Notes under the pieces: generated by a model
What the model saw: the letters and a program-made list of their open reading frames with translations, nothing else
What the model was told of the DNA's origin: nothing
Database searches by the model: none
Origin: Acrocarpospora phusangensis
Lineage (GTDB): Bacteria; Actinomycetota; Actinomycetes; Streptosporangiales; Streptosporangiaceae
Length of the DNA stretch: 64,000 nt
Reading direction: 5' to 3'
Assembly (NCBI RefSeq): GCF_016862995.1
Contig: NZ_BOOA01000041.1
Coordinates: forward strand, 1 to 64,000
In this document: positions 1 through 64,000 of the stretch, one piece after another
How positions within the stretch are numbered: the stretch's first letter is position 1
Layout of the letters: the number at the start of each line of letters is the position of its first letter
Program-made: the position numbers and the translations under genes

Positions 1-73
1 GCCGTCGAGGGCTTGAACCCTCAGCGACACAGGTCTTACTTTAGCGGACTTCACGGGGTTCCCGTGACGACCT
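1..73. other. unassigned segment with two hairpins next to the tRNAs
   Basis: GAGGGCTTGAACCCTC (8-23) and TCACGGGGTTCCCGTGA (51-67) are short inverted repeats. On the minus strand the first resembles a tRNA T-arm (GGGTTCAAGCCC) but no full tRNA can be folded. It could be a truncated tRNA-like or att-type sequence at the window edge. Confidence 0.25.
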
Positions 74-147
74 TGGAGGTGGAGACGGGATTTGAACCCG
101 TGTACGCGGCTTTGCAGGCCGCTGCCTCGCCTCTCGGCCACTCCACC
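74..147 (-). tRNA. tRNA-Cys (anticodon GCA), copy 1
   Basis: Reading the minus strand, a 7-bp acceptor stem (GGTGGAG/CTCCACC), the T-arm GGGTTCAAATCCC and the anticodon loop CTGCAAA give a cysteine tRNA with U73. The 3' CCA appears to be encoded (TCCA at the 3' end). A second copy lies at 62664-62734 and differs by a compensatory anticodon-stem pair. Confidence 0.95.
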
Positions 148-148
148 G

Positions 149-220
149 AGCGGAAGACGGGAGTCGAACCCGCGACCCTCACCTTGGCAAGGTGATGCTC
201 TACCACTGAGCCACTTCCGC
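149..220 (-). tRNA. tRNA-Gly (anticodon GCC), copy 1
   Basis: The minus strand starts GCGGAAGTGGCTCAGTGGTA and has the anticodon loop TTGCCAA, the T-arm GGTTCGACTCCC and the acceptor complement CTTCCGC with U73. CCA is not encoded. It lies 1 base upstream of tRNA-Cys and is probably co-transcribed with it. A near-identical copy lies at 62748-62819. Confidence 0.95.
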
Positions 221-317
221 GTGCGCCCGGGACGTACCCGGCCACGAAGAAACCTTAGCGCGTTCTGGGCGCGCTCGTGCGCACCAGGCGCGGCGGCGCA
301 CGTTCCGATAAGCAGCC

Positions 318-2657
318 CTACGTCGTACGCAGGCAGTCGCCGACGGAGTAACGCGTCACCCGGCGCGTCGGCCGTACGGCCAGCAGTGCTCCGAGGACGA
401 GGACGCTGGGCACGGTCACGAGGGCGATTCCCAGGGCGATCGGCGGGGCGTACCAGAGAGGGGTGATGTCGGAGACGACGCGCCAGAGGGTACGGCCGAG
501 GGCCAGGCCGAGCGGGACCCCGAAGAGGAGGCCGATGGCCGCGAAGGTGAGGCCCTGGGTGAGGATCGCCTGGCGGCACTGGCGCGGGGTGAGGCCGAGG
601 GCCCGCATGACGGCGATGTCGTGGCGGCGGCGGTGTACGCCGGTGGCCAGGGTGTGGGCGTTGACGCCCAGCGCGAGGAGGGCCAGGAAGACGCCGAGGG
701 CCAGCGGGAGGACAAGGATGTTGTCGATCTGGGCGACCTGGGCGGGGACCATCGCAGGATGGAGTTCGAGGCCGAGCCGCGCTGAGACGGCGGCCCTGTC
801 GGTCCCTTCGCGCAGGGTCAGCAGGACCATGTGGAACTTGAAGAAGTCGTCGGGAAACAGCCGCCGGTATCCGTCGCCGGTGATCCAGCCGCCTTCGGCG
901 TAGCGGTTGTGGGGGCCTTCGGGGACGAAGACGATCCCGGTCACGGTGAGCTTGCCGGCCGCTCTGGCTTTCAGTGGGAGGACGCTTCCGACCGAGGCGC
1001 CGGCCTTCCTGGCGGAGCCGGGGGCCAGGGCGATCTCGTCGGGGGCGGTGGGCATCCGGCCCGCCAGGGCGACGACGGGGAAGGGCCGGCTGACCGGCTC
1101 GTACGTGTAGAGGGTGACCGAGGTGGCGCCGGCGGACGCCACCCCCACCCGGGTGTCGACGGCGGCCAGCACGCCGGGATCCCGGGCTATGGCGTCCGCC
1201 GGGACGGGCGCGAGTTCCTCGCCGTCCCAGCCAGTCATGCTCATCAGCTGGAAGGTCTGCCCGAATCTAGCCGGTTCGGCGACCGCGTCCACGGCCCCGG
1301 CCCGGAAGGTCAGCGCGGCCACCACGCCGAGCACGCCGACGACGGCCCCGGCCAGCGCCGGCCGGGTGGGGACCGCGGCCAGTCCCCGGTTGCCCGGTTC
1401 GAGCGCGAATCGCACCCCGAGCCCGATCGGTACGGGCAGTCCGGCCCGCTCCACCAGCTTCACCAGCGCCGAACGCGGCGTACTGCGCCGGTCCGGGTAC
1501 GGCCGGCCCACCCCGGCGACCAGGCTGGGCCGTACGGCGATGGCGGCGACGGCCGCGACCAGCAGGAGGACGGCCACGGCCACCGCGGCGAAGACCGCCA
1601 GGTCCGCGCTCACCCCGGGGTCCGGTTCGACCGTCCGCGCGCCGCCGATCGGGAACAGCGGGGAGACGGCCAGCGCGGCGGCGACGCCGACCGCTAACCC
1701 GCCCGTGGCGGCGATCCCCGGCCCGGCGGCGGCCGTCAGTACGGCCTGCCGAGGCGTCAGGCCGAGGACGCGCAGGACCGCCAGATCGTCCACCGAGTCG
1801 GAGGCGTACCTGGCGACCGCCTGGCCGATCAGCGCCAGCGCGCAGACCAGCGCGGCCAGGGCCATGCCCGCCAGGATGCCGGCCTCGAACGTGTTGGCCC
1901 GCGCCCGGTTCTCCGCCACCTCGGCCAGATCCTGGATCTCGATGTCGTCGCGGCCGGTCAGCTCCGCGAACGCCGTACGGAACTGCGGCAGGGCCGCCGG
2001 GCCGCCGGTCAGGCGGACGATGGCGTTGGCGATGCCGCCGGAGCTCTCCATCAGGGCGGTCCGGTAGCGCTGGGCGAAGGCCGTGGTCGTGACGAGTTCC
2101 GGGTAGGTGAGCAGGGCGGGCGTGCGGATGACGCCGACCACGCGCAGGGGCTGCCGCAGGCCCGCCGCGGCCCGGCCCTCCCCGAATCCGGCGACGACCG
2201 TGTCGCCGAGTTTGACGCCGTTGGCTTCCAGGAACATCTCGGTGGCCACGGCCTCGTCGGCGCGTGTGTTGTCGGGGAGGCGGCCCGCCACGACGGCCGG
2301 GCGCTCCATCGTGGTCATGAACGTGGGGTCCAGGGACGGGTAGCTCAGTGCCGCTCCCGGCAGCCCTTCCAGGGTGAGGTCGCTGAGCAGGAACGTTCCG
2401 ACCGCCGCCACCCCGGGCAGGCGGCGTACCGCGTCCCAGTCGAAGCCGGGCCGGTTCGGCTGCACCATCGCGTGCGCGGGCAGCGTCGCCGCCAGCAGCC
2501 GGTCCATGGCCGAGTCGGCGCGCCGGGCCCCGGCGGCGGCCGACATGACCGTCCCGGAGCCCACCGCCACCAGGAGCCCCAGCAGCACCAGGGCCCGTAT
2601 CCGGCGGCGCAGATCCAGCCGCAGCCACGCCCACAACGGAGCCAGCGTCGAGGTCAC
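318..2657 (-). CDS. FtsX-like ABC transporter permease (MacB/FtsX superfamily)
   Basis: About 780-aa membrane protein with the layout of large FtsX-like permeases. It has an N-terminal TM helix (LVLLGLLVAVGSGTVMSAAAG), an extracellular MacB-like periplasmic core domain, a first three-TM FtsX domain (near residues 250-380), a central TM pair, a second extracellular domain and a C-terminal FtsX domain (last 110 residues, with the typical RHDIAVMRALGLTPRQ loop). I chose the GTG at 2657 because the longer frame to 2708 adds Gly/Arg-rich sequence unlike a signal; the start is uncertain. Such permeases normally work with a LolD-type ATPase, and none is encoded beside it. The substrate cannot be told from sequence. 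Confidence 0.85.
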   Translation of the reverse strand: MTSTLAPLWAWLRLDLRRRIRALVLLGLLVAVGSGTVMSAAAGARRADSAMDRLLAATLPAHAMVQPNRPGFDWDAVRRLPGVAAVGTFLLSDLTLEGLPGAALSYPSLDPTFMTTMERPAVVAGRLPDNTRADEAVATEMFLEANGVKLGDTVVAGFGEGRAAAGLRQPLRVVGVIRTPALLTYPELVTTTAFAQRYRTALMESSGGIANAIVRLTGGPAALPQFRTAFAELTGRDDIEIQDLAEVAENRARANTFEAGILAGMALAALVCALALIGQAVARYASDSVDDLAVLRVLGLTPRQAVLTAAAGPGIAATGGLAVGVAAALAVSPLFPIGGARTVEPDPGVSADLAVFAAVAVAVLLLVAAVAAIAVRPSLVAGVGRPYPDRRSTPRSALVKLVERAGLPVPIGLGVRFALEPGNRGLAAVPTRPALAGAVVGVLGVVAALTFRAGAVDAVAEPARFGQTFQLMSMTGWDGEELAPVPADAIARDPGVLAAVDTRVGVASAGATSVTLYTYEPVSRPFPVVALAGRMPTAPDEIALAPGSARKAGASVGSVLPLKARAAGKLTVTGIVFVPEGPHNRYAEGGWITGDGYRRLFPDDFFKFHMVLLTLREGTDRAAVSARLGLELHPAMVPAQVAQIDNILVLPLALGVFLALLALGVNAHTLATGVHRRRHDIAVMRALGLTPRQCRQAILTQGLTFAAIGLLFGVPLGLALGRTLWRVVSDITPLWYAPPIALGIALVTVPSVLVLGALLAVRPTRRVTRYSVGDCLRTT

Positions 2658-2721
2658 ACCGCCATTCAGCCGGACGCCGGCGCCGCCGCCTAGAGGGCTA
2701 TCCCTCACGTTCGAAGCGCCC

Positions 2722-4077
2722 TCAGGTTCGAAGCGCGTGGTGGGCTCCCGCGAGGATGGCGCCGTACTGGAGGGCCACCAGGTGCTTGATCGGGATCGTC
2801 TGGTCGGACGTCTGCGACTCCGCGTCCGCGCACCACTTCTCGTACGTCTCGCCGAGCGTGCGCGCGTGCCTGCGGATCGCCGGGGTCGCGTTGCCGATGG
2901 CGATCTCGCCGTCCAGCGCGCGCAGCAGGATGCCGCCGAACCGGAGCCGGTAGCTGTGCACGAGGTCGCGGCAGGACGAGCGCTCCGCGGCGGTGGCCGG
3001 GCGGTCGGACGCCGGGTCGGCGGCGCGCTGCTCGTCCGTGGTGGCGACGCCCGCGAGCATCGGGATGAAGAAGCGGCTGGCCCGGAAGAACGGCGACCTG
3101 GTGGCCAGGTCGGCGGAGACGCCGTCCAGGGCCTCGCTGAGCACGGTGACCGTGTCGCGGAGGTCGGCGGCCTGGGCGCGGATCAGGTCGCTGTAGACGA
3201 CGTCGGTCCGCGAGGTGTCGCCCGCGGCCGGGTCCATCCAGTACGGCAGTTCGGCGGTGAGGCAGAGCGTGCCGTACCGGGAGGCGTAGGTGTCGCTGGC
3301 CGAGCCGGTGATCAGTTCGGTGGGGTCCTGGCCGAGGGCCTCGGCGTAGTCGTACGCGGTCTCCATCTGGGGGGTGAGGAAGATCGCGGGGGCGAGCTGG
3401 GTGATGGCGGGGTGCTCGGGTTCGCCGACGTGGAGGGGCAGGCCGTACCGGGCGGGGAGTTCGGTGAGGATGTCCTGCAACTCGGGCTCGGCCCGGGAGA
3501 GGTAGTAGAAGACGCCGCCGAGTTCGCCGTTGTGCAGGGTGGTCATGAACGCGGGACGGGTGGCGTCGATCAGCCGCATCAGCGCCAGGGTCTCCGGCAT
3601 GACCCGGTCGAAGTAGGAGCGTTTGTAGGCGAACGGGAAGGTCCATTCGACCTGTTCGTCCCCGGCCGGGCGGTAGAAGTGGCGGCCGTAGTGCGCCTTC
3701 GTGAAGGGCCCCGCGAACCAGCCCTCGTTGAGCCGGGTGCCGTCGGGGTCCAGGCAGCCGACGATGTGCCAGGTGGCGGAGGCGCGCAGGGAGGCGTCGG
3801 CGCAGAGGCGGGCGGCCAGGTGGACGACGGTGAGGCCGCCGATCGGCTCGTTCGGGTGCGGGCCCGCGGCGACGACCACGTCGCGGGGGCCGTCGCCGAC
3901 GGTCAGGCAGAGCATGGGGTCCCCGAGCCGCGATGTCCCGACCCGCCGGATCACGGCACTGTCGGGGTGGGCGGCGGCGAGGCGGCTGAGGCCCTCGTGG
4001 ACCTCGTCCACGGTGGCGAAACGGTCATAGTCGGGGACGGAGTCGAGTTCGCGGGATAACACGGGATCGAGCACCAC
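2722..4077 (-). CDS. M14-family zinc carboxypeptidase-like protein
   Basis: 451 aa without an obvious signal peptide, so probably cytoplasmic. The M14 zinc site is visible: HPNE (H74, E77) follows the strand VVVAAGPHPNEPIGG, a DPDG motif (about 110-113, usually NPDG in the family) follows, and the likely third ligand is H182 in TTLHNGELGGVFYY. It is expected to remove C-terminal residues from peptides or act on an amidated small molecule. The C-terminal 150 residues are helical and not recognised. It is transcribed in the same direction as the FtsX permease with only a short gap, so the two may share a transcript. Confidence 0.75.
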   Translation of the reverse strand: MVLDPVLSRELDSVPDYDRFATVDEVHEGLSRLAAAHPDSAVIRRVGTSRLGDPMLCLTVGDGPRDVVVAAGPHPNEPIGGLTVVHLAARLCADASLRASATWHIVGCLDPDGTRLNEGWFAGPFTKAHYGRHFYRPAGDEQVEWTFPFAYKRSYFDRVMPETLALMRLIDATRPAFMTTLHNGELGGVFYYLSRAEPELQDILTELPARYGLPLHVGEPEHPAITQLAPAIFLTPQMETAYDYAEALGQDPTELITGSASDTYASRYGTLCLTAELPYWMDPAAGDTSRTDVVYSDLIRAQAADLRDTVTVLSEALDGVSADLATRSPFFRASRFFIPMLAGVATTDEQRAADPASDRPATAAERSSCRDLVHSYRLRFGGILLRALDGEIAIGNATPAIRRHARTLGETYEKWCADAESQTSDQTIPIKHLVALQYGAILAGAHHALRT

Positions 4078-4291
4078 CCTAGTCTGCCGATCTGGCCCGT
4101 TCTGTCACATCGTGGGGGGATCCAAGCCGGGACCCGCAGACTTGTCGTGATGCGTTAATGGATGCCCCTTAATCCGGATAAATCCTATTAAATGGTGACA
4201 GGGTGGAGTCGGGTGGTGACCCATTCGGTACGGCCTGGGGCGGTCTGGCCGTACGCCGAAGGGTCCGACAGGACGGGCTCCGACCGGTCAA

Positions 4292-4321
4292 CTGACCCCT
4301 ACTGACGCCCATCGGTATAGT
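4292..4321 (+). promoter_or_regulatory. putative promoter of the small-ORF/glmS operon
   Basis: A -10-like TATAGT (4316-4321) follows a -35-like CTGACC (4292-4297) with an 18-bp spacer. Transcription would begin around 4328, so the strong hairpin at 4331-4354 would lie at the very 5' end of the mRNA. The 317-bp gap between the carboxypeptidase and the small ORF (4078-4394) otherwise holds an AT-richer stretch at 4150-4200 with no gene. Confidence 0.45.
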
Positions 4322-4330
4322 TTCGGAGTG

Positions 4331-4354
4331 ATCCTGCCCGATTTCGGGCAGGAT
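4331..4354 (+). promoter_or_regulatory. 10-bp perfect hairpin in the leader of the small-ORF/glmS operon
   Basis: ATCCTGCCCG (4331-4340) and CGGGCAGGAT (4345-4354) are perfect inverted repeats around a 4-nt ATTT loop. There is no U-tract, so it is not a classical intrinsic terminator. Its place at the predicted transcript start suggests a 5' stabilising hairpin, an attenuation element or a protein-binding dyad. Confidence 0.55.
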
Positions 4355-4394
4355 TCTTGGAAAACGACGGCCGCTCTCCGTAAGGTCCTGTCCT

Positions 4395-4658
4395 GTGCCG
4401 CATGATGACCTGATCGCGCACCTCACCCGGACCACCATGCTCGGGCCGGGCGAAGCCGCGCGGGTGGTCGCCGACGTGCTGGCGTACTTCGGCGAACCCG
4501 TCGAGGCGTACGTCCGCCGCCGGCACGCCGAGCTCAAGGCGCGCGGCCTGGCGAACGACGAGATCTTTCGCCGGATCGCCGCCGAGCTGCCGGCCCGGCG
4601 GGTCACGGCACCGGAGCTGTCCACGAGGCAGCTCCGCCGGATCATCTACGGAGGGTGA
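4395..4658 (+). CDS. small helical protein upstream of glmS, function unknown
   Basis: 87 aa (MPHDDLIAHLTRTTML...), predicted all-helical and rich in Arg/Ala. The stop overlaps the glmS ribosome-binding region: GGAGGG lies inside the last codons and the glmS ATG begins 1 base after the stop. The two genes are therefore very probably translationally coupled. I do not recognise the family; the central helix carries RxRHAELKARGLANDEIFRRIAAEL. The tight coupling suggests a role related to GlmS or cell-wall precursor supply, but this is inference. Confidence 0.65.
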   Translation: MPHDDLIAHLTRTTMLGPGEAARVVADVLAYFGEPVEAYVRRRHAELKARGLANDEIFRRIAAELPARRVTAPELSTRQLRRIIYGG

Positions 4659-4659
4659 A

Positions 4660-6480
<1,821 letters not shown>

Positions 6481-6493
6481 CCACCCTTCCCAA

Positions 6494-6524
6494 GTCCGGT
6501 ACGGCCTTGCCCGCCGTACCGGAC
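6494..6524 (+). terminator. intrinsic terminator between glmS and the convergent gene
   Basis: GTCCGGTACGG (6494-6504) pairs perfectly with CCGTACCGGAC (6514-6524) around a 9-nt loop, followed by AATTT. It lies between convergent genes and may act in both directions. Confidence 0.8.
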
Positions 6525-6573
6525 AATTTCGTAACTGCATGACGGCACTCGATAACCTGTAATTAAGCCCAGG

Positions 6574-7185
6574 TCACGCCTTGGCCGTATTTCTGTCGGC
6601 CTTGCGGGTGTTCCGGAGGTGCCGCAGTAGGCCCTGTTCCTGGGGTGTGGTTCTGACATCGTCCGCGAAGTCCTGAAGCACCCGGAGCATGTGCGGAATG
6701 GAGACGATCTCTCGTTCCCGCAGTACGAAGGGCTCTATCGCATCCCAGACCCTGACGAATCTGGTGCTCATCGTGACGATGATCTGGTCGTCCAGGATGC
6801 CCAGGCGGAACAGGGCGGCCAGGTTCTGGTGGAAATATGCGACGTCGTAGAGGGTGTCCCGCACGTTATCCGGTAAGCCGGATATGCCGTTGCGCGGGTC
6901 ATGGTCGACGTTCAGCCGGTTGCAGATGAAGTGATATCGCTGGTGGAACGCGTCCGTACGGAACTCTTCGAGGAATGCGAGATAGGCGGGCAGATGATTG
7001 GATCGCTTCATCAAGCCCGCTTGACGGAAAGCCAGGGCGGTCGAGCTGGCGAGGGCCAGAGTGGAAAGCACAAGAGCGATCATGTTGTAGATCACGGCGG
7101 CTCCTGCCCGCGATACAGATATCCAGTCGTTGAACGTTTGCTGTATCGCGCCGGTTCCGGGTTGTACGCGCCCTTCCCCGGACAT
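6574..7185 (-). CDS. single-pass membrane protein, DUF4760-like
   Basis: 203 aa. After a short polar N-terminus there is one TM segment (about residues 26-54, AAVIYNMIALVLSTLALASSTALAF), then a soluble helical domain with FLEEFRTDAFHQRYHFICNRL and VAYFHQNLAALFRLGILDD. This layout resembles DUF4760-type proteins, which are membrane-anchored and of unknown role. The match is from memory of the family pattern, so the family name is tentative. It is a single gene, convergent with glmS across a terminator and divergent from the GH12 gene. Confidence 0.7.
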   Translation of the reverse strand: MSGEGRVQPGTGAIQQTFNDWISVSRAGAAVIYNMIALVLSTLALASSTALAFRQAGLMKRSNHLPAYLAFLEEFRTDAFHQRYHFICNRLNVDHDPRNGISGLPDNVRDTLYDVAYFHQNLAALFRLGILDDQIIVTMSTRFVRVWDAIEPFVLREREIVSIPHMLRVLQDFADDVRTTPQEQGLLRHLRNTRKADRNTAKA

Positions 7186-7334
7186 CGCCCCACGCTGTCA
7201 ACCCCGGCGATGCGCGACCTCGCACTGCTTCACCTGGTTGTAACTTTCAGTCGGGTTTGCGGTGTTCTAGCAGGTGGGTGGGCTGTGGGGGGCGGGGTTC
7301 GTAGGCGAGTGGCGCGGGCCGATCTAGCGTCTGC

Positions 7335-7348
7335 TGGGAGCGCTCCCA
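7335..7348 (+). promoter_or_regulatory. CebR operator (CebR box) upstream of the GH12 gene
   Basis: TGGGAGCGCTCCCA is a perfect 14-bp palindrome identical to the known CebR box of Streptomyces and relatives. CebR is a LacI-type repressor relieved by cello-oligosaccharides. The box lies 20 bp before the start codon of the cellulase, where a repressor would block transcription. No cebR gene is in this window. Confidence 0.9.
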
Positions 7349-7367
7349 ACGCCCCCCAGGAGGACCA

Positions 7368-9023
7368 GTGAAACGTCTGAAAAGCATAGGGATGGCTGTC
7401 GTCCTACTTCTCGGCACGGTCATCGCGCTGGCCGCGCCGGCGTACGCGGCCCCGGTGATCTGCGAAACGTTCGGTTCCACGAGCATCCAGTCGGGCCGGT
7501 TCATCGTCATGAACAACGTCTGGGGGGCGAGCACCCCTCAGTGCATCGACGTGAACCAGGCGGGTGGGTTCACCATCCAGTCGGCCGGCCACAACAACGC
7601 CACGAACGGCGCTCCGGCCGCGTACCCGGCGATCTACGCGGGGTGCCACTACGGTAACTGCTCGACCGGCAGCAGCCTGCCCATGCAGGCCAGCAACCCG
7701 GCGTTCAACAACATCCGCAGCAGCGTGAGCTACAGCTACCCGTCCAGCGGGACCTACAACGCCGCCTATGACCTGTGGTTCGACCCGACTCCGCGGACCA
7801 ACGGGCAGAACACCGGCATCGAGGTCATGATCTGGCTGAACCGGCAGGGTTCGATCCAGCCGATCGGGTCGCAGGTGGGCACGGTCACGCTCGCGGGGAC
7901 GACCTGGCAGGTCTGGTTCGGCAACCCCGGCTGGAACGTGGTCTCGTACGTGCGGACCAGCACCGGCACCAGCCTGGACTTCAACATCAACACGTTCTAC
8001 ACCGACGCCGTGAACCGCGGGTACGCGCAGCGCAGCTGGTACCTGACCAGCGTGCAGGCCGGTTTCGAGCCGTGGATCGGCGGCGCCGGCCTGACCGTGA
8101 ACAACTTCACCTACACCACCACCGGCGGCGGCGACACCAGCCCGCCCACCACCCCCGGCAACCTGACCGCGTCGGGCACCACCGCGAACAGCACCAGCCT
8201 GTCCTGGTCGGCCTCCTCCGACAACGTGGGCGTCACCGGCTACGACATCTTCCGCAGGCAGGGCACGACCGGCACGTTCACCAACGTCGGCACCTCGACC
8301 GGCACCACGTTCGCGGCCACCGGTCTGACGGCATCGACGCAGTACCAGTTCTACGTGGTCGCCCGGGACGCGGCCGGCAACCAGTCGGCGCAGTCCAGCA
8401 CGGTCTCGGTCACCACGAGCGGAGGCGGCGGCGACACCAGCCCGCCCACCGCGCCCGGCAACCTGACGGCGTCGGGCACCACCGCGAGCGGCACGAACCT
8501 GTCCTGGTCGGCCTCCTCCGACAACGTCGGCGTGACCGGCTACACGATCTTCCGCAGGCAGGGCACGACCGGCACGTTCACCAACGTCGGCACCTCGACC
8601 GGGACGACGTTCGCGGCCACCGGTCTGACGGCGTCCACGCAGTACCAGTTCTACGTGGTCGCCCGGGACGCGGCCGGCAACCAGTCGGCGCAGTCGAGCA
8701 CGGTCTCGGTCACCACGAGCGGTGGCGGCACCACCGGCACCTGCACGGTCCGCTTCGACGCGTGGAACAACGGCTACGTGGCGCAGATGACCGTCAACGG
8801 CCCGCGCTCCGGCTGGACGTTCACGTTCGCGCTGCCGTCCGGGCACACGCTGACCGGTAGCTGGAACGCCCAGTGGACCACCAGCGGCTCGAACGTCACC
8901 GCCACCAACCAGTCACACAACGGGAACCTGTCCGCCGGGCAGTCCACCGGCATCGGGTTCCAGGCCACCCGGCCGAACGGCAACACCCAGCTCCCGACCA
9001 TCCCCGGCTGCACGGTCGTCTGA
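7368..9023 (+). CDS. secreted GH12 endoglucanase/xyloglucanase with two FN3 domains and CBM2
   Basis: 551 aa, starting at GTG with AGGAGGA 4-10 bases upstream. A Sec signal peptide (about 1-27, ending PAYAA) is followed by a GH12 catalytic domain (about 28-252). This has the DLWFDP motif, the likely nucleophile E152 in GIEVMIWLN and the acid/base E234 in AGFEPW. Two fibronectin type III domains (about 255-355 and 355-455) and a C-terminal CBM2 with paired cysteines (GTCTVRFDAWNNGY...PGCTVV) complete it. It cleaves beta-1,4-glucan or xyloglucan outside the cell. The CebR box just upstream predicts induction by cellobiose/cellotriose. The two FN3 domains are encoded by near-identical 300-bp direct repeats. 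Confidence 0.95.
   Translation: MKRLKSIGMAVVLLLGTVIALAAPAYAAPVICETFGSTSIQSGRFIVMNNVWGASTPQCIDVNQAGGFTIQSAGHNNATNGAPAAYPAIYAGCHYGNCSTGSSLPMQASNPAFNNIRSSVSYSYPSSGTYNAAYDLWFDPTPRTNGQNTGIEVMIWLNRQGSIQPIGSQVGTVTLAGTTWQVWFGNPGWNVVSYVRTSTGTSLDFNINTFYTDAVNRGYAQRSWYLTSVQAGFEPWIGGAGLTVNNFTYTTTGGGDTSPPTTPGNLTASGTTANSTSLSWSASSDNVGVTGYDIFRRQGTTGTFTNVGTSTGTTFAATGLTASTQYQFYVVARDAAGNQSAQSSTVSVTTSGGGGDTSPPTAPGNLTASGTTASGTNLSWSASSDNVGVTGYTIFRRQGTTGTFTNVGTSTGTTFAATGLTASTQYQFYVVARDAAGNQSAQSSTVSVTTSGGGTTGTCTVRFDAWNNGYVAQMTVNGPRSGWTFTFALPSGHTLTGSWNAQWTTSGSNVTATNQSHNGNLSAGQSTGIGFQATRPNGNTQLPTIPGCTVV
8125..8724 (+). repeat. two tandem 300-bp direct repeats encoding FN3 domains
   Basis: The segments 8125-8424 and 8425-8724 are aligned copies with a period of exactly 300 bp (for example GCGACACCAGCCCGCCCACC at 8131 and 8431). 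They differ at a few positions, so the duplication is recent or kept alike by gene conversion. Confidence 0.9.
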
Positions 9024-9037
9024 CCGTCCGGCCCCTC

Positions 9038-9069
9038 GGGTCCGCGCCTCGACCTCCAGGCGCGGGCCC
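9038..9069 (+). terminator. terminator between GH12 and the convergent GntR gene
   Basis: GGGTCCGCGCCT (9038-9049) pairs with AGGCGCGGGCCC (9058-9069), with one G-U pair and an 8-nt loop, followed by GCAGGTTTTT. This is a good intrinsic terminator for the GH12 transcript. Confidence 0.8.
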
Positions 9070-9078
9070 GCAGGTTTT

Positions 9079-9444
9079 TCAGGGGGCCGACAGCGCGGAT
9101 TCGAGCAGGGAGCGCATGTCGTCGTCGCCCAGGCCGGCCGCTCTGGCCGCCGCCACCCATGCGCCCAGGGCGGCCGTCAGCTCCGGGTCCTCCGGCGCGA
9201 CCAGCGAACGCCGGACGAACGTGCCCAGGCCGGGCATCGCCTCCACCAGGCCGCGCGCCTCCAGTTCGCGGTAGGCGCGCAGCACGGTGTTCGGGTTGAT
9301 GGACAGCCGCCCGACGACCTGCCTGGCGGTGGGCAACTGGTCGCCCGGCATCAGCCGGCCGAGCCGGAGCGCCCGCTCCACCTGCTGGACCAGCTGGGCG
9401 TACGTGGCCGTGCCCGACTTCCGGTCGAGCGTGAAATCGATCAA
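9079..9444 (-). CDS. GntR-family transcriptional regulator, YtrA subfamily
   Basis: About 121 aa. An N-terminal winged helix (YAQLVQQVERALRLGRLMPGDQLPTARQVVGRLSINPNTVLRAYRELEARGLVE) is followed by a short helical tail, as in the YtrA subfamily that lacks a large effector domain. I prefer the TTG at 9444 (giving M-IDFTLDRKSG, the usual YtrA N-terminus) with GGAGGTGAG just upstream over the GTG at 9453, which overlaps that ribosome-binding site. YtrA regulators usually control a neighbouring ABC transporter; none is adjacent, so the target is unknown. Confidence 0.88.
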   Translation of the reverse strand: MIDFTLDRKSGTATYAQLVQQVERALRLGRLMPGDQLPTARQVVGRLSINPNTVLRAYRELEARGLVEAMPGLGTFVRRSLVAPEDPELTAALGAWVAAARAAGLGDDDMRSLLESALSAP

Positions 9445-9563
9445 GCTGCTCACCTCCCCTAAATACCTAACTGATTCATGATTTATCGGCGCACCAACCC
9501 CACTTATGTCACGTTCTGTCCAGAGTTGTACGCTTAGCGTTATAACGGGGGAAGGGGTGTGGC

Positions 9564-10511
9564 TTGCGACGACGCCGGTTTCTCGCGTGGGGGGCTGGGA
9601 TGGCCGTCATCGCCGTCGGCTGCGGGCCCGGGCAGGGCGGCATGCTGGCGGGGCACATGCTGCTGCTGGTCCCGGCCCCCGCGGGCGACCCCTTCCCGCG
9701 CACCTTCAAGAACGTCGCCGAGGCCCGCGGCCTGCTCTCCGAGATCACCGTCACCCCGTACGGGGCGGGCGCGCGGGCGATCGCCGAGTTCGCCCGGCTC
9801 CGGCGGCCCGACCGGCTGCTGGTGGCCGGTCCCGCGCTGGTCGCGGCGGCGGCGACCGGCGACGCGGACTCGCTGATCGCCAGCACCACGCCGCTGGCCA
9901 GGCTGGCGGGGGAGTGGCTGCTGTTCGTGGCCTCCCCGCGCTCCGGCTTCCACGACTTCGACGCCCTGGCCAGGCAGCTGCTCCGCGACCCGGCCTCGGT
10001 CGAGATGGCCGGCCGCGCCGCCGGCAGCCCCGACCACATCCTGTACGGCCTGACCGCCCGCGGCCTCGGCGCCGACGCCAGACTCCTGCGCTACGCGGCC
10101 TTCGCCGACACCGCCCAGGTCGTCGGAGCCCTGCTGGACGGCAGGATCGCGGTCGGCATCGGCGGCTACCGCGATCTCGCCCCCCGCCTCAGATCCGGTA
10201 CGCTCCGAGCGCTCGCCGTGTCCGCCCCCGACCGCCTCCCCGGCGTGGACGCGCCGACCCTGATGGAGTCCGGCGCGCGTCACACGTACGCGAACTGGCG
10301 GGGGCTGCTCGCGCCCGGCGCGCTGCCCGACGGGACCCGGGCCCGGCTGCTGGAGGTCTGCCAGGAGCTGGGCGGCTCGGCGGCCTGGCGGCAGGCGTGC
10401 CTGCGGGCCGGGTGGACGCCGATGTACCTCGCGGACGACGACTTCCGGGAGTGGCTGCGGACCGAGGCGCGCCGGGCCCGGGACGTACTGGCCGATCTTG
10501 GGGTGCTCTGA
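9564..10511 (+). CDS. TctC/Bug-type solute-binding lipoprotein
   Basis: 315 aa with a TTG start behind GGAAGGGG. The N-terminus MRRRRFLAWGAGMAVIAVGCG combines a twin-arginine-like run with a lipobox (VGC), pointing to a surface lipoprotein. The rest follows the Bug/TctC fold (AGSPDHILYGLTARGLGADARLLRYAAFADTAQVVGALLDGRIAVGIGGY...LRALAVSAPDRLPGVDAPTLMESG), the binding component of tripartite tricarboxylate transporters. No tctA or tctB is nearby, so it is an orphan binder, either serving a distant transporter or acting as a sensor. The ligand is probably a small carboxylate. Confidence 0.85.
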   Translation: MRRRRFLAWGAGMAVIAVGCGPGQGGMLAGHMLLLVPAPAGDPFPRTFKNVAEARGLLSEITVTPYGAGARAIAEFARLRRPDRLLVAGPALVAAAATGDADSLIASTTPLARLAGEWLLFVASPRSGFHDFDALARQLLRDPASVEMAGRAAGSPDHILYGLTARGLGADARLLRYAAFADTAQVVGALLDGRIAVGIGGYRDLAPRLRSGTLRALAVSAPDRLPGVDAPTLMESGARHTYANWRGLLAPGALPDGTRARLLEVCQELGGSAAWRQACLRAGWTPMYLADDDFREWLRTEARRARDVLADLGVL

Positions 10512-10528
10512 GACACGACCCGGTGCGA

Positions 10529-11227
10529 TCACACCGGGCGGATCGTGCTGCCGATCTGGTTGAAGAGGGCTTCCTTGCCGGTGAGGTCGGTGCTGAGGGT
10601 GACGACGCAGGTGCGGCCCTTGTCGGAGGGGGCGTAGAACTGGGTGCCGTGGATGACGGTGCCGGCCATGGGGAGGGTGTAGCGGATTCGGACGGCGGTG
10701 CCGTTGCCGAGGGGGACGGAGGTGGCTTCGGAGACGGTGGCCTTGATGGAGGCGAGTTGCTGTTTGGCCAGGTCGATGAGGGCGTCGGCGGAGGCGCCGA
10801 CGCTGGGCTGGCAGAAGCCGTTCAGGTTGGTGACGAACTTGCCGGGGGACTCCGCCTGGGAGGCGGGGTCCATGGCGTAGAGGGCCTTGTTCTTCTGGAG
10901 GGCGCGCAGGCTCGTCTTGGCCTGTTCCAGGGCGGTGCCGGAGAGGCCGCTGGCGGCCAGTTCGGCCTCGAAGTCGGTCTTGGAGAGATCCACCGAGCGC
11001 CAGGCCGACGGGATGGCCATGACCAGGCCGTTGGAGAGGCCGCCGACGCGGGTGAAGCCGTCCGGGATGGGCAGGGAGGACGGGCGGCTCACCGGGGGCG
11101 CGTCGCCGCCGCAGCCGGTGAGGAGAAGCGCGAGGGCTAAGCAGGTGGCGGAGGCGAGTACGCGCGGCACCCCGCGAGCGTAGCCGACCCGGGCCCGGCG
11201 GGCGGGAGGATGCGCGAGCGAGAACAT
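10529..11227 (-). CDS. lipoprotein of unknown function
   Basis: 232 aa. The ATG at 11227 has a strong AGGAGGA 5 bases upstream, so I keep it despite the long charged N-region. The signal LASATCLALALLLTGCGG holds the lipobox LTGC. The mature part (IPDGFTRVGGLSNGLVMAIPSAWRSVDL...) resembles small mycobacterial-type lipoproteins of the LpqN/PsbP-like fold with a late conserved segment (GTAVRIRYTLP...CVVTLSTD). It is convergent with the TctC-like gene, 17 bp apart. No enzymatic motif is seen. Confidence 0.75.
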   Translation of the reverse strand: MFSLAHPPARRARVGYARGVPRVLASATCLALALLLTGCGGDAPPVSRPSSLPIPDGFTRVGGLSNGLVMAIPSAWRSVDLSKTDFEAELAASGLSGTALEQAKTSLRALQKNKALYAMDPASQAESPGKFVTNLNGFCQPSVGASADALIDLAKQQLASIKATVSEATSVPLGNGTAVRIRYTLPMAGTVIHGTQFYAPSDKGRTCVVTLSTDLTGKEALFNQIGSTIRPV

Positions 11228-11372
11228 CGGTCCTCCTGGTCAGCGGAAGGTCCTGAGCGCCCAAGGTAAACGGCGAGGCTTGCAAGTCACTAGATTTCCA
11301 GTCCAGCTTCCTTTGACGCTCTAAACAGGCATAAACCGGATTCTGGGTGGTACTCACCAGATGAGGTGTGAG

Positions 11373-11972
11373 ATGGTCCAGAATCCTGTTTCGCGCGGTC
11401 CCGTCGTCCGATTCACCCGCTGGCTGGGACTCGACCGTAACCCGCTGCGCCGCCGCAGCGACCGGGTCGAGGGCCTCATCCGGCTGCTGTCCGTGTTCGG
11501 TCTGCTGGCCTCGGTCGTGCTCGGGGCGCTGTTCGGCGTACGGACCTATCGGGAGGGTCTCCGCCTGGAGGCCGAACAGCAGCGGAGCAGGCACCCCGTG
11601 GACGCCACCCTGCTGGAGACGGCCGGCCCCAAGCTCACCGTCGCGTCCCCGGCGGCGGGTCCGGTCATGGCCGCCTGGAAGGGCCCGAACGGCATCCCGC
11701 ACCAGGGGATCATCGACGCGCCCGCGCTCTGGCACAAGGGCCAGACCGTGCACGTCTGGGTGGACGACCGCGGCGAGATCGTCCCCCGCCCGCGCGACCG
11801 CGAGACCACCTTCATCTCCGGCATGACCGTGGGCGTCGCCATCCCGGTCTTCACGCTGGCCGCGGTCAGCCTGCTCCTGCTCACCACCCGCCTCCTGGCC
11901 GTACGGCGGGCGCGGAACCAGTGGGCCGCCGAGTGGACGGCCGTGGAGCCGACCTGGCGCATCAGCGGCTGA
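11373..11972 (+). CDS. Rv1733c-like two-TM membrane protein
   Basis: About 199 aa. A basic N-terminus (LGLDRNPLRRRSDRVEGLI) precedes TM1 (LLSVFGLLASVVLGALFGV). An outer domain follows, then TM2 (GMTVGVAIPVFTLAAVSLLLLTTRLLAV) and an RNQWAAEWTAVEPTW tail. This matches the actinobacterial Rv1733c family, a dormancy-associated antigen in Mycobacterium without known biochemistry. I prefer the ATG at 11373, with GAGGTG upstream, over 11361. A 133-bp gap separates it from the divergent lipoprotein gene. Confidence 0.8.
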   Translation: MVQNPVSRGPVVRFTRWLGLDRNPLRRRSDRVEGLIRLLSVFGLLASVVLGALFGVRTYREGLRLEAEQQRSRHPVDATLLETAGPKLTVASPAAGPVMAAWKGPNGIPHQGIIDAPALWHKGQTVHVWVDDRGEIVPRPRDRETTFISGMTVGVAIPVFTLAAVSLLLLTTRLLAVRRARNQWAAEWTAVEPTWRISG

Positions 11973-12002
11973 CGCGCGCCCGACCGGTCAGGCCAGGTCA
12001 GG

Positions 12003-13235
12003 TCAGCGGTCCAGGATCTCGTTCTTGCCGATGACGACGATGCCGCCCCGGGTGACGGCGAACCGTTTGCGGTCCTCCTCCAGGTCGAAGCCGATGCGGG
12101 CGCCGTCCGGGATGATCACGTTCTTGTCGATGATGGCGCGGCGGACGATCGCGCCCCGGCCGACCTTGACGCAGCCCATCAGGACCGAGTCCTCGACCTG
12201 GGCGTGCGAGTGCAGGATCACGCCGGGGGACAGGACCGAGCGCAGGGCCGTACCGCCGGAGACGATGACGCCGGCGGAGACCAGGGAGTCGATGGCGTGG
12301 CCGACGCGGTCGCCGTCGTTGTGGACGAACTTGGCCGGCGGCAGCGGGTCGTGGCCGGTGTAGATGGGCCAGCGGTCGTTGTAGAGGTTGAAGACCGGGT
12401 GGGCGGAGATCAGGTCCATGTGGGCCTCGTAGTAGGCGTCCAGGGTTCCGACGTCCCGCCAGTAGCCGCGGTCCCGCTCCGTGGAGCCGGGGACCACGTT
12501 GTCGGCGAAGTCGTACACCTCGGCGCCGCCCGCCTTGACCATCATCGGGATGATGTTGCCGCCCAGGTCGTGCTTGCTGGCCGGGTCCATGGCGTCCTCG
12601 CGGAGCGCCTCGATCATGGACTGGGTCTTGAAGACGTAGTTGCCCATCGACGCGTACACCTGGTCGGGGGCGTCGGGCAGGCCCACCGCGTCCTTCGGCT
12701 TCTCGCGGAAGGCGACCATGCGGCGGCCGGTCGGGTCGGTCTCGATCACGCCGAACTGGTCGGCCATGCTGAGCGGCTGGCGGATCGCGGCCACGGTCAC
12801 GTCCGCGCCCGAGTCGATGTGCTGCTCGACCATCTGCCGGGGGTCCATCCGGTAGATGTGGTCGGCGCCGAACACGATCACGTGGTCGGGCAGCTCGTCG
12901 TAGATCAGGTTGAGGTTCTGGAAGAGCGCGTCGGCGGATCCGGCGAACCAGCGCGGGCCGAGCCGCTGCTGCGCCGGCACCGGCGTCACGTAGTTGCCCA
13001 GCATCGCCGACAGCCGCCAGGTCCGCGAGATGTGCCGGTCCAGGCTGTGGTTCTTGTACTGGGTCAGCACCACGATCTTCAGATAGTGCCCGTTGGCCAG
13101 GTTGGACAGCACGAAGTCGATCAGGCGATAGATTCCGCCGAACGGCACGGCGGGCTTGGCCCGGTCCGCTGTGAGCGGCATCAAACGTTTGCCTTCGCCA
13201 CCGGCGAGCACGACTGCGAGCACCCTCATGGCCAT
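12003..13235 (-). CDS. glgC: glucose-1-phosphate adenylyltransferase (ADP-glucose pyrophosphorylase)
   Basis: 410 aa, full length. It makes ADP-glucose from glucose-1-phosphate and ATP. It has the nucleotidyltransferase start [38 protein letters not shown], the [10 protein letters not shown] metal/substrate region and a C-terminal left-handed beta-helix ([38 protein letters not shown]). The start may be the second Met ([11 protein letters not shown]). It is divergent from glgA with only 43 bp between them, the same arrangement as Rv1213/Rv1212c in Mycobacterium. Confidence 0.97.
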
Positions 13236-13267
13236 GACCTTAACCCGTCAAAAGGGTCGCAAACACT

Positions 13268-13278
13268 AGGCTAAGCCT
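13268..13278. promoter_or_regulatory. compact divergent glgC/glgA control region with 11-bp dyad
   Basis: AGGCTAAGCCT is a dyad (AGGCT-A-AGCCT) that abuts the glgA ATG and overlaps a TAGGCT -10-like hexamer. The whole divergent region is only 43 bp, so glgC and glgA promoters must overlap. Confidence 0.35.
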
Positions 13279-14445
13279 ATGCGTGTCGATCTGCTCAGCC
13301 GCGAGTACCCGCCCGAGGTATACGGGGGCGCCGGAGTGCACGTCGAGTATCTGGCGCGCGAACTGCGCCGCCTGGTGGACGTGCGGGTCCGCTGTTTCGG
13401 CGCGCCCCGCGAGGACGCCGACGCCTACCGCGTCCCGGACGGCCTGGCCGCGGCCAACCCCGCCCTGCAGGTGCTCGGCGTGGACCTGGAGATGGCCGCG
13501 GGCTGCGCGGGCGCCGACCTCGTGCACAGCCACACCTGGTACGCCAACTTCGCCGGCCACGTCGCCAAGATGCTGTACGGCCTGCCCCACGTCGTCACCA
13601 CCCACAGCCTGGAACCCCTGCGCCCCTGGAAGGCCGAGCAGCTGGGCGGCGGCTACACCCTCTCCTCCTGGGCCGAGCGGACCGCCCTGGCCTCGGCCGA
13701 CGCGATCATCGCGGTCTCCGAGGGCATGCGCGCCGACGTCCTCACCGCATATCCCGAAATTTCGCCCGAAAGGGTGACGGTGATTCACAACGGGATCGAC
13801 ACCGCGGAGTACGCCCCCGCCCCCGGCGCCGCCGCCCTCCTGAAGCACGGCATCGACCCCGCCCGGCCGTACGTGGTCTTCGTCGGGCGGATCACCCGGC
13901 AGAAGGGCCTGGCCCACCTGCTCCGCGCGGCCCGCGCCTTCGACCCGGCCGCCCAGCTCGTGCTCTGCGCCGGCGCCCCGGACACCCCGGAGATCGCCGC
14001 CGAGGTGACCGCGCTGGTGGAGGAGCTCTCCGCCGGCCGCAAGGGCGTCGTCTGGATCTCCGAGATGCTGCCCCGCCCCGAGGTCATCGAGATCCTCACC
14101 CACGCGACCGTCTTCGTCTGCCCGTCCGTGTACGAGCCGATGGGCATCGTCAACCTGGAGGCCATGGCCTGCGAGACGGCCGTCGTGGCCACCGCCACCG
14201 GCGGCATCCCCGAGGTCGTCGCCGACCAGGAGTGCGGCCTGCTGGTCCCCATCGACCAGGGCCCCGACGGCGAGCCGTACGACCGGGAGGAGTTCGCGGT
14301 GGCCATCGCGTCCCGGGTCAACGCGCTCCTGTCCGACCCCGGCCTGGCCGAGGACATGGGCCGCGCGGGCCGCCGCCGCGCGATCGAGCACTTCTCCTGG
14401 GAGCGGATCGCCGAACGGACCCGGGAGCTCTACGCCTCGCTGTGA
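13279..14445 (+). CDS. glgA: GT4 glycogen synthase / alpha-maltose-1-phosphate synthase (actinobacterial GlgA/GlgM)
   Basis: 388 aa, the short GT4 form (TIGR02149 type) rather than the GT5 glycogen synthase. It uses ADP-glucose from the adjacent GlgC. In Mycobacterium the orthologue in this same divergent layout (GlgM, Rv1212c) mainly makes maltose-1-phosphate for GlgE. Visible motifs are the GGAGVHVEYLARELRR donor loop, YVVFVGRITRQKGLAHLLRAA and the C-terminal CPSVYEPMGIVNLEAMACETAVVATATGGIPEVV with the catalytic E-x7-E. There is no Shine-Dalgarno before the ATG, and a TAGGCT -10-like element lies 7-12 bases upstream, so the mRNA may be leaderless. It overlaps the convergent dehydrogenase by 16 bp. 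Confidence 0.93.
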   Translation: MRVDLLSREYPPEVYGGAGVHVEYLARELRRLVDVRVRCFGAPREDADAYRVPDGLAAANPALQVLGVDLEMAAGCAGADLVHSHTWYANFAGHVAKMLYGLPHVVTTHSLEPLRPWKAEQLGGGYTLSSWAERTALASADAIIAVSEGMRADVLTAYPEISPERVTVIHNGIDTAEYAPAPGAAALLKHGIDPARPYVVFVGRITRQKGLAHLLRAARAFDPAAQLVLCAGAPDTPEIAAEVTALVEELSAGRKGVVWISEMLPRPEVIEILTHATVFVCPSVYEPMGIVNLEAMACETAVVATATGGIPEVVADQECGLLVPIDQGPDGEPYDREEFAVAIASRVNALLSDPGLAEDMGRAGRRRAIEHFSWERIAERTRELYASL

Positions 14446-15467
14446 AGCCAGGGGTCGATCATCGTGACCCCCGGCCCGGACCCGCCCGTGAGGGCGGGCA
14501 CCGCCGCGTCCAGGGAGATCGTCCTGGTGATCAGCGCCTCGGGCGCGAGCGCGCCCGAGGCGATCAGCTCCAGCATCCGCGGGTAGGCGTGCGCGGGCAT
14601 GCCGTGACTGCCCAGCAGATCCAGCTCGTACGCGATGACCCGGCCCATCGGCAGTTCGGCGCCCTGGGGGAGCAGGCCGATCTGCACGTGCCTGCCGCGC
14701 CGCCGCAGGCACAGGATGGACGCGGCGCAGACCCCGGGATCGCCCAGCGCGTCCATGGACACGTGCGCGCCGCCCGAGGTCAGGTCGCGGATCCGGCCGG
14801 TGAGGCCGGAGCCGTCGGCGAGCAGGGTCTCCGCCGCGCCGAAGCGGCGGGCCAGCGCGAGCGCCTCCGGCGCGGTGTCGATGGCGACGACGCGGGCCCC
14901 GGCGGCGGCCGCGATCATGACCGCCGACAGGCCGACGCCGCCGCAGCCCCAGACGGCGACCCATTCGCCGGGCCGTACCGACGCGCGGTCGGCGACGGCA
15001 CGGAAGGCGGTGGCGAAGCGGCAGCCGAGGCCGGCCGCCGTGGCGAAGGACATCTGCTCGGGCAGCCGGATCAGGTTGACGTCGGCGTGGTCGATCGCGA
15101 CATGACCGGCGAAGGATCCCCAGTGGGTGAAGCCCGGCTGGGTCTGGTTGGCGCAGACCTGGTGGTCGCCGCGGGCGCAGTCCGGGCAGGTCCCGCAGGC
15201 GCACACGAACGGTGTCATGACCCGGTCGCCGGGGGTCCAGTTCCGCACCCCGGCCCCGGTCTCGGCGACGATCCCCGAGAACTCATGACCCGGAACATGC
15301 GGAAATTTCTGGATGTCGGCGTCGTGGCCCTGCCAGCCGTGCCAGTCGCTCCGGCACAATCCGGTCGCCTCCACCCGGATCACCACACCCCCGGGCGGCG
15401 CCACGGGCTCCGCCACCTCCCGGACCTCCGGCGCCAACCCGAACCCGTCATAGACCACCGCGCGCAT
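14430..15467 (-). CDS. zinc-dependent alcohol dehydrogenase family protein
   Basis: 345 aa medium-chain dehydrogenase. It has catalytic zinc residues (Cys in GLCRSDWHGW, GHEF), the four-cysteine structural zinc lobe CACGTCPDCARGDHQVC and the Rossmann motif GCGGVGLSAV. The acidic residue after it (VVAIDTAPEAL) suggests NAD+. It probably oxidises an alcohol or sugar alcohol; the substrate is unclear. Its 3' end overlaps glgA tail to tail by 16 bp. Confidence 0.9.
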   Translation of the reverse strand: MRAVVYDGFGLAPEVREVAEPVAPPGGVVIRVEATGLCRSDWHGWQGHDADIQKFPHVPGHEFSGIVAETGAGVRNWTPGDRVMTPFVCACGTCPDCARGDHQVCANQTQPGFTHWGSFAGHVAIDHADVNLIRLPEQMSFATAAGLGCRFATAFRAVADRASVRPGEWVAVWGCGGVGLSAVMIAAAAGARVVAIDTAPEALALARRFGAAETLLADGSGLTGRIRDLTSGGAHVSMDALGDPGVCAASILCLRRRGRHVQIGLLPQGAELPMGRVIAYELDLLGSHGMPAHAYPRMLELIASGALAPEALITRTISLDAAVPALTGGSGPGVTMIDPWLHSEA

Positions 15468-15534
15468 CCGCCCAGCCTAAATGACCGTTTGCGGGGCAAA
15501 CCGGCCGAGGGTTCACTCCGATCTCGCCCGGCGG

Positions 15535-15780
15535 TCGCGTGATGGGTGACCACGTCGTGGAGCTCACGGGCGATGCGGGCCCGTTCGGCCGTGGCGGCCA
15601 CGTGCGCGCTGAGCCGCCGCCGCTCGGCCTCCTCCGACCGCCACCGGCGCACTCCGGCGCCGGCCGTCCCACAGGAACGCGGCCCCGAGCAGCACCCCGC
15701 CTCGATGGCGATCGCCAGCGAACTCCCGACGGTGGCCCCCGGGTCGGCCAGGTGCGCTCACCACCGAGTGGACGATTCCG
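15535..15780 (-). pseudogene. remnant of a sensor histidine kinase (NarL-partner type)
   Basis: Minus-strand frames contain pieces of one kinase in three different frames. These are SLAIAIEAG and VLLGAAFLWDGRRRSAP (end of the membrane domain), then RRWRSEEAERRRLSAHVAATAERARIARELHDVVTHH, the HisKA_3 dimerisation helix with the phospho-acceptor His. The sequence then leaves the family and no ATPase domain follows. At least two frameshifts plus a 3' deletion make this a decayed gene. It fills most of the 351-bp gap 15468-15818. No response regulator remains beside it. Confidence 0.7.
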
Positions 15781-15818
15781 GTAGCTCTCCCGGAGGATGC
15801 GTATCCGGGAGCCGGTCG

Positions 15819-16313
15819 TCAGAGGGCGCGTTGCAGCAGCACCGTGTCGAGCCAGCGGCCGTGCTTGAACCCCACGTGCCGCAGCCGCCCGGCCTCCGTG
15901 AACCCCTCCGCCGCGTGCAGCGCCAGCGACGCCGCCGACTCGCTCCCGTTGTCCGCGATGACGGCGATCATCTGCTTCGCCCCCGCCTCCGCCGCGAGCC
16001 CGAGCAGCTCCTTGAGCAGCGCCCGCCCGATCCCCTGCCCCGTACGCCCCGGCGCCAGGTAGACGGTGTCCTCCACCGTGTGCCGATAGGCCGGTTTCGG
16101 CCGGTACGCCGCCGCGTACGCGTACCCCGCCACCACCCCGTCGATCTCGGCCACCAGGAAGGGCAGCCCGCGGATCTCGATGTCCTCGGCCTTCTCCCGC
16201 CAGGCCTCCTGGCTCGGCGGCACCTCGTCGAAGGTGGCGACGCTGTCGGTGACGTAGTGCGCGTAGATCGCCGTGACCGCCGGCAGGTCCTCCGCCCGCA
16301 ACGCTCTGATCAT
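15819..16313 (-). CDS. GNAT N-acetyltransferase, phosphinothricin acetyltransferase-like
   Basis: 164 aa. It matches the Pat/Bar/MddA branch of GNATs: IRALRAEDLPAVTAIYAHYV, TFDEVPPSQEAW, GYAYAAAYRPKPAYRHTVEDTVYLAP and the acetyl-CoA loop GRTGQGIGRALL. It probably N-acetylates phosphinothricin, methionine sulfoximine or a related amino acid. It follows the small gene at 16327 on the same strand with a 13-bp gap. Confidence 0.88.
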   Translation of the reverse strand: MIRALRAEDLPAVTAIYAHYVTDSVATFDEVPPSQEAWREKAEDIEIRGLPFLVAEIDGVVAGYAYAAAYRPKPAYRHTVEDTVYLAPGRTGQGIGRALLKELLGLAAEAGAKQMIAVIADNGSESAASLALHAAEGFTEAGRLRHVGFKHGRWLDTVLLQRAL

Positions 16314-16326
16314 GCCTCCACGGTAG

Positions 16327-16614
16327 CTACGGCAGTCGCGCCGCGGTCTCCCGGGTGAGGTCCATCAGCACCTGCCTGAGCTCGGGGCGCTCGGCCATGA
16401 CGTCCTGCAGCCGGACCCGCCACATGCCCGACTCGGCGTTGGTGGCGTCCTCGGTCAGCAGGTGCATGCGGGTCTCGGCGAGTTTCAGCCGGTACATGAC
16501 GCCCAGGTAGTTCCCGATCATCTCGCTGAGCCACCAGTACGCGTCGGCGGTGGAGGCCGCCACGAACACGCGCGCGGAATCCCACGCGACCCGTTGGGGA
16601 TGGATGACATCCAT
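16327..16614 (-). CDS. small conserved-looking protein, unknown function
   Basis: About 95 aa from the ATG at 16614 (MDVIHPQRVAWDSARVFVAASTADAYWWLSEMIGNYLGVMYRLKLAETRMHLL...). The frame opens to 16716, with another ATG at 16641, and none has a clear ribosome-binding site. It is helical, with no TM segment or recognised domain. It lies directly upstream of the GNAT gene and is likely co-transcribed with it. Confidence 0.55.
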   Translation of the reverse strand: MDVIHPQRVAWDSARVFVAASTADAYWWLSEMIGNYLGVMYRLKLAETRMHLLTEDATNAESGMWRVRLQDVMAERPELRQVLMDLTRETAARLP

Positions 16615-16715
16615 GGCCGGATGGTACGCCGGAAAAGGCATGTTTCCGAGAGAAGGGTGGCGCGGAACGGTGGAGTGCTGGATTCTGGGCGAAAACGTGT
16701 GAAAGGAACGTGCCA

Positions 16716-17207
16716 ATGCGCGTATTCGCTGGGCTGGTCGCAGCCCTGTGCCTCCTCTTACCCGCCGCTCCCGCCCTCGCCGCCCCCGCTCCCGTCGCCT
16801 CCAAGACGGGCGAGGCCCCTCTCTACCAGGCCCGCAAGAACTGGGACCGCTACGCCCCCGGCAAGCGCGCGTACGCCAAGGGCTCCCTGCTGGCCACGAA
16901 CCTCGTCAAGGACAGCATCCCCCCGTACGCCACCGTCAAGGTCACCGGCAAGGCCTACGACCTGACCAAGGGCGGCACCTGCGGGTACGCGGTCTTCCGC
17001 ATCACGTACCTGAAGGCCGACGGCTCGTCGCCGTTCAAGCACCGGACCGTGCGCGACTGCACGTACAAGTCGGCCAAGTCCTTCACCTTCACCGACAAGC
17101 GCGTCGCCCTGGTCGAGCTCAAGGTCTGCAGCGAGGCCAAGCACAGCAAGCCCTCCCTCAACTGCCTGTACGCGCAGGCGTGGAAGGTCCTGTACTCCAC
17201 CCTGTAA
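16716..17207 (+). CDS. secreted protein of unknown function
   Basis: 163 aa. A Sec signal peptide (MRVFAGLVAALCLLLPAAPALAA) precedes a mature domain with four cysteines (TCGYAVFRI, RDCTYKS, KVCSEAK, LNCLYAQ), probably two disulfides. GAAAGGAACG lies just before the ATG. Small basic secreted beta proteins of this kind are common in Streptosporangiales, but I do not recognise a family function. Confidence 0.75.
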   Translation: MRVFAGLVAALCLLLPAAPALAAPAPVASKTGEAPLYQARKNWDRYAPGKRAYAKGSLLATNLVKDSIPPYATVKVTGKAYDLTKGGTCGYAVFRITYLKADGSSPFKHRTVRDCTYKSAKSFTFTDKRVALVELKVCSEAKHSKPSLNCLYAQAWKVLYSTL

Positions 17208-17227
17208 TCCCGTCGGAACGTACATAA

Positions 17228-17258
17228 GGAAAGATCTACGTAGTTTGTAGGTCTTTCC
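17228..17258 (+). terminator. 12-bp hairpin between the secreted-protein gene and the ABC exporter
   Basis: GGAAAGATCTAC (17228-17239) pairs with GTAGGTCTTTCC (17247-17258) with one G-U pair and a 7-nt loop. It ends 16 bp before the exporter start, so it could be a terminator of the upstream gene or a leader hairpin/operator for the exporter. Confidence 0.5.
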
Positions 17259-17274
17259 ACCCGGGGGATGGTCG

Positions 17275-19017
17275 ATGGGCGAGCTCGAACACCGGTACCA
17301 GGGCGAACACCCGGTGCGCACCCTCGCCTATCTCTACCGGGACCACCGGCGGCGGCTGCTGGGGGCGGTGCTGGCGTTCCTCGTCAAGCACAGCCCCACC
17401 TGGCTGCTCCCGCTGGTCACCGCCAACATCGTCAACGTGCTGGTGGAGCGCCGCCCGATCGGCGAGCTCTGGGTCAACGCCGGGGTGCTCTGCCTGCTGC
17501 TGATCCTCAACTACCCCTTCCACCTGCTCTACGTGCGCGCCCTCAGCGGCGCCATCCGCCGGGTCGGCACCGGCCTGCGTTCGGCGCTCTGCCGCCGCAT
17601 GCAGGAACTGTCCATCGGCTACCACTCCCGGGTCAGCGCGGCCGTGCTCCAGACCAAGGTCATCCGGGACGTGGAGGCGGTCGAGCAGATGACCCAGCAG
17701 GCGGGCGACATGGGGCTGGCGGCGCTGGTCACCCTGGCCGGCGGCGTCACCGTGATCGCCGTCCGGGTGCCGGCCGCGCTGCCGGTCTTCCTGGTGGTGG
17801 TGCCCGCCGCGGCCGTCCTGGTCATGAAGATGCGGGACCGGCTCCGCTCCAACAACGAGAGCTTCCGCCAGGAGGTGGAGCAGCTCTCCTCGCGGGTGAC
17901 CGAGATGACACACCTCATCCCGATCACCCGCGCCCACGGCCTGGAGAAGGACGCGCTGCACCGCGTCGACGGCACCCTCACCAAGGTGCTCCGCACCGGC
18001 CTGCGGCTGGACCTGGTCAACGGCAGGTTCGGCGCGCTGGCCTGGATCCTGCTGAACGTGCTCGGCGTGGCCTGCCTGGCCGGAGCCGCGCTCGTGTCCT
18101 ACTACGAGGTGTTCGCGCTCACCCCCGGCGACGTGGTCATGCTCAGCACGTTCTTCACCACGCTGACCGCCTCGGTGACCACGCTGATGAGCCTGTCCCC
18201 GATCATCGCCAAGGGCCTGGAGTCGGTCCGCTCCATCGGGGAGGTCCTCCAGGAACCCGACCTGGAGCAGAACGCCGGCAAGGACGAGGTGGCGTCCGTG
18301 GCCGGCCGCCTGGACTTCGAGGGCGTCTCGTTCGCGTACGACACCGGCCGCCCCGCCGTGACCGACCTGAACCTGAGCGTACGGCCCGGCGAGACGGTCG
18401 CGCTGGTCGGCGCGTCCGGCGCGGGCAAGTCCACCGTGCTCAACCTGGTCATCGGCTTCCTGCGGCCGACCGGCGGCCGCATCCTGCTGGACGGGCGCGA
18501 CATGGAGTCCCTGGACCTGCGCAGCTACCGCAGGTTCGTGTCGGTGGTCCCGCAGGAGTCGATCCTGTTCGAGGGCAGCGTCCGGGAGAACGTCACGTAC
18601 GGCATGTCCGGCGTGCCCGACGAGGTGGTGCGCCAGGCGCTGCGGGACGCCAACGCCGCCGAGTTCGTGGACCGCCTGCCCGACGGGCTCGGCACCGTGG
18701 TGGGGGAGCGCGGCGCGCGCCTGTCCGGCGGGCAGCGGCAGCGGCTGGCCATCGCCCGCGCCCTGATCAGGGATCCCCGGGTGCTCATCCTGGACGAGGC
18801 CACCTCCGCGCTCGACACGCGTTCCGAGGCGCTCATCCAGCAGGCGATGGGGCGGCTGGTGGCCGGCCGTACCGTGCTGGTGGTGGCGCACCGGCTGTCC
18901 ACGATCCGTACGGCCGACCGGATCGTGGTCCTGGACGGGGGCCGGATCGCCGAGATCGGCTCGCACGACGAGCTGCTCCGCTCCGGCGGGGTCTACTCCG
19001 ACCTGCAGAGCGCCTGA
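17275..19017 (+). CDS. ABC exporter, fused TM and ATPase domains
   Basis: 580 aa, a type IV half-transporter. An N-terminal six-helix membrane domain (about 20-310) is followed by a nucleotide-binding domain with Walker A GASGAGKST, Q-loop (VVPQESILFEG), signature LSGGQRQRLAIARAL, Walker B VLILDEATSALD and the H-loop (VVAHRLST). It is expected to act as a homodimer exporting a lipid, peptide or drug. The single gene stands without a partner half-transporter or regulator, so the substrate is unknown. Confidence 0.93.
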   Translation: MGELEHRYQGEHPVRTLAYLYRDHRRRLLGAVLAFLVKHSPTWLLPLVTANIVNVLVERRPIGELWVNAGVLCLLLILNYPFHLLYVRALSGAIRRVGTGLRSALCRRMQELSIGYHSRVSAAVLQTKVIRDVEAVEQMTQQAGDMGLAALVTLAGGVTVIAVRVPAALPVFLVVVPAAAVLVMKMRDRLRSNNESFRQEVEQLSSRVTEMTHLIPITRAHGLEKDALHRVDGTLTKVLRTGLRLDLVNGRFGALAWILLNVLGVACLAGAALVSYYEVFALTPGDVVMLSTFFTTLTASVTTLMSLSPIIAKGLESVRSIGEVLQEPDLEQNAGKDEVASVAGRLDFEGVSFAYDTGRPAVTDLNLSVRPGETVALVGASGAGKSTVLNLVIGFLRPTGGRILLDGRDMESLDLRSYRRFVSVVPQESILFEGSVRENVTYGMSGVPDEVVRQALRDANAAEFVDRLPDGLGTVVGERGARLSGGQRQRLAIARALIRDPRVLILDEATSALDTRSEALIQQAMGRLVAGRTVLVVAHRLSTIRTADRIVVLDGGRIAEIGSHDELLRSGGVYSDLQSA

Positions 19018-19098
19018 CTCTGCAAGCGGCGGTCAAGAGTTGTGCAGGCGGCCGGGTCCATAACTGAGGGGCCGCAGAAGAGCCTCGGGAGCCCCCTC

Positions 19099-19791
19099 AT
19101 GAACCGCACTGTGCTCGGCCTGGCAGCGCTCACCGCCGCCTGCCTCGGCCTCGCGCTCGCCGCCGTCCCGGCCGCCGCCGCCCCCGGCCCGGAGACCTGC
19201 CGCCAGGGCTTCGTCTGGCGTCAGGCCAAGCCGTCCGACCTGGTCTGCGTGATCCCCGGCAACCGCGACCAGACCGCCCTGGACAACAGCGTCAGGCAGA
19301 CCCGCTGGACCTCCGGCGCGTACGGCGCGCACACCTGCCTGAGCGGCTACGTCTGGCGCAACGCCTTCGACGGCGACGACGTGTGCGTGCACCCGAAGGT
19401 CCGCGACCAGGCGGCGGCCGACAACGCCGCCAGCCCGGCCCGCAAACTGGCCGCCAAACTCTGGGTCTCCCGGTACACCACCCCGGCCAGGATGGGCGAC
19501 AAGAGCGGCACCGCCGACATCCCCAAACTGAAGATCAACGGCAGCCACTTCAACTACGGCCGCGTCGAGGTGTACGTGCGGTACGGCGGCACCCGCCGGG
19601 TCGCGTACAAGGTCGTGCTGAACGCGTCCGCCCACCCGGGGTTCGCGGGGGGCAGCTTCGGGCGCAAGACCGGCCTGTTCGACTGCTCCGGGCCGGGCAA
19701 GCCCGCCAACGCGTACGCGCAGGCGCGTGACCTGGTCTCCGGCCGCTGGTCGGCGAAGGTGCCGATCAGAATCGGCTGCGCCGTTCTCTGA
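19099..19791 (+). CDS. secreted protein with two CxxGFVWR repeats and a C-terminal beta domain
   Basis: About 230 aa from the ATG at 19099. The signal peptide ends near PAAAA. The mature N-terminus holds two copies of a roughly 50-residue unit (TCRQGFVWRQAKPSDLVCV...RDQTALDN and TCLSGYVWRNAFDGDDVCV...RDQAAADN), each with a cysteine pair. A C-terminal domain (KLWVSRYTTPAR...KLKINGSHFNYGRVEVYVRY...LFDCSGPG) follows. The repeat occurs on various actinobacterial exoproteins. I infer a surface or matrix role but know no activity. Confidence 0.72.
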   Translation: MNRTVLGLAALTAACLGLALAAVPAAAAPGPETCRQGFVWRQAKPSDLVCVIPGNRDQTALDNSVRQTRWTSGAYGAHTCLSGYVWRNAFDGDDVCVHPKVRDQAAADNAASPARKLAAKLWVSRYTTPARMGDKSGTADIPKLKINGSHFNYGRVEVYVRYGGTRRVAYKVVLNASAHPGFAGGSFGRKTGLFDCSGPGKPANAYAQARDLVSGRWSAKVPIRIGCAVL

Positions 19792-19871
19792 CATTTCTGC
19801 GCGAGGGTCGTTCTCACGGGTTTCACCGGGTAGGCGCATAGAGTGTGCCAAAGGTGAACGAGAGGTGAACG

Positions 19872-20600
19872 ATGTCCGAGCGTGTGAGGATGACGGTCAT
19901 CGGCCTGCTCTGCGTCCCGTTCCTGGTGCTGGCGGTCCTGGTCGAGACCGTGTTCCCGCCGTTGCGCGACTTCGACCAGCGCGTGGCCGAGAATCTCCAC
20001 GCGTACGCGGTGAACAACCCGGGATTCGCCGGATTCATGAACTTCTGGACGGAACTGTTCGGCCCGCTCGCCTGGCGCGTGGTGATCGCCCTCACCGCCG
20101 TCTGGCTGTACGTGCGCGGCCGGCGCAGACTGGCGGCCTGGGCGGTCGCCACGGTCGTGGCCGGCGGCATGCTCGTCGTGGCCGTCAAGGAACTCGTCGG
20201 CAGGGCCAGGCCCGTGCTGCCCGAGCCGGTGGCGTCGGCGACGGGGAACGCGTTCCCGTCAGGTCACGCCCTCAACGCCACCCTGGGCGCGGGCATCCTG
20301 CTCGTGCTGTTCCTGCCCGCGCTGAAGGGCGCGGCCAGGACCCTCGCCTGGCTGGCGGCCGGCTTCCTCGCCGTCAGCGTCGGCTTCACCCGGGCCGCCC
20401 TCGGCGTGCACTGGGTGAGCGACGTGGTCGCCGGCCTCATCCTCGGGGTGGCCGTGCTCGCGGCCACCTCCGCCGCGTTCGCTATCGACCGACCGGGTGG
20501 ATCTCCCGCTCGGCCGTCCCCGGAGTCCCGGCGGTCTCGGCCGGCCGGTTCCGCAGAACCGCCGCGCAGTCCTCGATCGCCCCGGTCAGCAGCTCCCTGA
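19872..20600 (+). CDS. PAP2-family membrane phosphatase
   Basis: 242 aa with five to six TM helices. All three phosphatase motifs are present: KELVGRARP, PSGH and TRAALGVHWVSD (the SRx5HxxxD equivalent). It acts on lipid phosphates such as undecaprenyl pyrophosphate or phosphatidate at the outer membrane face. The Pro/Ser/Arg-rich tail after residue 205 is encoded in the region overlapping the convergent gene. Confidence 0.9.
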   Translation: MSERVRMTVIGLLCVPFLVLAVLVETVFPPLRDFDQRVAENLHAYAVNNPGFAGFMNFWTELFGPLAWRVVIALTAVWLYVRGRRRLAAWAVATVVAGGMLVVAVKELVGRARPVLPEPVASATGNAFPSGHALNATLGAGILLVLFLPALKGAARTLAWLAAGFLAVSVGFTRAALGVHWVSDVVAGLILGVAVLAATSAAFAIDRPGGSPARPSPESRRSRPAGSAEPPRSPRSPRSAAP

Positions 20601-21090
20601 GCAGCCGGTCCGGTTCGGTCACGCACGCCTGGGCGATCCCGCGGACCGCCAGCTGGACCGTGTTCGGGGCCGCGTACCTGCGGAAGCCCCGGCGTGAGAT
20701 GTGCACGCCGCCGCGGAACCCGCGGGCCCAGCGGGCCGCCTCGGGTACCAGGTCGAGCGCCTCGCGGCTGGCGGGCTCCAGGCCCGGCGGCCGGCCCTCC
20801 AGCTCGCCGAGCACGTGCTCGGCGGCCAGCACCGACACCGCGAGCGCGAGCTGCCGTTCGGCGGCCACCACGGGCAGGGCGGTCGTCGCGCAGCGCAGCG
20901 CGACGGCCACCTCGATCCGCGGGTCGTCGCCGGTGAGCCCGATCACCGACGGGATGAGCGGCGCGAGCAGCTGCCGGTTCTCGTCGGTGGTGTGGTCGTT
21001 GACCAGCCGGGCCAGACCGGCCAGCAGCGGATGGGTGCAGGACGGGTGGTCGCTCCACTTCTCCCCGGCCAGGTAGGACGCGAACTCCAT
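20482..21090 (-). CDS. conserved actinobacterial protein, unknown function
   Basis: About 202 aa from the ATG at 21090 (MEFASYLAGEKWSDHPSCTHPLLAGLARLVNDHTTDENRQLLAPLIPSVIGL...), which has AAGGGTG upstream; the longer frame begins with low-quality sequence. It is helical, with a run of conserved-looking HPLLAGLARLVND and PRIEVAVALRCATTALPV segments. No catalytic motif is seen. Its last 119 bp overlap the 3' end of the PAP2 gene tail to tail, an unusually long convergent overlap. Confidence 0.7.
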   Translation of the reverse strand: MEFASYLAGEKWSDHPSCTHPLLAGLARLVNDHTTDENRQLLAPLIPSVIGLTGDDPRIEVAVALRCATTALPVVAAERQLALAVSVLAAEHVLGELEGRPPGLEPASREALDLVPEAARWARGFRGGVHISRRGFRRYAAPNTVQLAVRGIAQACVTEPDRLLRELLTGAIEDCAAVLRNRPAETAGTPGTAEREIHPVGR

Positions 21091-21245
21091 GAAGCACGCA
21101 CCCTTACGCGGATTGCGGTGCTTTCCCTTCGACAACAGCGGAACTGTCGTCGGTGATTGGCCTGATGTGAGTCGTTCGGTGCGATTTCCCATGTGATTTC
21201 CCATGCGATTTCGTCCGTGATGTCACTTTCCAGTGTGCGCCTGGA

Positions 21246-21923
21246 TCACGCCGAGCGGAAGGGGCCCTCCAGCGCCGCCCACTGCAGCAGCATGATCGTC
21301 TTGGCGTCGGCGATCTCACCGCTCCTGATCATGGCGAGCGCCTCGGCGAAGGGCAGTTCCACGACCTCGATGTCCTCGCCCTCCTCGGCCACCCCCGCCC
21401 GGGCCGCCCGGTGCGAATCCGCCCGGTACGGCGCGGCGTAGAAGTGCACCCGCTCCGTCACCGAGCCCGGGCTCATGAACACGTCGAACACGTGCTCCAC
21501 GGCCCCGATGGTGTAGCCCGTCTCCTCCTCGACCTCGCGGCGGACCGCCGTCTCCGCGTCCTCCGCGTCGAGCAGGCCGCCCGGGGTCTCCAGGAGCATC
21601 CCGTCCGGGTGGCCGTTCACGTAGACCGGGTAGCGGAACTGGCGGGTCAGCAGGACCGTGCGCCGCTCCCGGTCGTACAGCAGCATGGTGGCGCCGTTGC
21701 CCCGGTCGTAGGCCTCCCGCTCCTCGACCGACCAGTGGCCGTCGGCGTGCCGGTAGTCGAAGGTGGTCTTGGTCAGCACGTACCAGCTGCAGGAGAGCAG
21801 CCGCACGTCGCGGACCCGCACCCGCGGGTTGCCCGTCAGATCACGGCCGGCCTGGTCGAGGCCGGTCCGGCCGCGACCGTCCGGAACGTCGATCCCCGGG
21901 ATTCCGGTGACCTCGGTGGTCAT
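21246..21923 (-). CDS. NUDIX hydrolase, GDP-mannose pyrophosphatase-like (NudK type)
   Basis: 225 aa. The Nudix box GGLLDAEDAETAVRREVEEETGY fits Gx5Ex7REUxEExGU. The preceding TFDYRHADGHW...REAYDRGNGATMLLYD and the FDVFMSPGSVTERVHFYAAPY segment resemble NudK/ADP-sugar pyrophosphatases. It probably hydrolyses a nucleoside diphosphate sugar. Its ATG shares a base with the stop of the DUF5302 gene, so the two are translationally coupled. Confidence 0.88.
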   Translation of the reverse strand: MTTEVTGIPGIDVPDGRGRTGLDQAGRDLTGNPRVRVRDVRLLSCSWYVLTKTTFDYRHADGHWSVEEREAYDRGNGATMLLYDRERRTVLLTRQFRYPVYVNGHPDGMLLETPGGLLDAEDAETAVRREVEEETGYTIGAVEHVFDVFMSPGSVTERVHFYAAPYRADSHRAARAGVAEEGEDIEVVELPFAEALAMIRSGEIADAKTIMLLQWAALEGPFRSA

Positions 21924-22210
21924 CAGCCGCCGCTCTTGCGGCGGAACGAGCGCTTGCCGCCCGCCGCCCCATGGGTGCCGTGGATCTTCGAGGACCCCTT
22001 GCCGCCGCCCTTGGCGTTCCGGTCGGCCTGCGTCTGGCGCTTGCGCTCCAGCGCCTCCCGGAACTTGCGCTTCAGCTCGTCCTCGTCGCCCTCGTCGCCC
22101 TCGGCGGCCGCAGCGCTCTCGGCGTCGTCGGCCGGGTCGTCGGCGATGACGGCGCCGTCGGCCGCGTCCGCATCCGGCTCCCGGGTGGGCTCGGTCGTGG
22201 TCTCAGACAT
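21923..22210 (-). CDS. DUF5302-like small acidic/basic protein
   Basis: 95 aa with a strong AGGAGGT before the ATG at 22210. An acidic Ala/Asp/Glu-rich first half is followed by [52 protein letters not shown]. This matches the actinobacterial DUF5302 pattern. The basic tail suggests nucleic-acid or ribosome contact, unproven. Confidence 0.8.
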
Positions 22211-22257
22211 CGGAACCTCCTGATCACCTAGCCTACCGTGCCGGGTCCAACGAGATT

Positions 22258-22836
22258 TCAGGTGACCGGCTCGCGCCACTGCGGGATCAGGTGCAGCGGC
22301 AGCTGCGGCTCGCGGGCCGGGCGGGTCTCCACGTCGGTGACCGGGGGCACGATCCGGGGGCTGAAGATCTCCTCGACGTACAGCAGGGGCGTGTCGCCGA
22401 GCATGATGATGTAACTGCGGCTCGCGCTGGTACGGCTGTCCGCCGCCCACCCGTTGAACCAGCGGGTGCCCGTACGCAGGAGCAGCCGGTGGTGGCCCGG
22501 CACGTGCTCGTCCAGGAGCCGCCCGAGCGGCACGTCGCCGCCGTCCACGATGCGGTCGATGACGGGGTGCCGGTCCGGCATCATCACGACGCGGTTCACC
22601 GACACCGCGGTGCCGTTGGCCCTGACCAGCTCGGAGTAGCGGACGATGACGGTCTGGTCGGCGGCGATGCGCAGGGGCGCGCGGACCTCGGCGGCCAGCG
22701 CCAGGCCGGCCTGGATGTGCTCCTGACGGCCGATCCTGACCCGCAGCTGCTCGCCCAGGAAGGCGGAGAGGATGCGGGTGGTGGAGCCGTCGTGGCCGAG
22801 GATCATGCGCGTCAGCGCTTCCGGCGCGATGTTCAT
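22258..22836 (-). CDS. chorismate pyruvate-lyase-like protein (Rv2949c/DUF98 type)
   Basis: 192 aa. The pattern [64 protein letters not shown] and [22 protein letters not shown] fits the PF01947 family. That family includes M. tuberculosis Rv2949c, which converts chorismate to 4-hydroxybenzoate and pyruvate. Its conserved late Glu (VEE) matches the family's product-binding region. It is the last of four same-strand genes that include a DAHP synthase and an exporter, which supports a role in an aromatic pathway. A UTRA-like fold without lyase activity is the main alternative. Confidence 0.65.
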
Positions 22837-22849
22837 ATGGGTTGTCCCT

Positions 22850-24538
22850 TCAGGAGGTGTGAGCGCGGTGGCGCGAAGGGGGGTTTTGCGGAGATTTGTG
22901 CTGCGCCTGCTCGTTTATGGCGTGCTGCGAGAGCACGGTGTCGGCCGCCTCGGCCACCCGCCCCGCCGCCTCGTAGAGCGCGATGAGCGACTTGACGGGA
23001 ACCTGGGGCTGGCTGGGGGGAGTGGGAGGGGAAGGAGGTTCGGGGGCGGGCCGGCGGGGCGGCGTCTCCCGGCGGACGAGCACCGGGACCACCCGCTCGG
23101 CGGGTTCCGCGGGCTCGGGCTCCCGGCGGGGCTTCGGCTCCGGCTGTGGGGCCTTCTTGACCCGCGACGGGGCCAGGAACAGTCCGAGCACGCCCGCCAC
23201 GGCGGCCATCGCCAGGCAGGTCAGCACGCTGGAGCTGTAGCCCGGCATCGGGCCCGACACGATCGGGTTGTCCATCAGCACGGCCGCGCAGGCCACGCCC
23301 AGCGCGGCCCCGACCTGCCGGGCCGACTGGCTGGCGCCGCCCGCCGCCGCGTACCGCTCGGGGCCGCCGGACAGCGCGGCCGCCGCCGAGATGGCCGTGC
23401 TGAGCGCGCCCAGGCCGAGGCCGAAGACGGCGCTGGAGGGCAGCCAGACCTCCAGCAGCCGGGGCGGCCCGTCCTGCATGCCCTGGGTGATCAGCCACAC
23501 GCAGGCGACGGTGACCAGCAGTGCCCCCGTGTAGATCACCGGCCGGGGCCCGTGCTTCTTGGTCAGCTGCCCGGAGATCAGGCCGGAGACCAGGACCCCC
23601 AGCGAGATCGGGGCCAGCCCGGCGCCCAGCAGCGCCGGATCGTCCGGCCACATGTCCCGCAGGTACATCGGCGCCATCACCAGCATCGGGAAGGCGATCA
23701 GGCCGTACAGCACGGAGAGGAGGCCGGCCAGGGCGAACATCGGCGTACGCCACAGGGCCAGCTCGATGGCCGGGACCGGGTGGTGCGCCGACCGCCAGAC
23801 GGCCGCCAGCAGCAGGACCAGGCCGGCCCCCAGCGCCGCCGCCAGCTGGGCGCTCCAGCCCCAGTTCGGGCTCTGCACGATCGCCCACACGATCACCGAC
23901 AGCGAGCCCATCAGCAGCACCGTGCCGAACGGGTCGGGCAGCCGGCCGGCCAGCCGCTTGGTGTGCGGCAGCGCCAGCGCGCAGCAGAGCAGGAGCGATC
24001 CCACGATCGCGCTCGGCATGAAGTAGGAGCGCCAGCCGAGGCCCTCGCCGAGCCAGCCGCCCGCCGCGTGCATCAGCGCGCCGCTCAGGCCGGGCGCGGC
24101 GCTCCACGCGCCGATCGCGGCGGCCCTGCGCTCGTCGGGGAAGGTGGACAGCAGCAGCGCCAGCGAGGACGGCACCATCGCCGCCGTGCCCACGCCCTGC
24201 AGCGCCCGCGCCACCAGCAGCAGCGGGAACGCCGTCACCGTGATCGCCAGTACGGCGCCTGCGGTGAACACGCCGAGTCCCAGCACCAGCAGCCGCCGGT
24301 GCCCGACCAGGTCGGCGACCCGCCCCGCGGTCGGCAGCAGCGCCGCGTACGGCACCGCGAACGCGGTGATCACCCACTGCAGCTCGGTGCGTTCCAGGCC
24401 GATCGCGATGGCCGTGTTGCTCATGACCGGGACGGCGAACGTCGCCCCGATCGAGTCGGTCATGGACAGCGCTATCGCGCCGAGGCACACCAGGAGGGTC
24501 AGCGCGGTGCGGCCGCGCTGCGCGGGGAGACCGGTCAT
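22850..24538 (-). CDS. MFS drug/metabolite exporter with extended C-terminus
   Basis: 562 aa, 14-TM DHA2-type major facilitator. The N-terminus is RTALTLLVCLGAIALSMTDSIGATFAVPVM with the motif A-like loop GRVADLVGHRRLLVLG and motif C-like segments. After the last helix (about residue 445) there is a 110-residue cytoplasmic tail: a Pro/Arg/Glu-rich linker, then helix SLIALYEAAGRVAEAADTVLSQHAI. The gene lies 55 bp after the DAHP synthase and 13 bp before the chorismate-lyase-like gene, so it probably exports the product of that operon. Confidence 0.9.
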   Translation of the reverse strand: MTGLPAQRGRTALTLLVCLGAIALSMTDSIGATFAVPVMSNTAIAIGLERTELQWVITAFAVPYAALLPTAGRVADLVGHRRLLVLGLGVFTAGAVLAITVTAFPLLLVARALQGVGTAAMVPSSLALLLSTFPDERRAAAIGAWSAAPGLSGALMHAAGGWLGEGLGWRSYFMPSAIVGSLLLCCALALPHTKRLAGRLPDPFGTVLLMGSLSVIVWAIVQSPNWGWSAQLAAALGAGLVLLLAAVWRSAHHPVPAIELALWRTPMFALAGLLSVLYGLIAFPMLVMAPMYLRDMWPDDPALLGAGLAPISLGVLVSGLISGQLTKKHGPRPVIYTGALLVTVACVWLITQGMQDGPPRLLEVWLPSSAVFGLGLGALSTAISAAAALSGGPERYAAAGGASQSARQVGAALGVACAAVLMDNPIVSGPMPGYSSSVLTCLAMAAVAGVLGLFLAPSRVKKAPQPEPKPRREPEPAEPAERVVPVLVRRETPPRRPAPEPPSPPTPPSQPQVPVKSLIALYEAAGRVAEAADTVLSQHAINEQAQHKSPQNPPSRHRAHTS

Positions 24539-24593
24539 GGGGTTCTCCTGTCCGAGCCGCGGGCGCCGGGGAGAGACGCCCGCGTGTCGTGTC

Positions 24594-25652
24594 TCAAGCG
24601 CCGACCGGGACCCGGGCGGCGTGCCCGGTCAGCGTCAACGGGGAGATCGCGGGGATTCGGTTGACCAGCGGGGCGAAGGCGGACACGGTGTCGGCCAGCT
24701 CGCGGAGGTCGTCGTGGACCAGCGCCTGGGCGCCGTCGCAGAGCGCCTGCGACGGGCGGGGGTGCACGTCCACGATGATCCCGTCCGCGCCGACCGCGAT
24801 GGCCGCCCGGGACAGCGGCAGCACCAGGTCGCGGTGGCCGCCGGAGTGCGACGGGTCCACCACCACCGGCAGGTGGGACAGCCGCTGCGCGACCGGCACC
24901 GCCGAGATGTCCAGCGTGTTCCTGGTGGCGGTCTCGAAGGTCCTGATGCCGCGCTCGCACAGCACCACCCGCAGGTTGCCCTGCTGGGCGATGTACTCGG
25001 CGGCCAGCAGCCAGTCCTCGATCGTGCCGCTCATGCCCCGCTTGAGCAGGACCGGGCGGCCCGACCGGCCGGCCGCGCGCAGCAGCGTGAAGTTCTGCGC
25101 GTTGCGGGCGCCGATCTGCAGCATGTCCGCGTACGAGGCGACCAGCTCGACGTCGCGGGCGTCCACCACCTCGGTGACCACCGGCATGCCGGTCTCCGCC
25201 CCGACCTCGGCCAGGATCTTCAGCCCGGGTTCGCCGAGCCCCTGGAACGCGTACGGCGAGGTGCGCGGCTTGAACGCGCCGCCGCGCAGGATCACCGCGC
25301 CGGCCGCCCTGGCCATCTGGGCGGCCTCCAGGGTCTGCTGCGGCGACTCCACCGCGCACGGCCCGGCGATCATGGTCACCGTGCCGGGCCCGATCGGCAC
25401 CGGGCCGACCCAGACGGTGGACCGCTCCGCGTGCCCCTCCCGGCTCACCAGCTTGTACGGCGCGGACACCCGCCGCACCTCCGCGACCCCGCGCAGGTCC
25501 AGCGAGCCGACCTGGTCGACCGCCCCCGACAGGGCGATGATGGTCCGGCTGACACCCTGGCTGACGAAGGCCTCGCAGCCGCGGGCGGTGACGGCGTCCA
25601 CGACGGACGCGATGTCCTCGGTGGTGGCCCCTGGGCTCATTGAGATGATCAT
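24594..25652 (-). CDS. 3-deoxy-7-phosphoheptulonate (DAHP) synthase, Bacillus-type
   Basis: 352 aa. An N-terminal ferredoxin-like regulatory domain (MIISMSPGATTEDIASVVDAVTARGCEAFVSQG...) precedes the barrel. Key barrel motifs are AGPCAVES, GGAFKPRTSPYAFQG, LKRGMSGTIEDWLLAAEYI, CERGIRTFE and DPSHSGG. It joins phosphoenolpyruvate and erythrose-4-phosphate to open the shikimate pathway. Many actinobacteria use the plant-type (class II) enzyme for housekeeping; an extra copy of this type within a small operon usually boosts shikimate flux for a secondary metabolite. Its ATG overlaps the upstream stop by 4 bp. Confidence 0.92.
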   Translation of the reverse strand: MIISMSPGATTEDIASVVDAVTARGCEAFVSQGVSRTIIALSGAVDQVGSLDLRGVAEVRRVSAPYKLVSREGHAERSTVWVGPVPIGPGTVTMIAGPCAVESPQQTLEAAQMARAAGAVILRGGAFKPRTSPYAFQGLGEPGLKILAEVGAETGMPVVTEVVDARDVELVASYADMLQIGARNAQNFTLLRAAGRSGRPVLLKRGMSGTIEDWLLAAEYIAQQGNLRVVLCERGIRTFETATRNTLDISAVPVAQRLSHLPVVVDPSHSGGHRDLVLPLSRAAIAVGADGIIVDVHPRPSQALCDGAQALVHDDLRELADTVSAFAPLVNRIPAISPLTLTGHAARVPVGA

Positions 25653-26197
25653 CGCTGCGCCCGTCGTGCCGGTCCCGGCCACAGGACGCCGCCCTGGTTC
25701 TCGATGGCCGCCTCCAGGGCGGACATCAGCTGCATGGTCTGCTGCCTGAGCTCGCGGACCGCCGCCACCATGTCGGGCGAGAGCGTCTCCCCCGGCCGGT
25801 CCTGCAGTCCGGCCGCGGCCGTCCGCAGCCGCAGGTGCATCTCGTACGCGATGTCGGCGTCGGCCACCGGGGCCGACAGGGGCGCGGGCCGGGGCGGCGG
25901 GATGGGCCGGCCGACGGGGAGCACGGTGCCGGCCTCCTCGGAGGGCAGCCACCCTTGCCATGGCTGTACTCCCACGGGCATCGGGCGGGCGTGCCGGCCC
26001 TGGACCGGCCGCTGCCCGGTGACCGCCTCCGGCGGGTCGTCCGCGTACGGGTCGATGGGCGGGGCCTGCCGGGGGACTGCGGCGGTGGGTGCGGTGACCG
26101 GGGGCATCGGGTAGGGCGGGGTGGTCACCAGGTGGTCGGGGAAGGCCGGAGGCCGGGGGCGGTCGGGTCCGGTGCCGGGAAACGGGTTGCGGCGCAT
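25649..26197 (-). CDS. Pro-rich protein with C-terminal helical domain, unknown
   Basis: 182 aa. The first 110 residues are Pro/Ala-rich and probably disordered. The last 70 (DADIAYEMHLRLRTAAAGLQDRPGETLSPDMVAAVRELRQQTMQLMSALEAAIENQGG) look like a two- or three-helix bundle. It overlaps the DAHP synthase start by 4 bp (ATGA) and heads the four-gene operon. A chorismate-mutase-like role is tempting from the helix and context, but no mutase active-site pattern is evident. Confidence 0.65.
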   Translation of the reverse strand: MRRNPFPGTGPDRPRPPAFPDHLVTTPPYPMPPVTAPTAAVPRQAPPIDPYADDPPEAVTGQRPVQGRHARPMPVGVQPWQGWLPSEEAGTVLPVGRPIPPPRPAPLSAPVADADIAYEMHLRLRTAAAGLQDRPGETLSPDMVAAVRELRQQTMQLMSALEAAIENQGGVLWPGPARRAQR

Positions 26198-26471
26198 GCC
26201 GCTCCTTCGGGTCAGCGGGCGCGCGGGCCCGCGTTGAACTGGGGTTCGGGGCGGTGCTCGGGTCAGGAACTCGGGGGGAGAGGCTCGGGGGAGAGGCTCC
26301 TGGGGCAGGACCGCTGATCCTCACGGATCAATGTTCATGACCTGCTATTTCTTCTCGACGGCGTTCTTGACAAGATTCAATTCTTTGAGTCGGGAGCATA
26401 GACAGGCGAACTCCATTCACGCTAGTGCTTCGATGAAAGTTCACATAAATGGCACACGGAGGGCACTGTTC

Positions 26472-26494
26472 CTGACTCTGGTCAGCTTACTGAC
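26472..26494. repeat. CTGAC/GTCAG half-site array, 9-bp period
   Basis: CTGAC (26472-26476), GTCAG (26481-26485) and CTGAC (26490-26494) alternate with 4-bp spacers (TCTG, CTTA), forming two overlapping dyads. Another GTCAG follows at 26506-26510. This looks like a cooperative operator. Confidence 0.5.
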
Positions 26495-26544
26495 AAACCA
26501 ATTCTGTCAGGGGCCGAGGAGGTATCAGAAATGTTCTTAAGCGA

Positions 26545-26568
26545 CCCTTGACAACCCCGTGTCAAGGG
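26545..26568. promoter_or_regulatory. 9-bp inverted repeat overlapping a -35-like TTGACA
   Basis: CCCTTGACA (26545-26553) and TGTCAAGGG (26560-26568) are perfect inverted repeats around ACCCCG. The arm contains TTGACA, so the dyad could be an operator over a promoter, or a terminator-like hairpin. Confidence 0.45.
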
Positions 26569-26664
26569 CCTGACCATCACATTGATTGCCTGGCGTGCTC
26601 GGGGAGACGGTCACCGCAGGGTGAGTGAGAAGGGCGCCAGGCAGTCGGAAAACTAAATCAGGAA

Positions 26665-26699
26665 CTTATCTAGAGAGCTTTGCGAGTCTTATCTAGAGA
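26665..26699. repeat. 12-bp direct repeat CTTATCTAGAGA, 23-bp period
   Basis: CTTATCTAGAGA occurs at 26665-26676 and 26688-26699. The pair ends 18 bp before the ATP-grasp start codon. Direct repeats two helical turns apart upstream of a gene are typical binding sites of activators such as SARPs. Confidence 0.6.
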
Positions 26700-26717
26700 C
26701 GTTACTTCATATTCCCG

Positions 26718-28136
26718 ATGCAATTCCCGCCGAGTAGAACGGTGGCCGCTGTGAACCCTGCCTATCCGTATTCAGAAGCCGACGATCAGGAGCCCGTGCC
26801 GACTCCGGTGCGACGCCCTTGGCCGCACCGCAGGACCGTACGGCCGGTGCCCGAGGCCGGTCCGCTGGTGGCGATGATCGGCGGCGGCCAGGCCGACAGG
26901 ACCGGCCGCGAGCACCTCTTCCGCCGGCTGCACGAGGCCGGGATCCGGGTGCTGGCCGTCGACAGGTCCGCCCCCGCCGCCTGGCAGCGGCCGTACCTGG
27001 CCGGGCACAAGTGGGTGCCCGGGATGACCGCGGCCACCCTGTCCCAGGTCGTCGCCGCCCACCCGGAACCCGTCAACGGGGTGATCTGCTGGGAGGACCG
27101 GCACTTCGCCGCCGCCGCTGCCGTCGCCGACCGGCTCCGGCTGCCCGGCTTCGGGCGTACGGCCGCCACGGCCAGCCGGGACCGGGCGGTCACCCGTACC
27201 CTGCTGGAGTCCTCCGGCTGCACGGTGCCGCGCTCGGCGCTCGCCGTCGACCTGGCCGAGGCCGAGGAGGCGGCGCGGACGCTCGGCTACCCGGTCGTGC
27301 TCAAGCCCCGGCTCAAGACCACCGGCTTCCCGGCCCGGCTGGCCGAGGACCACGGCCGGCTGATCACCGGGTTCGCCGCCACCGCCGGCGCCGCCTCGGC
27401 CACCCTGGGCGGCCGCCGCGGCGTGCTGGTGGAGCAGCGCCTGGACGGGCAGGAGATCGTCGCCATCTGCCTGACCACCGGCGGGGTCACCCAGCTCGTC
27501 AGCATCGTCCGCACCATGGTGGAGTTCACCCCCAGCGCGGCCGACCTCGGCCACCTGGTGGACGCCGCCGACCCGCTCCTCGACGACCAGACCATCCGGC
27601 ACGCCGCCAACGTGAGCCTGCGGGCCCTCGGCGTACAGGACGGCGCCAGTCAGGTGAGCATGCGGCTCACCCCGGCCGGGCCGTGCGTGATGGCCGTAAA
27701 CGCCGGGCTGCACGACCTGGTCACCCGGCTGGTCTACCTGGCCACCGGGGCCGACCTGGCCACCGCGGAGACCATGATCGCCTGCGGCGCGCCGCTGACC
27801 GTCACGCCGCAGCGCCACCACCGCGTGGCGGCCGTCACGTACCTCAGCGCGCCCGCCCCGGGCAAGGTGTCCCGCCTTGAGCTGGGCGCCCAGCTGAGCG
27901 ACCACGTCGGCCGCGCCGCCTGGCTCGAACGACTCGTGCTGGACGTCGCGCCCGGCAGCGCGGTGGACCCGTCCCCCGACGGGCACACCGCGCGCATCGG
28001 CCTGGCCGTCGTCACCGGCCGCAACCGCAGGGAATGCCACGAACGGCTGGACCGGCTGCGCAGGGCGCTGAAGGTCACCGTCGTCGCGGTCGACGGCTCC
28101 ACGCCGCCGGCCATGTCGGTATCGGGCTCCCGATAA
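26718..28136 (+). CDS. ATP-grasp enzyme of the CARNS/carbamoyl-phosphate-synthetase-like class
   Basis: 472 aa. An N-terminal Rossmann-like domain (GPLVAMIGGGQADRTGREHLFRRLHEAGIRVLAVDR...GVICWEDRHFAAAAAVADRLRLPG) is followed by the ATP-grasp fold (TASRDRAVTRTLLESSGCTVPRSALAV...YPVVLKPRLKTTGFPARL...GVLVEQRLDGQEIVAICLTTGG) and a C-terminal domain ending in a duplicated RxECHERLDRLRRAL helix. Such enzymes form amide bonds through acyl phosphates. The late metal-binding segment (AGPCVMAVNAG) lacks the usual E-x-N (EVN), so catalysis is not assured. It probably shares a transcript with the sigma-like gene 35 bp downstream. Confidence 0.75.
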   Translation: MQFPPSRTVAAVNPAYPYSEADDQEPVPTPVRRPWPHRRTVRPVPEAGPLVAMIGGGQADRTGREHLFRRLHEAGIRVLAVDRSAPAAWQRPYLAGHKWVPGMTAATLSQVVAAHPEPVNGVICWEDRHFAAAAAVADRLRLPGFGRTAATASRDRAVTRTLLESSGCTVPRSALAVDLAEAEEAARTLGYPVVLKPRLKTTGFPARLAEDHGRLITGFAATAGAASATLGGRRGVLVEQRLDGQEIVAICLTTGGVTQLVSIVRTMVEFTPSAADLGHLVDAADPLLDDQTIRHAANVSLRALGVQDGASQVSMRLTPAGPCVMAVNAGLHDLVTRLVYLATGADLATAETMIACGAPLTVTPQRHHRVAAVTYLSAPAPGKVSRLELGAQLSDHVGRAAWLERLVLDVAPGSAVDPSPDGHTARIGLAVVTGRNRRECHERLDRLRRALKVTVVAVDGSTPPAMSVSGSR

Positions 28137-28171
28137 CGACCACGTTCGACCTCTTCCGGGAGAAAAAGGGA

Positions 28172-31105
28172 ATGGTTAGCCGAGCACCGCAGGACCCGAC
28201 GGAAGCCGCTCCGCCGAAGGCCCCCACCATGCGGTTACCCGCGGCTGAAGACCTCATCTCCGACCACGGGCGGAGCCTCTACGACTACTGTTCCCTCTGG
28301 CTCGGCGACAAGCTCGCCACCATCAACGCGGTGCGCAACACCTTCGCGCTGGCGGTGGTGCATCAGGACCTCTACCCCGGGCACGAGCACCTGCGCTCCT
28401 GGCTGTACGCCATCGCCAGGGTGCACTGCCTCGCCCAGCCCCACTACGGCGGCTTCACCACCGCCCCCTTCCCCCGCATCGGCGCGCAGAGCGGGCACGA
28501 CACCGAGCTGACCGCCAACGCGATGGGGGCGCTCGGGCGGCGCGAGCGGGAGGTCCTGGAGCTCATCCACCGGCACGGGCTCTCCATCCCCGCCGTCGGC
28601 CTGGTGCTCGGCGTCCCCACCGACGAGGCCGCCCGCCTCGCCCTGGGCGCCCAGGACCTGGTCGAGTCCTTCGTGACCTGCGTACGGCTGGCGCAGACCG
28701 GCCGCTCGGTCTGCCAGGCCGGCGAGCCGATCGCGCTGGACTGGCTGGAGTCGCCCCGCCGGGAACTGCGCAGCCGCCTCAAGACGCACGTGGCCACCTG
28801 CGCGACGTGCGCCAAGGCGGCCAGCATGACCGTGTCGGTGCCCGCGCTGCTGGCCCGGCTGCCGATCGCCGAACTGGACGACCTCGCCAGGTCCAGGATC
28901 GAGCAGCCGGTCCGGCCGGAGAGCGTCGAGATCCGCTGGAGCCAGCACGACTACCCGCTCCAGCCGGACGCGTACGACGTGTTCGACACCCTGTCCGGCT
29001 CCTCCGGATCCGCCGGGTCCGGGCTGGACGACGAGCCGGTGCGGCGCCGGGGGCCGTGGGAGCCCGGCGCCCACCCGAACGGCCCCTCCAACGGGCAGTC
29101 CAACGGCCAGTCCAATGGCCACTCCAACGGCCACAGCGGCCAGAACGGTCACGCGGATCGGCATGCCAGGAGCTACTCCGACGGGCAGCCGAACGGCCGC
29201 TCCAACGGTCACGTGGGCAGGCACGCCACCGGCCACCCGAACGGCCACCCGAACGGTCACGCCGACGCCCGCGGGGACGGCTATCACCACGAGTCCGAGC
29301 CGATGTTCCGGGACTCGCGGGGACGGCCGCGCTCGATGCCGCTGAGCGCGCCGGTCTACGAGGACTACTACGCCGACGCCGAAGAGGCCCACCGACCCTC
29401 CGGTCCTTCCGCCCCACACCCAACGGAAGACGCCTGGGAGGAGCGTCGCCCTCCCGCCCCCCGCCTGCCGGACGAGGTGCGGGAGGGCCGCGCATCGCAG
29501 GAGTGGGACGAGGCCCGTGAAGCCCGCGCATCCCGCGAATGGGACGAAGCCCGGGGAAACCGTGCGCCCGGCGAATGGAACGAAGCCCGGGACGGCCGCG
29601 CACCCCGCGAATGGGACGAGGTGCGGGATACCCGCGTACCGCGCTACTGGGACGAAGCGCAGGAAGTTCGCGAACCGCACGAGTGGGACGAGGTGCGGGA
29701 GCATCGCGTCCTGCGCGACTGGGACGGGGTACGGGAAGGCGCGTCGCGCGACTGGGACGAGACGCGGGACGGCCGCGCGCCGCGTGGCTGGGACGAGGCG
29801 CGCGACGGCCGCGCGCCGCACAGATGGGACGACGGGCGGGAGAGCCGCCTGCCGCGTCCTTGGGACGACGGACGGAACGACGGACGGAACGACGGACGGG
29901 ACGGCGGACGGGACGGCGGACGGGACGGCGGACGGGACGGCGGACGGGACGGCGGACGGGACGGCGGACGGGACGGCGGGCTTGACGAGCGGGAAGGCCG
30001 TGCGCGTCCGTGGGATGACCGGGTCTGGGAGAACCGCCCGGCGCCCCGGCTGCCCGAACGCGCCTGGGACGACGCGACCCCGCTGCGCACCCGCCGCCCG
30101 CGCCCGAACGTGCACGGCATCCCGGCCCCGCGCCGTCCCCTCGACGACGCGCTCCCGCCCGGGGAGGAGATCTGGGACCGCCGGATCACCGCCCGGGTGC
30201 CGATGCCCCGGGAACGCTCCGACGTCTCCGTGGCGTCGGTGTCATCCGTGGGCTCAGCGGCCAGGGTGACCGTCCGGGCGACCGGAGCCGAGGTGTGGGA
30301 CGAGGACGCCTCCACCCGGAGCAAACTGGCCAGGCGCGGCTTCCGGGCGCGGGCCAGGCTGCGCCGGGAGGCCAGGGCCGCCAAGGCGGCCAAGACCGGC
30401 CGGGAGCGGCCGCGCCGCCTCCGGGCGGTCGCGCTCGGAGCGGCCGCGCTGCTGATCGTGTCGCTGGCGTGGCGCGGGCTGTCGGCCCGGGAGTACTCCG
30501 CCTCCGGGGCGACCGCGATCCAGACGAGCGCGGCCGCGCTGCCGGCGGCCGTACCGCAGCTGGCCAAGCCGGTGCCTCCGGTGCCGTCGGCGTCGCCGAG
30601 CGCCGAGAAGCGCGGCGCGGCCCCCTCGGCGAAGCCGAAGCCGTCACCGACGCAGCGCCGTACCCAGCCGGTCAGCAAGCCCGTGGTGCGGCCGGCCGTG
30701 AAGCCGACTGTGAAGCCCAGTGTGAAGCCCAGTATCAAGAAGGCACCCGTGGTCCGCCCGGTGCTGTCCGTCCGGCCGGAGGCCCTGGAGCTGGCGGACG
30801 GCACCGGGTTCGTCACCTTCTCCGTCAACGCGGGGAAGGTCAAGTGGCGGGCCGAGAGCGAGCAGGGGCTGGTGGAGATCAGCCCGCGCTCCGGCACCGT
30901 CAAAGCCGGCAAGAAGATCCGCCTGGAGGTCGGCCTCACCGACGAGGGTCTGCTCAACGCGTCCTGCCTGTTCGACTTCGACGACGAACTGGACGTGGAG
31001 ACCAGCGTGATGGACGTCATCACCATCAGGTGGACCGGCGAGAACAAGGGCGTCAGCACCGGCGGCAGGATCACCCTGACCGTCGCCAGCTGCACGTCCG
31101 GCTGA
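28172..31105 (+). CDS. membrane-tethered sigma-70/ECF-like protein with zf-HC2 motif, tandem repeats and extracellular domain
   Basis: 977 aa from the ATG at 28172 (GGGAGAAAAAGGG upstream). Order: ECF region 2-like (about 28-87, SLYDYCSLWLGD...LRSWLYAIARVHCL), region 4-like HTH (about 118-168, ALGRREREVLELIHRHGLSIPAVGLVLGV), and an anti-sigma-type zinc motif H206-x3-C210-x2-C213. A NG[QHRP] low-complexity stretch (303-365), about ten 12-residue EWDEARDxRAPR repeats (444-565), a DGGR run (to about 607), a basic segment, one TM helix (about 750-768), a Pro/Lys linker and an Ig/BACON-like outer domain (about 865-977) follow. The region-2 acidic patch is degenerate. I infer a tethered regulator sensing an outside signal; sigma activity is unproven. 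Confidence 0.75.
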   Translation: MVSRAPQDPTEAAPPKAPTMRLPAAEDLISDHGRSLYDYCSLWLGDKLATINAVRNTFALAVVHQDLYPGHEHLRSWLYAIARVHCLAQPHYGGFTTAPFPRIGAQSGHDTELTANAMGALGRREREVLELIHRHGLSIPAVGLVLGVPTDEAARLALGAQDLVESFVTCVRLAQTGRSVCQAGEPIALDWLESPRRELRSRLKTHVATCATCAKAASMTVSVPALLARLPIAELDDLARSRIEQPVRPESVEIRWSQHDYPLQPDAYDVFDTLSGSSGSAGSGLDDEPVRRRGPWEPGAHPNGPSNGQSNGQSNGHSNGHSGQNGHADRHARSYSDGQPNGRSNGHVGRHATGHPNGHPNGHADARGDGYHHESEPMFRDSRGRPRSMPLSAPVYEDYYADAEEAHRPSGPSAPHPTEDAWEERRPPAPRLPDEVREGRASQEWDEAREARASREWDEARGNRAPGEWNEARDGRAPREWDEVRDTRVPRYWDEAQEVREPHEWDEVREHRVLRDWDGVREGASRDWDETRDGRAPRGWDEARDGRAPHRWDDGRESRLPRPWDDGRNDGRNDGRDGGRDGGRDGGRDGGRDGGRDGGRDGGLDEREGRARPWDDRVWENRPAPRLPERAWDDATPLRTRRPRPNVHGIPAPRRPLDDALPPGEEIWDRRITARVPMPRERSDVSVASVSSVGSAARVTVRATGAEVWDEDASTRSKLARRGFRARARLRREARAAKAAKTGRERPRRLRAVALGAAALLIVSLAWRGLSAREYSASGATAIQTSAAALPAAVPQLAKPVPPVPSASPSAEKRGAAPSAKPKPSPTQRRTQPVSKPVVRPAVKPTVKPSVKPSIKKAPVVRPVLSVRPEALELADGTGFVTFSVNAGKVKWRAESEQGLVEISPRSGTVKAGKKIRLEVGLTDEGLLNASCLFDFDDELDVETSVMDVITIRWTGENKGVSTGGRITLTVASCTSG
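29082..29280 (+). repeat. NG-rich low-complexity coding repeat
   Basis: A run of 9-12-bp units encodes SNGQ, SNGH, HPNG and similar tetrapeptides, giving a Asn/Gly/His-rich disordered segment in the sigma-like protein. Confidence 0.8.
29501..29870 (+). repeat. 36-bp tandem repeats encoding EWDEARDxRAPR units
   Basis: About ten 12-codon units, each with a Trp-Asp core (EWDEAR, EWNEAR, YWDEAQ, DWDETR, RWDDGR). One unit has 11 codons. Sequence drift between units but constant W-D spacing suggests selection on protein structure. Confidence 0.85.
29866..29982 (+). repeat. 12-bp tandem repeats encoding DGGR/NDGR units
   Basis: Near-perfect GACGGCGGACGG units follow two NDGR units. The array is expected to vary in copy number by slippage; each unit keeps the reading frame. 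Confidence 0.9.
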
Positions 31106-31110
31106 GGCTC

Positions 31111-31157
31111 GGGCTCCGGGGGCGGGCGGGCGCGCGGCAAGACCGCCCCCGGAGCCC
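31111..31157 (+). terminator. 15-bp GC-rich hairpin between convergent genes
   Basis: GGGCTCCGGGGGCGG (31111-31125) and CCGCCCCCGGAGCCC (31143-31157) pair perfectly around a 17-nt loop. There is no T-tract. It lies 6 bp after the sigma-like gene and faces the zinc-knuckle gene, so it is probably a two-way terminator. Confidence 0.7.
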
Positions 31158-31210
31158 GGAAACACCGGCGACGGGATCACCGGAGCATTTCGGGCCGTGG
31201 ATCGCGGAGG

Positions 31211-32818
31211 TTATCTGCGGACGTCGGGCGGATTGATCCCGTGGTCGCGCAGAGCCTTGTACACGGTGGCCTGGGACAGGCCGGTCCTGCGTTCGATCAG
31301 CGACAGGTTCTGGGTGCCCGCCCGCCAGCATTCGGCGATCAGCTGGTCCCGCTTGCCGCGCGCGGCCATCTCGGCGTCGGCGGTGTGCGTCAGGATCTCG
31401 CTCAACCGGCCGATGCCCTGGAGCAGCCGCAGGTTGACGCCCTGCCGCAGCTGGGTCAGCTCGGCGATCTCCGCCACCGACCGCTCCAGCGCCTCCACCA
31501 GCGGCGACGGCGGCGCGTGCCGCCCCCGCCCGGGGTGCCGCTGGTAGCCGTTGCGGCGCGCGGCCAGGATGATGCGCTCCACCTCGGCCTTGGGCAGCCC
31601 GCTGGCCCGGCGCAGCGCGGCCGCGTTGGTGGCGCCGCTCTCCCAGCAGGCCACGATCAGCTCGGCCCGCTCCCGATCGGCTCTCGCGATGGCCGCGCCC
31701 GCGGCGGTGAGATCAGTCAGCAAGGGCCGCCACTCGGCCAGCCTTCCCGGTTCCGCCGCCCGCCCGGGTCGCCCCAGGCGTTCCGGCTCCGTGGGCTGCC
31801 CCACGGGTTCCGGCTCGGACGCCCGCCGGGCGATGATCTGCCGCAGCGTGCCCTGCCGGAGTCCGGAGGCCGCCGCCAGCCGGGCGCTGGCGTTCTCCCC
31901 GGCGATCAGGGCGAAGGTCCGTACCAGATCGTTGCGGTCGCGGCGGCAGGCGGCCACCTCGGCGGAGACCTCACGCCACCGGCGGGCCGCCTCGGCGGCC
32001 TCGGCCAGCGCCATCACGGCCTCCGGGGACGGCGTCCTGGCGGCCCGCTCGCGCAGCCGCTCACGGCGCAGCTGGGCGGCGTGCCGGGGGCAGCGGCCGA
32101 GATCCCTGGCCCGCTCCTGGCAGCCCTCCACGGCGCACGGGCGGCGCTCCCAGCGGGGCGGCACCCGGGTGGGGTCGCCGTAGGCGCGGCGGCGCTGGTA
32201 GTGCATGCCGCACAGCTCGCGGCTCCACACCGCCCGCCCGCAGCCCTCGACCGAGCACAGGTGCTGCGCCTCCGGCTGGGTCCGGTCCCGCTGCCGGGTA
32301 CGGCGCGGCCGCGCGTCCCCCGGGTCGCCCGTCTTGGCCAGCCGCGCGTAGTGCATCCCGCACAGCTTGCGCGCCACGACCGGCTTCTCGCAGCCGTCGA
32401 TCGAGCAGGGCAGCCCGTGCGCCAGGTAGTGCCCGCGGCACAGCCCCCGTGTGAAGATCTTGAGCTCGCAGCCGTCCTCGCCGCACACCCCGTCGGTGGA
32501 GCGCAGCCGCGACGTGGCCTCGCCCGCCCTGCCGGACTTGCGCACGCGCTGCACGTGCAGGCCGCACATGCCGCTGTCGGCGGACGGGCGCTCGCAGCCC
32601 TCGATCGAGCAGGGCGCCGCCACGGCGAGCCGCCAGAGGCGGTAATGCGACGTGCAGAGACCACGCCGATGGACCTGGCGGTCGCACTCCGCGGAGCACG
32701 TCGAGCGTTTCTCCGGGGCGCCGTAATAATGCTGGGCGCATACGCCGAGGGCCAGGACGGTCCGGCCGCATTCCCGGACGGAACATCCCTTATTCGTCAT
32801 GAGCGCTGGAGTGGTCAT
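31211..32818 (-). CDS. protein with seven C-x4-C-x9-C-x2-H zinc-knuckle repeats and three C-terminal HTH modules
   Basis: About 535 aa (residue numbers below are from the alternative start at 32824). Seven evenly built fingers, each like CSVEGCGRAVWSRELCGMHY, have ligands C14/C19/C29/H32, C43/C47/C57/H60, C72/C77/C87/H90, C114/C119/C129/H132, C140/C145/C155/H158, C190/C195/C205/H208 and C230/C235/C245/H248. Helical linkers then carry three similar HTH-like units: near 298-334 (NASARLAAASGLRQGTLRQII), 386-424 (TNAAALRRASGLPKAEVERII) and 494-530 (QNLSLIERRTGLSQATVYKAL). The knuckle type is seen in phage and mobile-element proteins. The architecture suggests a nucleic-acid-binding regulator. It follows the 403-aa unknown gene by about 20 bp. 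Confidence 0.75.
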   Translation of the reverse strand: MTTPALMTNKGCSVRECGRTVLALGVCAQHYYGAPEKRSTCSAECDRQVHRRGLCTSHYRLWRLAVAAPCSIEGCERPSADSGMCGLHVQRVRKSGRAGEATSRLRSTDGVCGEDGCELKIFTRGLCRGHYLAHGLPCSIDGCEKPVVARKLCGMHYARLAKTGDPGDARPRRTRQRDRTQPEAQHLCSVEGCGRAVWSRELCGMHYQRRRAYGDPTRVPPRWERRPCAVEGCQERARDLGRCPRHAAQLRRERLRERAARTPSPEAVMALAEAAEAARRWREVSAEVAACRRDRNDLVRTFALIAGENASARLAAASGLRQGTLRQIIARRASEPEPVGQPTEPERLGRPGRAAEPGRLAEWRPLLTDLTAAGAAIARADRERAELIVACWESGATNAAALRRASGLPKAEVERIILAARRNGYQRHPGRGRHAPPSPLVEALERSVAEIAELTQLRQGVNLRLLQGIGRLSEILTHTADAEMAARGKRDQLIAECWRAGTQNLSLIERRTGLSQATVYKALRDHGINPPDVRR

Positions 32819-32840
32819 CGGCACTCGTCAATGCGACCTG

Positions 32841-34052
32841 TCAATTTTTCCCCCGGAGTCCGGCGCGTTCCATGAGCCTGACCTCGTTGACGAGTTGACG
32901 GGGTTCGTGCCCGAGATCCCGCAACAGGCAGCAGATATACGCGTGCACCTCGGAATCGAGCGGGCGCGCCTCGTACGCGCGTGAGACGAGGTAATGCACA
33001 TAAGCCACCGACAGGACGTACGTCCGCCCGGACAGCTCCTCAAGCGAATTCACCTCAGATCCGGGAAGGAACTCCGGCGACCAGTTCCCGCGGACGAACT
33101 CGACCAGCTCGGGCCCCATCCCCGGCAGCGGATCGCACAGCCGCGCGTGCGCGTGCGACGAGTACGGGCAGGACGGGATCTCCAGCTGGAAGTCGCCGTC
33201 CACCGATTCCGCCCCTTCCAGCCGGTACGGCGACGTGCGGCCGTTGGCCGTGATCGCGTCGGGATCGTTCAGCGGGAAGGCGTCGTCCACGATCTGCGCC
33301 ACCGTCACCGCCACCGGATGGCCGAGGGTGAGGCCGCGGACCGCGCCGCCGGCCTCCTCCAGCCGGCCGTGCTCGGCCACGTAGGTGGCCAGCGACAGGG
33401 CGCGGTGGTACTCCAGGGACTCGATCTCGCGCTCCGCGATCGACTTGGGCAGCACCTCGCGGTAACCGTCGATGATGGCGTCGATCGGGAACAGCCGTCC
33501 GTACGTCTCGTCCCGGGAGGCGGTCACCAGCAGCAGGTCGCCGCCGGCCTCGGCCACCGGGTCGAGCGGCGCTCCCCGGGTGATGTTGGCGATCACGCCG
33601 GACCGCCCGGCGGCGGCGCACCAGCGCAGCGCGTCGGACTCCGGCAGGGTCAGCCGGGCGAAGGGCAGCAGTCCGTCCAGGAGCGCCCGCGCCTTCCACA
33701 GGTCGATCCAGTTGGCTCTGCCGCTCGGCTCGGGACCGGCCCACTGGAGGCTCCGTCCCGCCTGGTCGGCCCGCGCCCTGACCAGCCAGCCGGAGGCGGC
33801 GTAGTCGTCGGCGTAGACGAGGTTCCAGATGCTCAGCAGCGGGGACGTGTCCACGGTGAAGCGTGCGGCTTCCTCGCCCTGCCACAGCCGGTGGCCGTTC
33901 CAGGTGACGAGGAGATCGCGGAACGCGGCCTTGGTGGGCCGCCGGTACACCCCGTGCATGGGGTGACCGTCCACGACGAAACGGCCCGGCGGGGGCTCGG
34001 CGTCAGGCAGTGCCGGGCAGCGAGGATCTGGCGAGACCTCCCAGTCGCCCAC
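32841..34052 (-). CDS. protein of unknown function, partner of the zinc-knuckle gene
   Basis: 403 aa starting at GTG with AGGAGG 7-8 bases upstream. It is soluble, mixed alpha/beta, Trp- and acidic-rich, and shows no recognised motif. Segments that could be conserved are FVVDGHPMHGVYRRPTKAAFRDLLVTWNGHRLW, DLLLVTASRDETYGRLFPIDAIIDGYREVLP and CPYSSHAHARLCDPLPGMGPELVEFVRGNWSPEFLPG. It heads a two-gene operon with the zinc-knuckle protein and is divergent from the SARP gene. No function can be assigned. Confidence 0.7.
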   Translation of the reverse strand: MGDWEVSPDPRCPALPDAEPPPGRFVVDGHPMHGVYRRPTKAAFRDLLVTWNGHRLWQGEEAARFTVDTSPLLSIWNLVYADDYAASGWLVRARADQAGRSLQWAGPEPSGRANWIDLWKARALLDGLLPFARLTLPESDALRWCAAAGRSGVIANITRGAPLDPVAEAGGDLLLVTASRDETYGRLFPIDAIIDGYREVLPKSIAEREIESLEYHRALSLATYVAEHGRLEEAGGAVRGLTLGHPVAVTVAQIVDDAFPLNDPDAITANGRTSPYRLEGAESVDGDFQLEIPSCPYSSHAHARLCDPLPGMGPELVEFVRGNWSPEFLPGSEVNSLEELSGRTYVLSVAYVHYLVSRAYEARPLDSEVHAYICCLLRDLGHEPRQLVNEVRLMERAGLRGKN

Positions 34053-34366
34053 GTCAGTGCCTCCTCTTCAGCATTAAGGCAACCTTAAGGCTTGACCGAA
34101 ATTCAATATTCTGACTAACTCTTTTTCGTCTCCGGCACTTCCCTCGCCAGTTAGAAGCGGCCGGTGCGAGTTGCGGGTGGGTTCAGATGCGCGCCCTGGT
34201 GACATGAGGGAAACTCCTGCCTGTCCGGGGAGTTGAACGCTATCCAGAGGCGGTAATCGGAAGGTTGCAACCCAGTCAGCGTTTAGTCATGGCCTGGAGA
34301 CAGAAAGGCAGTAGTATCTCCACTGCGCTCTTTTCAACGGATTCCCGGTCAATGTCATGTTGATCG
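34053..34366. promoter_or_regulatory. 314-bp divergent AT-richer region upstream of the SARP gene
   Basis: It holds the promoters of the SARP gene and of the minus-strand pair. An inverted repeat TTAAGG-CAA-CCTTAA lies at 34074-34088, just upstream of the 403-aa gene's ribosome-binding site. No further gene is seen. Confidence 0.5.
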
Positions 34367-37345
34367 GTGCCCACCTCCGAGCGGATTGGGGGCTTGGCGT
34401 TGCACTTCCGGATCTTGACCCGGTTGGAAGTGATCCCCGACGAGGGCGGCCCGCTGGCCATTTCGCCGATCAAGAGAAGGGCTCTGTGCGCGCTTCTGCT
34501 GGCCGGTGAGCAGGGCCTGTCACCGGGCGAGCTGATGGAGGCCGTCTGGGGCGACGGGTACGCCCGCGACGGATCGCTGAAGACCTGCCTGTCCCAGTTG
34601 CGCCGGGTGCTGCCCGGGCGCATCCCCGCGGGTGGCTCGGGCGGATACCGGATCGAGTTCGGCCCCGCCGACACCCTGGACGCCCACCGGTTCCGCGCCC
34701 TGGTCGCCGAGAGCGCCGAGGCGGTCCGGCTGGGCGAGCACGAGAGCGCCGTGCGCACGCTGCAGGAGGCCCTGAACCTGTGGGGGCAGGGGGAGCCGCC
34801 GCTGGCCGACCTGCCCGATCACACCGCCCGGCTCCGCCTCCTCCGCGACGAGCTGGTCTTCGAGCGCAGGGCCGCCCAGATCGCCCTCTTCCGCGAGCGC
34901 ATCCACCTCGGCGAGCACCGCGACGTGCTGGGCGACCTGCGCCGGGGCATCGCCGAGGACCCCTTCTCCGAGCAGCTGCACGCCCTGCTCATGACGGCTT
35001 TGTACCGTTCCGGATACCGGGCGGAGGCGCTCCGGCACTTCGACGCGGTCAGCACCCTCCTGCTCCGCGAGGCCGGCAGCGGCCCCGGCCAGGCGCTGCG
35101 CCAGCTCAGGGACGCCATCGACGTGGACGACGAGGCCGCCGAGGCCGCCCAGGCCCTGGTCCTGGACGCCAGGACGCCCGCCCCCGCCGCCCCGCCCGCG
35201 CCGGCGGCCCCGCCGCCCCCGCCGCTCGCCCAGCTCCCGCCGGACGTGATCGACTTCACCGGCCGGGAGGACGAGGTGGCCCGGGTGGCCGCGTTCCTGA
35301 CCCCCGGCCCCGACGTGACCGGCGTGCCCATCGCGTCCCTGATCGGCCCGCCGGGCGTGGGCAAGTCCGCCCTGGCCATCCACATCGCGCACCGGCTGCG
35401 GGCCGCCTTCCCCGACGGCCAGATCTACATCCACCTGGCCGGCATGTCCGCGCACCCGCGCGAGGCCGCCGAGGTCCTCGGCGAGCTGCTGGCCTTCATG
35501 GGCGCCTCGGCCGAGAGCCTGCCCGCCAGCACGGGGGAGCGGGCCGCGCTGTTCCGTTCCATGCTGGCCGGCCGCCGGGTGCTGGTCGTGATCGACGACG
35601 CCGCGGGCGCCGAGCACGTCCAGCCCTTCCTCCCCGGTACGGCGGGCTGCGCCGTGATCGTCACGTCCCGGGCGTACCTCACGGGCGGGGCCGGTATCCG
35701 TCCCTTTCGGCTGGACCCGCTGCAGCGCGAGGAGGCCCTGCGCCTGCTCGAGGAGATCATCGGCCGGGACAGGGTCGCCGCGGAGCCGGAGGCCGCCGAC
35801 GAGGTGATGGCCGCCTGCGGCGGCTTCCCGCTGGCCGTACGGATCGCGGGGGCGCGGCTGTCGGCCCAGCCCAACTGGCCGATCGCGTACTTCGCGGGGC
35901 GGCTCAGCGACCGGCTGCGCGCGCTGCGGGCCAACGAGATGACCGTCAGCGCCAGCATCGCCGACAGCTACGACGCCCTGCCGGGGCCCGCCAGGCAGGC
36001 CTTCCGGGTGCTGGCGCTGGCCGGGCCCGGCGACTTCCCGGTCTGGCTGATCGCCATGCTGCTGGGCACCCTGGAGGCCGAGGAACTGCTGGAGACGCTG
36101 TCGGACCGCAGCCTGCTGGTGACCGTCAGCGCCGGCACCGCGGGGCCGCCCCGCTACCGGCAGCACGACCTGCTCAGGGACTACGCCGAGGCCCAGCTGC
36201 TGGACCACGTGAGCGAGCGCGACCTGGCCGTGGAGCGGCTGCTGCTCGGCTGGCTGGAGCTGATCGACCGGGCCGACGCCCGTCTCCCGGGGGAGCCGCA
36301 CTTTCCCCGCCCGGCCCGCCTGAACGTGGAGCTGTTCGCCCCCGACGAGGCGCGGCACCTGATCGACGCCAACCCGGGCGGCTGGTTCATCGCCGAGTGC
36401 GCGAACATCCTGGCCGCGATCCGGCTGGCCTGCGACGAACGCCGCTACCGCCTGGCGTACGGCCTGGCCCTGCGGCTGTCGTCGTTCCTGTGCCACCAGA
36501 GCCGGCACCGCGAGGCCGAGGACATGTGGGAGCGGGTCATGACCGCCGCCGCGGCCGAGGAGGACACCCGGCTGGCCGCCGAGGCCCGGCTGCGGCTGGC
36601 CGCCGTGGTCGCCAGGCAGCCCGGCGACGAACTGCGCTCGATCCGCATGCTGGGCTCCTGCCTGGACGCCTTCGAGCAGGTCAAGAACGCCGAAGGGGTG
36701 GCCAGGTCGCTCGCCTGGCGGGCCCTGGTGGGCCACCGGCAGGGCGCCCTCGACGCGGCCGTGGGCGACGCCGAGCGCGGCCTCAAGCTGGCCCGCGAGG
36801 TCGAGGACGGCCCCGCCGAGGTGGCCTGCCTGCGGGTGCTCGGCCTGGTCGCCTCCGCCGAGGGCCGCCACGACGAGGCCGTACGGCTCTGCGAACCGGC
36901 CCTGGCCAGGGCCGAGAAGATCGCCAGGGAGACCGGCGAGCGCGTCTACGAGTGCCTCGCCCTGGACACCCTGATCACCCTGCGGCTCGCCGCGGGCCAC
37001 CGCGAGCAGGCCCTCCAGCTGTGCGACCACGGCCGGGCGCTGGGCCAGGAGACCGGCGACCTCCCGGCCGAGGCGGCCTTCGAGGAGCTCGCCGGGGACG
37101 CTCTGGCGGCGCTGGACCGGCCGGAGGAGGCGATCGCCCGCTACACCCGCGCGGCGGGCCTGTTCGAGATCGCGGCCGACGACCGGCGGGCGCCCCTCTG
37201 CCGGGTCAGGATCGCCGCCGTGCACGCGGCTCAGGGCGCCGTGGAGGAGGCCAGGAAGCTGGCCGAGCAGTCCGCCGTGGACCTGGAGAACCTGGGGTTC
37301 CAGGTAGACGCGGAGGCGGCGCGCCGGGCCGCCCAGGGCTGGTAA
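34367..37345 (+). CDS. AfsR-like SARP regulator (winged helix, BTAD, NB-ARC, TPR)
   Basis: 992 aa. Order: OmpR-type winged helix (about 13-95, LHFRILTRLEVI...LSPGELMEAVWGDG...LKTCLSQLRRVLP), bacterial transcriptional activation domain (about 105-250), a Pro/Ala linker, an NB-ARC/STAND ATPase (about 290-560) with Walker A GPPGVGKSALA and Walker B RVLVVIDDAA, then TPR-like helices (about 650-985). A TTG at 34400 (giving M-HFRILTRLEV, the usual SARP start) with GGGGG upstream is an attractive alternative start. SARPs activate secondary-metabolite genes through direct heptamer repeats. Its natural targets here are the genes at 22-34 kb. Confidence 0.93.
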   Translation: MPTSERIGGLALHFRILTRLEVIPDEGGPLAISPIKRRALCALLLAGEQGLSPGELMEAVWGDGYARDGSLKTCLSQLRRVLPGRIPAGGSGGYRIEFGPADTLDAHRFRALVAESAEAVRLGEHESAVRTLQEALNLWGQGEPPLADLPDHTARLRLLRDELVFERRAAQIALFRERIHLGEHRDVLGDLRRGIAEDPFSEQLHALLMTALYRSGYRAEALRHFDAVSTLLLREAGSGPGQALRQLRDAIDVDDEAAEAAQALVLDARTPAPAAPPAPAAPPPPPLAQLPPDVIDFTGREDEVARVAAFLTPGPDVTGVPIASLIGPPGVGKSALAIHIAHRLRAAFPDGQIYIHLAGMSAHPREAAEVLGELLAFMGASAESLPASTGERAALFRSMLAGRRVLVVIDDAAGAEHVQPFLPGTAGCAVIVTSRAYLTGGAGIRPFRLDPLQREEALRLLEEIIGRDRVAAEPEAADEVMAACGGFPLAVRIAGARLSAQPNWPIAYFAGRLSDRLRALRANEMTVSASIADSYDALPGPARQAFRVLALAGPGDFPVWLIAMLLGTLEAEELLETLSDRSLLVTVSAGTAGPPRYRQHDLLRDYAEAQLLDHVSERDLAVERLLLGWLELIDRADARLPGEPHFPRPARLNVELFAPDEARHLIDANPGGWFIAECANILAAIRLACDERRYRLAYGLALRLSSFLCHQSRHREAEDMWERVMTAAAAEEDTRLAAEARLRLAAVVARQPGDELRSIRMLGSCLDAFEQVKNAEGVARSLAWRALVGHRQGALDAAVGDAERGLKLAREVEDGPAEVACLRVLGLVASAEGRHDEAVRLCEPALARAEKIARETGERVYECLALDTLITLRLAAGHREQALQLCDHGRALGQETGDLPAEAAFEELAGDALAALDRPEEAIARYTRAAGLFEIAADDRRAPLCRVRIAAVHAAQGAVEEARKLAEQSAVDLENLGFQVDAEAARRAAQGW

Positions 37346-37592
37346 TCACGTACATCCGGAATTGCGGATTCGGCCCATCCGTAAGCGGAAAAATTCTTCC
37401 CTCGGAATTATCGGCTATGTCGGGCATGTAGTCATATACTCGCGACGGTCAAGGCACGTTCATGTCGTTCGCGGGGAAACTCCGGATGACATGGCTACAT
37501 GATCCACACCTGACGTGAATAGCGCGGGTTGCTATGGTTGATCGGTGAAAGTGATCAAACGCTAGCTAATGGGCACCGGCGAGGGTGACTAC

Positions 37593-38399
37593 ATGAAGCG
37601 GCAGAACGTCTTCGACCATGACTGTCCGAACGCCTCCAGGATCTATGATCATCTACTCGGTGGGAGCGACAACCATGCTCCTGATCGGGTCGCGGCCGAG
37701 GAGCTCCTCAAGGTCGCGCCCGACGCCGCCGACGTCGCGGTGGGGAACCGGGCGTTCCTCAAGCGCGCCGTGAACTACCTCGCCGAGCGTGGGATCCGGC
37801 AGTTCCTCGACATCGGCAGTGGCCTCCCGACCAGGGAGAACACCCATCAGATGGCCCAGGCGGCGGCGCCGGGGGCCCGGGTCGTGTACGTCGACAACGA
37901 CCCCATCGTCTTCGCCCACATCCAGGCGATCCTGTCCGACGGCAACACGGTGGCCACCAGTGGCGACATGCGCGCGACCGAAAAGATCCTGGCCGACCCC
38001 CGCCTGAACGAAATGATCAGTTTCGACGGGCCGGTCGGCGTGATCCTCACTTCTGTCCTGCACTATGTCTCCGACGCTGACGATCCGCATGACATCGTCG
38101 GGCGCATTATGCGCGCGATGCCGCCGGGAAGTTATTTGGTCCTATCTCACAGCAAACACGGGGATGCGGCCAGCCAAGAAGACGAAGAGCGAATTCTCGA
38201 AATATATAACCGCACCAATAAACCGCTTTATCCGCGAGACCGGGCTGAGATTGTTCAGTTTTTCGACGGGCTCGACATTCTTTCCCCCGGGGTGGTCCCG
38301 GTGCAGGACTGGCACCCCAACGGGGACGCTCGCGACGCGTCGGCGCCCGATTACGTCCCCGGCCACATCCTGGGTGGAGTCGCGGTCAAGCCTCACTGA
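37593..38399 (+). CDS. SAM-dependent methyltransferase, DUF574 family
   Basis: 268 aa from the ATG at 37593, which has GAGGG 7 bases upstream (the ATG at 37569 has none). It matches the actinobacterial DUF574/methyltransf_19 family: NASRIYDHLLGGSDNHAPDR, NRAFLKRAVNYLAERGIRQFLDIGSGLPTRENTHQMAQ, ARVVYVDNDPIVFAH. The GxGxP loop binds S-adenosylmethionine. Substrates of the family are unknown. Members often sit beside XRE/DUF397 genes, as here. It overlaps the XRE gene tail to tail by 7 bp. Confidence 0.9.
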   Translation: MKRQNVFDHDCPNASRIYDHLLGGSDNHAPDRVAAEELLKVAPDAADVAVGNRAFLKRAVNYLAERGIRQFLDIGSGLPTRENTHQMAQAAAPGARVVYVDNDPIVFAHIQAILSDGNTVATSGDMRATEKILADPRLNEMISFDGPVGVILTSVLHYVSDADDPHDIVGRIMRAMPPGSYLVLSHSKHGDAASQEDEERILEIYNRTNKPLYPRDRAEIVQFFDGLDILSPGVVPVQDWHPNGDARDASAPDYVPGHILGGVAVKPH

Positions 38400-38785
38400 C
38401 GGGGCACCGCGCTCTCGCCTACGCGACGGATGTAGGTGATCATCAGCAGCGCCCCCGACTGGCGGTACTCGACCTTGTCACCAGGGCGGAACCCGGCCAG
38501 GGGGCGCTTGAGCGGGCGCAGCAGCCGGCGGCTGGACGCGTTCCGGGTCTCGACCGAGTACTGCACGGGGATGCCCGCCTTGCCGTAGAGCAGGTACTCC
38601 GCCGTACAGCCCAGCTCGGCGGCCAGCGCGGCCGTCACCTCGGGTGAGGGGACACGCCTTCCCGTCTCGATGAGAGAGATGTAACTGTCGTTCACATGCG
38701 CGCGCCGCGCCAGTCGATCCTGGGTCAGGCCCGCCTCCTTGCGCAGTTGGCGGAGGCGGTCACCCAGGGCCTCGGACACTGTCAC
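38393..38785 (-). CDS. XRE-family helix-turn-helix regulator
   Basis: About 130 aa from the GTG at 38785 (VTVSEALGDRLRQLRKEAGLTQDRLARRAHVNDSYISLIETGRRVPSPEVTAALAAELGCTAEYLLYG), a canonical XRE HTH followed by a short basic tail (LLRPLKRPLAGFRPGDKVEYRQSG) that may bind a ligand or dimerise. Two GTCA-NN-TGAC dyads lie at and just upstream of the start codon, which suggests autoregulation. Confidence 0.88.
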   Translation of the reverse strand: MTVSEALGDRLRQLRKEAGLTQDRLARRAHVNDSYISLIETGRRVPSPEVTAALAAELGCTAEYLLYGKAGIPVQYSVETRNASSRRLLRPLKRPLAGFRPGDKVEYRQSGALLMITYIRRVGESAVPRQ

Positions 38786-38817
38786 TTGACAAGCCTTTCG
38801 ACCCGGAGTCAATTGAC
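38780..38817. promoter_or_regulatory. paired GTCA-NN-TGAC dyads, probable XRE operators
   Basis: TGTCACTTGACA (38780-38791) and GTCAATTGAC (38808-38817) both contain GTCA-N2-TGAC, with centres 27 bp apart. They overlap the start region of the XRE gene. Confidence 0.6.
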
Positions 38818-38842
38818 GACATGTTTACATGCGGGCCCCCTG

Positions 38843-38892
38843 AATGGGTAGACCCATTTTTCCGCATAGGGTCAAGTTCTATAGAGAACTTG
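38843..38892 (+). promoter_or_regulatory. weak hairpin plus 8-bp inverted repeat in the 277-bp gap
   Basis: AATGGG-TAGA-CCCATT followed by TTT (38843-38861) looks like a weak terminator. CAAGTTCT-ATAG-AGAACTTG (38873-38892) is a perfect 8-bp dyad, probably an operator. The rest of 38813-39089 shows no gene. Confidence 0.4.
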
Positions 38893-39089
38893 AATGCCCG
38901 GGATATTGAGCGGGAATTGCATTTCAGTTTGCCGCGTCCGGTAGTTAGCCCGGGAAATATAACTGGGCGGGCGATGACCTGCGGAATCGGCGGGCGCCGA
39001 TAGGGGCGGGCCGTTTCCTCCCGGTCCCGGGCCGTCACGGCCCGCCACGCCGCGGTCGCGCCGTGGGAACGTTCCGAAGCCGCTCCCGG

Positions 39090-39962
39090 TTACGCGGAGC
39101 TATGCCCATTCGGTAGGTTTCTGGCGGCCGCGATCAGGAACTGGAGGCTCTCGGCGGGGGGCAGGGCCGCCGCCCGGATGCGCGTGTAAAGGGTCTCGTA
39201 GCGGGTCGCGGCGTCAGGTTCGGTCAGGACGAGATCGTCCGTGACGGTGTCCACGGCCACCACGGTGGGGTCCCCCGGGTCGGCGAAGGTGTAGATCGAG
39301 AAGGCCGAGCGCGGCAGGCTGTAGCCGTCGATGACGGCGTCGATCGGGAGCACCCGCAATGTGATTTTCGGGTCCCCGTTGACGGTAGCCGCAAGGTGAT
39401 AAAGCTGTTGCTGAACGACTTCCAGCGGCGCCGCGCGGCGGCGTACGGCGACCTCGTCGACGATCACTTCGTAGGTCGGGCCCCCCGGGCGGCGCAGCAT
39501 TCGCTGGCGGCCCAGGCGTGCCTCGGCGGCCTTGTCGGGCTTGTAACCCTCCGCGCCGTCGCGGCGGTCGGTGTCGGCGCGGGCCCGGGTGAACTCGGCG
39601 GTCTGCAGCAGGCCGGGCAGGAAGGTCATCTGGAACTCGCGGATCGTCTCCGCGCCCGCCTCCAGGTCGGCGAAGAGGGCCTGCCGCTCGCCCATCGCCT
39701 TGTTCGACTCCCACCAGCCGCGCTCCCCGGCCTCCCGGGCGATGGTGATGATCTGGGTCCACCGGTCGCCGGTCACGCCCAGCTCCTCCAGGATGGCCAT
39801 GATGTCGGCGAGGTCGACGACGTGGCCGTTCTCCAGGCGGGAGATCTGGGCGCGCGGCAGGCCGATGCGCTTGGCGAGCTGCTCGTGGGTGAGCTGGGCG
39901 CTGACCCGCAGGTGCCGCAGCTCGGTGGCCAGTCGCAGCCGCCGTACGTAGGGACTGATCAT
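39090..39962 (-). CDS. XRE-DUF5753 regulator (Scr1-like)
   Basis: 290 aa. The N-terminal HTH (LRHLRVSAQLTHEQLAKRIGLPRAQISRLENGHVVDLADIMAILEELGV) is followed by the DUF5753 domain (ALFADLEAGAETIREFQMTFLPGLLQTAEFTRARA...ARLGRQRMLRRPGGPTYEVIVDEVAVRRR...ITLRVLPIDAVIDG...FADPGDPTVVAVDT). This is the Scr1-type protein of actinobacteria, usually paired with a DUF397 protein, as it is here about 1 kb away. It controls development or antibiotic output in Streptomyces relatives. The next gene upstream on its strand is the DUF574 methyltransferase. Confidence 0.93.
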   Translation of the reverse strand: MISPYVRRLRLATELRHLRVSAQLTHEQLAKRIGLPRAQISRLENGHVVDLADIMAILEELGVTGDRWTQIITIAREAGERGWWESNKAMGERQALFADLEAGAETIREFQMTFLPGLLQTAEFTRARADTDRRDGAEGYKPDKAAEARLGRQRMLRRPGGPTYEVIVDEVAVRRRAAPLEVVQQQLYHLAATVNGDPKITLRVLPIDAVIDGYSLPRSAFSIYTFADPGDPTVVAVDTVTDDLVLTEPDAATRYETLYTRIRAAALPPAESLQFLIAAARNLPNGHSSA

Positions 39963-39974
39963 CGGGACCTCCGT

Positions 39975-40781
39975 CTACGGCACCCTGGCCACTCCGCTGT
40001 GGCCGGTGATCGCGCCGGGGGGCGCGTCGTCCTGGTCGGGCCGCCACTGGTGCCACTGGGTCAGCCCCGGCTCGACCAGCTCCAGGCCGTCGAAGAACCG
40101 TTCGACTTCCTCCCGGGAGCGTAGCCGCTGCCCGGTGGCCACGTGCTGGTTGTAGCGCTTGGACGCCTCGCCCTGGGTGGCCGGGAGCAGGTCGCTGGCC
40201 GGATGCGAGATCACCAGATAGCTGCCGGGGGCCGCGGCCGCCACCAGCCGGCCCACGATCCCGTACGGGTCGTCCTCGTCCATGATGTGGTGCATGACGC
40301 CGAAGAGCAGGAGCGCCACCGGCTCGGCGAAGTCGATCGTGCGGCCCGCCTCGCGGAGCAGCTTCTCCGTGTCGCGCAGGTCCCCGTTGATGTAGTCGGT
40401 GGCGCCCTCGGGGGTGGTCTTCAGCAGCTCGTGCGCGTGCGCCAGCACGATGGGGTCGTTGTCCACGTAGACCACCCGGGCGCCGGGGGCGACCGCCTGG
40501 GCGACCTCGTGGGTGTTGTTCTCGTTCGGGATGCCCGTGCCGATGTCCAGGAACTGCCGTACGCCCATGTCGGCGGCCAGCCATCGGACGACCCGGACCA
40601 GGAACGCCCGGTTGGCCCGCACGCTGTAGCGCAGGCCCGGGCGGGCGGCGAGCACGGCGTCGCCGGCGGCCCGGTCGGCGGCGAAGTTGGTGGTGCCACC
40701 CAGCCAGTAGTCGTACACCCGGGCCGAGTGGGCCGTCGTGGTGTCGATCCGGATGGGCTCTGACTCGTGGCTGTCAGACAC
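39975..40781 (-). CDS. SAM-dependent methyltransferase, DUF574 family (second copy)
   Basis: 268 aa, with the family signatures SARVYDYWLGGTTNFAADR, NRAFLVRVVRWLAADMGVRQFLDIGTGIPNENNTHEVAQ and VVYVDNDPIVLAH. It is a diverged paralogue of the gene at 37593. It is co-directional with the Scr1-like gene (12-bp gap), so the pair forms an operon. Confidence 0.92.
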   Translation of the reverse strand: MSDSHESEPIRIDTTTAHSARVYDYWLGGTTNFAADRAAGDAVLAARPGLRYSVRANRAFLVRVVRWLAADMGVRQFLDIGTGIPNENNTHEVAQAVAPGARVVYVDNDPIVLAHAHELLKTTPEGATDYINGDLRDTEKLLREAGRTIDFAEPVALLLFGVMHHIMDEDDPYGIVGRLVAAAAPGSYLVISHPASDLLPATQGEASKRYNQHVATGQRLRSREEVERFFDGLELVEPGLTQWHQWRPDQDDAPPGAITGHSGVARVP

Positions 40782-40982
40782 CTGTTCGGCCCCTGTCTGT
40801 CCGTCCGGGTGGATATCTCCGGATTCGATACGGTCCGAGGTTCTTGATCGTGCCGAGTATCCATCCGTATCGCGTGCCGGGGCAAGGCCGATGGGACGTC
40901 CGGTTCAGGCGTGCACGGCCGCATTCTGAACATGCGACACTTTTGTACAGTCCAGAATTGGCCGTTGTCCGGAAGACGGTTC

Positions 40983-41198
40983 ATGAACCAGAACAGCAAG
41001 TTCACCAACTGGCGCAAGTCCAGCCTCTCCAGTGGCGGGGACAACTGTGTCGAGGTCGCCAGCACCGGCGGCCCCGGCGGCGTTGTCGGCGTGCGCGACT
41101 CCAAGCAGCAAGGGCGTGGCCCGGTCCTGTCGTTCACCCCGTCCGAATGGCGGGCGTTCATCGACGCCGTGAAGGCCGGGGAATTCGACCTGAGCTGA
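40983..41198 (+). CDS. DUF397 protein (Scr2-like)
   Basis: 71 aa: NSKFTNWRKSSLSSGGDNCVEVASTGGPGGVVGVRDSKQQGRGPVLSFTPSEWRAFIDAVKAGEFDLS. The WRKSS..S...NCVEVA and VRDSK motifs and the final SEWRAFIDAVKAGEFD are diagnostic for DUF397. It is the expected partner of the Scr1-like regulator and is transcribed divergently from the methyltransferase. Confidence 0.95.
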   Translation: MNQNSKFTNWRKSSLSSGGDNCVEVASTGGPGGVVGVRDSKQQGRGPVLSFTPSEWRAFIDAVKAGEFDLS

Positions 41199-41238
41199 GC
41201 GCTCCTCCAGCGGTTTTTCCAATTTTGTCTGTTTTCCA

Positions 41239-41265
41239 CGAAGAGCCGGAACCCCCGGCTCTTCG
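41239..41265 (+). terminator. terminator after the DUF397 gene
   Basis: CGAAGAGCCGG (41239-41249) and CCGGCTCTTCG (41255-41265) form an 11-bp perfect stem with a 5-nt loop, 40 bp after the DUF397 stop, followed by TCGGTTTCT. Confidence 0.75.
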
Positions 41266-41389
41266 TCGGTTTCTGGGCCGTGGTCATCTTGCGTCGGTGC
41301 TGGAAACCGATAGATACTTAGGACGTTCCGCACATTTGGATTGTCCAGCCGCGCGTATGCCCGGGAGATCGACGTGTGAGAGGGACCGT

Positions 41390-41926
41390 GTGAGAGGGAC
41401 GGAGTCCGCGCTCGCCTCGCCGCTCATGAGCCTCGCGGAGACCGGCATGGACCGGGCCGCATCGATCGCCACGTGGCCGCTGGCCGAGGGAGCGCGCGCC
41501 GTGGTGCGCAGCCGCGACCTGATCCGCGGCGTCCTGACCGGCCTCGGGCTGGGCCATGAAGCCGTCGACGACGGCGTGGTGATGGTCTCGGAACTGGTCA
41601 CCAACGCGCTCAGGCACGCTTTCGGGCCGTTCGAGCTGCGTCTGTACCGCAGTCCGCCCGTGGTGGTGTGCGAGGTGGTGGACGGATCGGAGACGCTGCC
41701 GGCGATTCCGGGGCCGGGGGCCGTGCATCTGACGCTGGAGCAGATCGACGCCATCCCCGACGCGCTGCTGCTGGAGTCGGGACGGGGTCTCGACGTGGTG
41801 CACCGGCTTTCCCGGGGGTGGTGCGGGGCGTACCCGACCAAGATCTCCACCAGGAACCGGGTCACCGGCGGCAAGGCCGTCGCGTTCGCCCTGCCGCTTC
41901 CCGCCGGGGAGCCGGACCGGCGCTAG
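41390..41926 (+). CDS. RsbW-like anti-sigma/serine kinase ATP-binding protein
   Basis: 178 aa from the GTG at 41390, with GAGAGGGA 5 bases before it. The HATPase_c fold shows the N-box VVMVSELVTNALRHAFGPFELRL and a later ESGRGLDVVHRLS G-box. Such proteins bind ATP and act as anti-sigma factors or on anti-anti-sigma partners. They are often found with DUF397/XRE genes in actinobacteria. A 14-bp direct duplication (GTGTGAGAGGGACC-like) overlaps the start region and could have duplicated the ribosome-binding site. Confidence 0.88.
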   Translation: MRGTESALASPLMSLAETGMDRAASIATWPLAEGARAVVRSRDLIRGVLTGLGLGHEAVDDGVVMVSELVTNALRHAFGPFELRLYRSPPVVVCEVVDGSETLPAIPGPGAVHLTLEQIDAIPDALLLESGRGLDVVHRLSRGWCGAYPTKISTRNRVTGGKAVAFALPLPAGEPDRR

Positions 41927-41962
41927 CCGATCCGGGCTCTCGGACCCTCGAACCCGCAGACC

Positions 41963-42196
41963 TCAGATGAGGGGCGGGGGCTCCCAGTCCTCCGGGTCCA
42001 GGTCCGGGTCGTCCAGCGAGTCGTCGTTCATGGCGATCGTGTACAGACCGGCCAGGCGGCCGATCACATGGTCCGCCGAGTAGCCCTCGTCGATCAGGTC
42101 CCAGGCGTCGCCCGTGGACGGCGCGGACGTGCTCTCTTCGCCCTGCCTGCTCTGGGCCGCGATCGTCTCTTGCTCGATTTCCGGCATTTTGGTCAC
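41963..42196 (-). CDS. small acidic protein, unknown
   Basis: 77 aa starting at GTG, which overlaps the upstream stop by 4 bp; an ATG at 42187 is an alternative. The second half is strongly acidic (SLDDPDLDPEDWEPPPLI). The middle GDAWDLIDEGYSADHVIGRLAGLYTIAMND could form a helix-turn-helix-like pair. There is no recognised family. Confidence 0.5.
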   Translation of the reverse strand: MTKMPEIEQETIAAQSRQGEESTSAPSTGDAWDLIDEGYSADHVIGRLAGLYTIAMNDDSLDDPDLDPEDWEPPPLI

Positions 42197-42435
42197 CCGA
42201 TCGGATCGGTGCGGGTCACCTCGGAGGTGACGGATCTGGTCAGTCCGGAATCAGCGGCTGTCCCGGTGATCGTCACGGCGGTAGCCGTACGCACCGGGAG
42301 CGTTCCCGCCGTCGCGCGCCCGCTCCTGGCCATATCGGAATAGTGCCCAGAAATCGCCTCGGCGATGCGGCTGGGGACCGGGATCCGCGGGGGAAACGGG
42401 AACGCTCCTGTGGCGTGCCTTCGGAACCGGACCAT
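42193..42435 (-). CDS. small basic Ser/Thr-rich protein, unknown
   Basis: About 80 aa from the ATG at 42435, which has AGAAGGAT upstream (the frame is open to 42528). The N-terminus MVRFRRHATGAFPFPPRIPVPSRIAEAISGHYSDMARSG is basic, and the tail is Thr/Ser-rich. Its stop overlaps the next gene's GTG, so the two small proteins are translationally coupled. Confidence 0.45.
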   Translation of the reverse strand: MVRFRRHATGAFPFPPRIPVPSRIAEAISGHYSDMARSGRATAGTLPVRTATAVTITGTAADSGLTRSVTSEVTRTDPIG

Positions 42436-42549
42436 CGGCGTCACATCCTTCTGATCACATTCGCGGGGGCCGTCCATCAGTAGGGCGGGACATTCCGTTC
42501 CATCCTGTGTCACCAACCGGCCGCGCACGCGTTACCGGTGTGTCAGGGT

Positions 42550-43119
42550 ATGAAGATGTCCGATTTTGTCAGGCTGCCCCGGTCTGTCCAGGAGGCGATC
42601 GACGCCGAGCGCGCCGGGACCCGACTGCGTTATCTGTGCTTCTGGGGGCATCGGCCCGCCCGGGACGGCGGCGTCGGCGCGGGCTGCCTGAGCCAGTGGT
42701 GGCCGGCCCGCTTCACCGAGTGCGGCCACCTCTTCCGTACGGCCGAGCACTACATGATGTCCCACAAGGCCTGGCTCTTCGGTGACGAGGCCACCGCGGC
42801 CCAGGTGCTGGACGCGGCCACGCCGGGGGAGGCCAAGGCGCTCGGGCGTCAGGTCCGCGGTTTCGACGACGAGGTCTGGACCGCCCACCGCTACCCGATC
42901 GTCGTACGGGCGAGCGTCGCCAAGTTCGGGCAGAACCCCGACCTGAAGGAGTACCTGCTGGCCTCCCGCGACCGTGTCCTGGTCGAGGCCAGCCCGCTGG
43001 ACCGCGTCTGGGGCATCGGCCTGGCCGCCGACGACCCCGCCGCCGCCTCACCCGCCACCTGGCGGGGACTCAACCTGCTCGGCTTCGCCCTGATGGACGC
43101 CCGCGACGCCCTTCAGTGA
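42550..43119 (+). CDS. NADAR-family protein (YbiA-like)
   Basis: About 189 aa. NADAR hallmarks are ECGHLFRTAEHYMMSHKAWLFGD, ATPGEAKALGRQVRGFDDEVWTAHRYPIVVRASVAKFGQNPDLKEYLLAS and a WGIGL near the end. NADAR enzymes are N-glycosidases acting on ADP-ribosylated guanine or riboflavin intermediates, and some occur in phage-defence loci. No DarT-like toxin is adjacent. The start could also be the ATG two codons on. It is convergent with the next gene, overlapping by 7 bp. Confidence 0.9.
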   Translation: MKMSDFVRLPRSVQEAIDAERAGTRLRYLCFWGHRPARDGGVGAGCLSQWWPARFTECGHLFRTAEHYMMSHKAWLFGDEATAAQVLDAATPGEAKALGRQVRGFDDEVWTAHRYPIVVRASVAKFGQNPDLKEYLLASRDRVLVEASPLDRVWGIGLAADDPAAASPATWRGLNLLGFALMDARDALQ

Positions 43120-43583
43120 ACCCCGGCCAGTTGCTCGGCCAGCTCGCGGGAGAGCGGATCCAGCGCGCGCGTGACCTCGGGGTGCCCGGCCAGCGCCGCG
43201 GCCACCACCCGGTCGTTCTCCAGCAGGTACGCCAGGTGCCGCAGCGCGTGCGCGACCACGTTGTCCAGGTGGATGTGCTCGGGGGCGGGCGTCTCGGGGG
43301 CGGCGCCCGTGGCCAGCCGCAGGGATTCCAGTTCGGTGGCGGGAAGAAGTGGCCACGGGTCCGGGCACACGACGTAGGTCAGGATGATCTGCCCTTGCGG
43401 CCGGTAGCGCCAGCTGGTGGAGTGGACCACCGTGAAGGCGTCGCCGGCGGGCACACCGGCGCTGCGCCGTGCCGCCTGGTCAGGGGATTCACCGCCGAGG
43501 CGGGCGGTCAGGCGGCGGTAGCGCCAGACTCCGGCGGCATCGACACGCACTGGCAGCACCTCGACGCTGACCTGATCGTTCAC
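43113..43583 (-). CDS. conserved actinobacterial protein, unknown
   Basis: 156 aa: NDQVSVEVLPVRVDAAGVWRYRRLTARLGGES...TVVHSTSWRYRPQGQIILTYVVCPDPWP...HIHLDNVVAHALRHLAYLLENDRVVAAALAGHPEVTRALDPLSRELAEQL. An N-terminal beta half is followed by a helical half. It looks like a known actinobacterial hypothetical with the STSWRY..G.I.LTY.V pattern, but no function is known. Confidence 0.72.
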   Translation of the reverse strand: MNDQVSVEVLPVRVDAAGVWRYRRLTARLGGESPDQAARRSAGVPAGDAFTVVHSTSWRYRPQGQIILTYVVCPDPWPLLPATELESLRLATGAAPETPAPEHIHLDNVVAHALRHLAYLLENDRVVAAALAGHPEVTRALDPLSRELAEQLAGVH

Positions 43584-43620
43584 GTCCGCCCCCGACTAAG
43601 TGGTGGTTATTGCGAACAGT

Positions 43621-44811
43621 ATGCAACAACAATCATGTCGCGTGTTGATGTTGATGGGCTCGGGCGAGACCAGCCCGACCATGGTCGAGACCCATCGCTC
43701 CGCGATCAGGCCCCTGGGCGCGCGCCCCCGGGCCGTCCTGCTCGACACCCCGTACGCGTTCCAGGAGAACGCCGCCGACATCTCCGCCCGCGCTCGCGCG
43801 TACTTCGCCCGGAGCGTCGGCCTGGACGTCGAGGTCGGGGGCGAGGTCGCCACCGCGGACTGGGTGTTCTCCGGTCCCGGCAGCCCGACGTACGCGCTGG
43901 ACCGCTGGCTCGACTCCGGGACCGCCGCCGAACTGCGCACCCGCGTGCGGAACCGCCACGGCGTGACCGTCCTCGCCTCCGCCGCCGCCTGTACGGCAGG
44001 CGTGGCGACCGTGCCCGTCTACGAGATCTACAAGGTCGGCGCCGAGCCGCACTGGCGGGAGGGCCTGGACCTGCTCAGCCCGCTCGGCCTCCAGGTCGTC
44101 GTCATCCCGCACTACGACAACGCCGAGGGCGGCACCCACGACACCCGCTTCTGCTACCTCGGTGAACGCCGCCTGTCGCGGATGGAACCCGAACTCCCCG
44201 ACGGCACCGCCGTGCTCGGCATCGACGAGCACACCGCCGCCGTCATCGACCTCACCACCGACCAGGTCCGCGTCGCCGGCCGGGGCGCCGTCACCATCCG
44301 CCGCCACGGCGCCGACCTGCGCCTCCCCGCCGGCCTCACCCTCCCCCTCACCGAACTCCGCCACCTCACCAGCGGCGAAACCACCCTCCCCCAGGCGCCA
44401 CCCGCTCCAGCCGAGCCGCCCACCCCCCAAACCACCCTGGCCGAACTCATCCAAACCCACGAAACCCGCTTCACCACCGCCCTGACCGCCAACGACCCCG
44501 CCTCCGCCTGCCGCGCCGTCCTCGACCTCGAATCCGACCTGGTCGCCTGGTCCGCCGACACCGAGGAGGACGAGGGCGGCGTCGCCCAGGCCCGCCAGAC
44601 CCTCCGCCACCTCATCACCCGCCTCGCCGACCACGCCCAGGCCGCCCGCACCCTCACCACCCTCACCGACGCCCTCCTCCACCTCCGCACCGACCTCCGC
44701 CGCTCCGGCGACTACCCCCTCGCCGACGCCCTCCGCACCGCCCTCCACACCGCCGGCATCCACATCGACGACACCCCCACCGGCCCCCGCTGGTCCATCC
44801 CCAGAACCTGA
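43621..44811 (+). CDS. class I amidotransferase/peptidase S51-like protein fused to a CysS-type C-terminal domain
   Basis: About 396 aa; the ATG at 43621 is one of several possible starts. The N-terminal 210 residues (VLMLMGSGETSPTMVETHR...PRAVLLDTPYAFQENAADIS...WVFSGPGSPTYALDRW...VLASAAACTAGVATVPVYEIYKVG...VVVIPHYDNAEGG) resemble S51/cyanophycinase-like class I GAT folds; the usual GxSAG elbow is SAAACTAG. After a Pro linker, the C-terminus (residues about 280-396) ends LRRSGDYPLADALRTALHTAGIHIDDTPTGPRWSI, close to the end of cysteinyl-tRNA synthetases. The substrate is unknown. Confidence 0.75.
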   Translation: MQQQSCRVLMLMGSGETSPTMVETHRSAIRPLGARPRAVLLDTPYAFQENAADISARARAYFARSVGLDVEVGGEVATADWVFSGPGSPTYALDRWLDSGTAAELRTRVRNRHGVTVLASAAACTAGVATVPVYEIYKVGAEPHWREGLDLLSPLGLQVVVIPHYDNAEGGTHDTRFCYLGERRLSRMEPELPDGTAVLGIDEHTAAVIDLTTDQVRVAGRGAVTIRRHGADLRLPAGLTLPLTELRHLTSGETTLPQAPPAPAEPPTPQTTLAELIQTHETRFTTALTANDPASACRAVLDLESDLVAWSADTEEDEGGVAQARQTLRHLITRLADHAQAARTLTTLTDALLHLRTDLRRSGDYPLADALRTALHTAGIHIDDTPTGPRWSIPRT

Positions 44812-44812
44812 G

Positions 44813-45598
44813 TCACCAGGTGCCGCCGAGGGGGTTGAGGGTGAAGATGCCGCCGGCGCGGTGGTGGAGGGGGTGGGTGAGGTCGGGGTCGCCTTCTTGG
44901 GATAGGAGGGTGGGGGCGTGGGTTTCTGAGTCGTCCTGGGGGGTGTAGCCGATGGCCAGGGCCTCGTCGAGGGACCACCAGCGGCGTTTGTTGGCGGAGA
45001 CGCCCCAGACGATGTGGAAGCCGGGGGCGACGAGGGCGGCTTCGACGAGGCGGGCGCAGTCGGCGGGGGAGATCCAGGTGGCCAGGGAGCGGGTGTCGGC
45101 GGGGGCTTCCATGCAGGTGCCGAGGCGGATGACGGTGACGTTGAGGCCGTAGCGGTCGTGGTAGAGGCTGCCGAGGGCCTCCATGACGACTTTGCTGACG
45201 CCGTAGAAGGTGTCGGGGCGGGGGTAGGCGTAGTCCGGCAGGTCGGCGCCGTCCGGGGGGCGGGTGTGGTAGCCGGCGGCGTGGTGGCTGCCGGCCAGGA
45301 CCACGTGCCGTACGCCGGCGAGGCGGGCGGTCTCCAGCAGGGTGTGGGTGCCGTCCATGTTGGCGCGCACGATGTCGGCCCACGGGCGTTCCCGGCTCTG
45401 GCCGCCGAGGTGGAGCACCGCGTCCACCCCGCGCATGGCCGCCGCCATCGCGTCCGGATCGTTGAGGTCGGCGACCACCGCGTCGGGTGAGTCGATGGGG
45501 ACCCGGTCGGCCAGGCGGAGCTCACGGCCCTCGCGGGCGAGCAGGGGACGCAGCAGGGTCCCCACTTTTCCGGCGGCCCCGGTCATCAGGATGCGCAT
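44813..45598 (-). CDS. NAD-dependent uronate dehydrogenase-like short-chain dehydrogenase
   Basis: 261 aa from the ATG at 45598. The Rossmann start MRILMTGAAGKVGTLL, the catalytic YGVSK, VLHLGGQSRERPWADIVRANMDGTHTLLE and VIRLGTCMEAPADTRSLATWISPADCARLVEAAL match uronate dehydrogenases (EC 1.1.1.203). These oxidise glucuronate or galacturonate to aldarate lactones. The neighbouring glucarate dehydratase and 5-dehydro-4-deoxyglucarate dehydratase make this the entry step of the same pathway. It is divergent from the importer genes. Confidence 0.88.
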   Translation of the reverse strand: MRILMTGAAGKVGTLLRPLLAREGRELRLADRVPIDSPDAVVADLNDPDAMAAAMRGVDAVLHLGGQSRERPWADIVRANMDGTHTLLETARLAGVRHVVLAGSHHAAGYHTRPPDGADLPDYAYPRPDTFYGVSKVVMEALGSLYHDRYGLNVTVIRLGTCMEAPADTRSLATWISPADCARLVEAALVAPGFHIVWGVSANKRRWWSLDEALAIGYTPQDDSETHAPTLLSQEGDPDLTHPLHHRAGGIFTLNPLGGTW

Positions 45599-45629
45599 GT
45601 ACCCATGTTGTACACGTCCCTGACAAAAA

Positions 45630-45643
45630 TCCACATACATGAA
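45630..45643. promoter_or_regulatory. IclR-type operator copy 1 (udh promoter)
   Basis: The minus strand reads TTCATGTATGTGGA, matching the dyad T[TC]CAT-GTAT-[AG]TG[GA]A found at two other cluster promoters (45719-45732 and 48823-48836). It lies 32 bp before the uronate dehydrogenase start. Confidence 0.7.
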
Positions 45644-45718
45644 TCCATTCCAACCCATTGACGGAAATTTCCAGACTAGTTACGTTCACATGAACTCGCG
45701 TCACGCTCCCGAAACATG

Positions 45719-45732
45719 TCCATGTATGTGAA
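45719..45732. promoter_or_regulatory. IclR-type operator copy 2 (importer promoter)
   Basis: TCCATGTATGTGAA, the second copy of the dyad, ends 14 bp before the substrate-binding-protein start. A separate GTTCA-CA-TGAAC dyad lies upstream at 45684-45695. Confidence 0.7.
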
Positions 45733-45746
45733 CACGAGGTGGTCTG

Positions 45747-47054
45747 ATGTCACGCCATCTGCTCGGAGCCGTGGTCGCCATGGCACTCGCGGCAGCGGTC
45801 ACCGGATGCGGCTCCGACGAGCCCGCCGCCGCCGGCCCGCTGGAGATCTGGATCCGGCAGGCCCCGGACTCCGACGCCGCCAAAACCGCTACGAAGCTCG
45901 CCGGCGCGTTCACCACCGCCAGCGGCGTGCAAACCAAGGTCGTCGCCCTGCTGGACGACTTCGAGACCAAGCTGCAGCAGCAGGCGGCGCAGCGGAACCT
46001 GCCGGACATCGTCATCAACGACACCGCCCAGCTCGGCAACATGCGTACCCAGGGCTGGCTGCGCGAGGTCGACAAGGCCGCGCTGAAGGGCGGTGACCAG
46101 CTCGCCGACCGCGCCTGGCAGGCGGCCCAGGGCAGCGACGGCAAGTACTACGCGGCCCCGTTCTCGGCCCAGTCGTTCGCGCTGATCGTCCGGAAGGACT
46201 GGCGCGAGAAGCTCGGCCTGCAACCCCCGCAGAGCTGGGACGACCTGGCCGCGATGGCCAAGGCGTTCACCGAGGACGACCCGGACGGCAACGGCGCGGC
46301 CGACACCTACGGCTTCGTCGCCCCCGCGGGCACCAAACGCGGCTACGCCTCCTGGTACGCCTCCTCCATGATCTACGCCAACGGCGCCACCTTCCTCACC
46401 CCCAACGGCGCAGGCAAGTTCGCCCCCGCCGTGGCCGACCCCAAGTTCGTCGAGGCGGTCAAGTTCATGCAGGACCAGTTCTGTGTGGCCAAGACGGTCA
46501 ACCCGGGCGCGGTCAGCAACGACACCACCGTCACCCACGAGGTGTTCGAGAAGGGCCAGGGCGGCATCTACCTGGTCGGTCCGTACGTGCTGGCCAGGTT
46601 CGAGCAGTCCATCGGGGCGGACAAGCTGGAGGTGCTCAAGGTGCCGAAGGGCCCGTCCGGCGGCCCCGGCACGCTCGGCGAGGGCGAGAACGTCTACCTG
46701 ATGGCGGGCTCGGCCGACGAGGCGGGCCAGCAGAAGTTCGCCGAGTTCGCGGTCTCCGCGGAGGGCCAGCGCATCGGCATGAACAAGGACGCGCCCGGCG
46801 CGATCGTCCGGCTCCCGGTCAACACGACCGTGGACATGGGCGCGGAACGCCAGGCGCCCGGCTGGAAGGTCTTCCAGGAGGCGTACGCGGAGGCCGTCTA
46901 CAGTTCGGCGGTGCCCAACTGGGCGCCCATCCGGCAGACCACCGCCGACGCCATCAACGCCGTCTGGGCCGACTGCTCGGCCGACGTCAAGACGGGCATG
47001 GACGCCCTGGCGACCAAGCTGACGGCGGAACTGCAGGCGCAGAAGGCGTCGTGA
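45747..47054 (+). CDS. ABC importer, extracellular solute-binding lipoprotein (family 1)
   Basis: 435 aa. A lipobox signal (LGAVVAMALAAAVTGCGSDE) is followed by the two-lobed family 1 fold (GPLEIWIRQAPDSDAAKTATKLAGAFTTASGVQTKVVALLDDFETKLQQQAAQRNLPDIVINDTAQLG...YYAAPFSAQSFALIVRKDW). It binds the imported substrate, by context a uronate/aldarate or its oligomer. Its stop overlaps the first permease start by 4 bp. Confidence 0.92.
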   Translation: MSRHLLGAVVAMALAAAVTGCGSDEPAAAGPLEIWIRQAPDSDAAKTATKLAGAFTTASGVQTKVVALLDDFETKLQQQAAQRNLPDIVINDTAQLGNMRTQGWLREVDKAALKGGDQLADRAWQAAQGSDGKYYAAPFSAQSFALIVRKDWREKLGLQPPQSWDDLAAMAKAFTEDDPDGNGAADTYGFVAPAGTKRGYASWYASSMIYANGATFLTPNGAGKFAPAVADPKFVEAVKFMQDQFCVAKTVNPGAVSNDTTVTHEVFEKGQGGIYLVGPYVLARFEQSIGADKLEVLKVPKGPSGGPGTLGEGENVYLMAGSADEAGQQKFAEFAVSAEGQRIGMNKDAPGAIVRLPVNTTVDMGAERQAPGWKVFQEAYAEAVYSSAVPNWAPIRQTTADAINAVWADCSADVKTGMDALATKLTAELQAQKAS

Positions 47055-47923
47055 CGCACTCCCGCAGAGGTACGGCAGTGGCGTGGCTGCTCCTGGCTCC
47101 CGCGCTGCTGCTGTTCCTGTACTTCAAGTTCATCCCGATGGCGCTGGGCCTGTGGAAGAGCTTCTTCAAGGTCCAGCCGTTCCTCGGGGACGAATGGGTG
47201 GGCCTGGACAACTACCGCACGATCATGACCGACGACGCGTTCGCGGCGGCGGTCGGGCACAGTCTGCTCCTCGCGGTGGGGACCACCGGCGGGTCGCTCG
47301 TCCTCGGGCTCGGCCTCGCGCTGCTGATCGAGGGGCCGGCGCGATACCTCTGGTTCGTCCGGGCGGCGGTCTTCCTGCCGGTGGTCACCACGATGGCGGC
47401 GGTCGCCGAGGTCTGGCGGATCATGTACCACCCGGCGGACACCGGCCTGCTCAACACGATCCTGGGCTGGATCGCCATCGACCCCCAGCCGTTCCTGGCC
47501 AGCGAGCACTCCTCCCTCTGGTCGATCATGGGCATGAACATCTGGCGCGGCGCGCCGTACGACATGATGATCTTCCTGGCCGGTCTGGTGGGCATCGACC
47601 GCACGCTGTACGAGGCCGCGGCCGTCGACGGCGCGAGCACCAGGCGCCGGCTGCTGCACATCACCCTGCCCGCCCTGCGCCCGGTCTTCTGGATCCTGTT
47701 CACGCTCGCGGCGATCCGCGGGCTGCGGGTGTTCGTCGAGGTGTACGTGCTGACCAACGGCGGCCCGAACGGCTCCTCGGAGGTCATCATGACCCTCGTC
47801 TACAAGCTGGGATTCCAGCGCAACGAGCTGGGCGTCGCGTCGGCGGGCGGCGTCGTGCTGTTCGCGGCCACGCTCGCCCTCACCCTGGTGGTCCAGCTGA
47901 TGCGCCGCAGGCAGGCGAAGTGA
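47051..47923 (+). CDS. sugar ABC importer permease (MalF-like)
   Basis: 290 aa with six TM helices. The EAA loop YEAAAVDGASTRRRLLHITLPALRPVFW contacts the ATPase. It overlaps both neighbours by 4 bp (GTGA junctions), so the three importer genes are one operon with coupled translation. Confidence 0.93.
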   Translation: MTHSRRGTAVAWLLLAPALLLFLYFKFIPMALGLWKSFFKVQPFLGDEWVGLDNYRTIMTDDAFAAAVGHSLLLAVGTTGGSLVLGLGLALLIEGPARYLWFVRAAVFLPVVTTMAAVAEVWRIMYHPADTGLLNTILGWIAIDPQPFLASEHSSLWSIMGMNIWRGAPYDMMIFLAGLVGIDRTLYEAAAVDGASTRRRLLHITLPALRPVFWILFTLAAIRGLRVFVEVYVLTNGGPNGSSEVIMTLVYKLGFQRNELGVASAGGVVLFAATLALTLVVQLMRRRQAK

Positions 47924-48795
47924 AATCGGACACCGTGAGATTCGACACCGCGCTCGGCCTGGACGCCAAGAAGGGCCCGCTCGCCGCCGTAGCCAGGTTC
48001 GTCCTGTACGCGGCGATGATCCTGGTCTTCACCGGACCGCTCTTCGGCCTCCTGGTCAGCGCCTTCAGCACCACGCTCGACCCGACCGCCTTCACCCTCT
48101 GGCCGGACGAGCTCACCCTGGAGAACTTCGCGCAGGCGGGCGAGAAGAACGTCTACCTCTACCTGCTCAACTCGTTCGTGGTGGTCGGCTTCGGCCTGCT
48201 GCTGCAGATGGTGGTGAGCGTCTTCGCCGCGTACGCGCTGGCCCGCAAGAGGTTCCGGGGCATGACGTTCGTGCTGCTCATCATGCTGGCCACGATGATG
48301 CTGCCGGAGGAGATCATCGCCATCCCGCTCTCGCTGGTGCTGGCGGACCTGCCGCTCATCCACGCCAACCTGATCGACACGTACCTGGGGATGATCCTGC
48401 CGGTCGGCGCGTGGGGGTTCTCGATCCTGGTCATGACCGAGTTCATGAAGGAGGTCCCGGTCGAGCTGGAGGAGGCGGCCAGGATCGACGGGGCGGGGGA
48501 GCTGCGCACGTTCTTCACGATCATCCTGCCGCTCTGCCGGCCCGCGCTGGGCGTGATCGGCGTCTTCGGCTTCACCATGATCTGGGACCAGTACCTGCTG
48601 CCGCTCATCGTGGCCAACGAGCCCGGCCACTGGACGCTGCCCATCGCGCTGCGTTCGCTCCGGTCCGACGAGGAGGTCGGCATCGGGGTGCTGCTGGCGG
48701 CCTCGCTGCTGGCGCTGCTGCCCTCGGTGATCGCCTTCCTGGCCTTCCAGCGCCAGTTCATGCGCGGTCTGACCAGCGGCGCGATCAAAGGATAG
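47920..48795 (+). CDS. sugar ABC importer permease (MalG-like)
   Basis: 291 aa from the GTG at 47920, overlapping the first permease by 4 bp. Six TM helices; the EAA loop is LEEAARIDGAGELRTFFTIILPLCRPALG. No ATPase gene follows, so a shared MsiK-type ATPase encoded elsewhere probably energises the importer. Confidence 0.93.
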   Translation: MKSDTVRFDTALGLDAKKGPLAAVARFVLYAAMILVFTGPLFGLLVSAFSTTLDPTAFTLWPDELTLENFAQAGEKNVYLYLLNSFVVVGFGLLLQMVVSVFAAYALARKRFRGMTFVLLIMLATMMLPEEIIAIPLSLVLADLPLIHANLIDTYLGMILPVGAWGFSILVMTEFMKEVPVELEEAARIDGAGELRTFFTIILPLCRPALGVIGVFGFTMIWDQYLLPLIVANEPGHWTLPIALRSLRSDEEVGIGVLLAASLLALLPSVIAFLAFQRQFMRGLTSGAIKG

Positions 48796-48822
48796 GTGTC
48801 AATGCCTCTACGCCACCATGTG

Positions 48823-48836
48823 TCCATGTATATGGA
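48823..48836. promoter_or_regulatory. IclR-type operator copy 3 (regulator/kdgD promoter)
   Basis: TCCAT-GTAT-ATGGA is the most symmetric copy of the dyad. It lies 53 bp before the IclR start, consistent with autoregulation and control of the downstream catabolic genes. Confidence 0.75.
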
Positions 48837-48889
48837 CGGCATCCGGTATTCTGGCCGTCAAATTGCACAACGACGGAAATGGGACAGCG

Positions 48890-49645
48890 ATGGAGCCCCA
48901 GCTGGTCAAGTCCGCCGAACGTACGGTACGGATTCTCGAAGCCCTCGCCGCCTCCCCGCAGCGACTCACCCTCTCCGAACTCCAGCAGCTCACCGGCTTC
49001 CCGCGGAGCAGCCTGCACGCGCTGATGCGCACCCTCGCCGAGCTCAAATGGATCGAGGCCAGCGGCTCCGCGTACGGCATCGGCCCGCACGCGCTGCTGA
49101 CCGGGACCGCCTACCTGGACAAGGACCTCGCCCTCCCGCTGGCCCACGAGACCCTGGAGGACCTGCGCGAGGAGATCGGCCACACCGTGCACTTCGCCCG
49201 GCGGGACGACGCGCACGTGCTCTACCTGGCCACCCGCGAGTCCCGGGAACTCCACCGGCTGATCCCCCGGGTCGGCCGCCGGCTGCCCGCCCACGTCACC
49301 GCCCTCGGCCAGGTCCTGCTCGCCCAGCTGACCGACGACGAGGTGCGCGCCCTGCTGCCCGCCCCGCTGGGCCGGCTCACCGGGCACACCATCACCGACC
49401 TGGGCCGCCTCACCGCCGAACTCGACCAGGTGCGCGCCCGCGGCTACGCGTACGAGCGGGAGCAGGGCACCCCGGGCGTGGCCTGCGTCGCGGTCGCGGT
49501 GGACTACCGCATCCCGGCGACCGACGCCATCAGCTGCTCGATGCCCGCCGGGCTGCCTCCCGGCGAGGTGGAGGAGATCGCCGCCGCGGTCCTCAAGCAC
49601 ACCCGCAACCTGGCCACCGCCCTGCGCCGGGAGGGCATCCGCTAG
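48890..49645 (+). CDS. IclR-family transcriptional regulator
   Basis: 251 aa from the ATG at 48890. The N-terminal winged helix (VKSAERTVRILEALAASPQRLTLSELQQLTGFPRSSLHALMRTLAELKWIE) precedes an IclR effector domain (GHTVHFARRDDAHVLYLATRESRELHRLIPRVGRRLPAHVTALGQVLLAQL...YAYEREQGTPGVACVAVAV). Its position between importer and catabolic genes, and the three matching dyads, point to local control by a uronate or aldarate intermediate. Confidence 0.93.
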   Translation: MEPQLVKSAERTVRILEALAASPQRLTLSELQQLTGFPRSSLHALMRTLAELKWIEASGSAYGIGPHALLTGTAYLDKDLALPLAHETLEDLREEIGHTVHFARRDDAHVLYLATRESRELHRLIPRVGRRLPAHVTALGQVLLAQLTDDEVRALLPAPLGRLTGHTITDLGRLTAELDQVRARGYAYEREQGTPGVACVAVAVDYRIPATDAISCSMPAGLPPGEVEEIAAAVLKHTRNLATALRREGIR

Positions 49646-49669
49646 CGCCACATCGAATTGGGGGAAACC

Positions 49670-50572
49670 ATGCGTCTTGACGGTGTTCTGTTCTTCCCGG
49701 TCACGCCGTTCGGGGCGGACGGCGGCCTCAACCGCCCGGTGCTCGGCGAGCACGTGGCGGCCGGGGTCGCGGCCGGGGCCGGAGGCGTGTTCGCCGCCTG
49801 CGGGACGGGCGAGTTCAACGCGCTGAGCCTGAGCGAGTACGCGGACGTGGTGACCACCACCGTCCGCGTCGTGGACGGGCGGGTGCCGGTGATCTCGGGG
49901 GCGGGCGGGTCGCTGCCGTTCGCGCGGGCCTGCGCGCTGGCGGCCGCGGAGGCCGGCGCCGACGGGCTGCTCCTCATGCCGCCCTACCTGGTCACCGCGC
50001 CCGCCGCCGGGCTGGTCCACTACGTCCGCCAGATCGCCGAGGTCACCGAGCTGCCGATCATCGTCTACCAGCGCGGCAGCGCCCGGTTCACCCCGGAGGC
50101 GGCCGTCGAGCTGACCACGATCCCGAACGTGGCGGGCTTCAAGGACGGCCTCGGCGACATCGACCTGCTCCAGCGCATCATCCTGCGCGTCCGGCAGTCG
50201 GCCGGCCGCGAGTTCACCTTCTTCAACGGCCTCCCCACCGCGGAGCTCACCGTCCCCGCCTACCGCGGCCTCGGCGTCCCCCTCTACTCCAGCGCCGTGT
50301 ACGCCTTCGCCCCCGAGATCGCCCTGGCCTTCTACAAGGCCGTCACCAGCGGCGACGAGAACCTCACCCAGGATCTGCTGACCAACTTCTACCTGCCGCT
50401 CGTGGACCTGCGCGACCGGGTGCCCGGATACGCGGTCTCCCTGGTCAAGGCGGGGGCCCGGCTGCGCGGCCTGGACGTCGGCGGCGTCCGGGCGCCGCTC
50501 GTGGACGCCGCGCCCGAGCACGTCGCGGCACTCGGCAGGCTGCTCGAAGCGGGCCTGGACATCGCCTCATGA
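49670..50572 (+). CDS. kdgD: 5-dehydro-4-deoxyglucarate dehydratase
   Basis: 300 aa from the ATG at 49670 (GGGGGA upstream). It is a DapA-superfamily barrel with FFPVTPFGADGGL, FAACGTGEFNALSLSEY, a GADGLLLMPPYLV segment, LPIIVYQRGSARF (catalytic Tyr region) and the Schiff-base Lys in VAGFKDGLGDIDLL. It dehydrates and decarboxylates 5-dehydro-4-deoxyglucarate to 2-oxoglutarate semialdehyde. It overlaps the glucarate dehydratase gene by 4 bp. The next enzyme, a semialdehyde dehydrogenase, is not in the window. Confidence 0.92.
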   Translation: MRLDGVLFFPVTPFGADGGLNRPVLGEHVAAGVAAGAGGVFAACGTGEFNALSLSEYADVVTTTVRVVDGRVPVISGAGGSLPFARACALAAAEAGADGLLLMPPYLVTAPAAGLVHYVRQIAEVTELPIIVYQRGSARFTPEAAVELTTIPNVAGFKDGLGDIDLLQRIILRVRQSAGREFTFFNGLPTAELTVPAYRGLGVPLYSSAVYAFAPEIALAFYKAVTSGDENLTQDLLTNFYLPLVDLRDRVPGYAVSLVKAGARLRGLDVGGVRAPLVDAAPEHVAALGRLLEAGLDIAS

Positions 50573-51846
50573 CTGACGGGAGCCACGGTATGAAGATCCG
50601 AGAGATCACGGTCACCCCGGTCGCGTTCCGGGACCCGCCGCTGCTCAACGCGGCGGGCGTGCACGAACCCTGGGCCCTGCGCACGATCGTCGAGGTCGTC
50701 ACCGACGAGGGGCTGACCGGGCTGGGGGAGACCTACGGCGACCTCGCCCATCTGGAGAAGGTCCGCGAGGCGGCCGACGCGCTGATCGGGTTCGACGTCT
50801 ACGCGCAGAACCGGTTGCACGCCCGCGTCTCCGCCGTGGTGGGCGACGCCGTCAGCGACCTGCACGGATTGACCGGGGTCGCGACCAAGGAGAAGAGCAT
50901 CGATCGGGTCTACTCCCCGTTCGAGGTCGCCTGCCTGGACATCCAGGGCAAAGCCATCGGCCGGCCGGTTTCCGACCTGCTCGGCGGAGCCGTCCGGGAC
51001 GCCGTCCCGTACAGCGCGTACCTCTTCTACAAATGGTCCGGCCACCCGGGCGCTCCGGACGACCGCTTCGGGCCCGCGCTCGACCCCGAGGGCATCGTCG
51101 CCCAGGCCCGCCTCCTCATCGCCGAGTACGGCTTCCGCTCGATCAAACTCAAAGGCGGCGTGCTCCCGCCGGACGAGGAGGCCGACGCCATCTTCGCGCT
51201 CCGCGACGCGTTCCCCGATCTCCCGCTGCGCCTGGACCCCAACGCGGTCTGGTCGGTGGAGACCTCGATCCGGATCGCCCGCGCCCTGGACGGCACCCTC
51301 GAATACCTGGAGGACCCCACCGCCGGCATTCCCGGTATGGCGGCCGTCGCCGCCGAGGCGCCCATGCCGCTGGCCACGAACATGTGCGTGGTCACGTACG
51401 ACCATCTGCCGCCCGCCATCGCGCAGGGGGCGATCGGGGTGCTGCTCTCCGACCACCACTACTGGGGTGGCCTGGCCCGGTCGGTGCAGCTGGCCCGCCT
51501 CTGCGAGACGTTCGGCATCGCGCTCTCGATGCACTCCAACTCCCACCTCGGCATCAGCCTGGCGGCCATGACCCATCTGGCCGCCGCCGTTCCCAACGTG
51601 GCCGCCGCCTGCGACACCCACACCCCCTGGCAGGACGGGCAGGACGTGATCGCCCCCGGCGCGCTCAGGTTCTCCGGCGGCGCCGTGGCCGTGCCGACCG
51701 CGCCCGGACTGGGGATCGAGCTCGACCGGGACGCGCTCGCCGTCATGCACGAGCAGTACCTGAAGTGCGGCCTGACCGCCCGCGACGACACCGGCTACAT
51801 CCGCCGTTTCGACCCGTCGTTCCCCACCACGAGGCCGCGCTGGTGA
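50569..51846 (+). CDS. gudD: glucarate dehydratase (enolase superfamily)
   Basis: 425 aa. It has the GudD features GLTGLGETYGD, the FRSIKLKGGVLPPDEEADAI lysine motif (KxK), LRLDPNAVW, LEYLEDP, TNMCVV, SDHHYWGG and the catalytic MHSNSHLG histidine. It converts D-glucarate (or L-idarate) to 5-dehydro-4-deoxyglucarate, the substrate of the KdgD before it. GTGA overlap with the next gene continues the operon. Confidence 0.94.
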   Translation: MTDGSHGMKIREITVTPVAFRDPPLLNAAGVHEPWALRTIVEVVTDEGLTGLGETYGDLAHLEKVREAADALIGFDVYAQNRLHARVSAVVGDAVSDLHGLTGVATKEKSIDRVYSPFEVACLDIQGKAIGRPVSDLLGGAVRDAVPYSAYLFYKWSGHPGAPDDRFGPALDPEGIVAQARLLIAEYGFRSIKLKGGVLPPDEEADAIFALRDAFPDLPLRLDPNAVWSVETSIRIARALDGTLEYLEDPTAGIPGMAAVAAEAPMPLATNMCVVTYDHLPPAIAQGAIGVLLSDHHYWGGLARSVQLARLCETFGIALSMHSNSHLGISLAAMTHLAAAVPNVAAACDTHTPWQDGQDVIAPGALRFSGGAVAVPTAPGLGIELDRDALAVMHEQYLKCGLTARDDTGYIRRFDPSFPTTRPRW

Positions 51847-52937
51847 ACTTCGGCTACGTCTTCCCCTGGGACATCGTCGGCGACCCCGCCGCGCCCGAAC
51901 GCCTGGCGGCGACCGGCGTGGACGCCATCGCCCTCGCCGTCTCCTACCACTCCACCCGCGCCGCCACCCCCTTCCACCCCGCCCACCGCGTCCTGGAGGT
52001 CTCCCACTCCGCCTTCTACCTGCCCGTACGGCGTTCCGCCTTCGGCGCCCTCGTCCCGCGGAACCTGTCGTGGACCGCACCCGACGCCTTCATCCAAGCC
52101 CGGGACGCGCTCCGGGCCGCCGGCCTTCCCGTGCACGCCTGGACGGTCCTCACGCACAACAGCCTGCTCGGCGACGCCCACCCCGGGCTGACCGTGCGCA
52201 ACGCCTTCGGCGACATGTACCCGCACGCGCTCTGCCCGGCGCACGAGGACGTCGTGGAGTACTGCGCCCGCCTGGTCGCCGAGGTCGCCGAACTGGGCGA
52301 GCCCGACGGCATCATCCTGGAGGCGTGCGGTCCCATGGGCGTCACCCACCAGAGCGTCCACGACAAAACCCCCGCCGCCGACTGGGACCCCACCCAGGCC
52401 GCCCTCCTCTCGCTCTGCTTCTGCACCGCCTGCGTCCGGAAATATCCAGACACGCTCCGCGCCCGCGTCCGGGCTGCCGTCGACGCGCCCGCCCCCGATT
52501 CCTCGCTGGAAGGCGTGCTCGGGGAGCTGGCTGGTCCTGTCCGCGAAGCACGACTGAACCTGACCGCCACCCTGCTGCACAGCGTGACCGCCGCCACCAA
52601 CCTGTCGATTCGGCTGCATGCCTCTGCGGACCCGTGGGCCACCGGTTCGTTTTCCCCGCTTACCGATTCAACGTCCGGCAGAGGGCTGGGCGGGGTCGTC
52701 GCCTTGTGCTGGGGGAGTGATGAGGAAGCCACGGCGAACGTGGCTCAGTTGGTGGAGCCGGGGCGGAGGCTCGGAGCGTACACGACGATTCTGCCGCCGA
52801 AGGCGGTTTGCCCGGAGTCGTTGGGGCGCACGTTCAGAGCGCTGGGGGAGGCCGGGGCGGACGAGCTGCACGTTTATCATCTTGGGCTGGCTTCGCCCGG
52901 GCGGCTGGCCGCGCTGGCCGGTGCGTTGAAGGGCTGA
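51843..52937 (+). CDS. unknown protein at the end of the aldarate operon, TIM-barrel-like
   Basis: 364 aa from the GTG at 51843 (4-bp overlap with gudD). Segments NFGYVFPWDIVGDPAAPERLAATGVDAIALAVSYHSTRA, PVHAWTVLTHNSLLGDAHPGLTVRNAFGDMYPHALCPAHEDVVEYC, DGIILEACGPMG and a CFCTACVRKY cysteine cluster suggest a TIM-barrel hydrolase-like fold. The coupled operon position suggests action on a uronate-containing oligosaccharide or lactone. The convergent LacI stop directly abuts this stop (TGATCA shared). Confidence 0.65.
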   Translation: MNFGYVFPWDIVGDPAAPERLAATGVDAIALAVSYHSTRAATPFHPAHRVLEVSHSAFYLPVRRSAFGALVPRNLSWTAPDAFIQARDALRAAGLPVHAWTVLTHNSLLGDAHPGLTVRNAFGDMYPHALCPAHEDVVEYCARLVAEVAELGEPDGIILEACGPMGVTHQSVHDKTPAADWDPTQAALLSLCFCTACVRKYPDTLRARVRAAVDAPAPDSSLEGVLGELAGPVREARLNLTATLLHSVTAATNLSIRLHASADPWATGSFSPLTDSTSGRGLGGVVALCWGSDEEATANVAQLVEPGRRLGAYTTILPPKAVCPESLGRTFRALGEAGADELHVYHLGLASPGRLAALAGALKG

Positions 52938-53963
52938 TCAACCGGGGGGAGCGGCGGTTGAGCGGCGGGGGACCAGGGTGGGGGTGACGGAGAAGCGGAC
53001 GGAGGCGGTGCGGCCTTCGACGCGTTCGAGGAGGAGGCGTCCGGCGGTGCGGCCCATGACGACGCCGTCCTGGTCCACGCTGGTCAGCGCGATGTGGTCG
53101 AGGGCCGCCATCCGGGTGTTGTCGTAACCGGCGACCGAGATGTCGCCGGGCACGGAGAGGCCGGCCTCGTGCACGGCGGCCAGCGCGCCGAACGCCGCCT
53201 GGTCGGCCCCGGCGAAGATCGCGGTCAGCCGGGGGGAGCGAGCCAGCAGCTCGCGTGTCCCGATATATCCGCCTTCCTCGGTCCAGGACGTCGTGGCGAC
53301 GGCGATCTCGTCGCCCAGCCCGTGCTCGCGCATCACCCGCGTGTACGTCTCCTCCCGGATGGAGTACGGCAACGCCGCCCGCCGCCCGCGGCTCGCGTCC
53401 TTCTGCGAGATGTGCCCGATCCGCCGGTGCCCCAGCCCGATCAGATGCTCCACGACGAGCGACGCGCCGTACTCGTCGTCGTCGTCCACCGCGTCGTACG
53501 CCGTGGACTTCTCGTGCCGGCCGAGCACCACCGCCGGCATCGTCTCCGCCACCTTGTCCAGATCCGCCCGGGAGGTCAGCGGCGCGATCATCAGGATGCC
53601 GTCCACCTGGCGGTCCACCAGGGCCTCGATGGCGCGCACCTCCTCCTTCAGCCCGGCGCCGCCGGCCACGATGATGACCTGGTAGTCCGTCTCCGCGACC
53701 TGCGCGCTCAGCCCGTCCAGGATGTCGGCGAAGAACGGGTTGCGGATGTGCGGCAGCAGCACCCCGATCGTGAAGGTACGCCCGCGCATCGCCCTGGCCG
53801 CCGCGTGCGGCCGGTAGCCGAGTTCGTCGATGGCCGCCCTGACCCGGTCCCGCATCGCCGGACTCGCCCCGTACGCGTTGCGCAGGACCTTCGACACGGC
53901 GGTCGTGGACACCTGCGCGTGGCGCGCGACATCGGCGATCGTGACCCGGCGCCGCGTGACCAT
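52938..53963 (-). CDS. LacI-family regulator of the rhamnoside cluster
   Basis: 341 aa from the ATG at 53963, which has GGAGGTGGG upstream; the longer open frame begins with shadow sequence. The HTH (VTIADVARHAQVSTTAVSKVLRNAYGASPAMRDRVRAAIDELGYRPHAAARAMRG) and periplasmic-binding-protein-like domain (TFTIGVLLPHIRNPFFADILDG...DISVAGYDNTRMAALDHIALTSVDQD) are complete. Two matching palindromes in the divergent region are its likely operators, so it probably controls the importer and the GH78 gene. Confidence 0.94.
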   Translation of the reverse strand: MVTRRRVTIADVARHAQVSTTAVSKVLRNAYGASPAMRDRVRAAIDELGYRPHAAARAMRGRTFTIGVLLPHIRNPFFADILDGLSAQVAETDYQVIIVAGGAGLKEEVRAIEALVDRQVDGILMIAPLTSRADLDKVAETMPAVVLGRHEKSTAYDAVDDDDEYGASLVVEHLIGLGHRRIGHISQKDASRGRRAALPYSIREETYTRVMREHGLGDEIAVATTSWTEEGGYIGTRELLARSPRLTAIFAGADQAAFGALAAVHEAGLSVPGDISVAGYDNTRMAALDHIALTSVDQDGVVMGRTAGRLLLERVEGRTASVRFSVTPTLVPRRSTAAPPG

Positions 53964-54039
53964 GCCCACCTCCGTGAACCGTCGAGATCCCCGAGTACCA
54001 GGTCGAGTGTAGGAGCCGCCCCTCCGGCCTGCGACAGCG

Positions 54040-54057
54040 ATGGGTAACGTTACCCAT
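54040..54057. promoter_or_regulatory. LacI-type operator 1 (perfect palindrome)
   Basis: ATGGGTAACGTTACCCAT is an 18-bp perfect palindrome with the central CG typical of LacI-family operators. It lies 77 bp upstream of the LacI-family gene start. Confidence 0.85.
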
Positions 54058-54107
54058 TTCTTGCGGACCTGTTCCTCAGGCACAGCACCATACACGTGAA
54101 TCACGGT

Positions 54108-54123
54108 TGGGAATCGTTACCCA
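54108..54123. promoter_or_regulatory. LacI-type operator 2
   Basis: TGGGAATCGTTACCCA matches operator 1 at 14 of 16 positions. It lies just upstream of a TTGACG -35-like hexamer (54133-54138). Operator centres are 67 bp apart, which would allow looping or co-operative binding. Confidence 0.8.
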
Positions 54124-54132
54124 TTTTCAGTC

Positions 54133-54162
54133 TTGACGACCGCGCGAGGTTACGCCTACGTT
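54133..54162 (+). promoter_or_regulatory. putative promoter of the rhamnoside importer operon
   Basis: TTGACG (54133-54138) and TACGTT (54157-54162) are 18 bp apart, about 50 bp upstream of the solute-binding-protein start and directly after operator 2. Confidence 0.5.
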
Positions 54163-54212
54163 AACTCGCGACGGGGGGCCTTAAAACGATTCAAACGACC
54201 CCGGAGGGCGTC

Positions 54213-55514
54213 ATGAAGACCTTCCACGGCAGGCTCGGCGCGGCCCTGGCCGCACTCGCTCTCGCCACCACGGCCGCGTGCGGCGGCGACCCGGCCCCGG
54301 CCGCCGGCGAGCCGGTCACCCTGACCTTCCTCGTAGACAACAGCGAAACCACCCTGGCCACGGCCAAAGCCGTGGTGGACGCCTTCCAGCCCGCCAACCC
54401 CGACATCAAGATCGAGATCGAGACCCGCCCGCAGGGCACCGAGGGAGACAACGTCGTCAAGACCCGCCTCTCCACGGGCGACATGACCGACATGTTCTGG
54501 TACAACTCCGGCTCGCTCCTGCAAGCCCTCAACCCGGCCCAGTCCATGGCCGACCTCACCGGCGACCCCGCCCTGGCCAACGTCCAGGACTCCTACCTCT
54601 CCGTCGTCACCCAGGGCGGCAAGGCGTACGGCGTGCCCATCAGCACCGCGGGCGGCGGCGGCATCCTCTACAACCGCAAGGTCTACGCCGACCTCGGCCT
54701 CCAGCCGCCCAAGACCTGGGCCGAGTTCACCGCCAACAACGAGAAGGTGAAGGCCGCCGGGCTGACCCCCGTCATCTCCACCTTCAAGGACACCTGGACC
54801 TCCCAGCTGTTCGTCCTCGGCGACTTCTACAACGTGCACACCGCGCTCCCGAACTTCGCCGCCGACTACACCGCCAACAAGGCCAAGTACGCCGCCACCC
54901 CGGCCGCCATGACCGGCTTCCAGCGCCTGGCCGACGTGCACCAGAAGGGCTTCCTCAACAAGGGCTTCGGCTCGGCCACCCTGGACGAGGGCCTGCGCAT
55001 GCTCGTCGAGGGCAAGGGCGCGCACTACCCGATGCTGTCCTTCCTGCTCCCGCCGCTGCTCAAGGACTACCCGCAGGTCGCCACCGACATCGGCTTCTTC
55101 GGCATCCCGGGCGACGACCCGGCCAGGAACGGCGCCACGATCTGGGAGCCCGCCGCCGTGTACGTCGCCAGGAGCACCGAGCACCTGGCCGCGGTCAAGA
55201 AGTTCCTCGCGTTCGTGGCGTCCCCGGCCGGCACCGACGCGCAGACGAAGGCGGTCGCGCCGGCCGGGCCGTACCGGGTGAAGGGGTCGAAGTTGCCCGA
55301 GGACGCCATCCAGGTCGCCAAGGACCTCCAGGCCTACATCGACCGGGACGCCACCGCGCCCGCGCTGGAGTTCCTGTCCCCGGTGAAGGGCCCGGCGCTG
55401 GAGCAGATCACGGTGGCCGTCGGCTCCGGGCTGACCCCGGCGGCCGAGGGCGCCGCGCAGTACGACCAGGACGTGGCGAAGCAGGCCAAGCAGCTGGGGC
55501 TCGCGGGGTGGTGA
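54213..55514 (+). CDS. ABC importer, extracellular solute-binding lipoprotein
   Basis: 433 aa. The signal peptide ends ALATTAACGG (weak lipobox, Cys present). The family 1 fold shows GEPVTLTFLVDNSETTLATAKAVVDAFQPANPDIKIEIETRPQGTEGDNVVKTRLSTGDMTDMFWYNSG and GGILYNRKVYADLGLQPPKTWAEF. By linkage to GH78 it probably binds rhamnose-containing oligosaccharides or glycosides. Four-base overlap with the next gene. Confidence 0.92.
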   Translation: MKTFHGRLGAALAALALATTAACGGDPAPAAGEPVTLTFLVDNSETTLATAKAVVDAFQPANPDIKIEIETRPQGTEGDNVVKTRLSTGDMTDMFWYNSGSLLQALNPAQSMADLTGDPALANVQDSYLSVVTQGGKAYGVPISTAGGGGILYNRKVYADLGLQPPKTWAEFTANNEKVKAAGLTPVISTFKDTWTSQLFVLGDFYNVHTALPNFAADYTANKAKYAATPAAMTGFQRLADVHQKGFLNKGFGSATLDEGLRMLVEGKGAHYPMLSFLLPPLLKDYPQVATDIGFFGIPGDDPARNGATIWEPAAVYVARSTEHLAAVKKFLAFVASPAGTDAQTKAVAPAGPYRVKGSKLPEDAIQVAKDLQAYIDRDATAPALEFLSPVKGPALEQITVAVGSGLTPAAEGAAQYDQDVAKQAKQLGLAGW

Positions 55515-56434
55515 CGAAGCAGGACACCCGGCCCCGCCCGAAGGCGGGGCCGGCCGAGCCCGACCGGCCCCAGCGGCGCAAAGCGGCGGCGGCCTACCCG
55601 TACGCGTTCTACCTGCCGGCCGGGATCGTCTATGTGGTGATCTTCCTCATTCCGACGGTCATGGCGTTCTACTTCTCGCTGACCCGGTGGACCCTCTTCG
55701 ACAGCACCTTCGTCGGGCTGGAGAACTTCGCCGACTTCTTCGCCGAGCAGAACCTCAGCATCGGGTTCCGGAACACCCTCGTCTACGCCGTCCTGACCAG
55801 CGGCCTCAAGGTCGTGCTCGGCATGCTGCTGGGGGTGCTGCTCACGTCCAGGCTGCGGCTGCGCGGATTCCTCAGGTCCGTCGTCTTCTTCCCGGTCCTG
55901 GTGAGCACGGTCGCCGTCGGCATCACCTTCAGCGTGCTCCTCAAACCGGACACCGGGCTGGTGGACCGGGCGCTGGCGCTGGTCGGCGTCTCCGGCCACG
56001 ACTGGCTCGGCGACGCCACCACCGCGCTGCTGTCGGTCGCGCTGGTGGACGTGTGGAAGGGCGTCGGCCTGGCCACCGTCATCTACATCGCCGGCATCCT
56101 GTCCATCCCGCCGGACTACTACCAGGCCGTCGAGGTGGACGGCGGCACCGCCTGGCACCGCTTCCGCCACGTCACCCTGCCGCTGAGCCGGCCCGCCACC
56201 TACTCGGTGATCATCCTGTCCTTCATCGGCGGCCTGCGCTCCTTCGACCTCATCTGGACGATGACCCGCGGCGGCCCCGGCTTCACCAGCGACGTCATCG
56301 CGTCGATCATCTACAAGCAGTACCAGGCCGGCTTCTACGGCCTGTCCACCGCGGGCAACGTGATGCTCTTCCTCGTGGTGAGCGCCATCGTCATCCCGCT
56401 CTCCTGGTTCCTCGGCCGCAGGGAGATCGCGTGA
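55511..56434 (+). CDS. sugar ABC importer permease (MalF-like)
   Basis: 307 aa from the GTG at 55511. After a charged cytoplasmic N-terminus there are six TM helices and the EAA loop YYQAVEVDGGTAWHRFRHVTLPLSRPATY. Overlaps both neighbours by 4 bp. Confidence 0.93.
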   Translation: MTKQDTRPRPKAGPAEPDRPQRRKAAAAYPYAFYLPAGIVYVVIFLIPTVMAFYFSLTRWTLFDSTFVGLENFADFFAEQNLSIGFRNTLVYAVLTSGLKVVLGMLLGVLLTSRLRLRGFLRSVVFFPVLVSTVAVGITFSVLLKPDTGLVDRALALVGVSGHDWLGDATTALLSVALVDVWKGVGLATVIYIAGILSIPPDYYQAVEVDGGTAWHRFRHVTLPLSRPATYSVIILSFIGGLRSFDLIWTMTRGGPGFTSDVIASIIYKQYQAGFYGLSTAGNVMLFLVVSAIVIPLSWFLGRREIA

Positions 56435-57258
56435 GAACCTTCCGCCGCGTCACCGCCGAGGTCGTCGCGCTGGTCGTCGCCGGCGTCGTCTTCCTCATCC
56501 CGTTCTCGTTCATGCTGCTCACCGCCGTGAAGGACAGCGTCCAGGCCGCCGAACTGGACTTCTCCTGGCCGACCAGCTGGCCGATCGTCGCCAACATCGC
56601 CGAGGTGGTGTCGGCGCGCGACTACGTGCTGCTGCGGGCGTACCTGAACACGACCGTCCTGACCGTCGGCTCGGTCGCGATCACGGTGGTGTTCGCGGCG
56701 ATGGCGGCGTTCGTCCTGCAGCGCAGGGCCGGGCGGATCGGCGCTTTGGCCAACTTCCTGGTGCTGTCCGGGCTGATCATCCCGCCGGCCATCGTGCCGA
56801 CCATCTGGCTGCTCCAGGCGCTCGGCCTGTTCAAGACCATGCCGGGGCTCATCCTGGTCGAGGTCGCGTTCGGCCTGTCGTTCGCGGTGCTGCTGTTCCG
56901 GGCCTTCATCGCGGGCATCCCCCGGGAGCTCGACGAGGCCGCCATGATCGACGGCTGCACCGGGCTGTCGCTGTTCTTCCGGGTGATCTTCCCGTTGCTG
57001 CGGCCGGTCACCATCACCGTGATCCTCACCATGTCGGTGACCGTCTTCAACGACTTCGTCAACCCGCTCTACTTCCTGCCCGGCGACGAGAACGCCACCG
57101 TGCAGGTCACCCTCTACAACTTCCAGAGCCAGTACAGCACCGAGTGGAACCTGCTGTTCATGGACATCGTGCTGATCACGATTCCGCCGCTGCTGGCCTT
57201 CGTCTTCTTCAACCGCAAGATCGTCGCCGGGATGACCGCCGGCGCCGTCAAGGGCTGA
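56431..57258 (+). CDS. sugar ABC importer permease (MalG-like)
   Basis: 275 aa from the GTG at 56431. Six TM helices and the EAA loop LDEAAMIDGCTGLSLFFRVIFPLLRPVTI. As in the aldarate cluster, no cognate ATPase gene is present. Confidence 0.93.
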   Translation: MRTFRRVTAEVVALVVAGVVFLIPFSFMLLTAVKDSVQAAELDFSWPTSWPIVANIAEVVSARDYVLLRAYLNTTVLTVGSVAITVVFAAMAAFVLQRRAGRIGALANFLVLSGLIIPPAIVPTIWLLQALGLFKTMPGLILVEVAFGLSFAVLLFRAFIAGIPRELDEAAMIDGCTGLSLFFRVIFPLLRPVTITVILTMSVTVFNDFVNPLYFLPGDENATVQVTLYNFQSQYSTEWNLLFMDIVLITIPPLLAFVFFNRKIVAGMTAGAVKG

Positions 57259-57271
57259 CCAGAGGAGCCCC

Positions 57272-59857
57272 GTGATCACCTTTCTCACCGTCGAACCTCC
57301 GTCCTTCGAGCACCACCGCACCACGCTGGGCATCGGCGAGGCCGCGCCGCGGCTGTCGTGGCGGGTCGGCACCGATCTGTCCGGGTGGCTCCAGCGCGCG
57401 TACGAGATCGAGCTCACCGACGGGACGGCGACCGGTGTCGTCGAGTCCGGCGAGTCGGTGCTCGTGCCGTGGCCGGGGGCGCCGCTCGGTTCCCGGGAGC
57501 GGCGGGGGGCGCGGGTCCGGGTGTACGGGCAGGACGGGTCCATCAGCGCGTGGAGTCCCTGGGCGTACGCGGAGGCGGGGCTGCTGGATCCGGCGGAGTG
57601 GACCGCGCGGGCCGCCGCGCCGCCGCTCGCCCTGCTCGGTCCTCCCGACGGGCCCGCTCTGCTGCTGCGCCGGGCCTTCACCGCGCGTGCGGCGGTGGCG
57701 TCCGCGCGGCTGTACGTGACCGCGCACGGCGTACACGAAATGGAGATCAACGGCGAGGTGGTGGGCGACGAGGTGCTCGCCCCCGGCTGGACGAGCTACT
57801 CCCACCGCCTGCGCTACCGGACCCACGACGTCACCGGCCTGATCCGCGCCGGGCGCAACGTCATCGGCGCCACCCTCGCCGACGGCTGGCACCGCGGCCG
57901 CCTCGGCTTCCACGGCGGCAGGACCGGCCTGTACGGCAACCGCACCGCCCTCATCGCCCAACTCGAGATCACCTACACCGACGGCGCCACCCACACGATC
58001 GCCACCGACGGCCGCTGGCGCTGCGCCCCCGGACCGATCACCGCCACCAGCCTGTACGACGGCGAGAAGCACGACGCCCGGCTGCTCCCCGCGGGCTGGT
58101 CCGCGCCCGGCTTCGACGACGACGCCTGGTTCCCGGTGGACCTGCTCGACCACGACCCGGCGCTGCTGGTCGCCCCCACCGGACCGCCGGTCCGCCGGGT
58201 GGAGACGCTCCGCCCGGCCGTGGTCCTCACCGGCCCGGCCGGCGAGCGCATCCTGGACTTCGGGCAGAACATCTCCGGCCGTCTCCGCATCCGCGTCCAG
58301 GGCCCGGCCGGCCACATGGTCACCCTCCGCCACGCCGAGGTCCTGGAGGACGGCGCGCTCAGCCTGCGCCCGCTCCGCCACGCCGCCGCCTGCGACCGCT
58401 ACACGCTGCGCGGCGAGGGCGTCGAGGAGTGGGAGCCGCGCTTCACCGTGCACGGCTTCCGCTACGCGGAGATCATCGGCTGGCCGGGCGAATTCGACCC
58501 GGCCGACGTGGAGGCCGTCGTCTGCCACACCGACATGCGCCGCACCGGCCGCTTCGCCGGCTCCGCCCCGCTGCTCGACCGCCTGCACGAGAACGTGGTC
58601 TGGAGCATGCGCGGCAACTTCGTGGACCTGCCCACCGACTGCCCGCAACGCGACGAACGCCTCGGCTGGACCGGCGACCTCCAGGTCTTCGCCCCGGCCG
58701 CGTCCTTCCTGTACGACTGCGCGGGCGCCCTCACCTCCTGGCTCGCCGACCTCGCCGCGGAACAGTCCGCGCTCGGCACCGTCCCGCCGTACGTGCCGTG
58801 GATCCAGCTGAGCTTCGCCGCCGCTCCCGCCGCGGCCTGGGGCGACGCGGCGGTGATCGTCCCCTGGGTGCTGTACGAGCGTTTCGGCGACCTCGGCATC
58901 CTGCGCGCGCAGTATCCGAGCATGCAGGCGTGGGTGGACCAGATCGCCTCGATCGCGGGGGAGAGCCGCCTCTGGGACACAGGATTCCAGTTCGGCGACT
59001 GGCTCGACCCGGCCGCGCCGGCCGACGACCCCGGCCGGTCCCGCACCGACCACACGCTCGTGGCCACCGCGTACCACGCGTGGACCGCGCAGATCCTCGC
59101 GGACACCGCCGCCCTGCTGGGCCATGACGACGACGCCGCCGGGTACGGGGCCCTCGCCGCCGCCGTCCGGGAGGCGTTCCGGGCCGAGTTCGTCACCCCC
59201 GCCGGGCGGCTCGCCGGCGACACCCAGACCGCGTACGCGCTGGCGCTGCGCTTCAACCTGCTGGACAAACCCGAGCAGCGCGAACGCGCCGGCCGCCGGC
59301 TGGTCGAACTCGTCGAACTGGACGGCCACCGCATCGGCACCGGCTTCGTCGGCACGCCGCTGATCTGCGACGCCCTCGTCTCCGCCGGCGCGTACGGCAC
59401 CGCCTACCGCCTGCTCACCCAGCGGGAATGCCCCTCCTGGCTCTACCCGGTCACCATGGGCGCGACCACCGTCTGGGAACGCTGGGACAGCCTGCTGCCC
59501 GACGGCAGCGTCAACCCCGGCGAGATGACCTCCTTCAACCACTACGCCCTGGGCGCGGTCGCCGACTTCCTCCACCGCGTCGTCGCCGGGCTCGCGCCCG
59601 CCGCCCCCGGCTACCGCCGCCTGCGCGTCGCCCCCCGGCCCGGCGGCGGCCTGACCCACGCCTCCGCGGACCTCGACACGCCGTACGGGCCGGCCTCGGT
59701 CGCCTGGAATCTCACCGGCGGCGTCCTGACCGTCACCGCCACCGTGCCCCCCAACACGACCGCGGAAATCGACCTTCCGGGCTCCCCACCTGCCGAAGCA
59801 GGCTCCGGCACCCACACGTTCGTCGCCAGAATCCCCGGGGAGGCCACCTGGAGTTAG
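57272..59857 (+). CDS. GH78 alpha-L-rhamnosidase
   Basis: 861 aa, GTG start with AGAGGAG upstream, and no signal peptide, so it acts in the cytoplasm on imported rhamnosides. The order is typical: an N-terminal Ig-like domain (FEHHRTTLGIGEAAPRLSWRV...YEIEL), a carbohydrate-binding jelly roll, a concanavalin-like domain (DFGQNISGRLRIRVQG), an (alpha/alpha)6 catalytic barrel with DCPQRDERLGWTGDLQVF and GDWLDP, and a C-terminal beta domain. The late VWERWDSL and EMTSFNHYALGAV carry the second acidic cluster. It removes terminal alpha-L-rhamnose and is the effector of the cluster controlled by the adjacent LacI regulator. Confidence 0.95.
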   Translation: MITFLTVEPPSFEHHRTTLGIGEAAPRLSWRVGTDLSGWLQRAYEIELTDGTATGVVESGESVLVPWPGAPLGSRERRGARVRVYGQDGSISAWSPWAYAEAGLLDPAEWTARAAAPPLALLGPPDGPALLLRRAFTARAAVASARLYVTAHGVHEMEINGEVVGDEVLAPGWTSYSHRLRYRTHDVTGLIRAGRNVIGATLADGWHRGRLGFHGGRTGLYGNRTALIAQLEITYTDGATHTIATDGRWRCAPGPITATSLYDGEKHDARLLPAGWSAPGFDDDAWFPVDLLDHDPALLVAPTGPPVRRVETLRPAVVLTGPAGERILDFGQNISGRLRIRVQGPAGHMVTLRHAEVLEDGALSLRPLRHAAACDRYTLRGEGVEEWEPRFTVHGFRYAEIIGWPGEFDPADVEAVVCHTDMRRTGRFAGSAPLLDRLHENVVWSMRGNFVDLPTDCPQRDERLGWTGDLQVFAPAASFLYDCAGALTSWLADLAAEQSALGTVPPYVPWIQLSFAAAPAAAWGDAAVIVPWVLYERFGDLGILRAQYPSMQAWVDQIASIAGESRLWDTGFQFGDWLDPAAPADDPGRSRTDHTLVATAYHAWTAQILADTAALLGHDDDAAGYGALAAAVREAFRAEFVTPAGRLAGDTQTAYALALRFNLLDKPEQRERAGRRLVELVELDGHRIGTGFVGTPLICDALVSAGAYGTAYRLLTQRECPSWLYPVTMGATTVWERWDSLLPDGSVNPGEMTSFNHYALGAVADFLHRVVAGLAPAAPGYRRLRVAPRPGGGLTHASADLDTPYGPASVAWNLTGGVLTVTATVPPNTTAEIDLPGSPPAEAGSGTHTFVARIPGEATWS

Positions 59858-59892
59858 GCAACTCGTCACCGGCGCTCCCTAGCGTGCCCGGC

Positions 59893-61077
59893 ATGAGAAG
59901 AACATTGATCATGCTGGGAGTGGCCGGGCTCACGGTCGCGCTGGCCATGCCCGCGCAGGCCGAGCCCGGCAGGCACGACGGGTACGGCCGCGCGACCCTG
60001 ACCGGGTTCGCCTCCCTCCCGGCCCAGACGTACGTCCCCGGGAGCGAGCCGTCCGGCTCCCTGCTCGGCACCACCCCGACGAACGGCATCACCCCGCCGT
60101 TCCCGGGCCAGCCGGTGCAGGGCTTCAGCGGCATCGTCAGCCGCGGCGACGGCACCTTCGACGTGCTCTCCGACAACGGGTACGGCCAGAAGGCCAACAG
60201 CTCCGACTTCCTCCTCCGGGTGCACCACATCAAGCCGTCGTTCAAGGACGGCAAGGTCAAGGTGCTCGGCGGCGTCAACCTGACCGACCCGCACGGCAAG
60301 GTGCCGTTCCCGCTGACCCGCCAGGACCGCAAGCTCACCGGCGCCGACTTCGACGTGGAGTCGATCCTGCGCACGGGCGACGGCACGTACTGGATCGGCG
60401 ACGAGTTCGGCCCGTGGCTGCTGCACTTCTCGGCGAGTGGCAAGCTGCTGGAGGCGCCGATCGCGCTGCCGGGCGTGCGGGCTCCGGAGAACCCGTACCT
60501 GAACGGCGGCACGCCGAACCTGGGTTCGAGCAAGGGTTTCGAAGGCATGGCCCGGTCGGTGGACGGGCGCACGCTCTACCCCCTGCTTGAGGGCACGGTC
60601 GCCGGCGACCCGGCGGGCACGCTGCGCATCAACGAGTTCGACCTGCGCCGTCGCGCGTACACGGGCAAGCGCTGGACCTACCAGCTGGACGCGCCCTCGA
60701 ACGCCATCGGCGACTTCATCGCCATCGACAAGCGCCGCTTCCTGGTGATCGAGCGCGACAACAACCAGGGCGACGCGGCCGCCTTCAAGAAGATCTTCGA
60801 GGTGACCATGGACCGCGACACCACCCGCAAGACCCTCGTCGCGGACCTGCTCGACCTGGCCAACCCCAAGCACATCGGCGGCTTCGGCGACACCTTCCGC
60901 TTCCCGTTCCAGACCATCGAGGACGTCGTCATCCTCGACGACCGCACCCTCGGCGTCCTGGACGACAACAACTACCCGTTCTCCAACGGCCGCACCCCGG
61001 GCGTGGCCGACAACAACGAGTTCATCACCATCCGCCTGACCCGCGACCTCCACGCGGACAAGCGCGTCTACTCCTGA
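59893..61077 (+). CDS. secreted esterase-like protein of the phytase-like family (PF13449 type)
   Basis: 394 aa from the ATG at 59893. The signal peptide ends AMPAQA. The mature beta-propeller-like domain has FSGIVSRGDGTFDVLSDNGYG, LTGADFDVESILRTGDGTYWIGDEFGPWLLHFSASG, FEGMARSVDGRTLYPLLEG and FLVIERDNNQGD, the acidic metal-binding clusters of esterase-like phytase proteins. It is probably a secreted phosphodiesterase or phosphatase. A strong terminator follows. Confidence 0.9.
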   Translation: MRRTLIMLGVAGLTVALAMPAQAEPGRHDGYGRATLTGFASLPAQTYVPGSEPSGSLLGTTPTNGITPPFPGQPVQGFSGIVSRGDGTFDVLSDNGYGQKANSSDFLLRVHHIKPSFKDGKVKVLGGVNLTDPHGKVPFPLTRQDRKLTGADFDVESILRTGDGTYWIGDEFGPWLLHFSASGKLLEAPIALPGVRAPENPYLNGGTPNLGSSKGFEGMARSVDGRTLYPLLEGTVAGDPAGTLRINEFDLRRRAYTGKRWTYQLDAPSNAIGDFIAIDKRRFLVIERDNNQGDAAAFKKIFEVTMDRDTTRKTLVADLLDLANPKHIGGFGDTFRFPFQTIEDVVILDDRTLGVLDDNNYPFSNGRTPGVADNNEFITIRLTRDLHADKRVYS

Positions 61078-61085
61078 CCCCAGAC

Positions 61086-61110
61086 GGTGACCGGGCGACG
61101 CCCGGTCACC
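61086..61110 (+). terminator. two-way terminator between convergent genes
   Basis: GGTGACCGGGC (61086-61096) and GCCCGGTCACC (61100-61110) form an 11-bp perfect stem with a 3-nt loop, 8 bp after the esterase-like gene. Confidence 0.75.
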
Positions 61111-61117
61111 GCTCTGT

Positions 61118-62047
61118 TCACGCTCCTTGTTCGCCCGCGACCTGGATGATCGTCTTGCCGGGTGTACGGCGGTGGCGGGCGAACGCGGCGGCCGTCTCGG
61201 AAAGCGGTCGTACGGCGCCCACGATGGGCTTGAGCCGTCCGGTCCGGAGCCGCCGGGCGAGGGCGGCCAGCTGGGCGCGGTCGGGTTCGACGACGAAGAA
61301 GACCGCCCGACCGTCCTCGGGCTGCACGGTCGGCGGCATGGCGATGCTGACGAGGGTGCCGCCAGGGCGTACCAGTTCGGTCGATCGCGCGAGGACGTCG
61401 CCGCCGATGACGTCGAACACCACGTCCACCTCACCGGCGTGCCGCAGATCGTCGGCGTCCAGGTCGAGGAAGGTCTGCGCGCCGAGGCCGAGCGCGACCT
61501 CACGGTCCTCGGCCCGGCCGGTGCCGATCACGACGGCACCAACCTCTCGCGCGAGCTGCACGGCGATCGAGCCGACGCCGCCCGCGGCACCGTGAACGAG
61601 GACGGTCTGGCCGGTCGTCAGGCGGGCGTGGTCGAACAGTCCCTGCCATGCGGTCAGTCCGGAAATGGGCAGCGCGGCGGCCACGGCGTGGTCGATGTCG
61701 GCCGCGAGGGGGGCGAGGTTGCGCGCCTCCACCGCGGTGTACTCGGCCAGGGATCCGTTGCGGGCCCAGTCCGTCAGTCCGAACACCCGCTGGCCCACGG
61801 TGAGGCCGGTGGTTCCGTAGCCGAGTTCGACCACGACGCCGGACAGTTCGTGCCCGGGGATGCTGGGCGTCCGGTCACGGCCGGCGCGATCAGTCCACGT
61901 TCCCGGCCAGTCCAGCTCTCCGGGGGTGAAGCCCGCGGCGTGCACGCGTACGATGACGTCGTTCTCCGCGGCGTGGGGATAGGGCATGTCGGTCAGGGTG
62001 AGACCACCGACACCCGCGTCACGATCCCGCACGGTAATCGCTCGCAT
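61118..62047 (-). CDS. NADP-dependent quinone oxidoreductase (zinc-free MDR family)
   Basis: 309 aa. It is a medium-chain reductase without zinc-ligand cysteines, with a GroES-like N-domain (PHAAENDVIVRVHAAGFTPGELDWPGTW), PGHELSGVVVELG and the nucleotide motif VHGAAGGVGSIAVQLARE. The residue pattern GTGRAED favours NADPH. It probably reduces quinones or enones. Confidence 0.9.
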   Translation of the reverse strand: MRAITVRDRDAGVGGLTLTDMPYPHAAENDVIVRVHAAGFTPGELDWPGTWTDRAGRDRTPSIPGHELSGVVVELGYGTTGLTVGQRVFGLTDWARNGSLAEYTAVEARNLAPLAADIDHAVAAALPISGLTAWQGLFDHARLTTGQTVLVHGAAGGVGSIAVQLAREVGAVVIGTGRAEDREVALGLGAQTFLDLDADDLRHAGEVDVVFDVIGGDVLARSTELVRPGGTLVSIAMPPTVQPEDGRAVFFVVEPDRAQLAALARRLRTGRLKPIVGAVRPLSETAAAFARHRRTPGKTIIQVAGEQGA

Positions 62048-62274
62048 GCTAGAAATCCTTTCAGTCGCCTTCGCTGGTACGGGCTGGCCACGAGAGCCGC
62101 CATGATCAGCACGCTACACAGACGACCAGGGCATTCTTTGCCGGTAAGGGCTCGCATCGCTCTCGTTGTGAGGTCCGGTCAGCTCGGCCAGGGTGAGCCG
62201 ACGATGCGCCCGACCGTCGTCGTACGCCGGAAGCCGGGGATGGCACAACCCGAGCAGCCCCGCCGCATCGGTAA

Positions 62275-62640
62275 TCACCCATGTGGATAGGTTTGCGCCA
62301 AGGTGAGAGCAGAGACTCGAGAAAAAGCACAAGTCATCACCGGCATGCCAGCCCGTAATTCGGCACCGCACACACCGTCCTGCATAAGGGAGTCGAGCGC
62401 GCGAGGCCCTGTTCCCGGGCGAAGATCCACCGTCGCGCATCCGCATCCGCAGCGCCCGGTGACGACTGCCGAAGGGACCTGAGCCCGAAGTTCATTCGCG
62501 CCCGGGAAGTTCTGCACGAGGAGCGCCAGAATGACCGCCTGCTCCTCGGCTGTCAGATGGCGTTCGCGGGGCGACTTGAACTCTCGATCTGCTTGATCGC
62601 TCAGGGCGCGCGCTCCCGCTTTCAGCGCTTCGGCTCCAGC
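62275..62640 (-). pseudogene. fragment of a small actinobacterial protein, decayed
   Basis: One minus-strand frame reads RERHLTAEEQAVILALLVQNFPGANELRAQVPSAVVTGRCGCGCATVDLR, which has the look of the N-terminal half of a known roughly 110-aa actinobacterial protein (LTxEExAVLxLLLxxDFPGAxxLRxQ...GRCxCGCxxVDL). The frame then runs into unrelated sequence, with no start codon of good quality. The rest of 62048-62663 shows no convincing gene, only a short non-conserved-looking frame at 62114-62446. Confidence 0.45.
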
Positions 62641-62663
62641 CGGGGCTGAACAAAAGAAAAGGG

Positions 62664-62734
62664 AGGTGGAGACGGGATTTGAACCCGTGTAGACGGCTTT
62701 GCAGGCCGTTGCCTCGCCTCTCGGCCACTCCACC
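62664..62734 (-). tRNA. tRNA-Cys (anticodon GCA), copy 2
   Basis: The minus strand has the same acceptor stem, D-arm, T-arm and CTGCAAA loop as copy 1 at 74-147. The lowest anticodon-stem pair is A-T instead of G-C (ACGGC/GCCGT vs GCGGC/GCCGC), a compensated change, and CCA is not encoded here. Confidence 0.95.
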
Positions 62735-62747
62735 GGGGAAGGTTCCG

Positions 62748-62819
62748 AGCGGAAGACGGGATTCGAACCCGCGACCCTCACCTTGGCAAGGTGATGCTCT
62801 ACCACTGAGCCACTTCCGC
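62748..62819 (-). tRNA. tRNA-Gly (anticodon GCC), copy 2
   Basis: It is identical to copy 1 except for one T-loop base (TTCGAATCC vs TTCGACTCC). It lies 13 bp upstream of tRNA-Cys copy 2. A TAGAAT -10-like element lies about 25 bases upstream on the minus strand. Confidence 0.95.
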
Positions 62820-62869
62820 GACCGCCTTGCGGCGACCCCCGGATTCTAGCGGGTTTCCACGCCTGCTAG

Positions 62870-63535
62870 CTAATCGTGGGCGCGCGTGGCGAGATTCCGG
62901 AACGCGCGGTCGGCGCCGCGCTCGATCGCGGGGAGCATCAGGAAGATCTCGAGGATGCGGGTGAGGCGGTGGACTTCGATGCGGTGGAAGTCCGGGCCCT
63001 CCGCGCGGGCCAGGACGAGGGAGAGCGCCAGCGGGGGGAGTGGCGCGGTGATCAGGTGGACGCCCGACTCCAGGGTGGAGGCCGTGGGCCTGGCCGGGGT
63101 CTCGTCCGGGTACGGGATGACGTCGGGCGCGCGCCAGCTGGAGTAGACGGTCTCCCGGGGGATGCGGTCGGTCCCGGCGGCGGCCCAGTCGGCGCTGAAG
63201 AGGACCGGCATGGAGTCGATGAGGGTGGCCAGGGCGCGTTCGCCCGCCGTGGTCAGGAACTTGAGGATCTCGAGTTCGGGGTAGGTGCCGGGGGCCTCCC
63301 GGGTGGACCAGACGCCTTCGACCTTGATGTCGTCGATCCGCTCCAGGGCGCTGGTCAGATACTCCCGCGGCGCCGCGTCCGGCCAGTAGACGGTGAAGTC
63401 GTCGACGGCCCGGCCGTCGCCGCGTTCGAGCACGATGACCTGGGTGATGTCCGCGCCGGCCGAGCCGAGCGCGCTGGTCACCTGGCCCAGCGAACCCGGA
63501 CGATCCGGGACGGCGATGCGCAGCCGCAGCAACAT
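62870..63535 (-). CDS. ACT-domain protein with unknown C-terminal region
   Basis: 221 aa from the ATG at 63535 (GGAGGTCGTC upstream). The N-terminal ACT domain (MLLRLRIAVPDRPGSLGQVTSALGSAGADITQVIVLERGDGRAVDDFTVYWP) is followed by a region with LEILKFLTTAGERALATLIDSMPVLFSADWAA and a long helix. It is probably an amino-acid-sensing regulator of actinobacteria; partner unknown. It is divergent from dus. Confidence 0.88.
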   Translation of the reverse strand: MLLRLRIAVPDRPGSLGQVTSALGSAGADITQVIVLERGDGRAVDDFTVYWPDAAPREYLTSALERIDDIKVEGVWSTREAPGTYPELEILKFLTTAGERALATLIDSMPVLFSADWAAAGTDRIPRETVYSSWRAPDVIPYPDETPARPTASTLESGVHLITAPLPPLALSLVLARAEGPDFHRIEVHRLTRILEIFLMLPAIERGADRAFRNLATRAHD

Positions 63536-63628
63536 GACGACCTCCCCGACCACTCCAGATTCCCAGGTTATCGGCCCAAACACGATCTTGTAACCCGAGG
63601 ACACGCTCAAAGCCGGGACAATGGCATG

Positions 63629-64000
63629 GTGAAAATCGGGACCCTTGACGTCTGGCCGCCGGTGGTGCTCGCGCCGATGGCCGGAATCACCAACATCGCC
63701 TTCCGCACGCTCTGCCGCGAACAGGGCGGCGGGATCTTCGTGTGCGAGATGATCACTTCCCGGGCGCTGGTGGAGCGGAACCCGCTGACCTTCGAGATGA
63801 TCAAGTTCGGCGAGACCGAACGGCCCAGGAGCCTCCAGCTGTACGGGGTGGACCCCGTCATCATCGGCCGAGCCGCCAAGATGATCGCGGAGGAGGACCT
63901 GGCCGACCACATCGACCTGAACTTCGGGTGCCCGGTGCCGAAGGTCACCCGGCGCGGGGGCGGGTCGGCGTTGCCGTACAAGCGGAGGCTGTTGCGGGAG
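63629..64000 (+). CDS. dusB: tRNA-dihydrouridine synthase (partial, runs off the window)
   Basis: The first 124 codons of a Dus protein, GTG start. FMN/tRNA-binding motifs are visible: LAPMAGITNIAFRTLCREQGGGIFVCEMITSRALVERN, SLQLYGVDPVIIGRAAKM and DLNFGCPVPKVTRRGGGSAL, in which the catalytic Cys is that of FGCPVPKV. It reduces uridines in the tRNA D-loop. The gene continues past position 64000. Confidence 0.93.
   Translation, partial: MKIGTLDVWPPVVLAPMAGITNIAFRTLCREQGGGIFVCEMITSRALVERNPLTFEMIKFGETERPRSLQLYGVDPVIIGRAAKMIAEEDLADHIDLNFGCPVPKVTRRGGGSALPYKRRLLRE

Follow-up and report, generated by a model that had tools for sequence, protein, structure and literature searches.

The gene at 28172..31105 of the window (the whole 64,000-nucleotide stretch of DNA that was analyzed, from a 9.1-Mb Acrocarpospora genome) encodes a 977-amino-acid protein, best explained from its sequence as an ECF sigma factor descendant that spans the membrane once and carries its own zinc anti-sigma (ZAS) domain in the same chain. 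The fusion is known in kind; the new element is a sigma domain that is eroded yet guarded. Judging from the sequence and a structure model, the chances are about even that the protein works as a membrane-held sigma mimic through protein–protein contacts and not through promoter binding.

Gene structure and topology

ATG 28172 opens an uninterrupted frame of 977 codons. The frame is open and its synteny is kept in the window gene and in all four congeners; constraint and synteny together rule out a chance ORF or a wrong frame. The features are listed below, with domain boundaries by residue of the 977-amino-acid protein, which are our own setting.

26718..28136, + strand: upstream ATP-grasp ligase gene (Pfam CPSase_L_D2 and LAL_C2)
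28172..31105, + strand: gene for the 977-amino-acid sigma2-sigma4-ZAS-linker-TM-stalk-Ig protein, with syntenic orthologs in four congeners
28244..28456, + strand: sigma region 2, residues 25-95 (NCBIfam matches to residues 24-87; AlphaFold helices 25-44, 47-63, and 71-87)
28316..28327, + strand: region 2.2 ATIN, residues 49-52, replacing the acidic DAED patch
28508..28687, + strand: sigma region 4, residues 113-172 (weak Sigma70_r4 match; fold match to isolated sigma4 domains)
28610..28663, + strand: segment aligned to the -35 recognition helix, residues 147-164, net charge -2
28688..28879, + strand: ZAS domain, residues 173-236, with ligands C181, H206, C210, and C213
28880..28987, + strand: conserved post-ZAS motif/tail SQHDYPLQPDAYD, residues 237-272
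28988..30376, + strand: low-complexity cytoplasmic linker, residues 273-735 (~460)
29071-29134: tandem repeat
29470..29856, + strand: 36-bp tandem array, 12-residue WDEARDGRAPR-type units
29862..29979, + strand: 12-bp tandem array, (RDGG)n
30425..30481, + strand: single TM helix, residues 752-770 (mean hydropathy 1.88; same position in four orthologs)
30497..30745, + strand: Pro/Lys-rich outer stalk, residues 776-858
30746..31102, + strand: Ig-like (PapD/MSP type, BACON-like) ectodomain, residues 859-977

An earlier sequence-only reading of this DNA had proposed one chain running from sigma regions 2 and 4 through an anti-sigma zinc motif and repeats to a TM helix and an outer domain. The order sigma2-sigma4-ZAS-linker-TM-outer domain was upheld in the gene product, and the single TM helix expected near residues 750-768 was found at 752-770. 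Thirteen Lys/Arg residues lie in the 30 residues before this helix and two in the 30 after it; by the positive-inside rule, the N-terminal part is therefore predicted to lie inside (N-in/C-out), with the sigma and ZAS domains on the predicted cytoplasmic side.

The ectodomain was modeled with confidence as an all-beta, Ig-like domain and has two conserved cysteines (932 and 974). BACON_2 matched the isolated ectodomain with E=4.9e-4 and 20.4 bits, under the Pfam cut-off of 25, and among 26 ectodomains that we chose for scanning, 15 matched it at E up to 0.05, including that of the window protein. The proposal of an outer Ig/BACON-like domain thus holds in the structure model, with a weak BACON_2 match. 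NPCBM, which we take to be smart00776, was absent from the Pfam matches of the window protein up to E=10, and the isolated ectodomain matched BACON_2 only; NPCBM_assoc, a different domain from NPCBM, matched one of the 26 relatives' ectodomains at 0.034.

Sigma and ZAS domains

In Pfam, the window protein on its own gave a weak Sigma70_r4 match (E=0.07), no Sigma70_r2 match at E up to 10, and no match at 0.01 within residues 1-263. The NCBIfam match to region 2 was clear (E=5.7e-5 over residues 24-87), and in an alignment of 44 rows of our choosing Sigma70_r4_2 matched 30, Sigma70_r2 27, and TIGR02937 32. A family profile matched PDB sigma factors with E=1.1e-14. The AlphaFold model shows a closed sigma part, like some anti-sigma-bound sigma factors and PhyR, which were among the top-ranked fold matches; only top-ranked matches were compared, and absence there excludes no sigma or Ig family. 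The ECF sigma-2/4 homology claimed for residues 28-168 is therefore weak in Pfam alone and clear in NCBIfam, family profiles, and fold; both regions are present with the ECF fold. WLYA, the core of region 2.3, is invariant in all 44 rows and at least 90% conserved in a separate set of 17 rows.

HVATCATC at residues 206-213 and C181 supply four zinc ligands, all invariant in the 44 aligned rows. This confirms the HxxxCxxC anti-sigma motif noted before and adds C181 as the fourth ligand. zf-HC2 (Pfam) matched 11 of the 44 family members, the window protein not among them, and an RsrA-like NCBIfam match to the latter was weak (E=0.027). By eye, a DGFPVQPD-like motif follows the ZAS domain in many relatives. 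No anti-sigma family was matched by Pfam in the 20 scanned window genes, four of which had no match at all, in agreement with the earlier statement that no separate anti-sigma gene is present.

Loss of contact charges under constraint

The window protein has neither the acidic region 2.2 patch nor the basic -35 helix of an ECF sigma factor. AT[IV]N occupies the DAED position in all five Acrocarpospora orthologs, which bears out the remark of the sequence-only reading that region 2 lacks the usual acidic DAEDAVQ patch, and T50 is kept in all five. Their 2.2 segment (residues 47-57) contains no acidic residue, with D46 of the window protein sitting just beyond the counted segment, whereas each of the 24 canonical ECFs compared from this genome has 3-5. 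The net charge of the -35 helix segment is -2 in 5/5 orthologs, compared with +1 to +5 in all 24 canonical proteins. These 24 were kept from 30 taken out of 69 Sigma70_r2 matches in the genome, after removal of L165, which is cut short, and of L161-L164 and L172, which did not look ECF-like.

To place the orthologs in their family, we used the best 80 of 384 related loci minus L097 and L128, which had a short N-terminal match; four loci and the window were added (83 rows), and 21 further rows gave 104. The 2.2 segment is free of acidic residues in seven of the 104 rows (five Acrocarpospora, L207, and L208), and the -35 helix carries -2 or less in 29, which refutes the idea that sigma erosion is exclusive to Acrocarpospora. 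In many relatives, the DNA-facing charges still look canonical. A 72-row tree groups the window protein with L051, L054, L055, L241, L242, L206, and L207 (98/99), with the branching order inside the group left open and some branches long; within this group, the helix is at -2 or below in 7/8 and the 2.2 segment is acidic-free in 4/8. The eight-row group nests in the wider family with its canonical-looking members, apart from ECF52-like proteins, and L083, L100, and L117, first counted to the family, place on the canonical side of the tree. In eight genomes of one same-class genus (L191-L198), we also saw proteins with sigma, HxxxCxxC, TM, and, by eye, a similar outer domain; their -35 helix segment is at -1 to -4 in 8/8.

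Pairwise Nei-Gojobori omega values between the window protein and the four congeners were 0.04-0.13 for sigma2 and 0.03-0.10 for sigma4. They were 0.14-0.18 in three pairs for ZAS (0.82 versus A. catenulata), 0.52-0.78 for the linker, and 0.32-0.63 for the ectodomain. Single values are rough because the stretches are short, but the ranking is still clear: the eroded sigma2 and sigma4 are the most constrained parts of the protein. Because the contact charges are lost yet the domains are tightly conserved, they may serve as a decoy and not as a true sigma factor. The loss of the basic -35 helix, this constraint, and the PhyR-like fold matches all add weight to the earlier suspicion of a sigma-derived regulator.

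Linker and repeats

The 36-bp array is an alignment gap in all four congeners, save for a 10-residue stray match in A. catenulata, and the (RDGG)n array is a gap in 4/4; in the congeners, the linker is shorter or contains different low-complexity sequence. W-D/E motifs number 18 in the window protein versus 5-9 in congeners. The arrays look like free-running filler and not a conserved device, and the repeats were rejected as the functional core. About 400 residues of repeats and low complexity had been described; they are present, although the length is nearer 460 and the repeats are not conserved. As for the one-chain signaling route, its domain order stands, but the repeats, being species-specific, are not an essential part of any such route.

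Long linkers also occur in a mainly Nonomuraea group. In the raw table, the -35 helix charge is at or below 0 in 15/17 long-linker rows versus 12/64 short-linker rows (Spearman -0.39), but a long linker was rejected as a mark of sigma erosion because the sign test was not significant, with only four independent pairs on well-supported branches. In 7/7 long-linker Nonomuraea loci (L076, L089, L095, L106, L121, L122, and L127), a gene from sequence cluster c0 is found downstream, encoded on the other strand; in both of the two loci scanned it is a Peptidase_S15 gene.

Distribution and relation to known systems

With the N-terminal part as query, matches were found in 45/60 relatives at E 1e-3 and in 163/200 same-family genomes at 1e-5. 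Among the best 80 of 384 related loci, HxxxCxxC is present in 80/80 and a TM segment behind it in 78/80; contig ends truncate the remaining two. The domain order is common in Streptosporangiaceae and resembles the published ECF48/52/53 fusions. Sigma-ZAS-TM fusions being both published and widespread in relatives, the fusion itself is not new, and neither is a sigma+ZAS+TM+outer chain as a kind, since excerpts of PMC8999054 (ECF48/52/53) and PMC5826349 (SCO4117) already describe such chains. The titles and abstract openings listed in our literature searches contained no description of this particular protein, which is no proof of absence.

In the same excerpts, ECF48, ECF52, and ECF53 are ZAS/TM fusions expected to be freed by proteolysis (PMC8999054, PMC5826349). 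ECF52, with SCO4117, combines an ECF sigma, a zinc finger, a TM helix, a Pro-rich outer part, and an outer domain in one chain (PMC5826349, in part). The zinc finger, TM, and Pro-rich extension behind the sigma domain are all found in the window protein, which differs in having no detected NPCBM, an Ig-like ectodomain instead, a long cytoplasmic linker, and eroded sigma contacts. Four ECF52-like proteins (L248-L251), named by architecture (sigma, HxxxCxxC, and NPCBM by our reading), retain an acidic region 2.2 by eye and join the canonical and glycosidase-fused rows of the tree (100/99), apart from the window protein. ECF48 and ECF53 share with it a C-terminally fused ZAS and one to two TM helices, with release by proteolysis expected; the extensions given in excerpts of PMC8999054 reach up to 400 residues, compared with about 800 here.

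Like PhyR, the window protein also has a sigma-like domain whose RNAP and promoter contacts are degenerate. PhyR, as excerpts of PMC8103513 describe it, uses such a fold to capture an anti-sigma in the alphaproteobacterial general stress response. The window protein differs in being membrane-tethered and actinobacterial, with its own ZAS domain and without a receiver domain, for which no Pfam match was found up to E=10.

Several other sigma-like fusions were seen. On contig 56 of the same genome, L204:1121-2824 (-) encodes a protein that joins a sigma-ZAS-like-TM part to a Glyco_hydro_cc catalytic domain, and L209 and L210 are similar fusions by eye. On contig 22, L037:4669-6243 (-) encodes a 525-amino-acid protein with a sigma-like N-terminus and a C-terminal TM but without HxxxCxxC. 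Its best NCBIfam match is a PhyR-family anti-anti-sigma (E=2.8e-8), all six of its PDB sequence matches up to E=1 are PhyR entries (two under 0.01), and matches to it occurred in 16/60 genomes searched. This ZAS-less, tail-anchored protein is a possible actinobacterial sigma mimic.

Proposed mechanism and alternatives

In the mechanism that we propose, the sigma part would no longer guide RNA polymerase to promoters, but its fold would still offer a surface for binding. The ZAS domain in cis would keep the sigma-like domain closed in the resting state; a ligand on the outside, or cleavage by a protease at the membrane, would then expose that domain or free the ZAS domain, and we infer that a signal passes through the protein in this way. 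The exposed domain could swap partners with another sigma/anti-sigma protein, for example of the more canonical-looking paralog L035, and partner exchange would alter transcription indirectly, as with PhyR. The PhyR-like L037 protein in the same genome supports partner exchange by analogy only.

Alternatively, the protein could be a functional ECF-type sigma factor that its own ZAS domain restrains until regulated proteolysis frees it, as proposed for ECF48/52/53; the altered contacts would then stem from an unusual promoter and possibly from phosphorylation of Thr50. We consider this possible but less probable than a sigma mimic. Its general domain order is that of SCO4117, whose deletion and truncation alter development in Streptomyces coelicolor (PMC5826349, in excerpts), the region 2.3 core WLYA is invariant, and many relatives retain canonical-looking DNA-facing charges; on the other side, the RNAP-facing and -35-facing charges are both lost here. 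EcfP (ECF43) provides a precedent for a sigma factor lacking DAED, as the window protein does, that is activated by Thr phosphorylation, with a Ser/Thr kinase encoded nearby, and phosphorylation of the conserved T50 might supply the missing charge. However, the phosphorylated Thr is third in the EcfP motif and T50 second in ATIN, L055 has no Thr at the equivalent motif, and Pfam found no protein kinase domain in the 20 scanned window genes.

The invariance of the four zinc ligands would also suit a ZAS domain acting in trans as a membrane anti-sigma for another sigma factor, with the fused sigma remnant only stabilizing or gating it. Membrane-bound anti-sigmas have a TM tether and an outer domain, as this protein does, and a real sigma factor could conceivably displace the eroded one. 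Against this, the ZAS domain is less constrained than sigma2 and sigma4 in the omega values above, and a gating remnant should be the freer of the two; we regard this reading as unlikely. Very improbable is gene decay, in which a once functional sigma fusion would be losing its role while repeat expansion pads it: large species-specific arrays and eroded sigma motifs might suggest this, but the frame and synteny are intact in the window and 4/4 congeners, and the strong purifying selection on sigma2 and sigma4 contradicts decay.

More broadly, and only tentatively, the protein may represent a class of actinobacterial membrane receptors with a pseudo-sigma output inside the cell: an ECF fold that lacks RNA-polymerase and DNA contacts but is maintained by strong selection, gated by ZAS in cis and steering real sigma factors by partner switching. 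Such a class would parallel PhyR, but tethered to the membrane and beyond Alphaproteobacteria, from which alone, to our knowledge, sigma mimicry is known. Should a conserved branch indeed have lost the residues that define a sigma factor, labeling its members "RNA polymerase sigma factor" would be misleading, and actinomycetes would have sigma mimicry as well. An eroded member and a more canonical-looking paralog in one genome offer a direct test case. Sigma-ZAS-TM fusions have been taken, in excerpts of PMC8999054, as membrane-held sigma factors awaiting release.

Genomic neighborhood

The ATP-grasp gene stops 35 bp before ATG 28172, with the same gap at 34-47 bp in 4/4 congeners, and is a probable operon partner. 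ATP-grasp genes also lie upstream of L055, but none was found among the 10 neighbor genes scanned around L241, L242, L206, and L207, so a clade-wide conserved neighbor was rejected: in the suggested check of relatives for the domain order and a conserved neighbor, the order proved common and no partner gene in common was found. L241 and L242 are flanked by BTAD and type III PKS-like genes. At both L206 and L207, a MinD/ParA-like ATPase gene adjoins the strongly eroded sigma-like gene.

Elsewhere in the window, 22258-28136 encodes a DAHP synthase (closest to BagF/FevY, with a score under the cut-off of that model) along with a chorismate-lyase-like protein, an MFS transporter, and the ATP-grasp ligase; together these may form a gene cluster for a shikimate-derived secondary metabolite. 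At 31211-32824 (-), a 537-amino-acid protein with repeated Cys/His motifs had no Pfam or NCBIfam match at 0.001 and is present in 4/4 congeners. Two 300-bp tandem copies (94% matches) at 8124-8729 lie within a gene for a GH12 glycosidase that also has fn3 and CBM_2 domains. A tRNA-Cys/tRNA-Gly pair occurs twice on the - strand, at 74-220 and 62662-62819, about 62 kb apart, the two pairs being about 90% alike over 159 bp.
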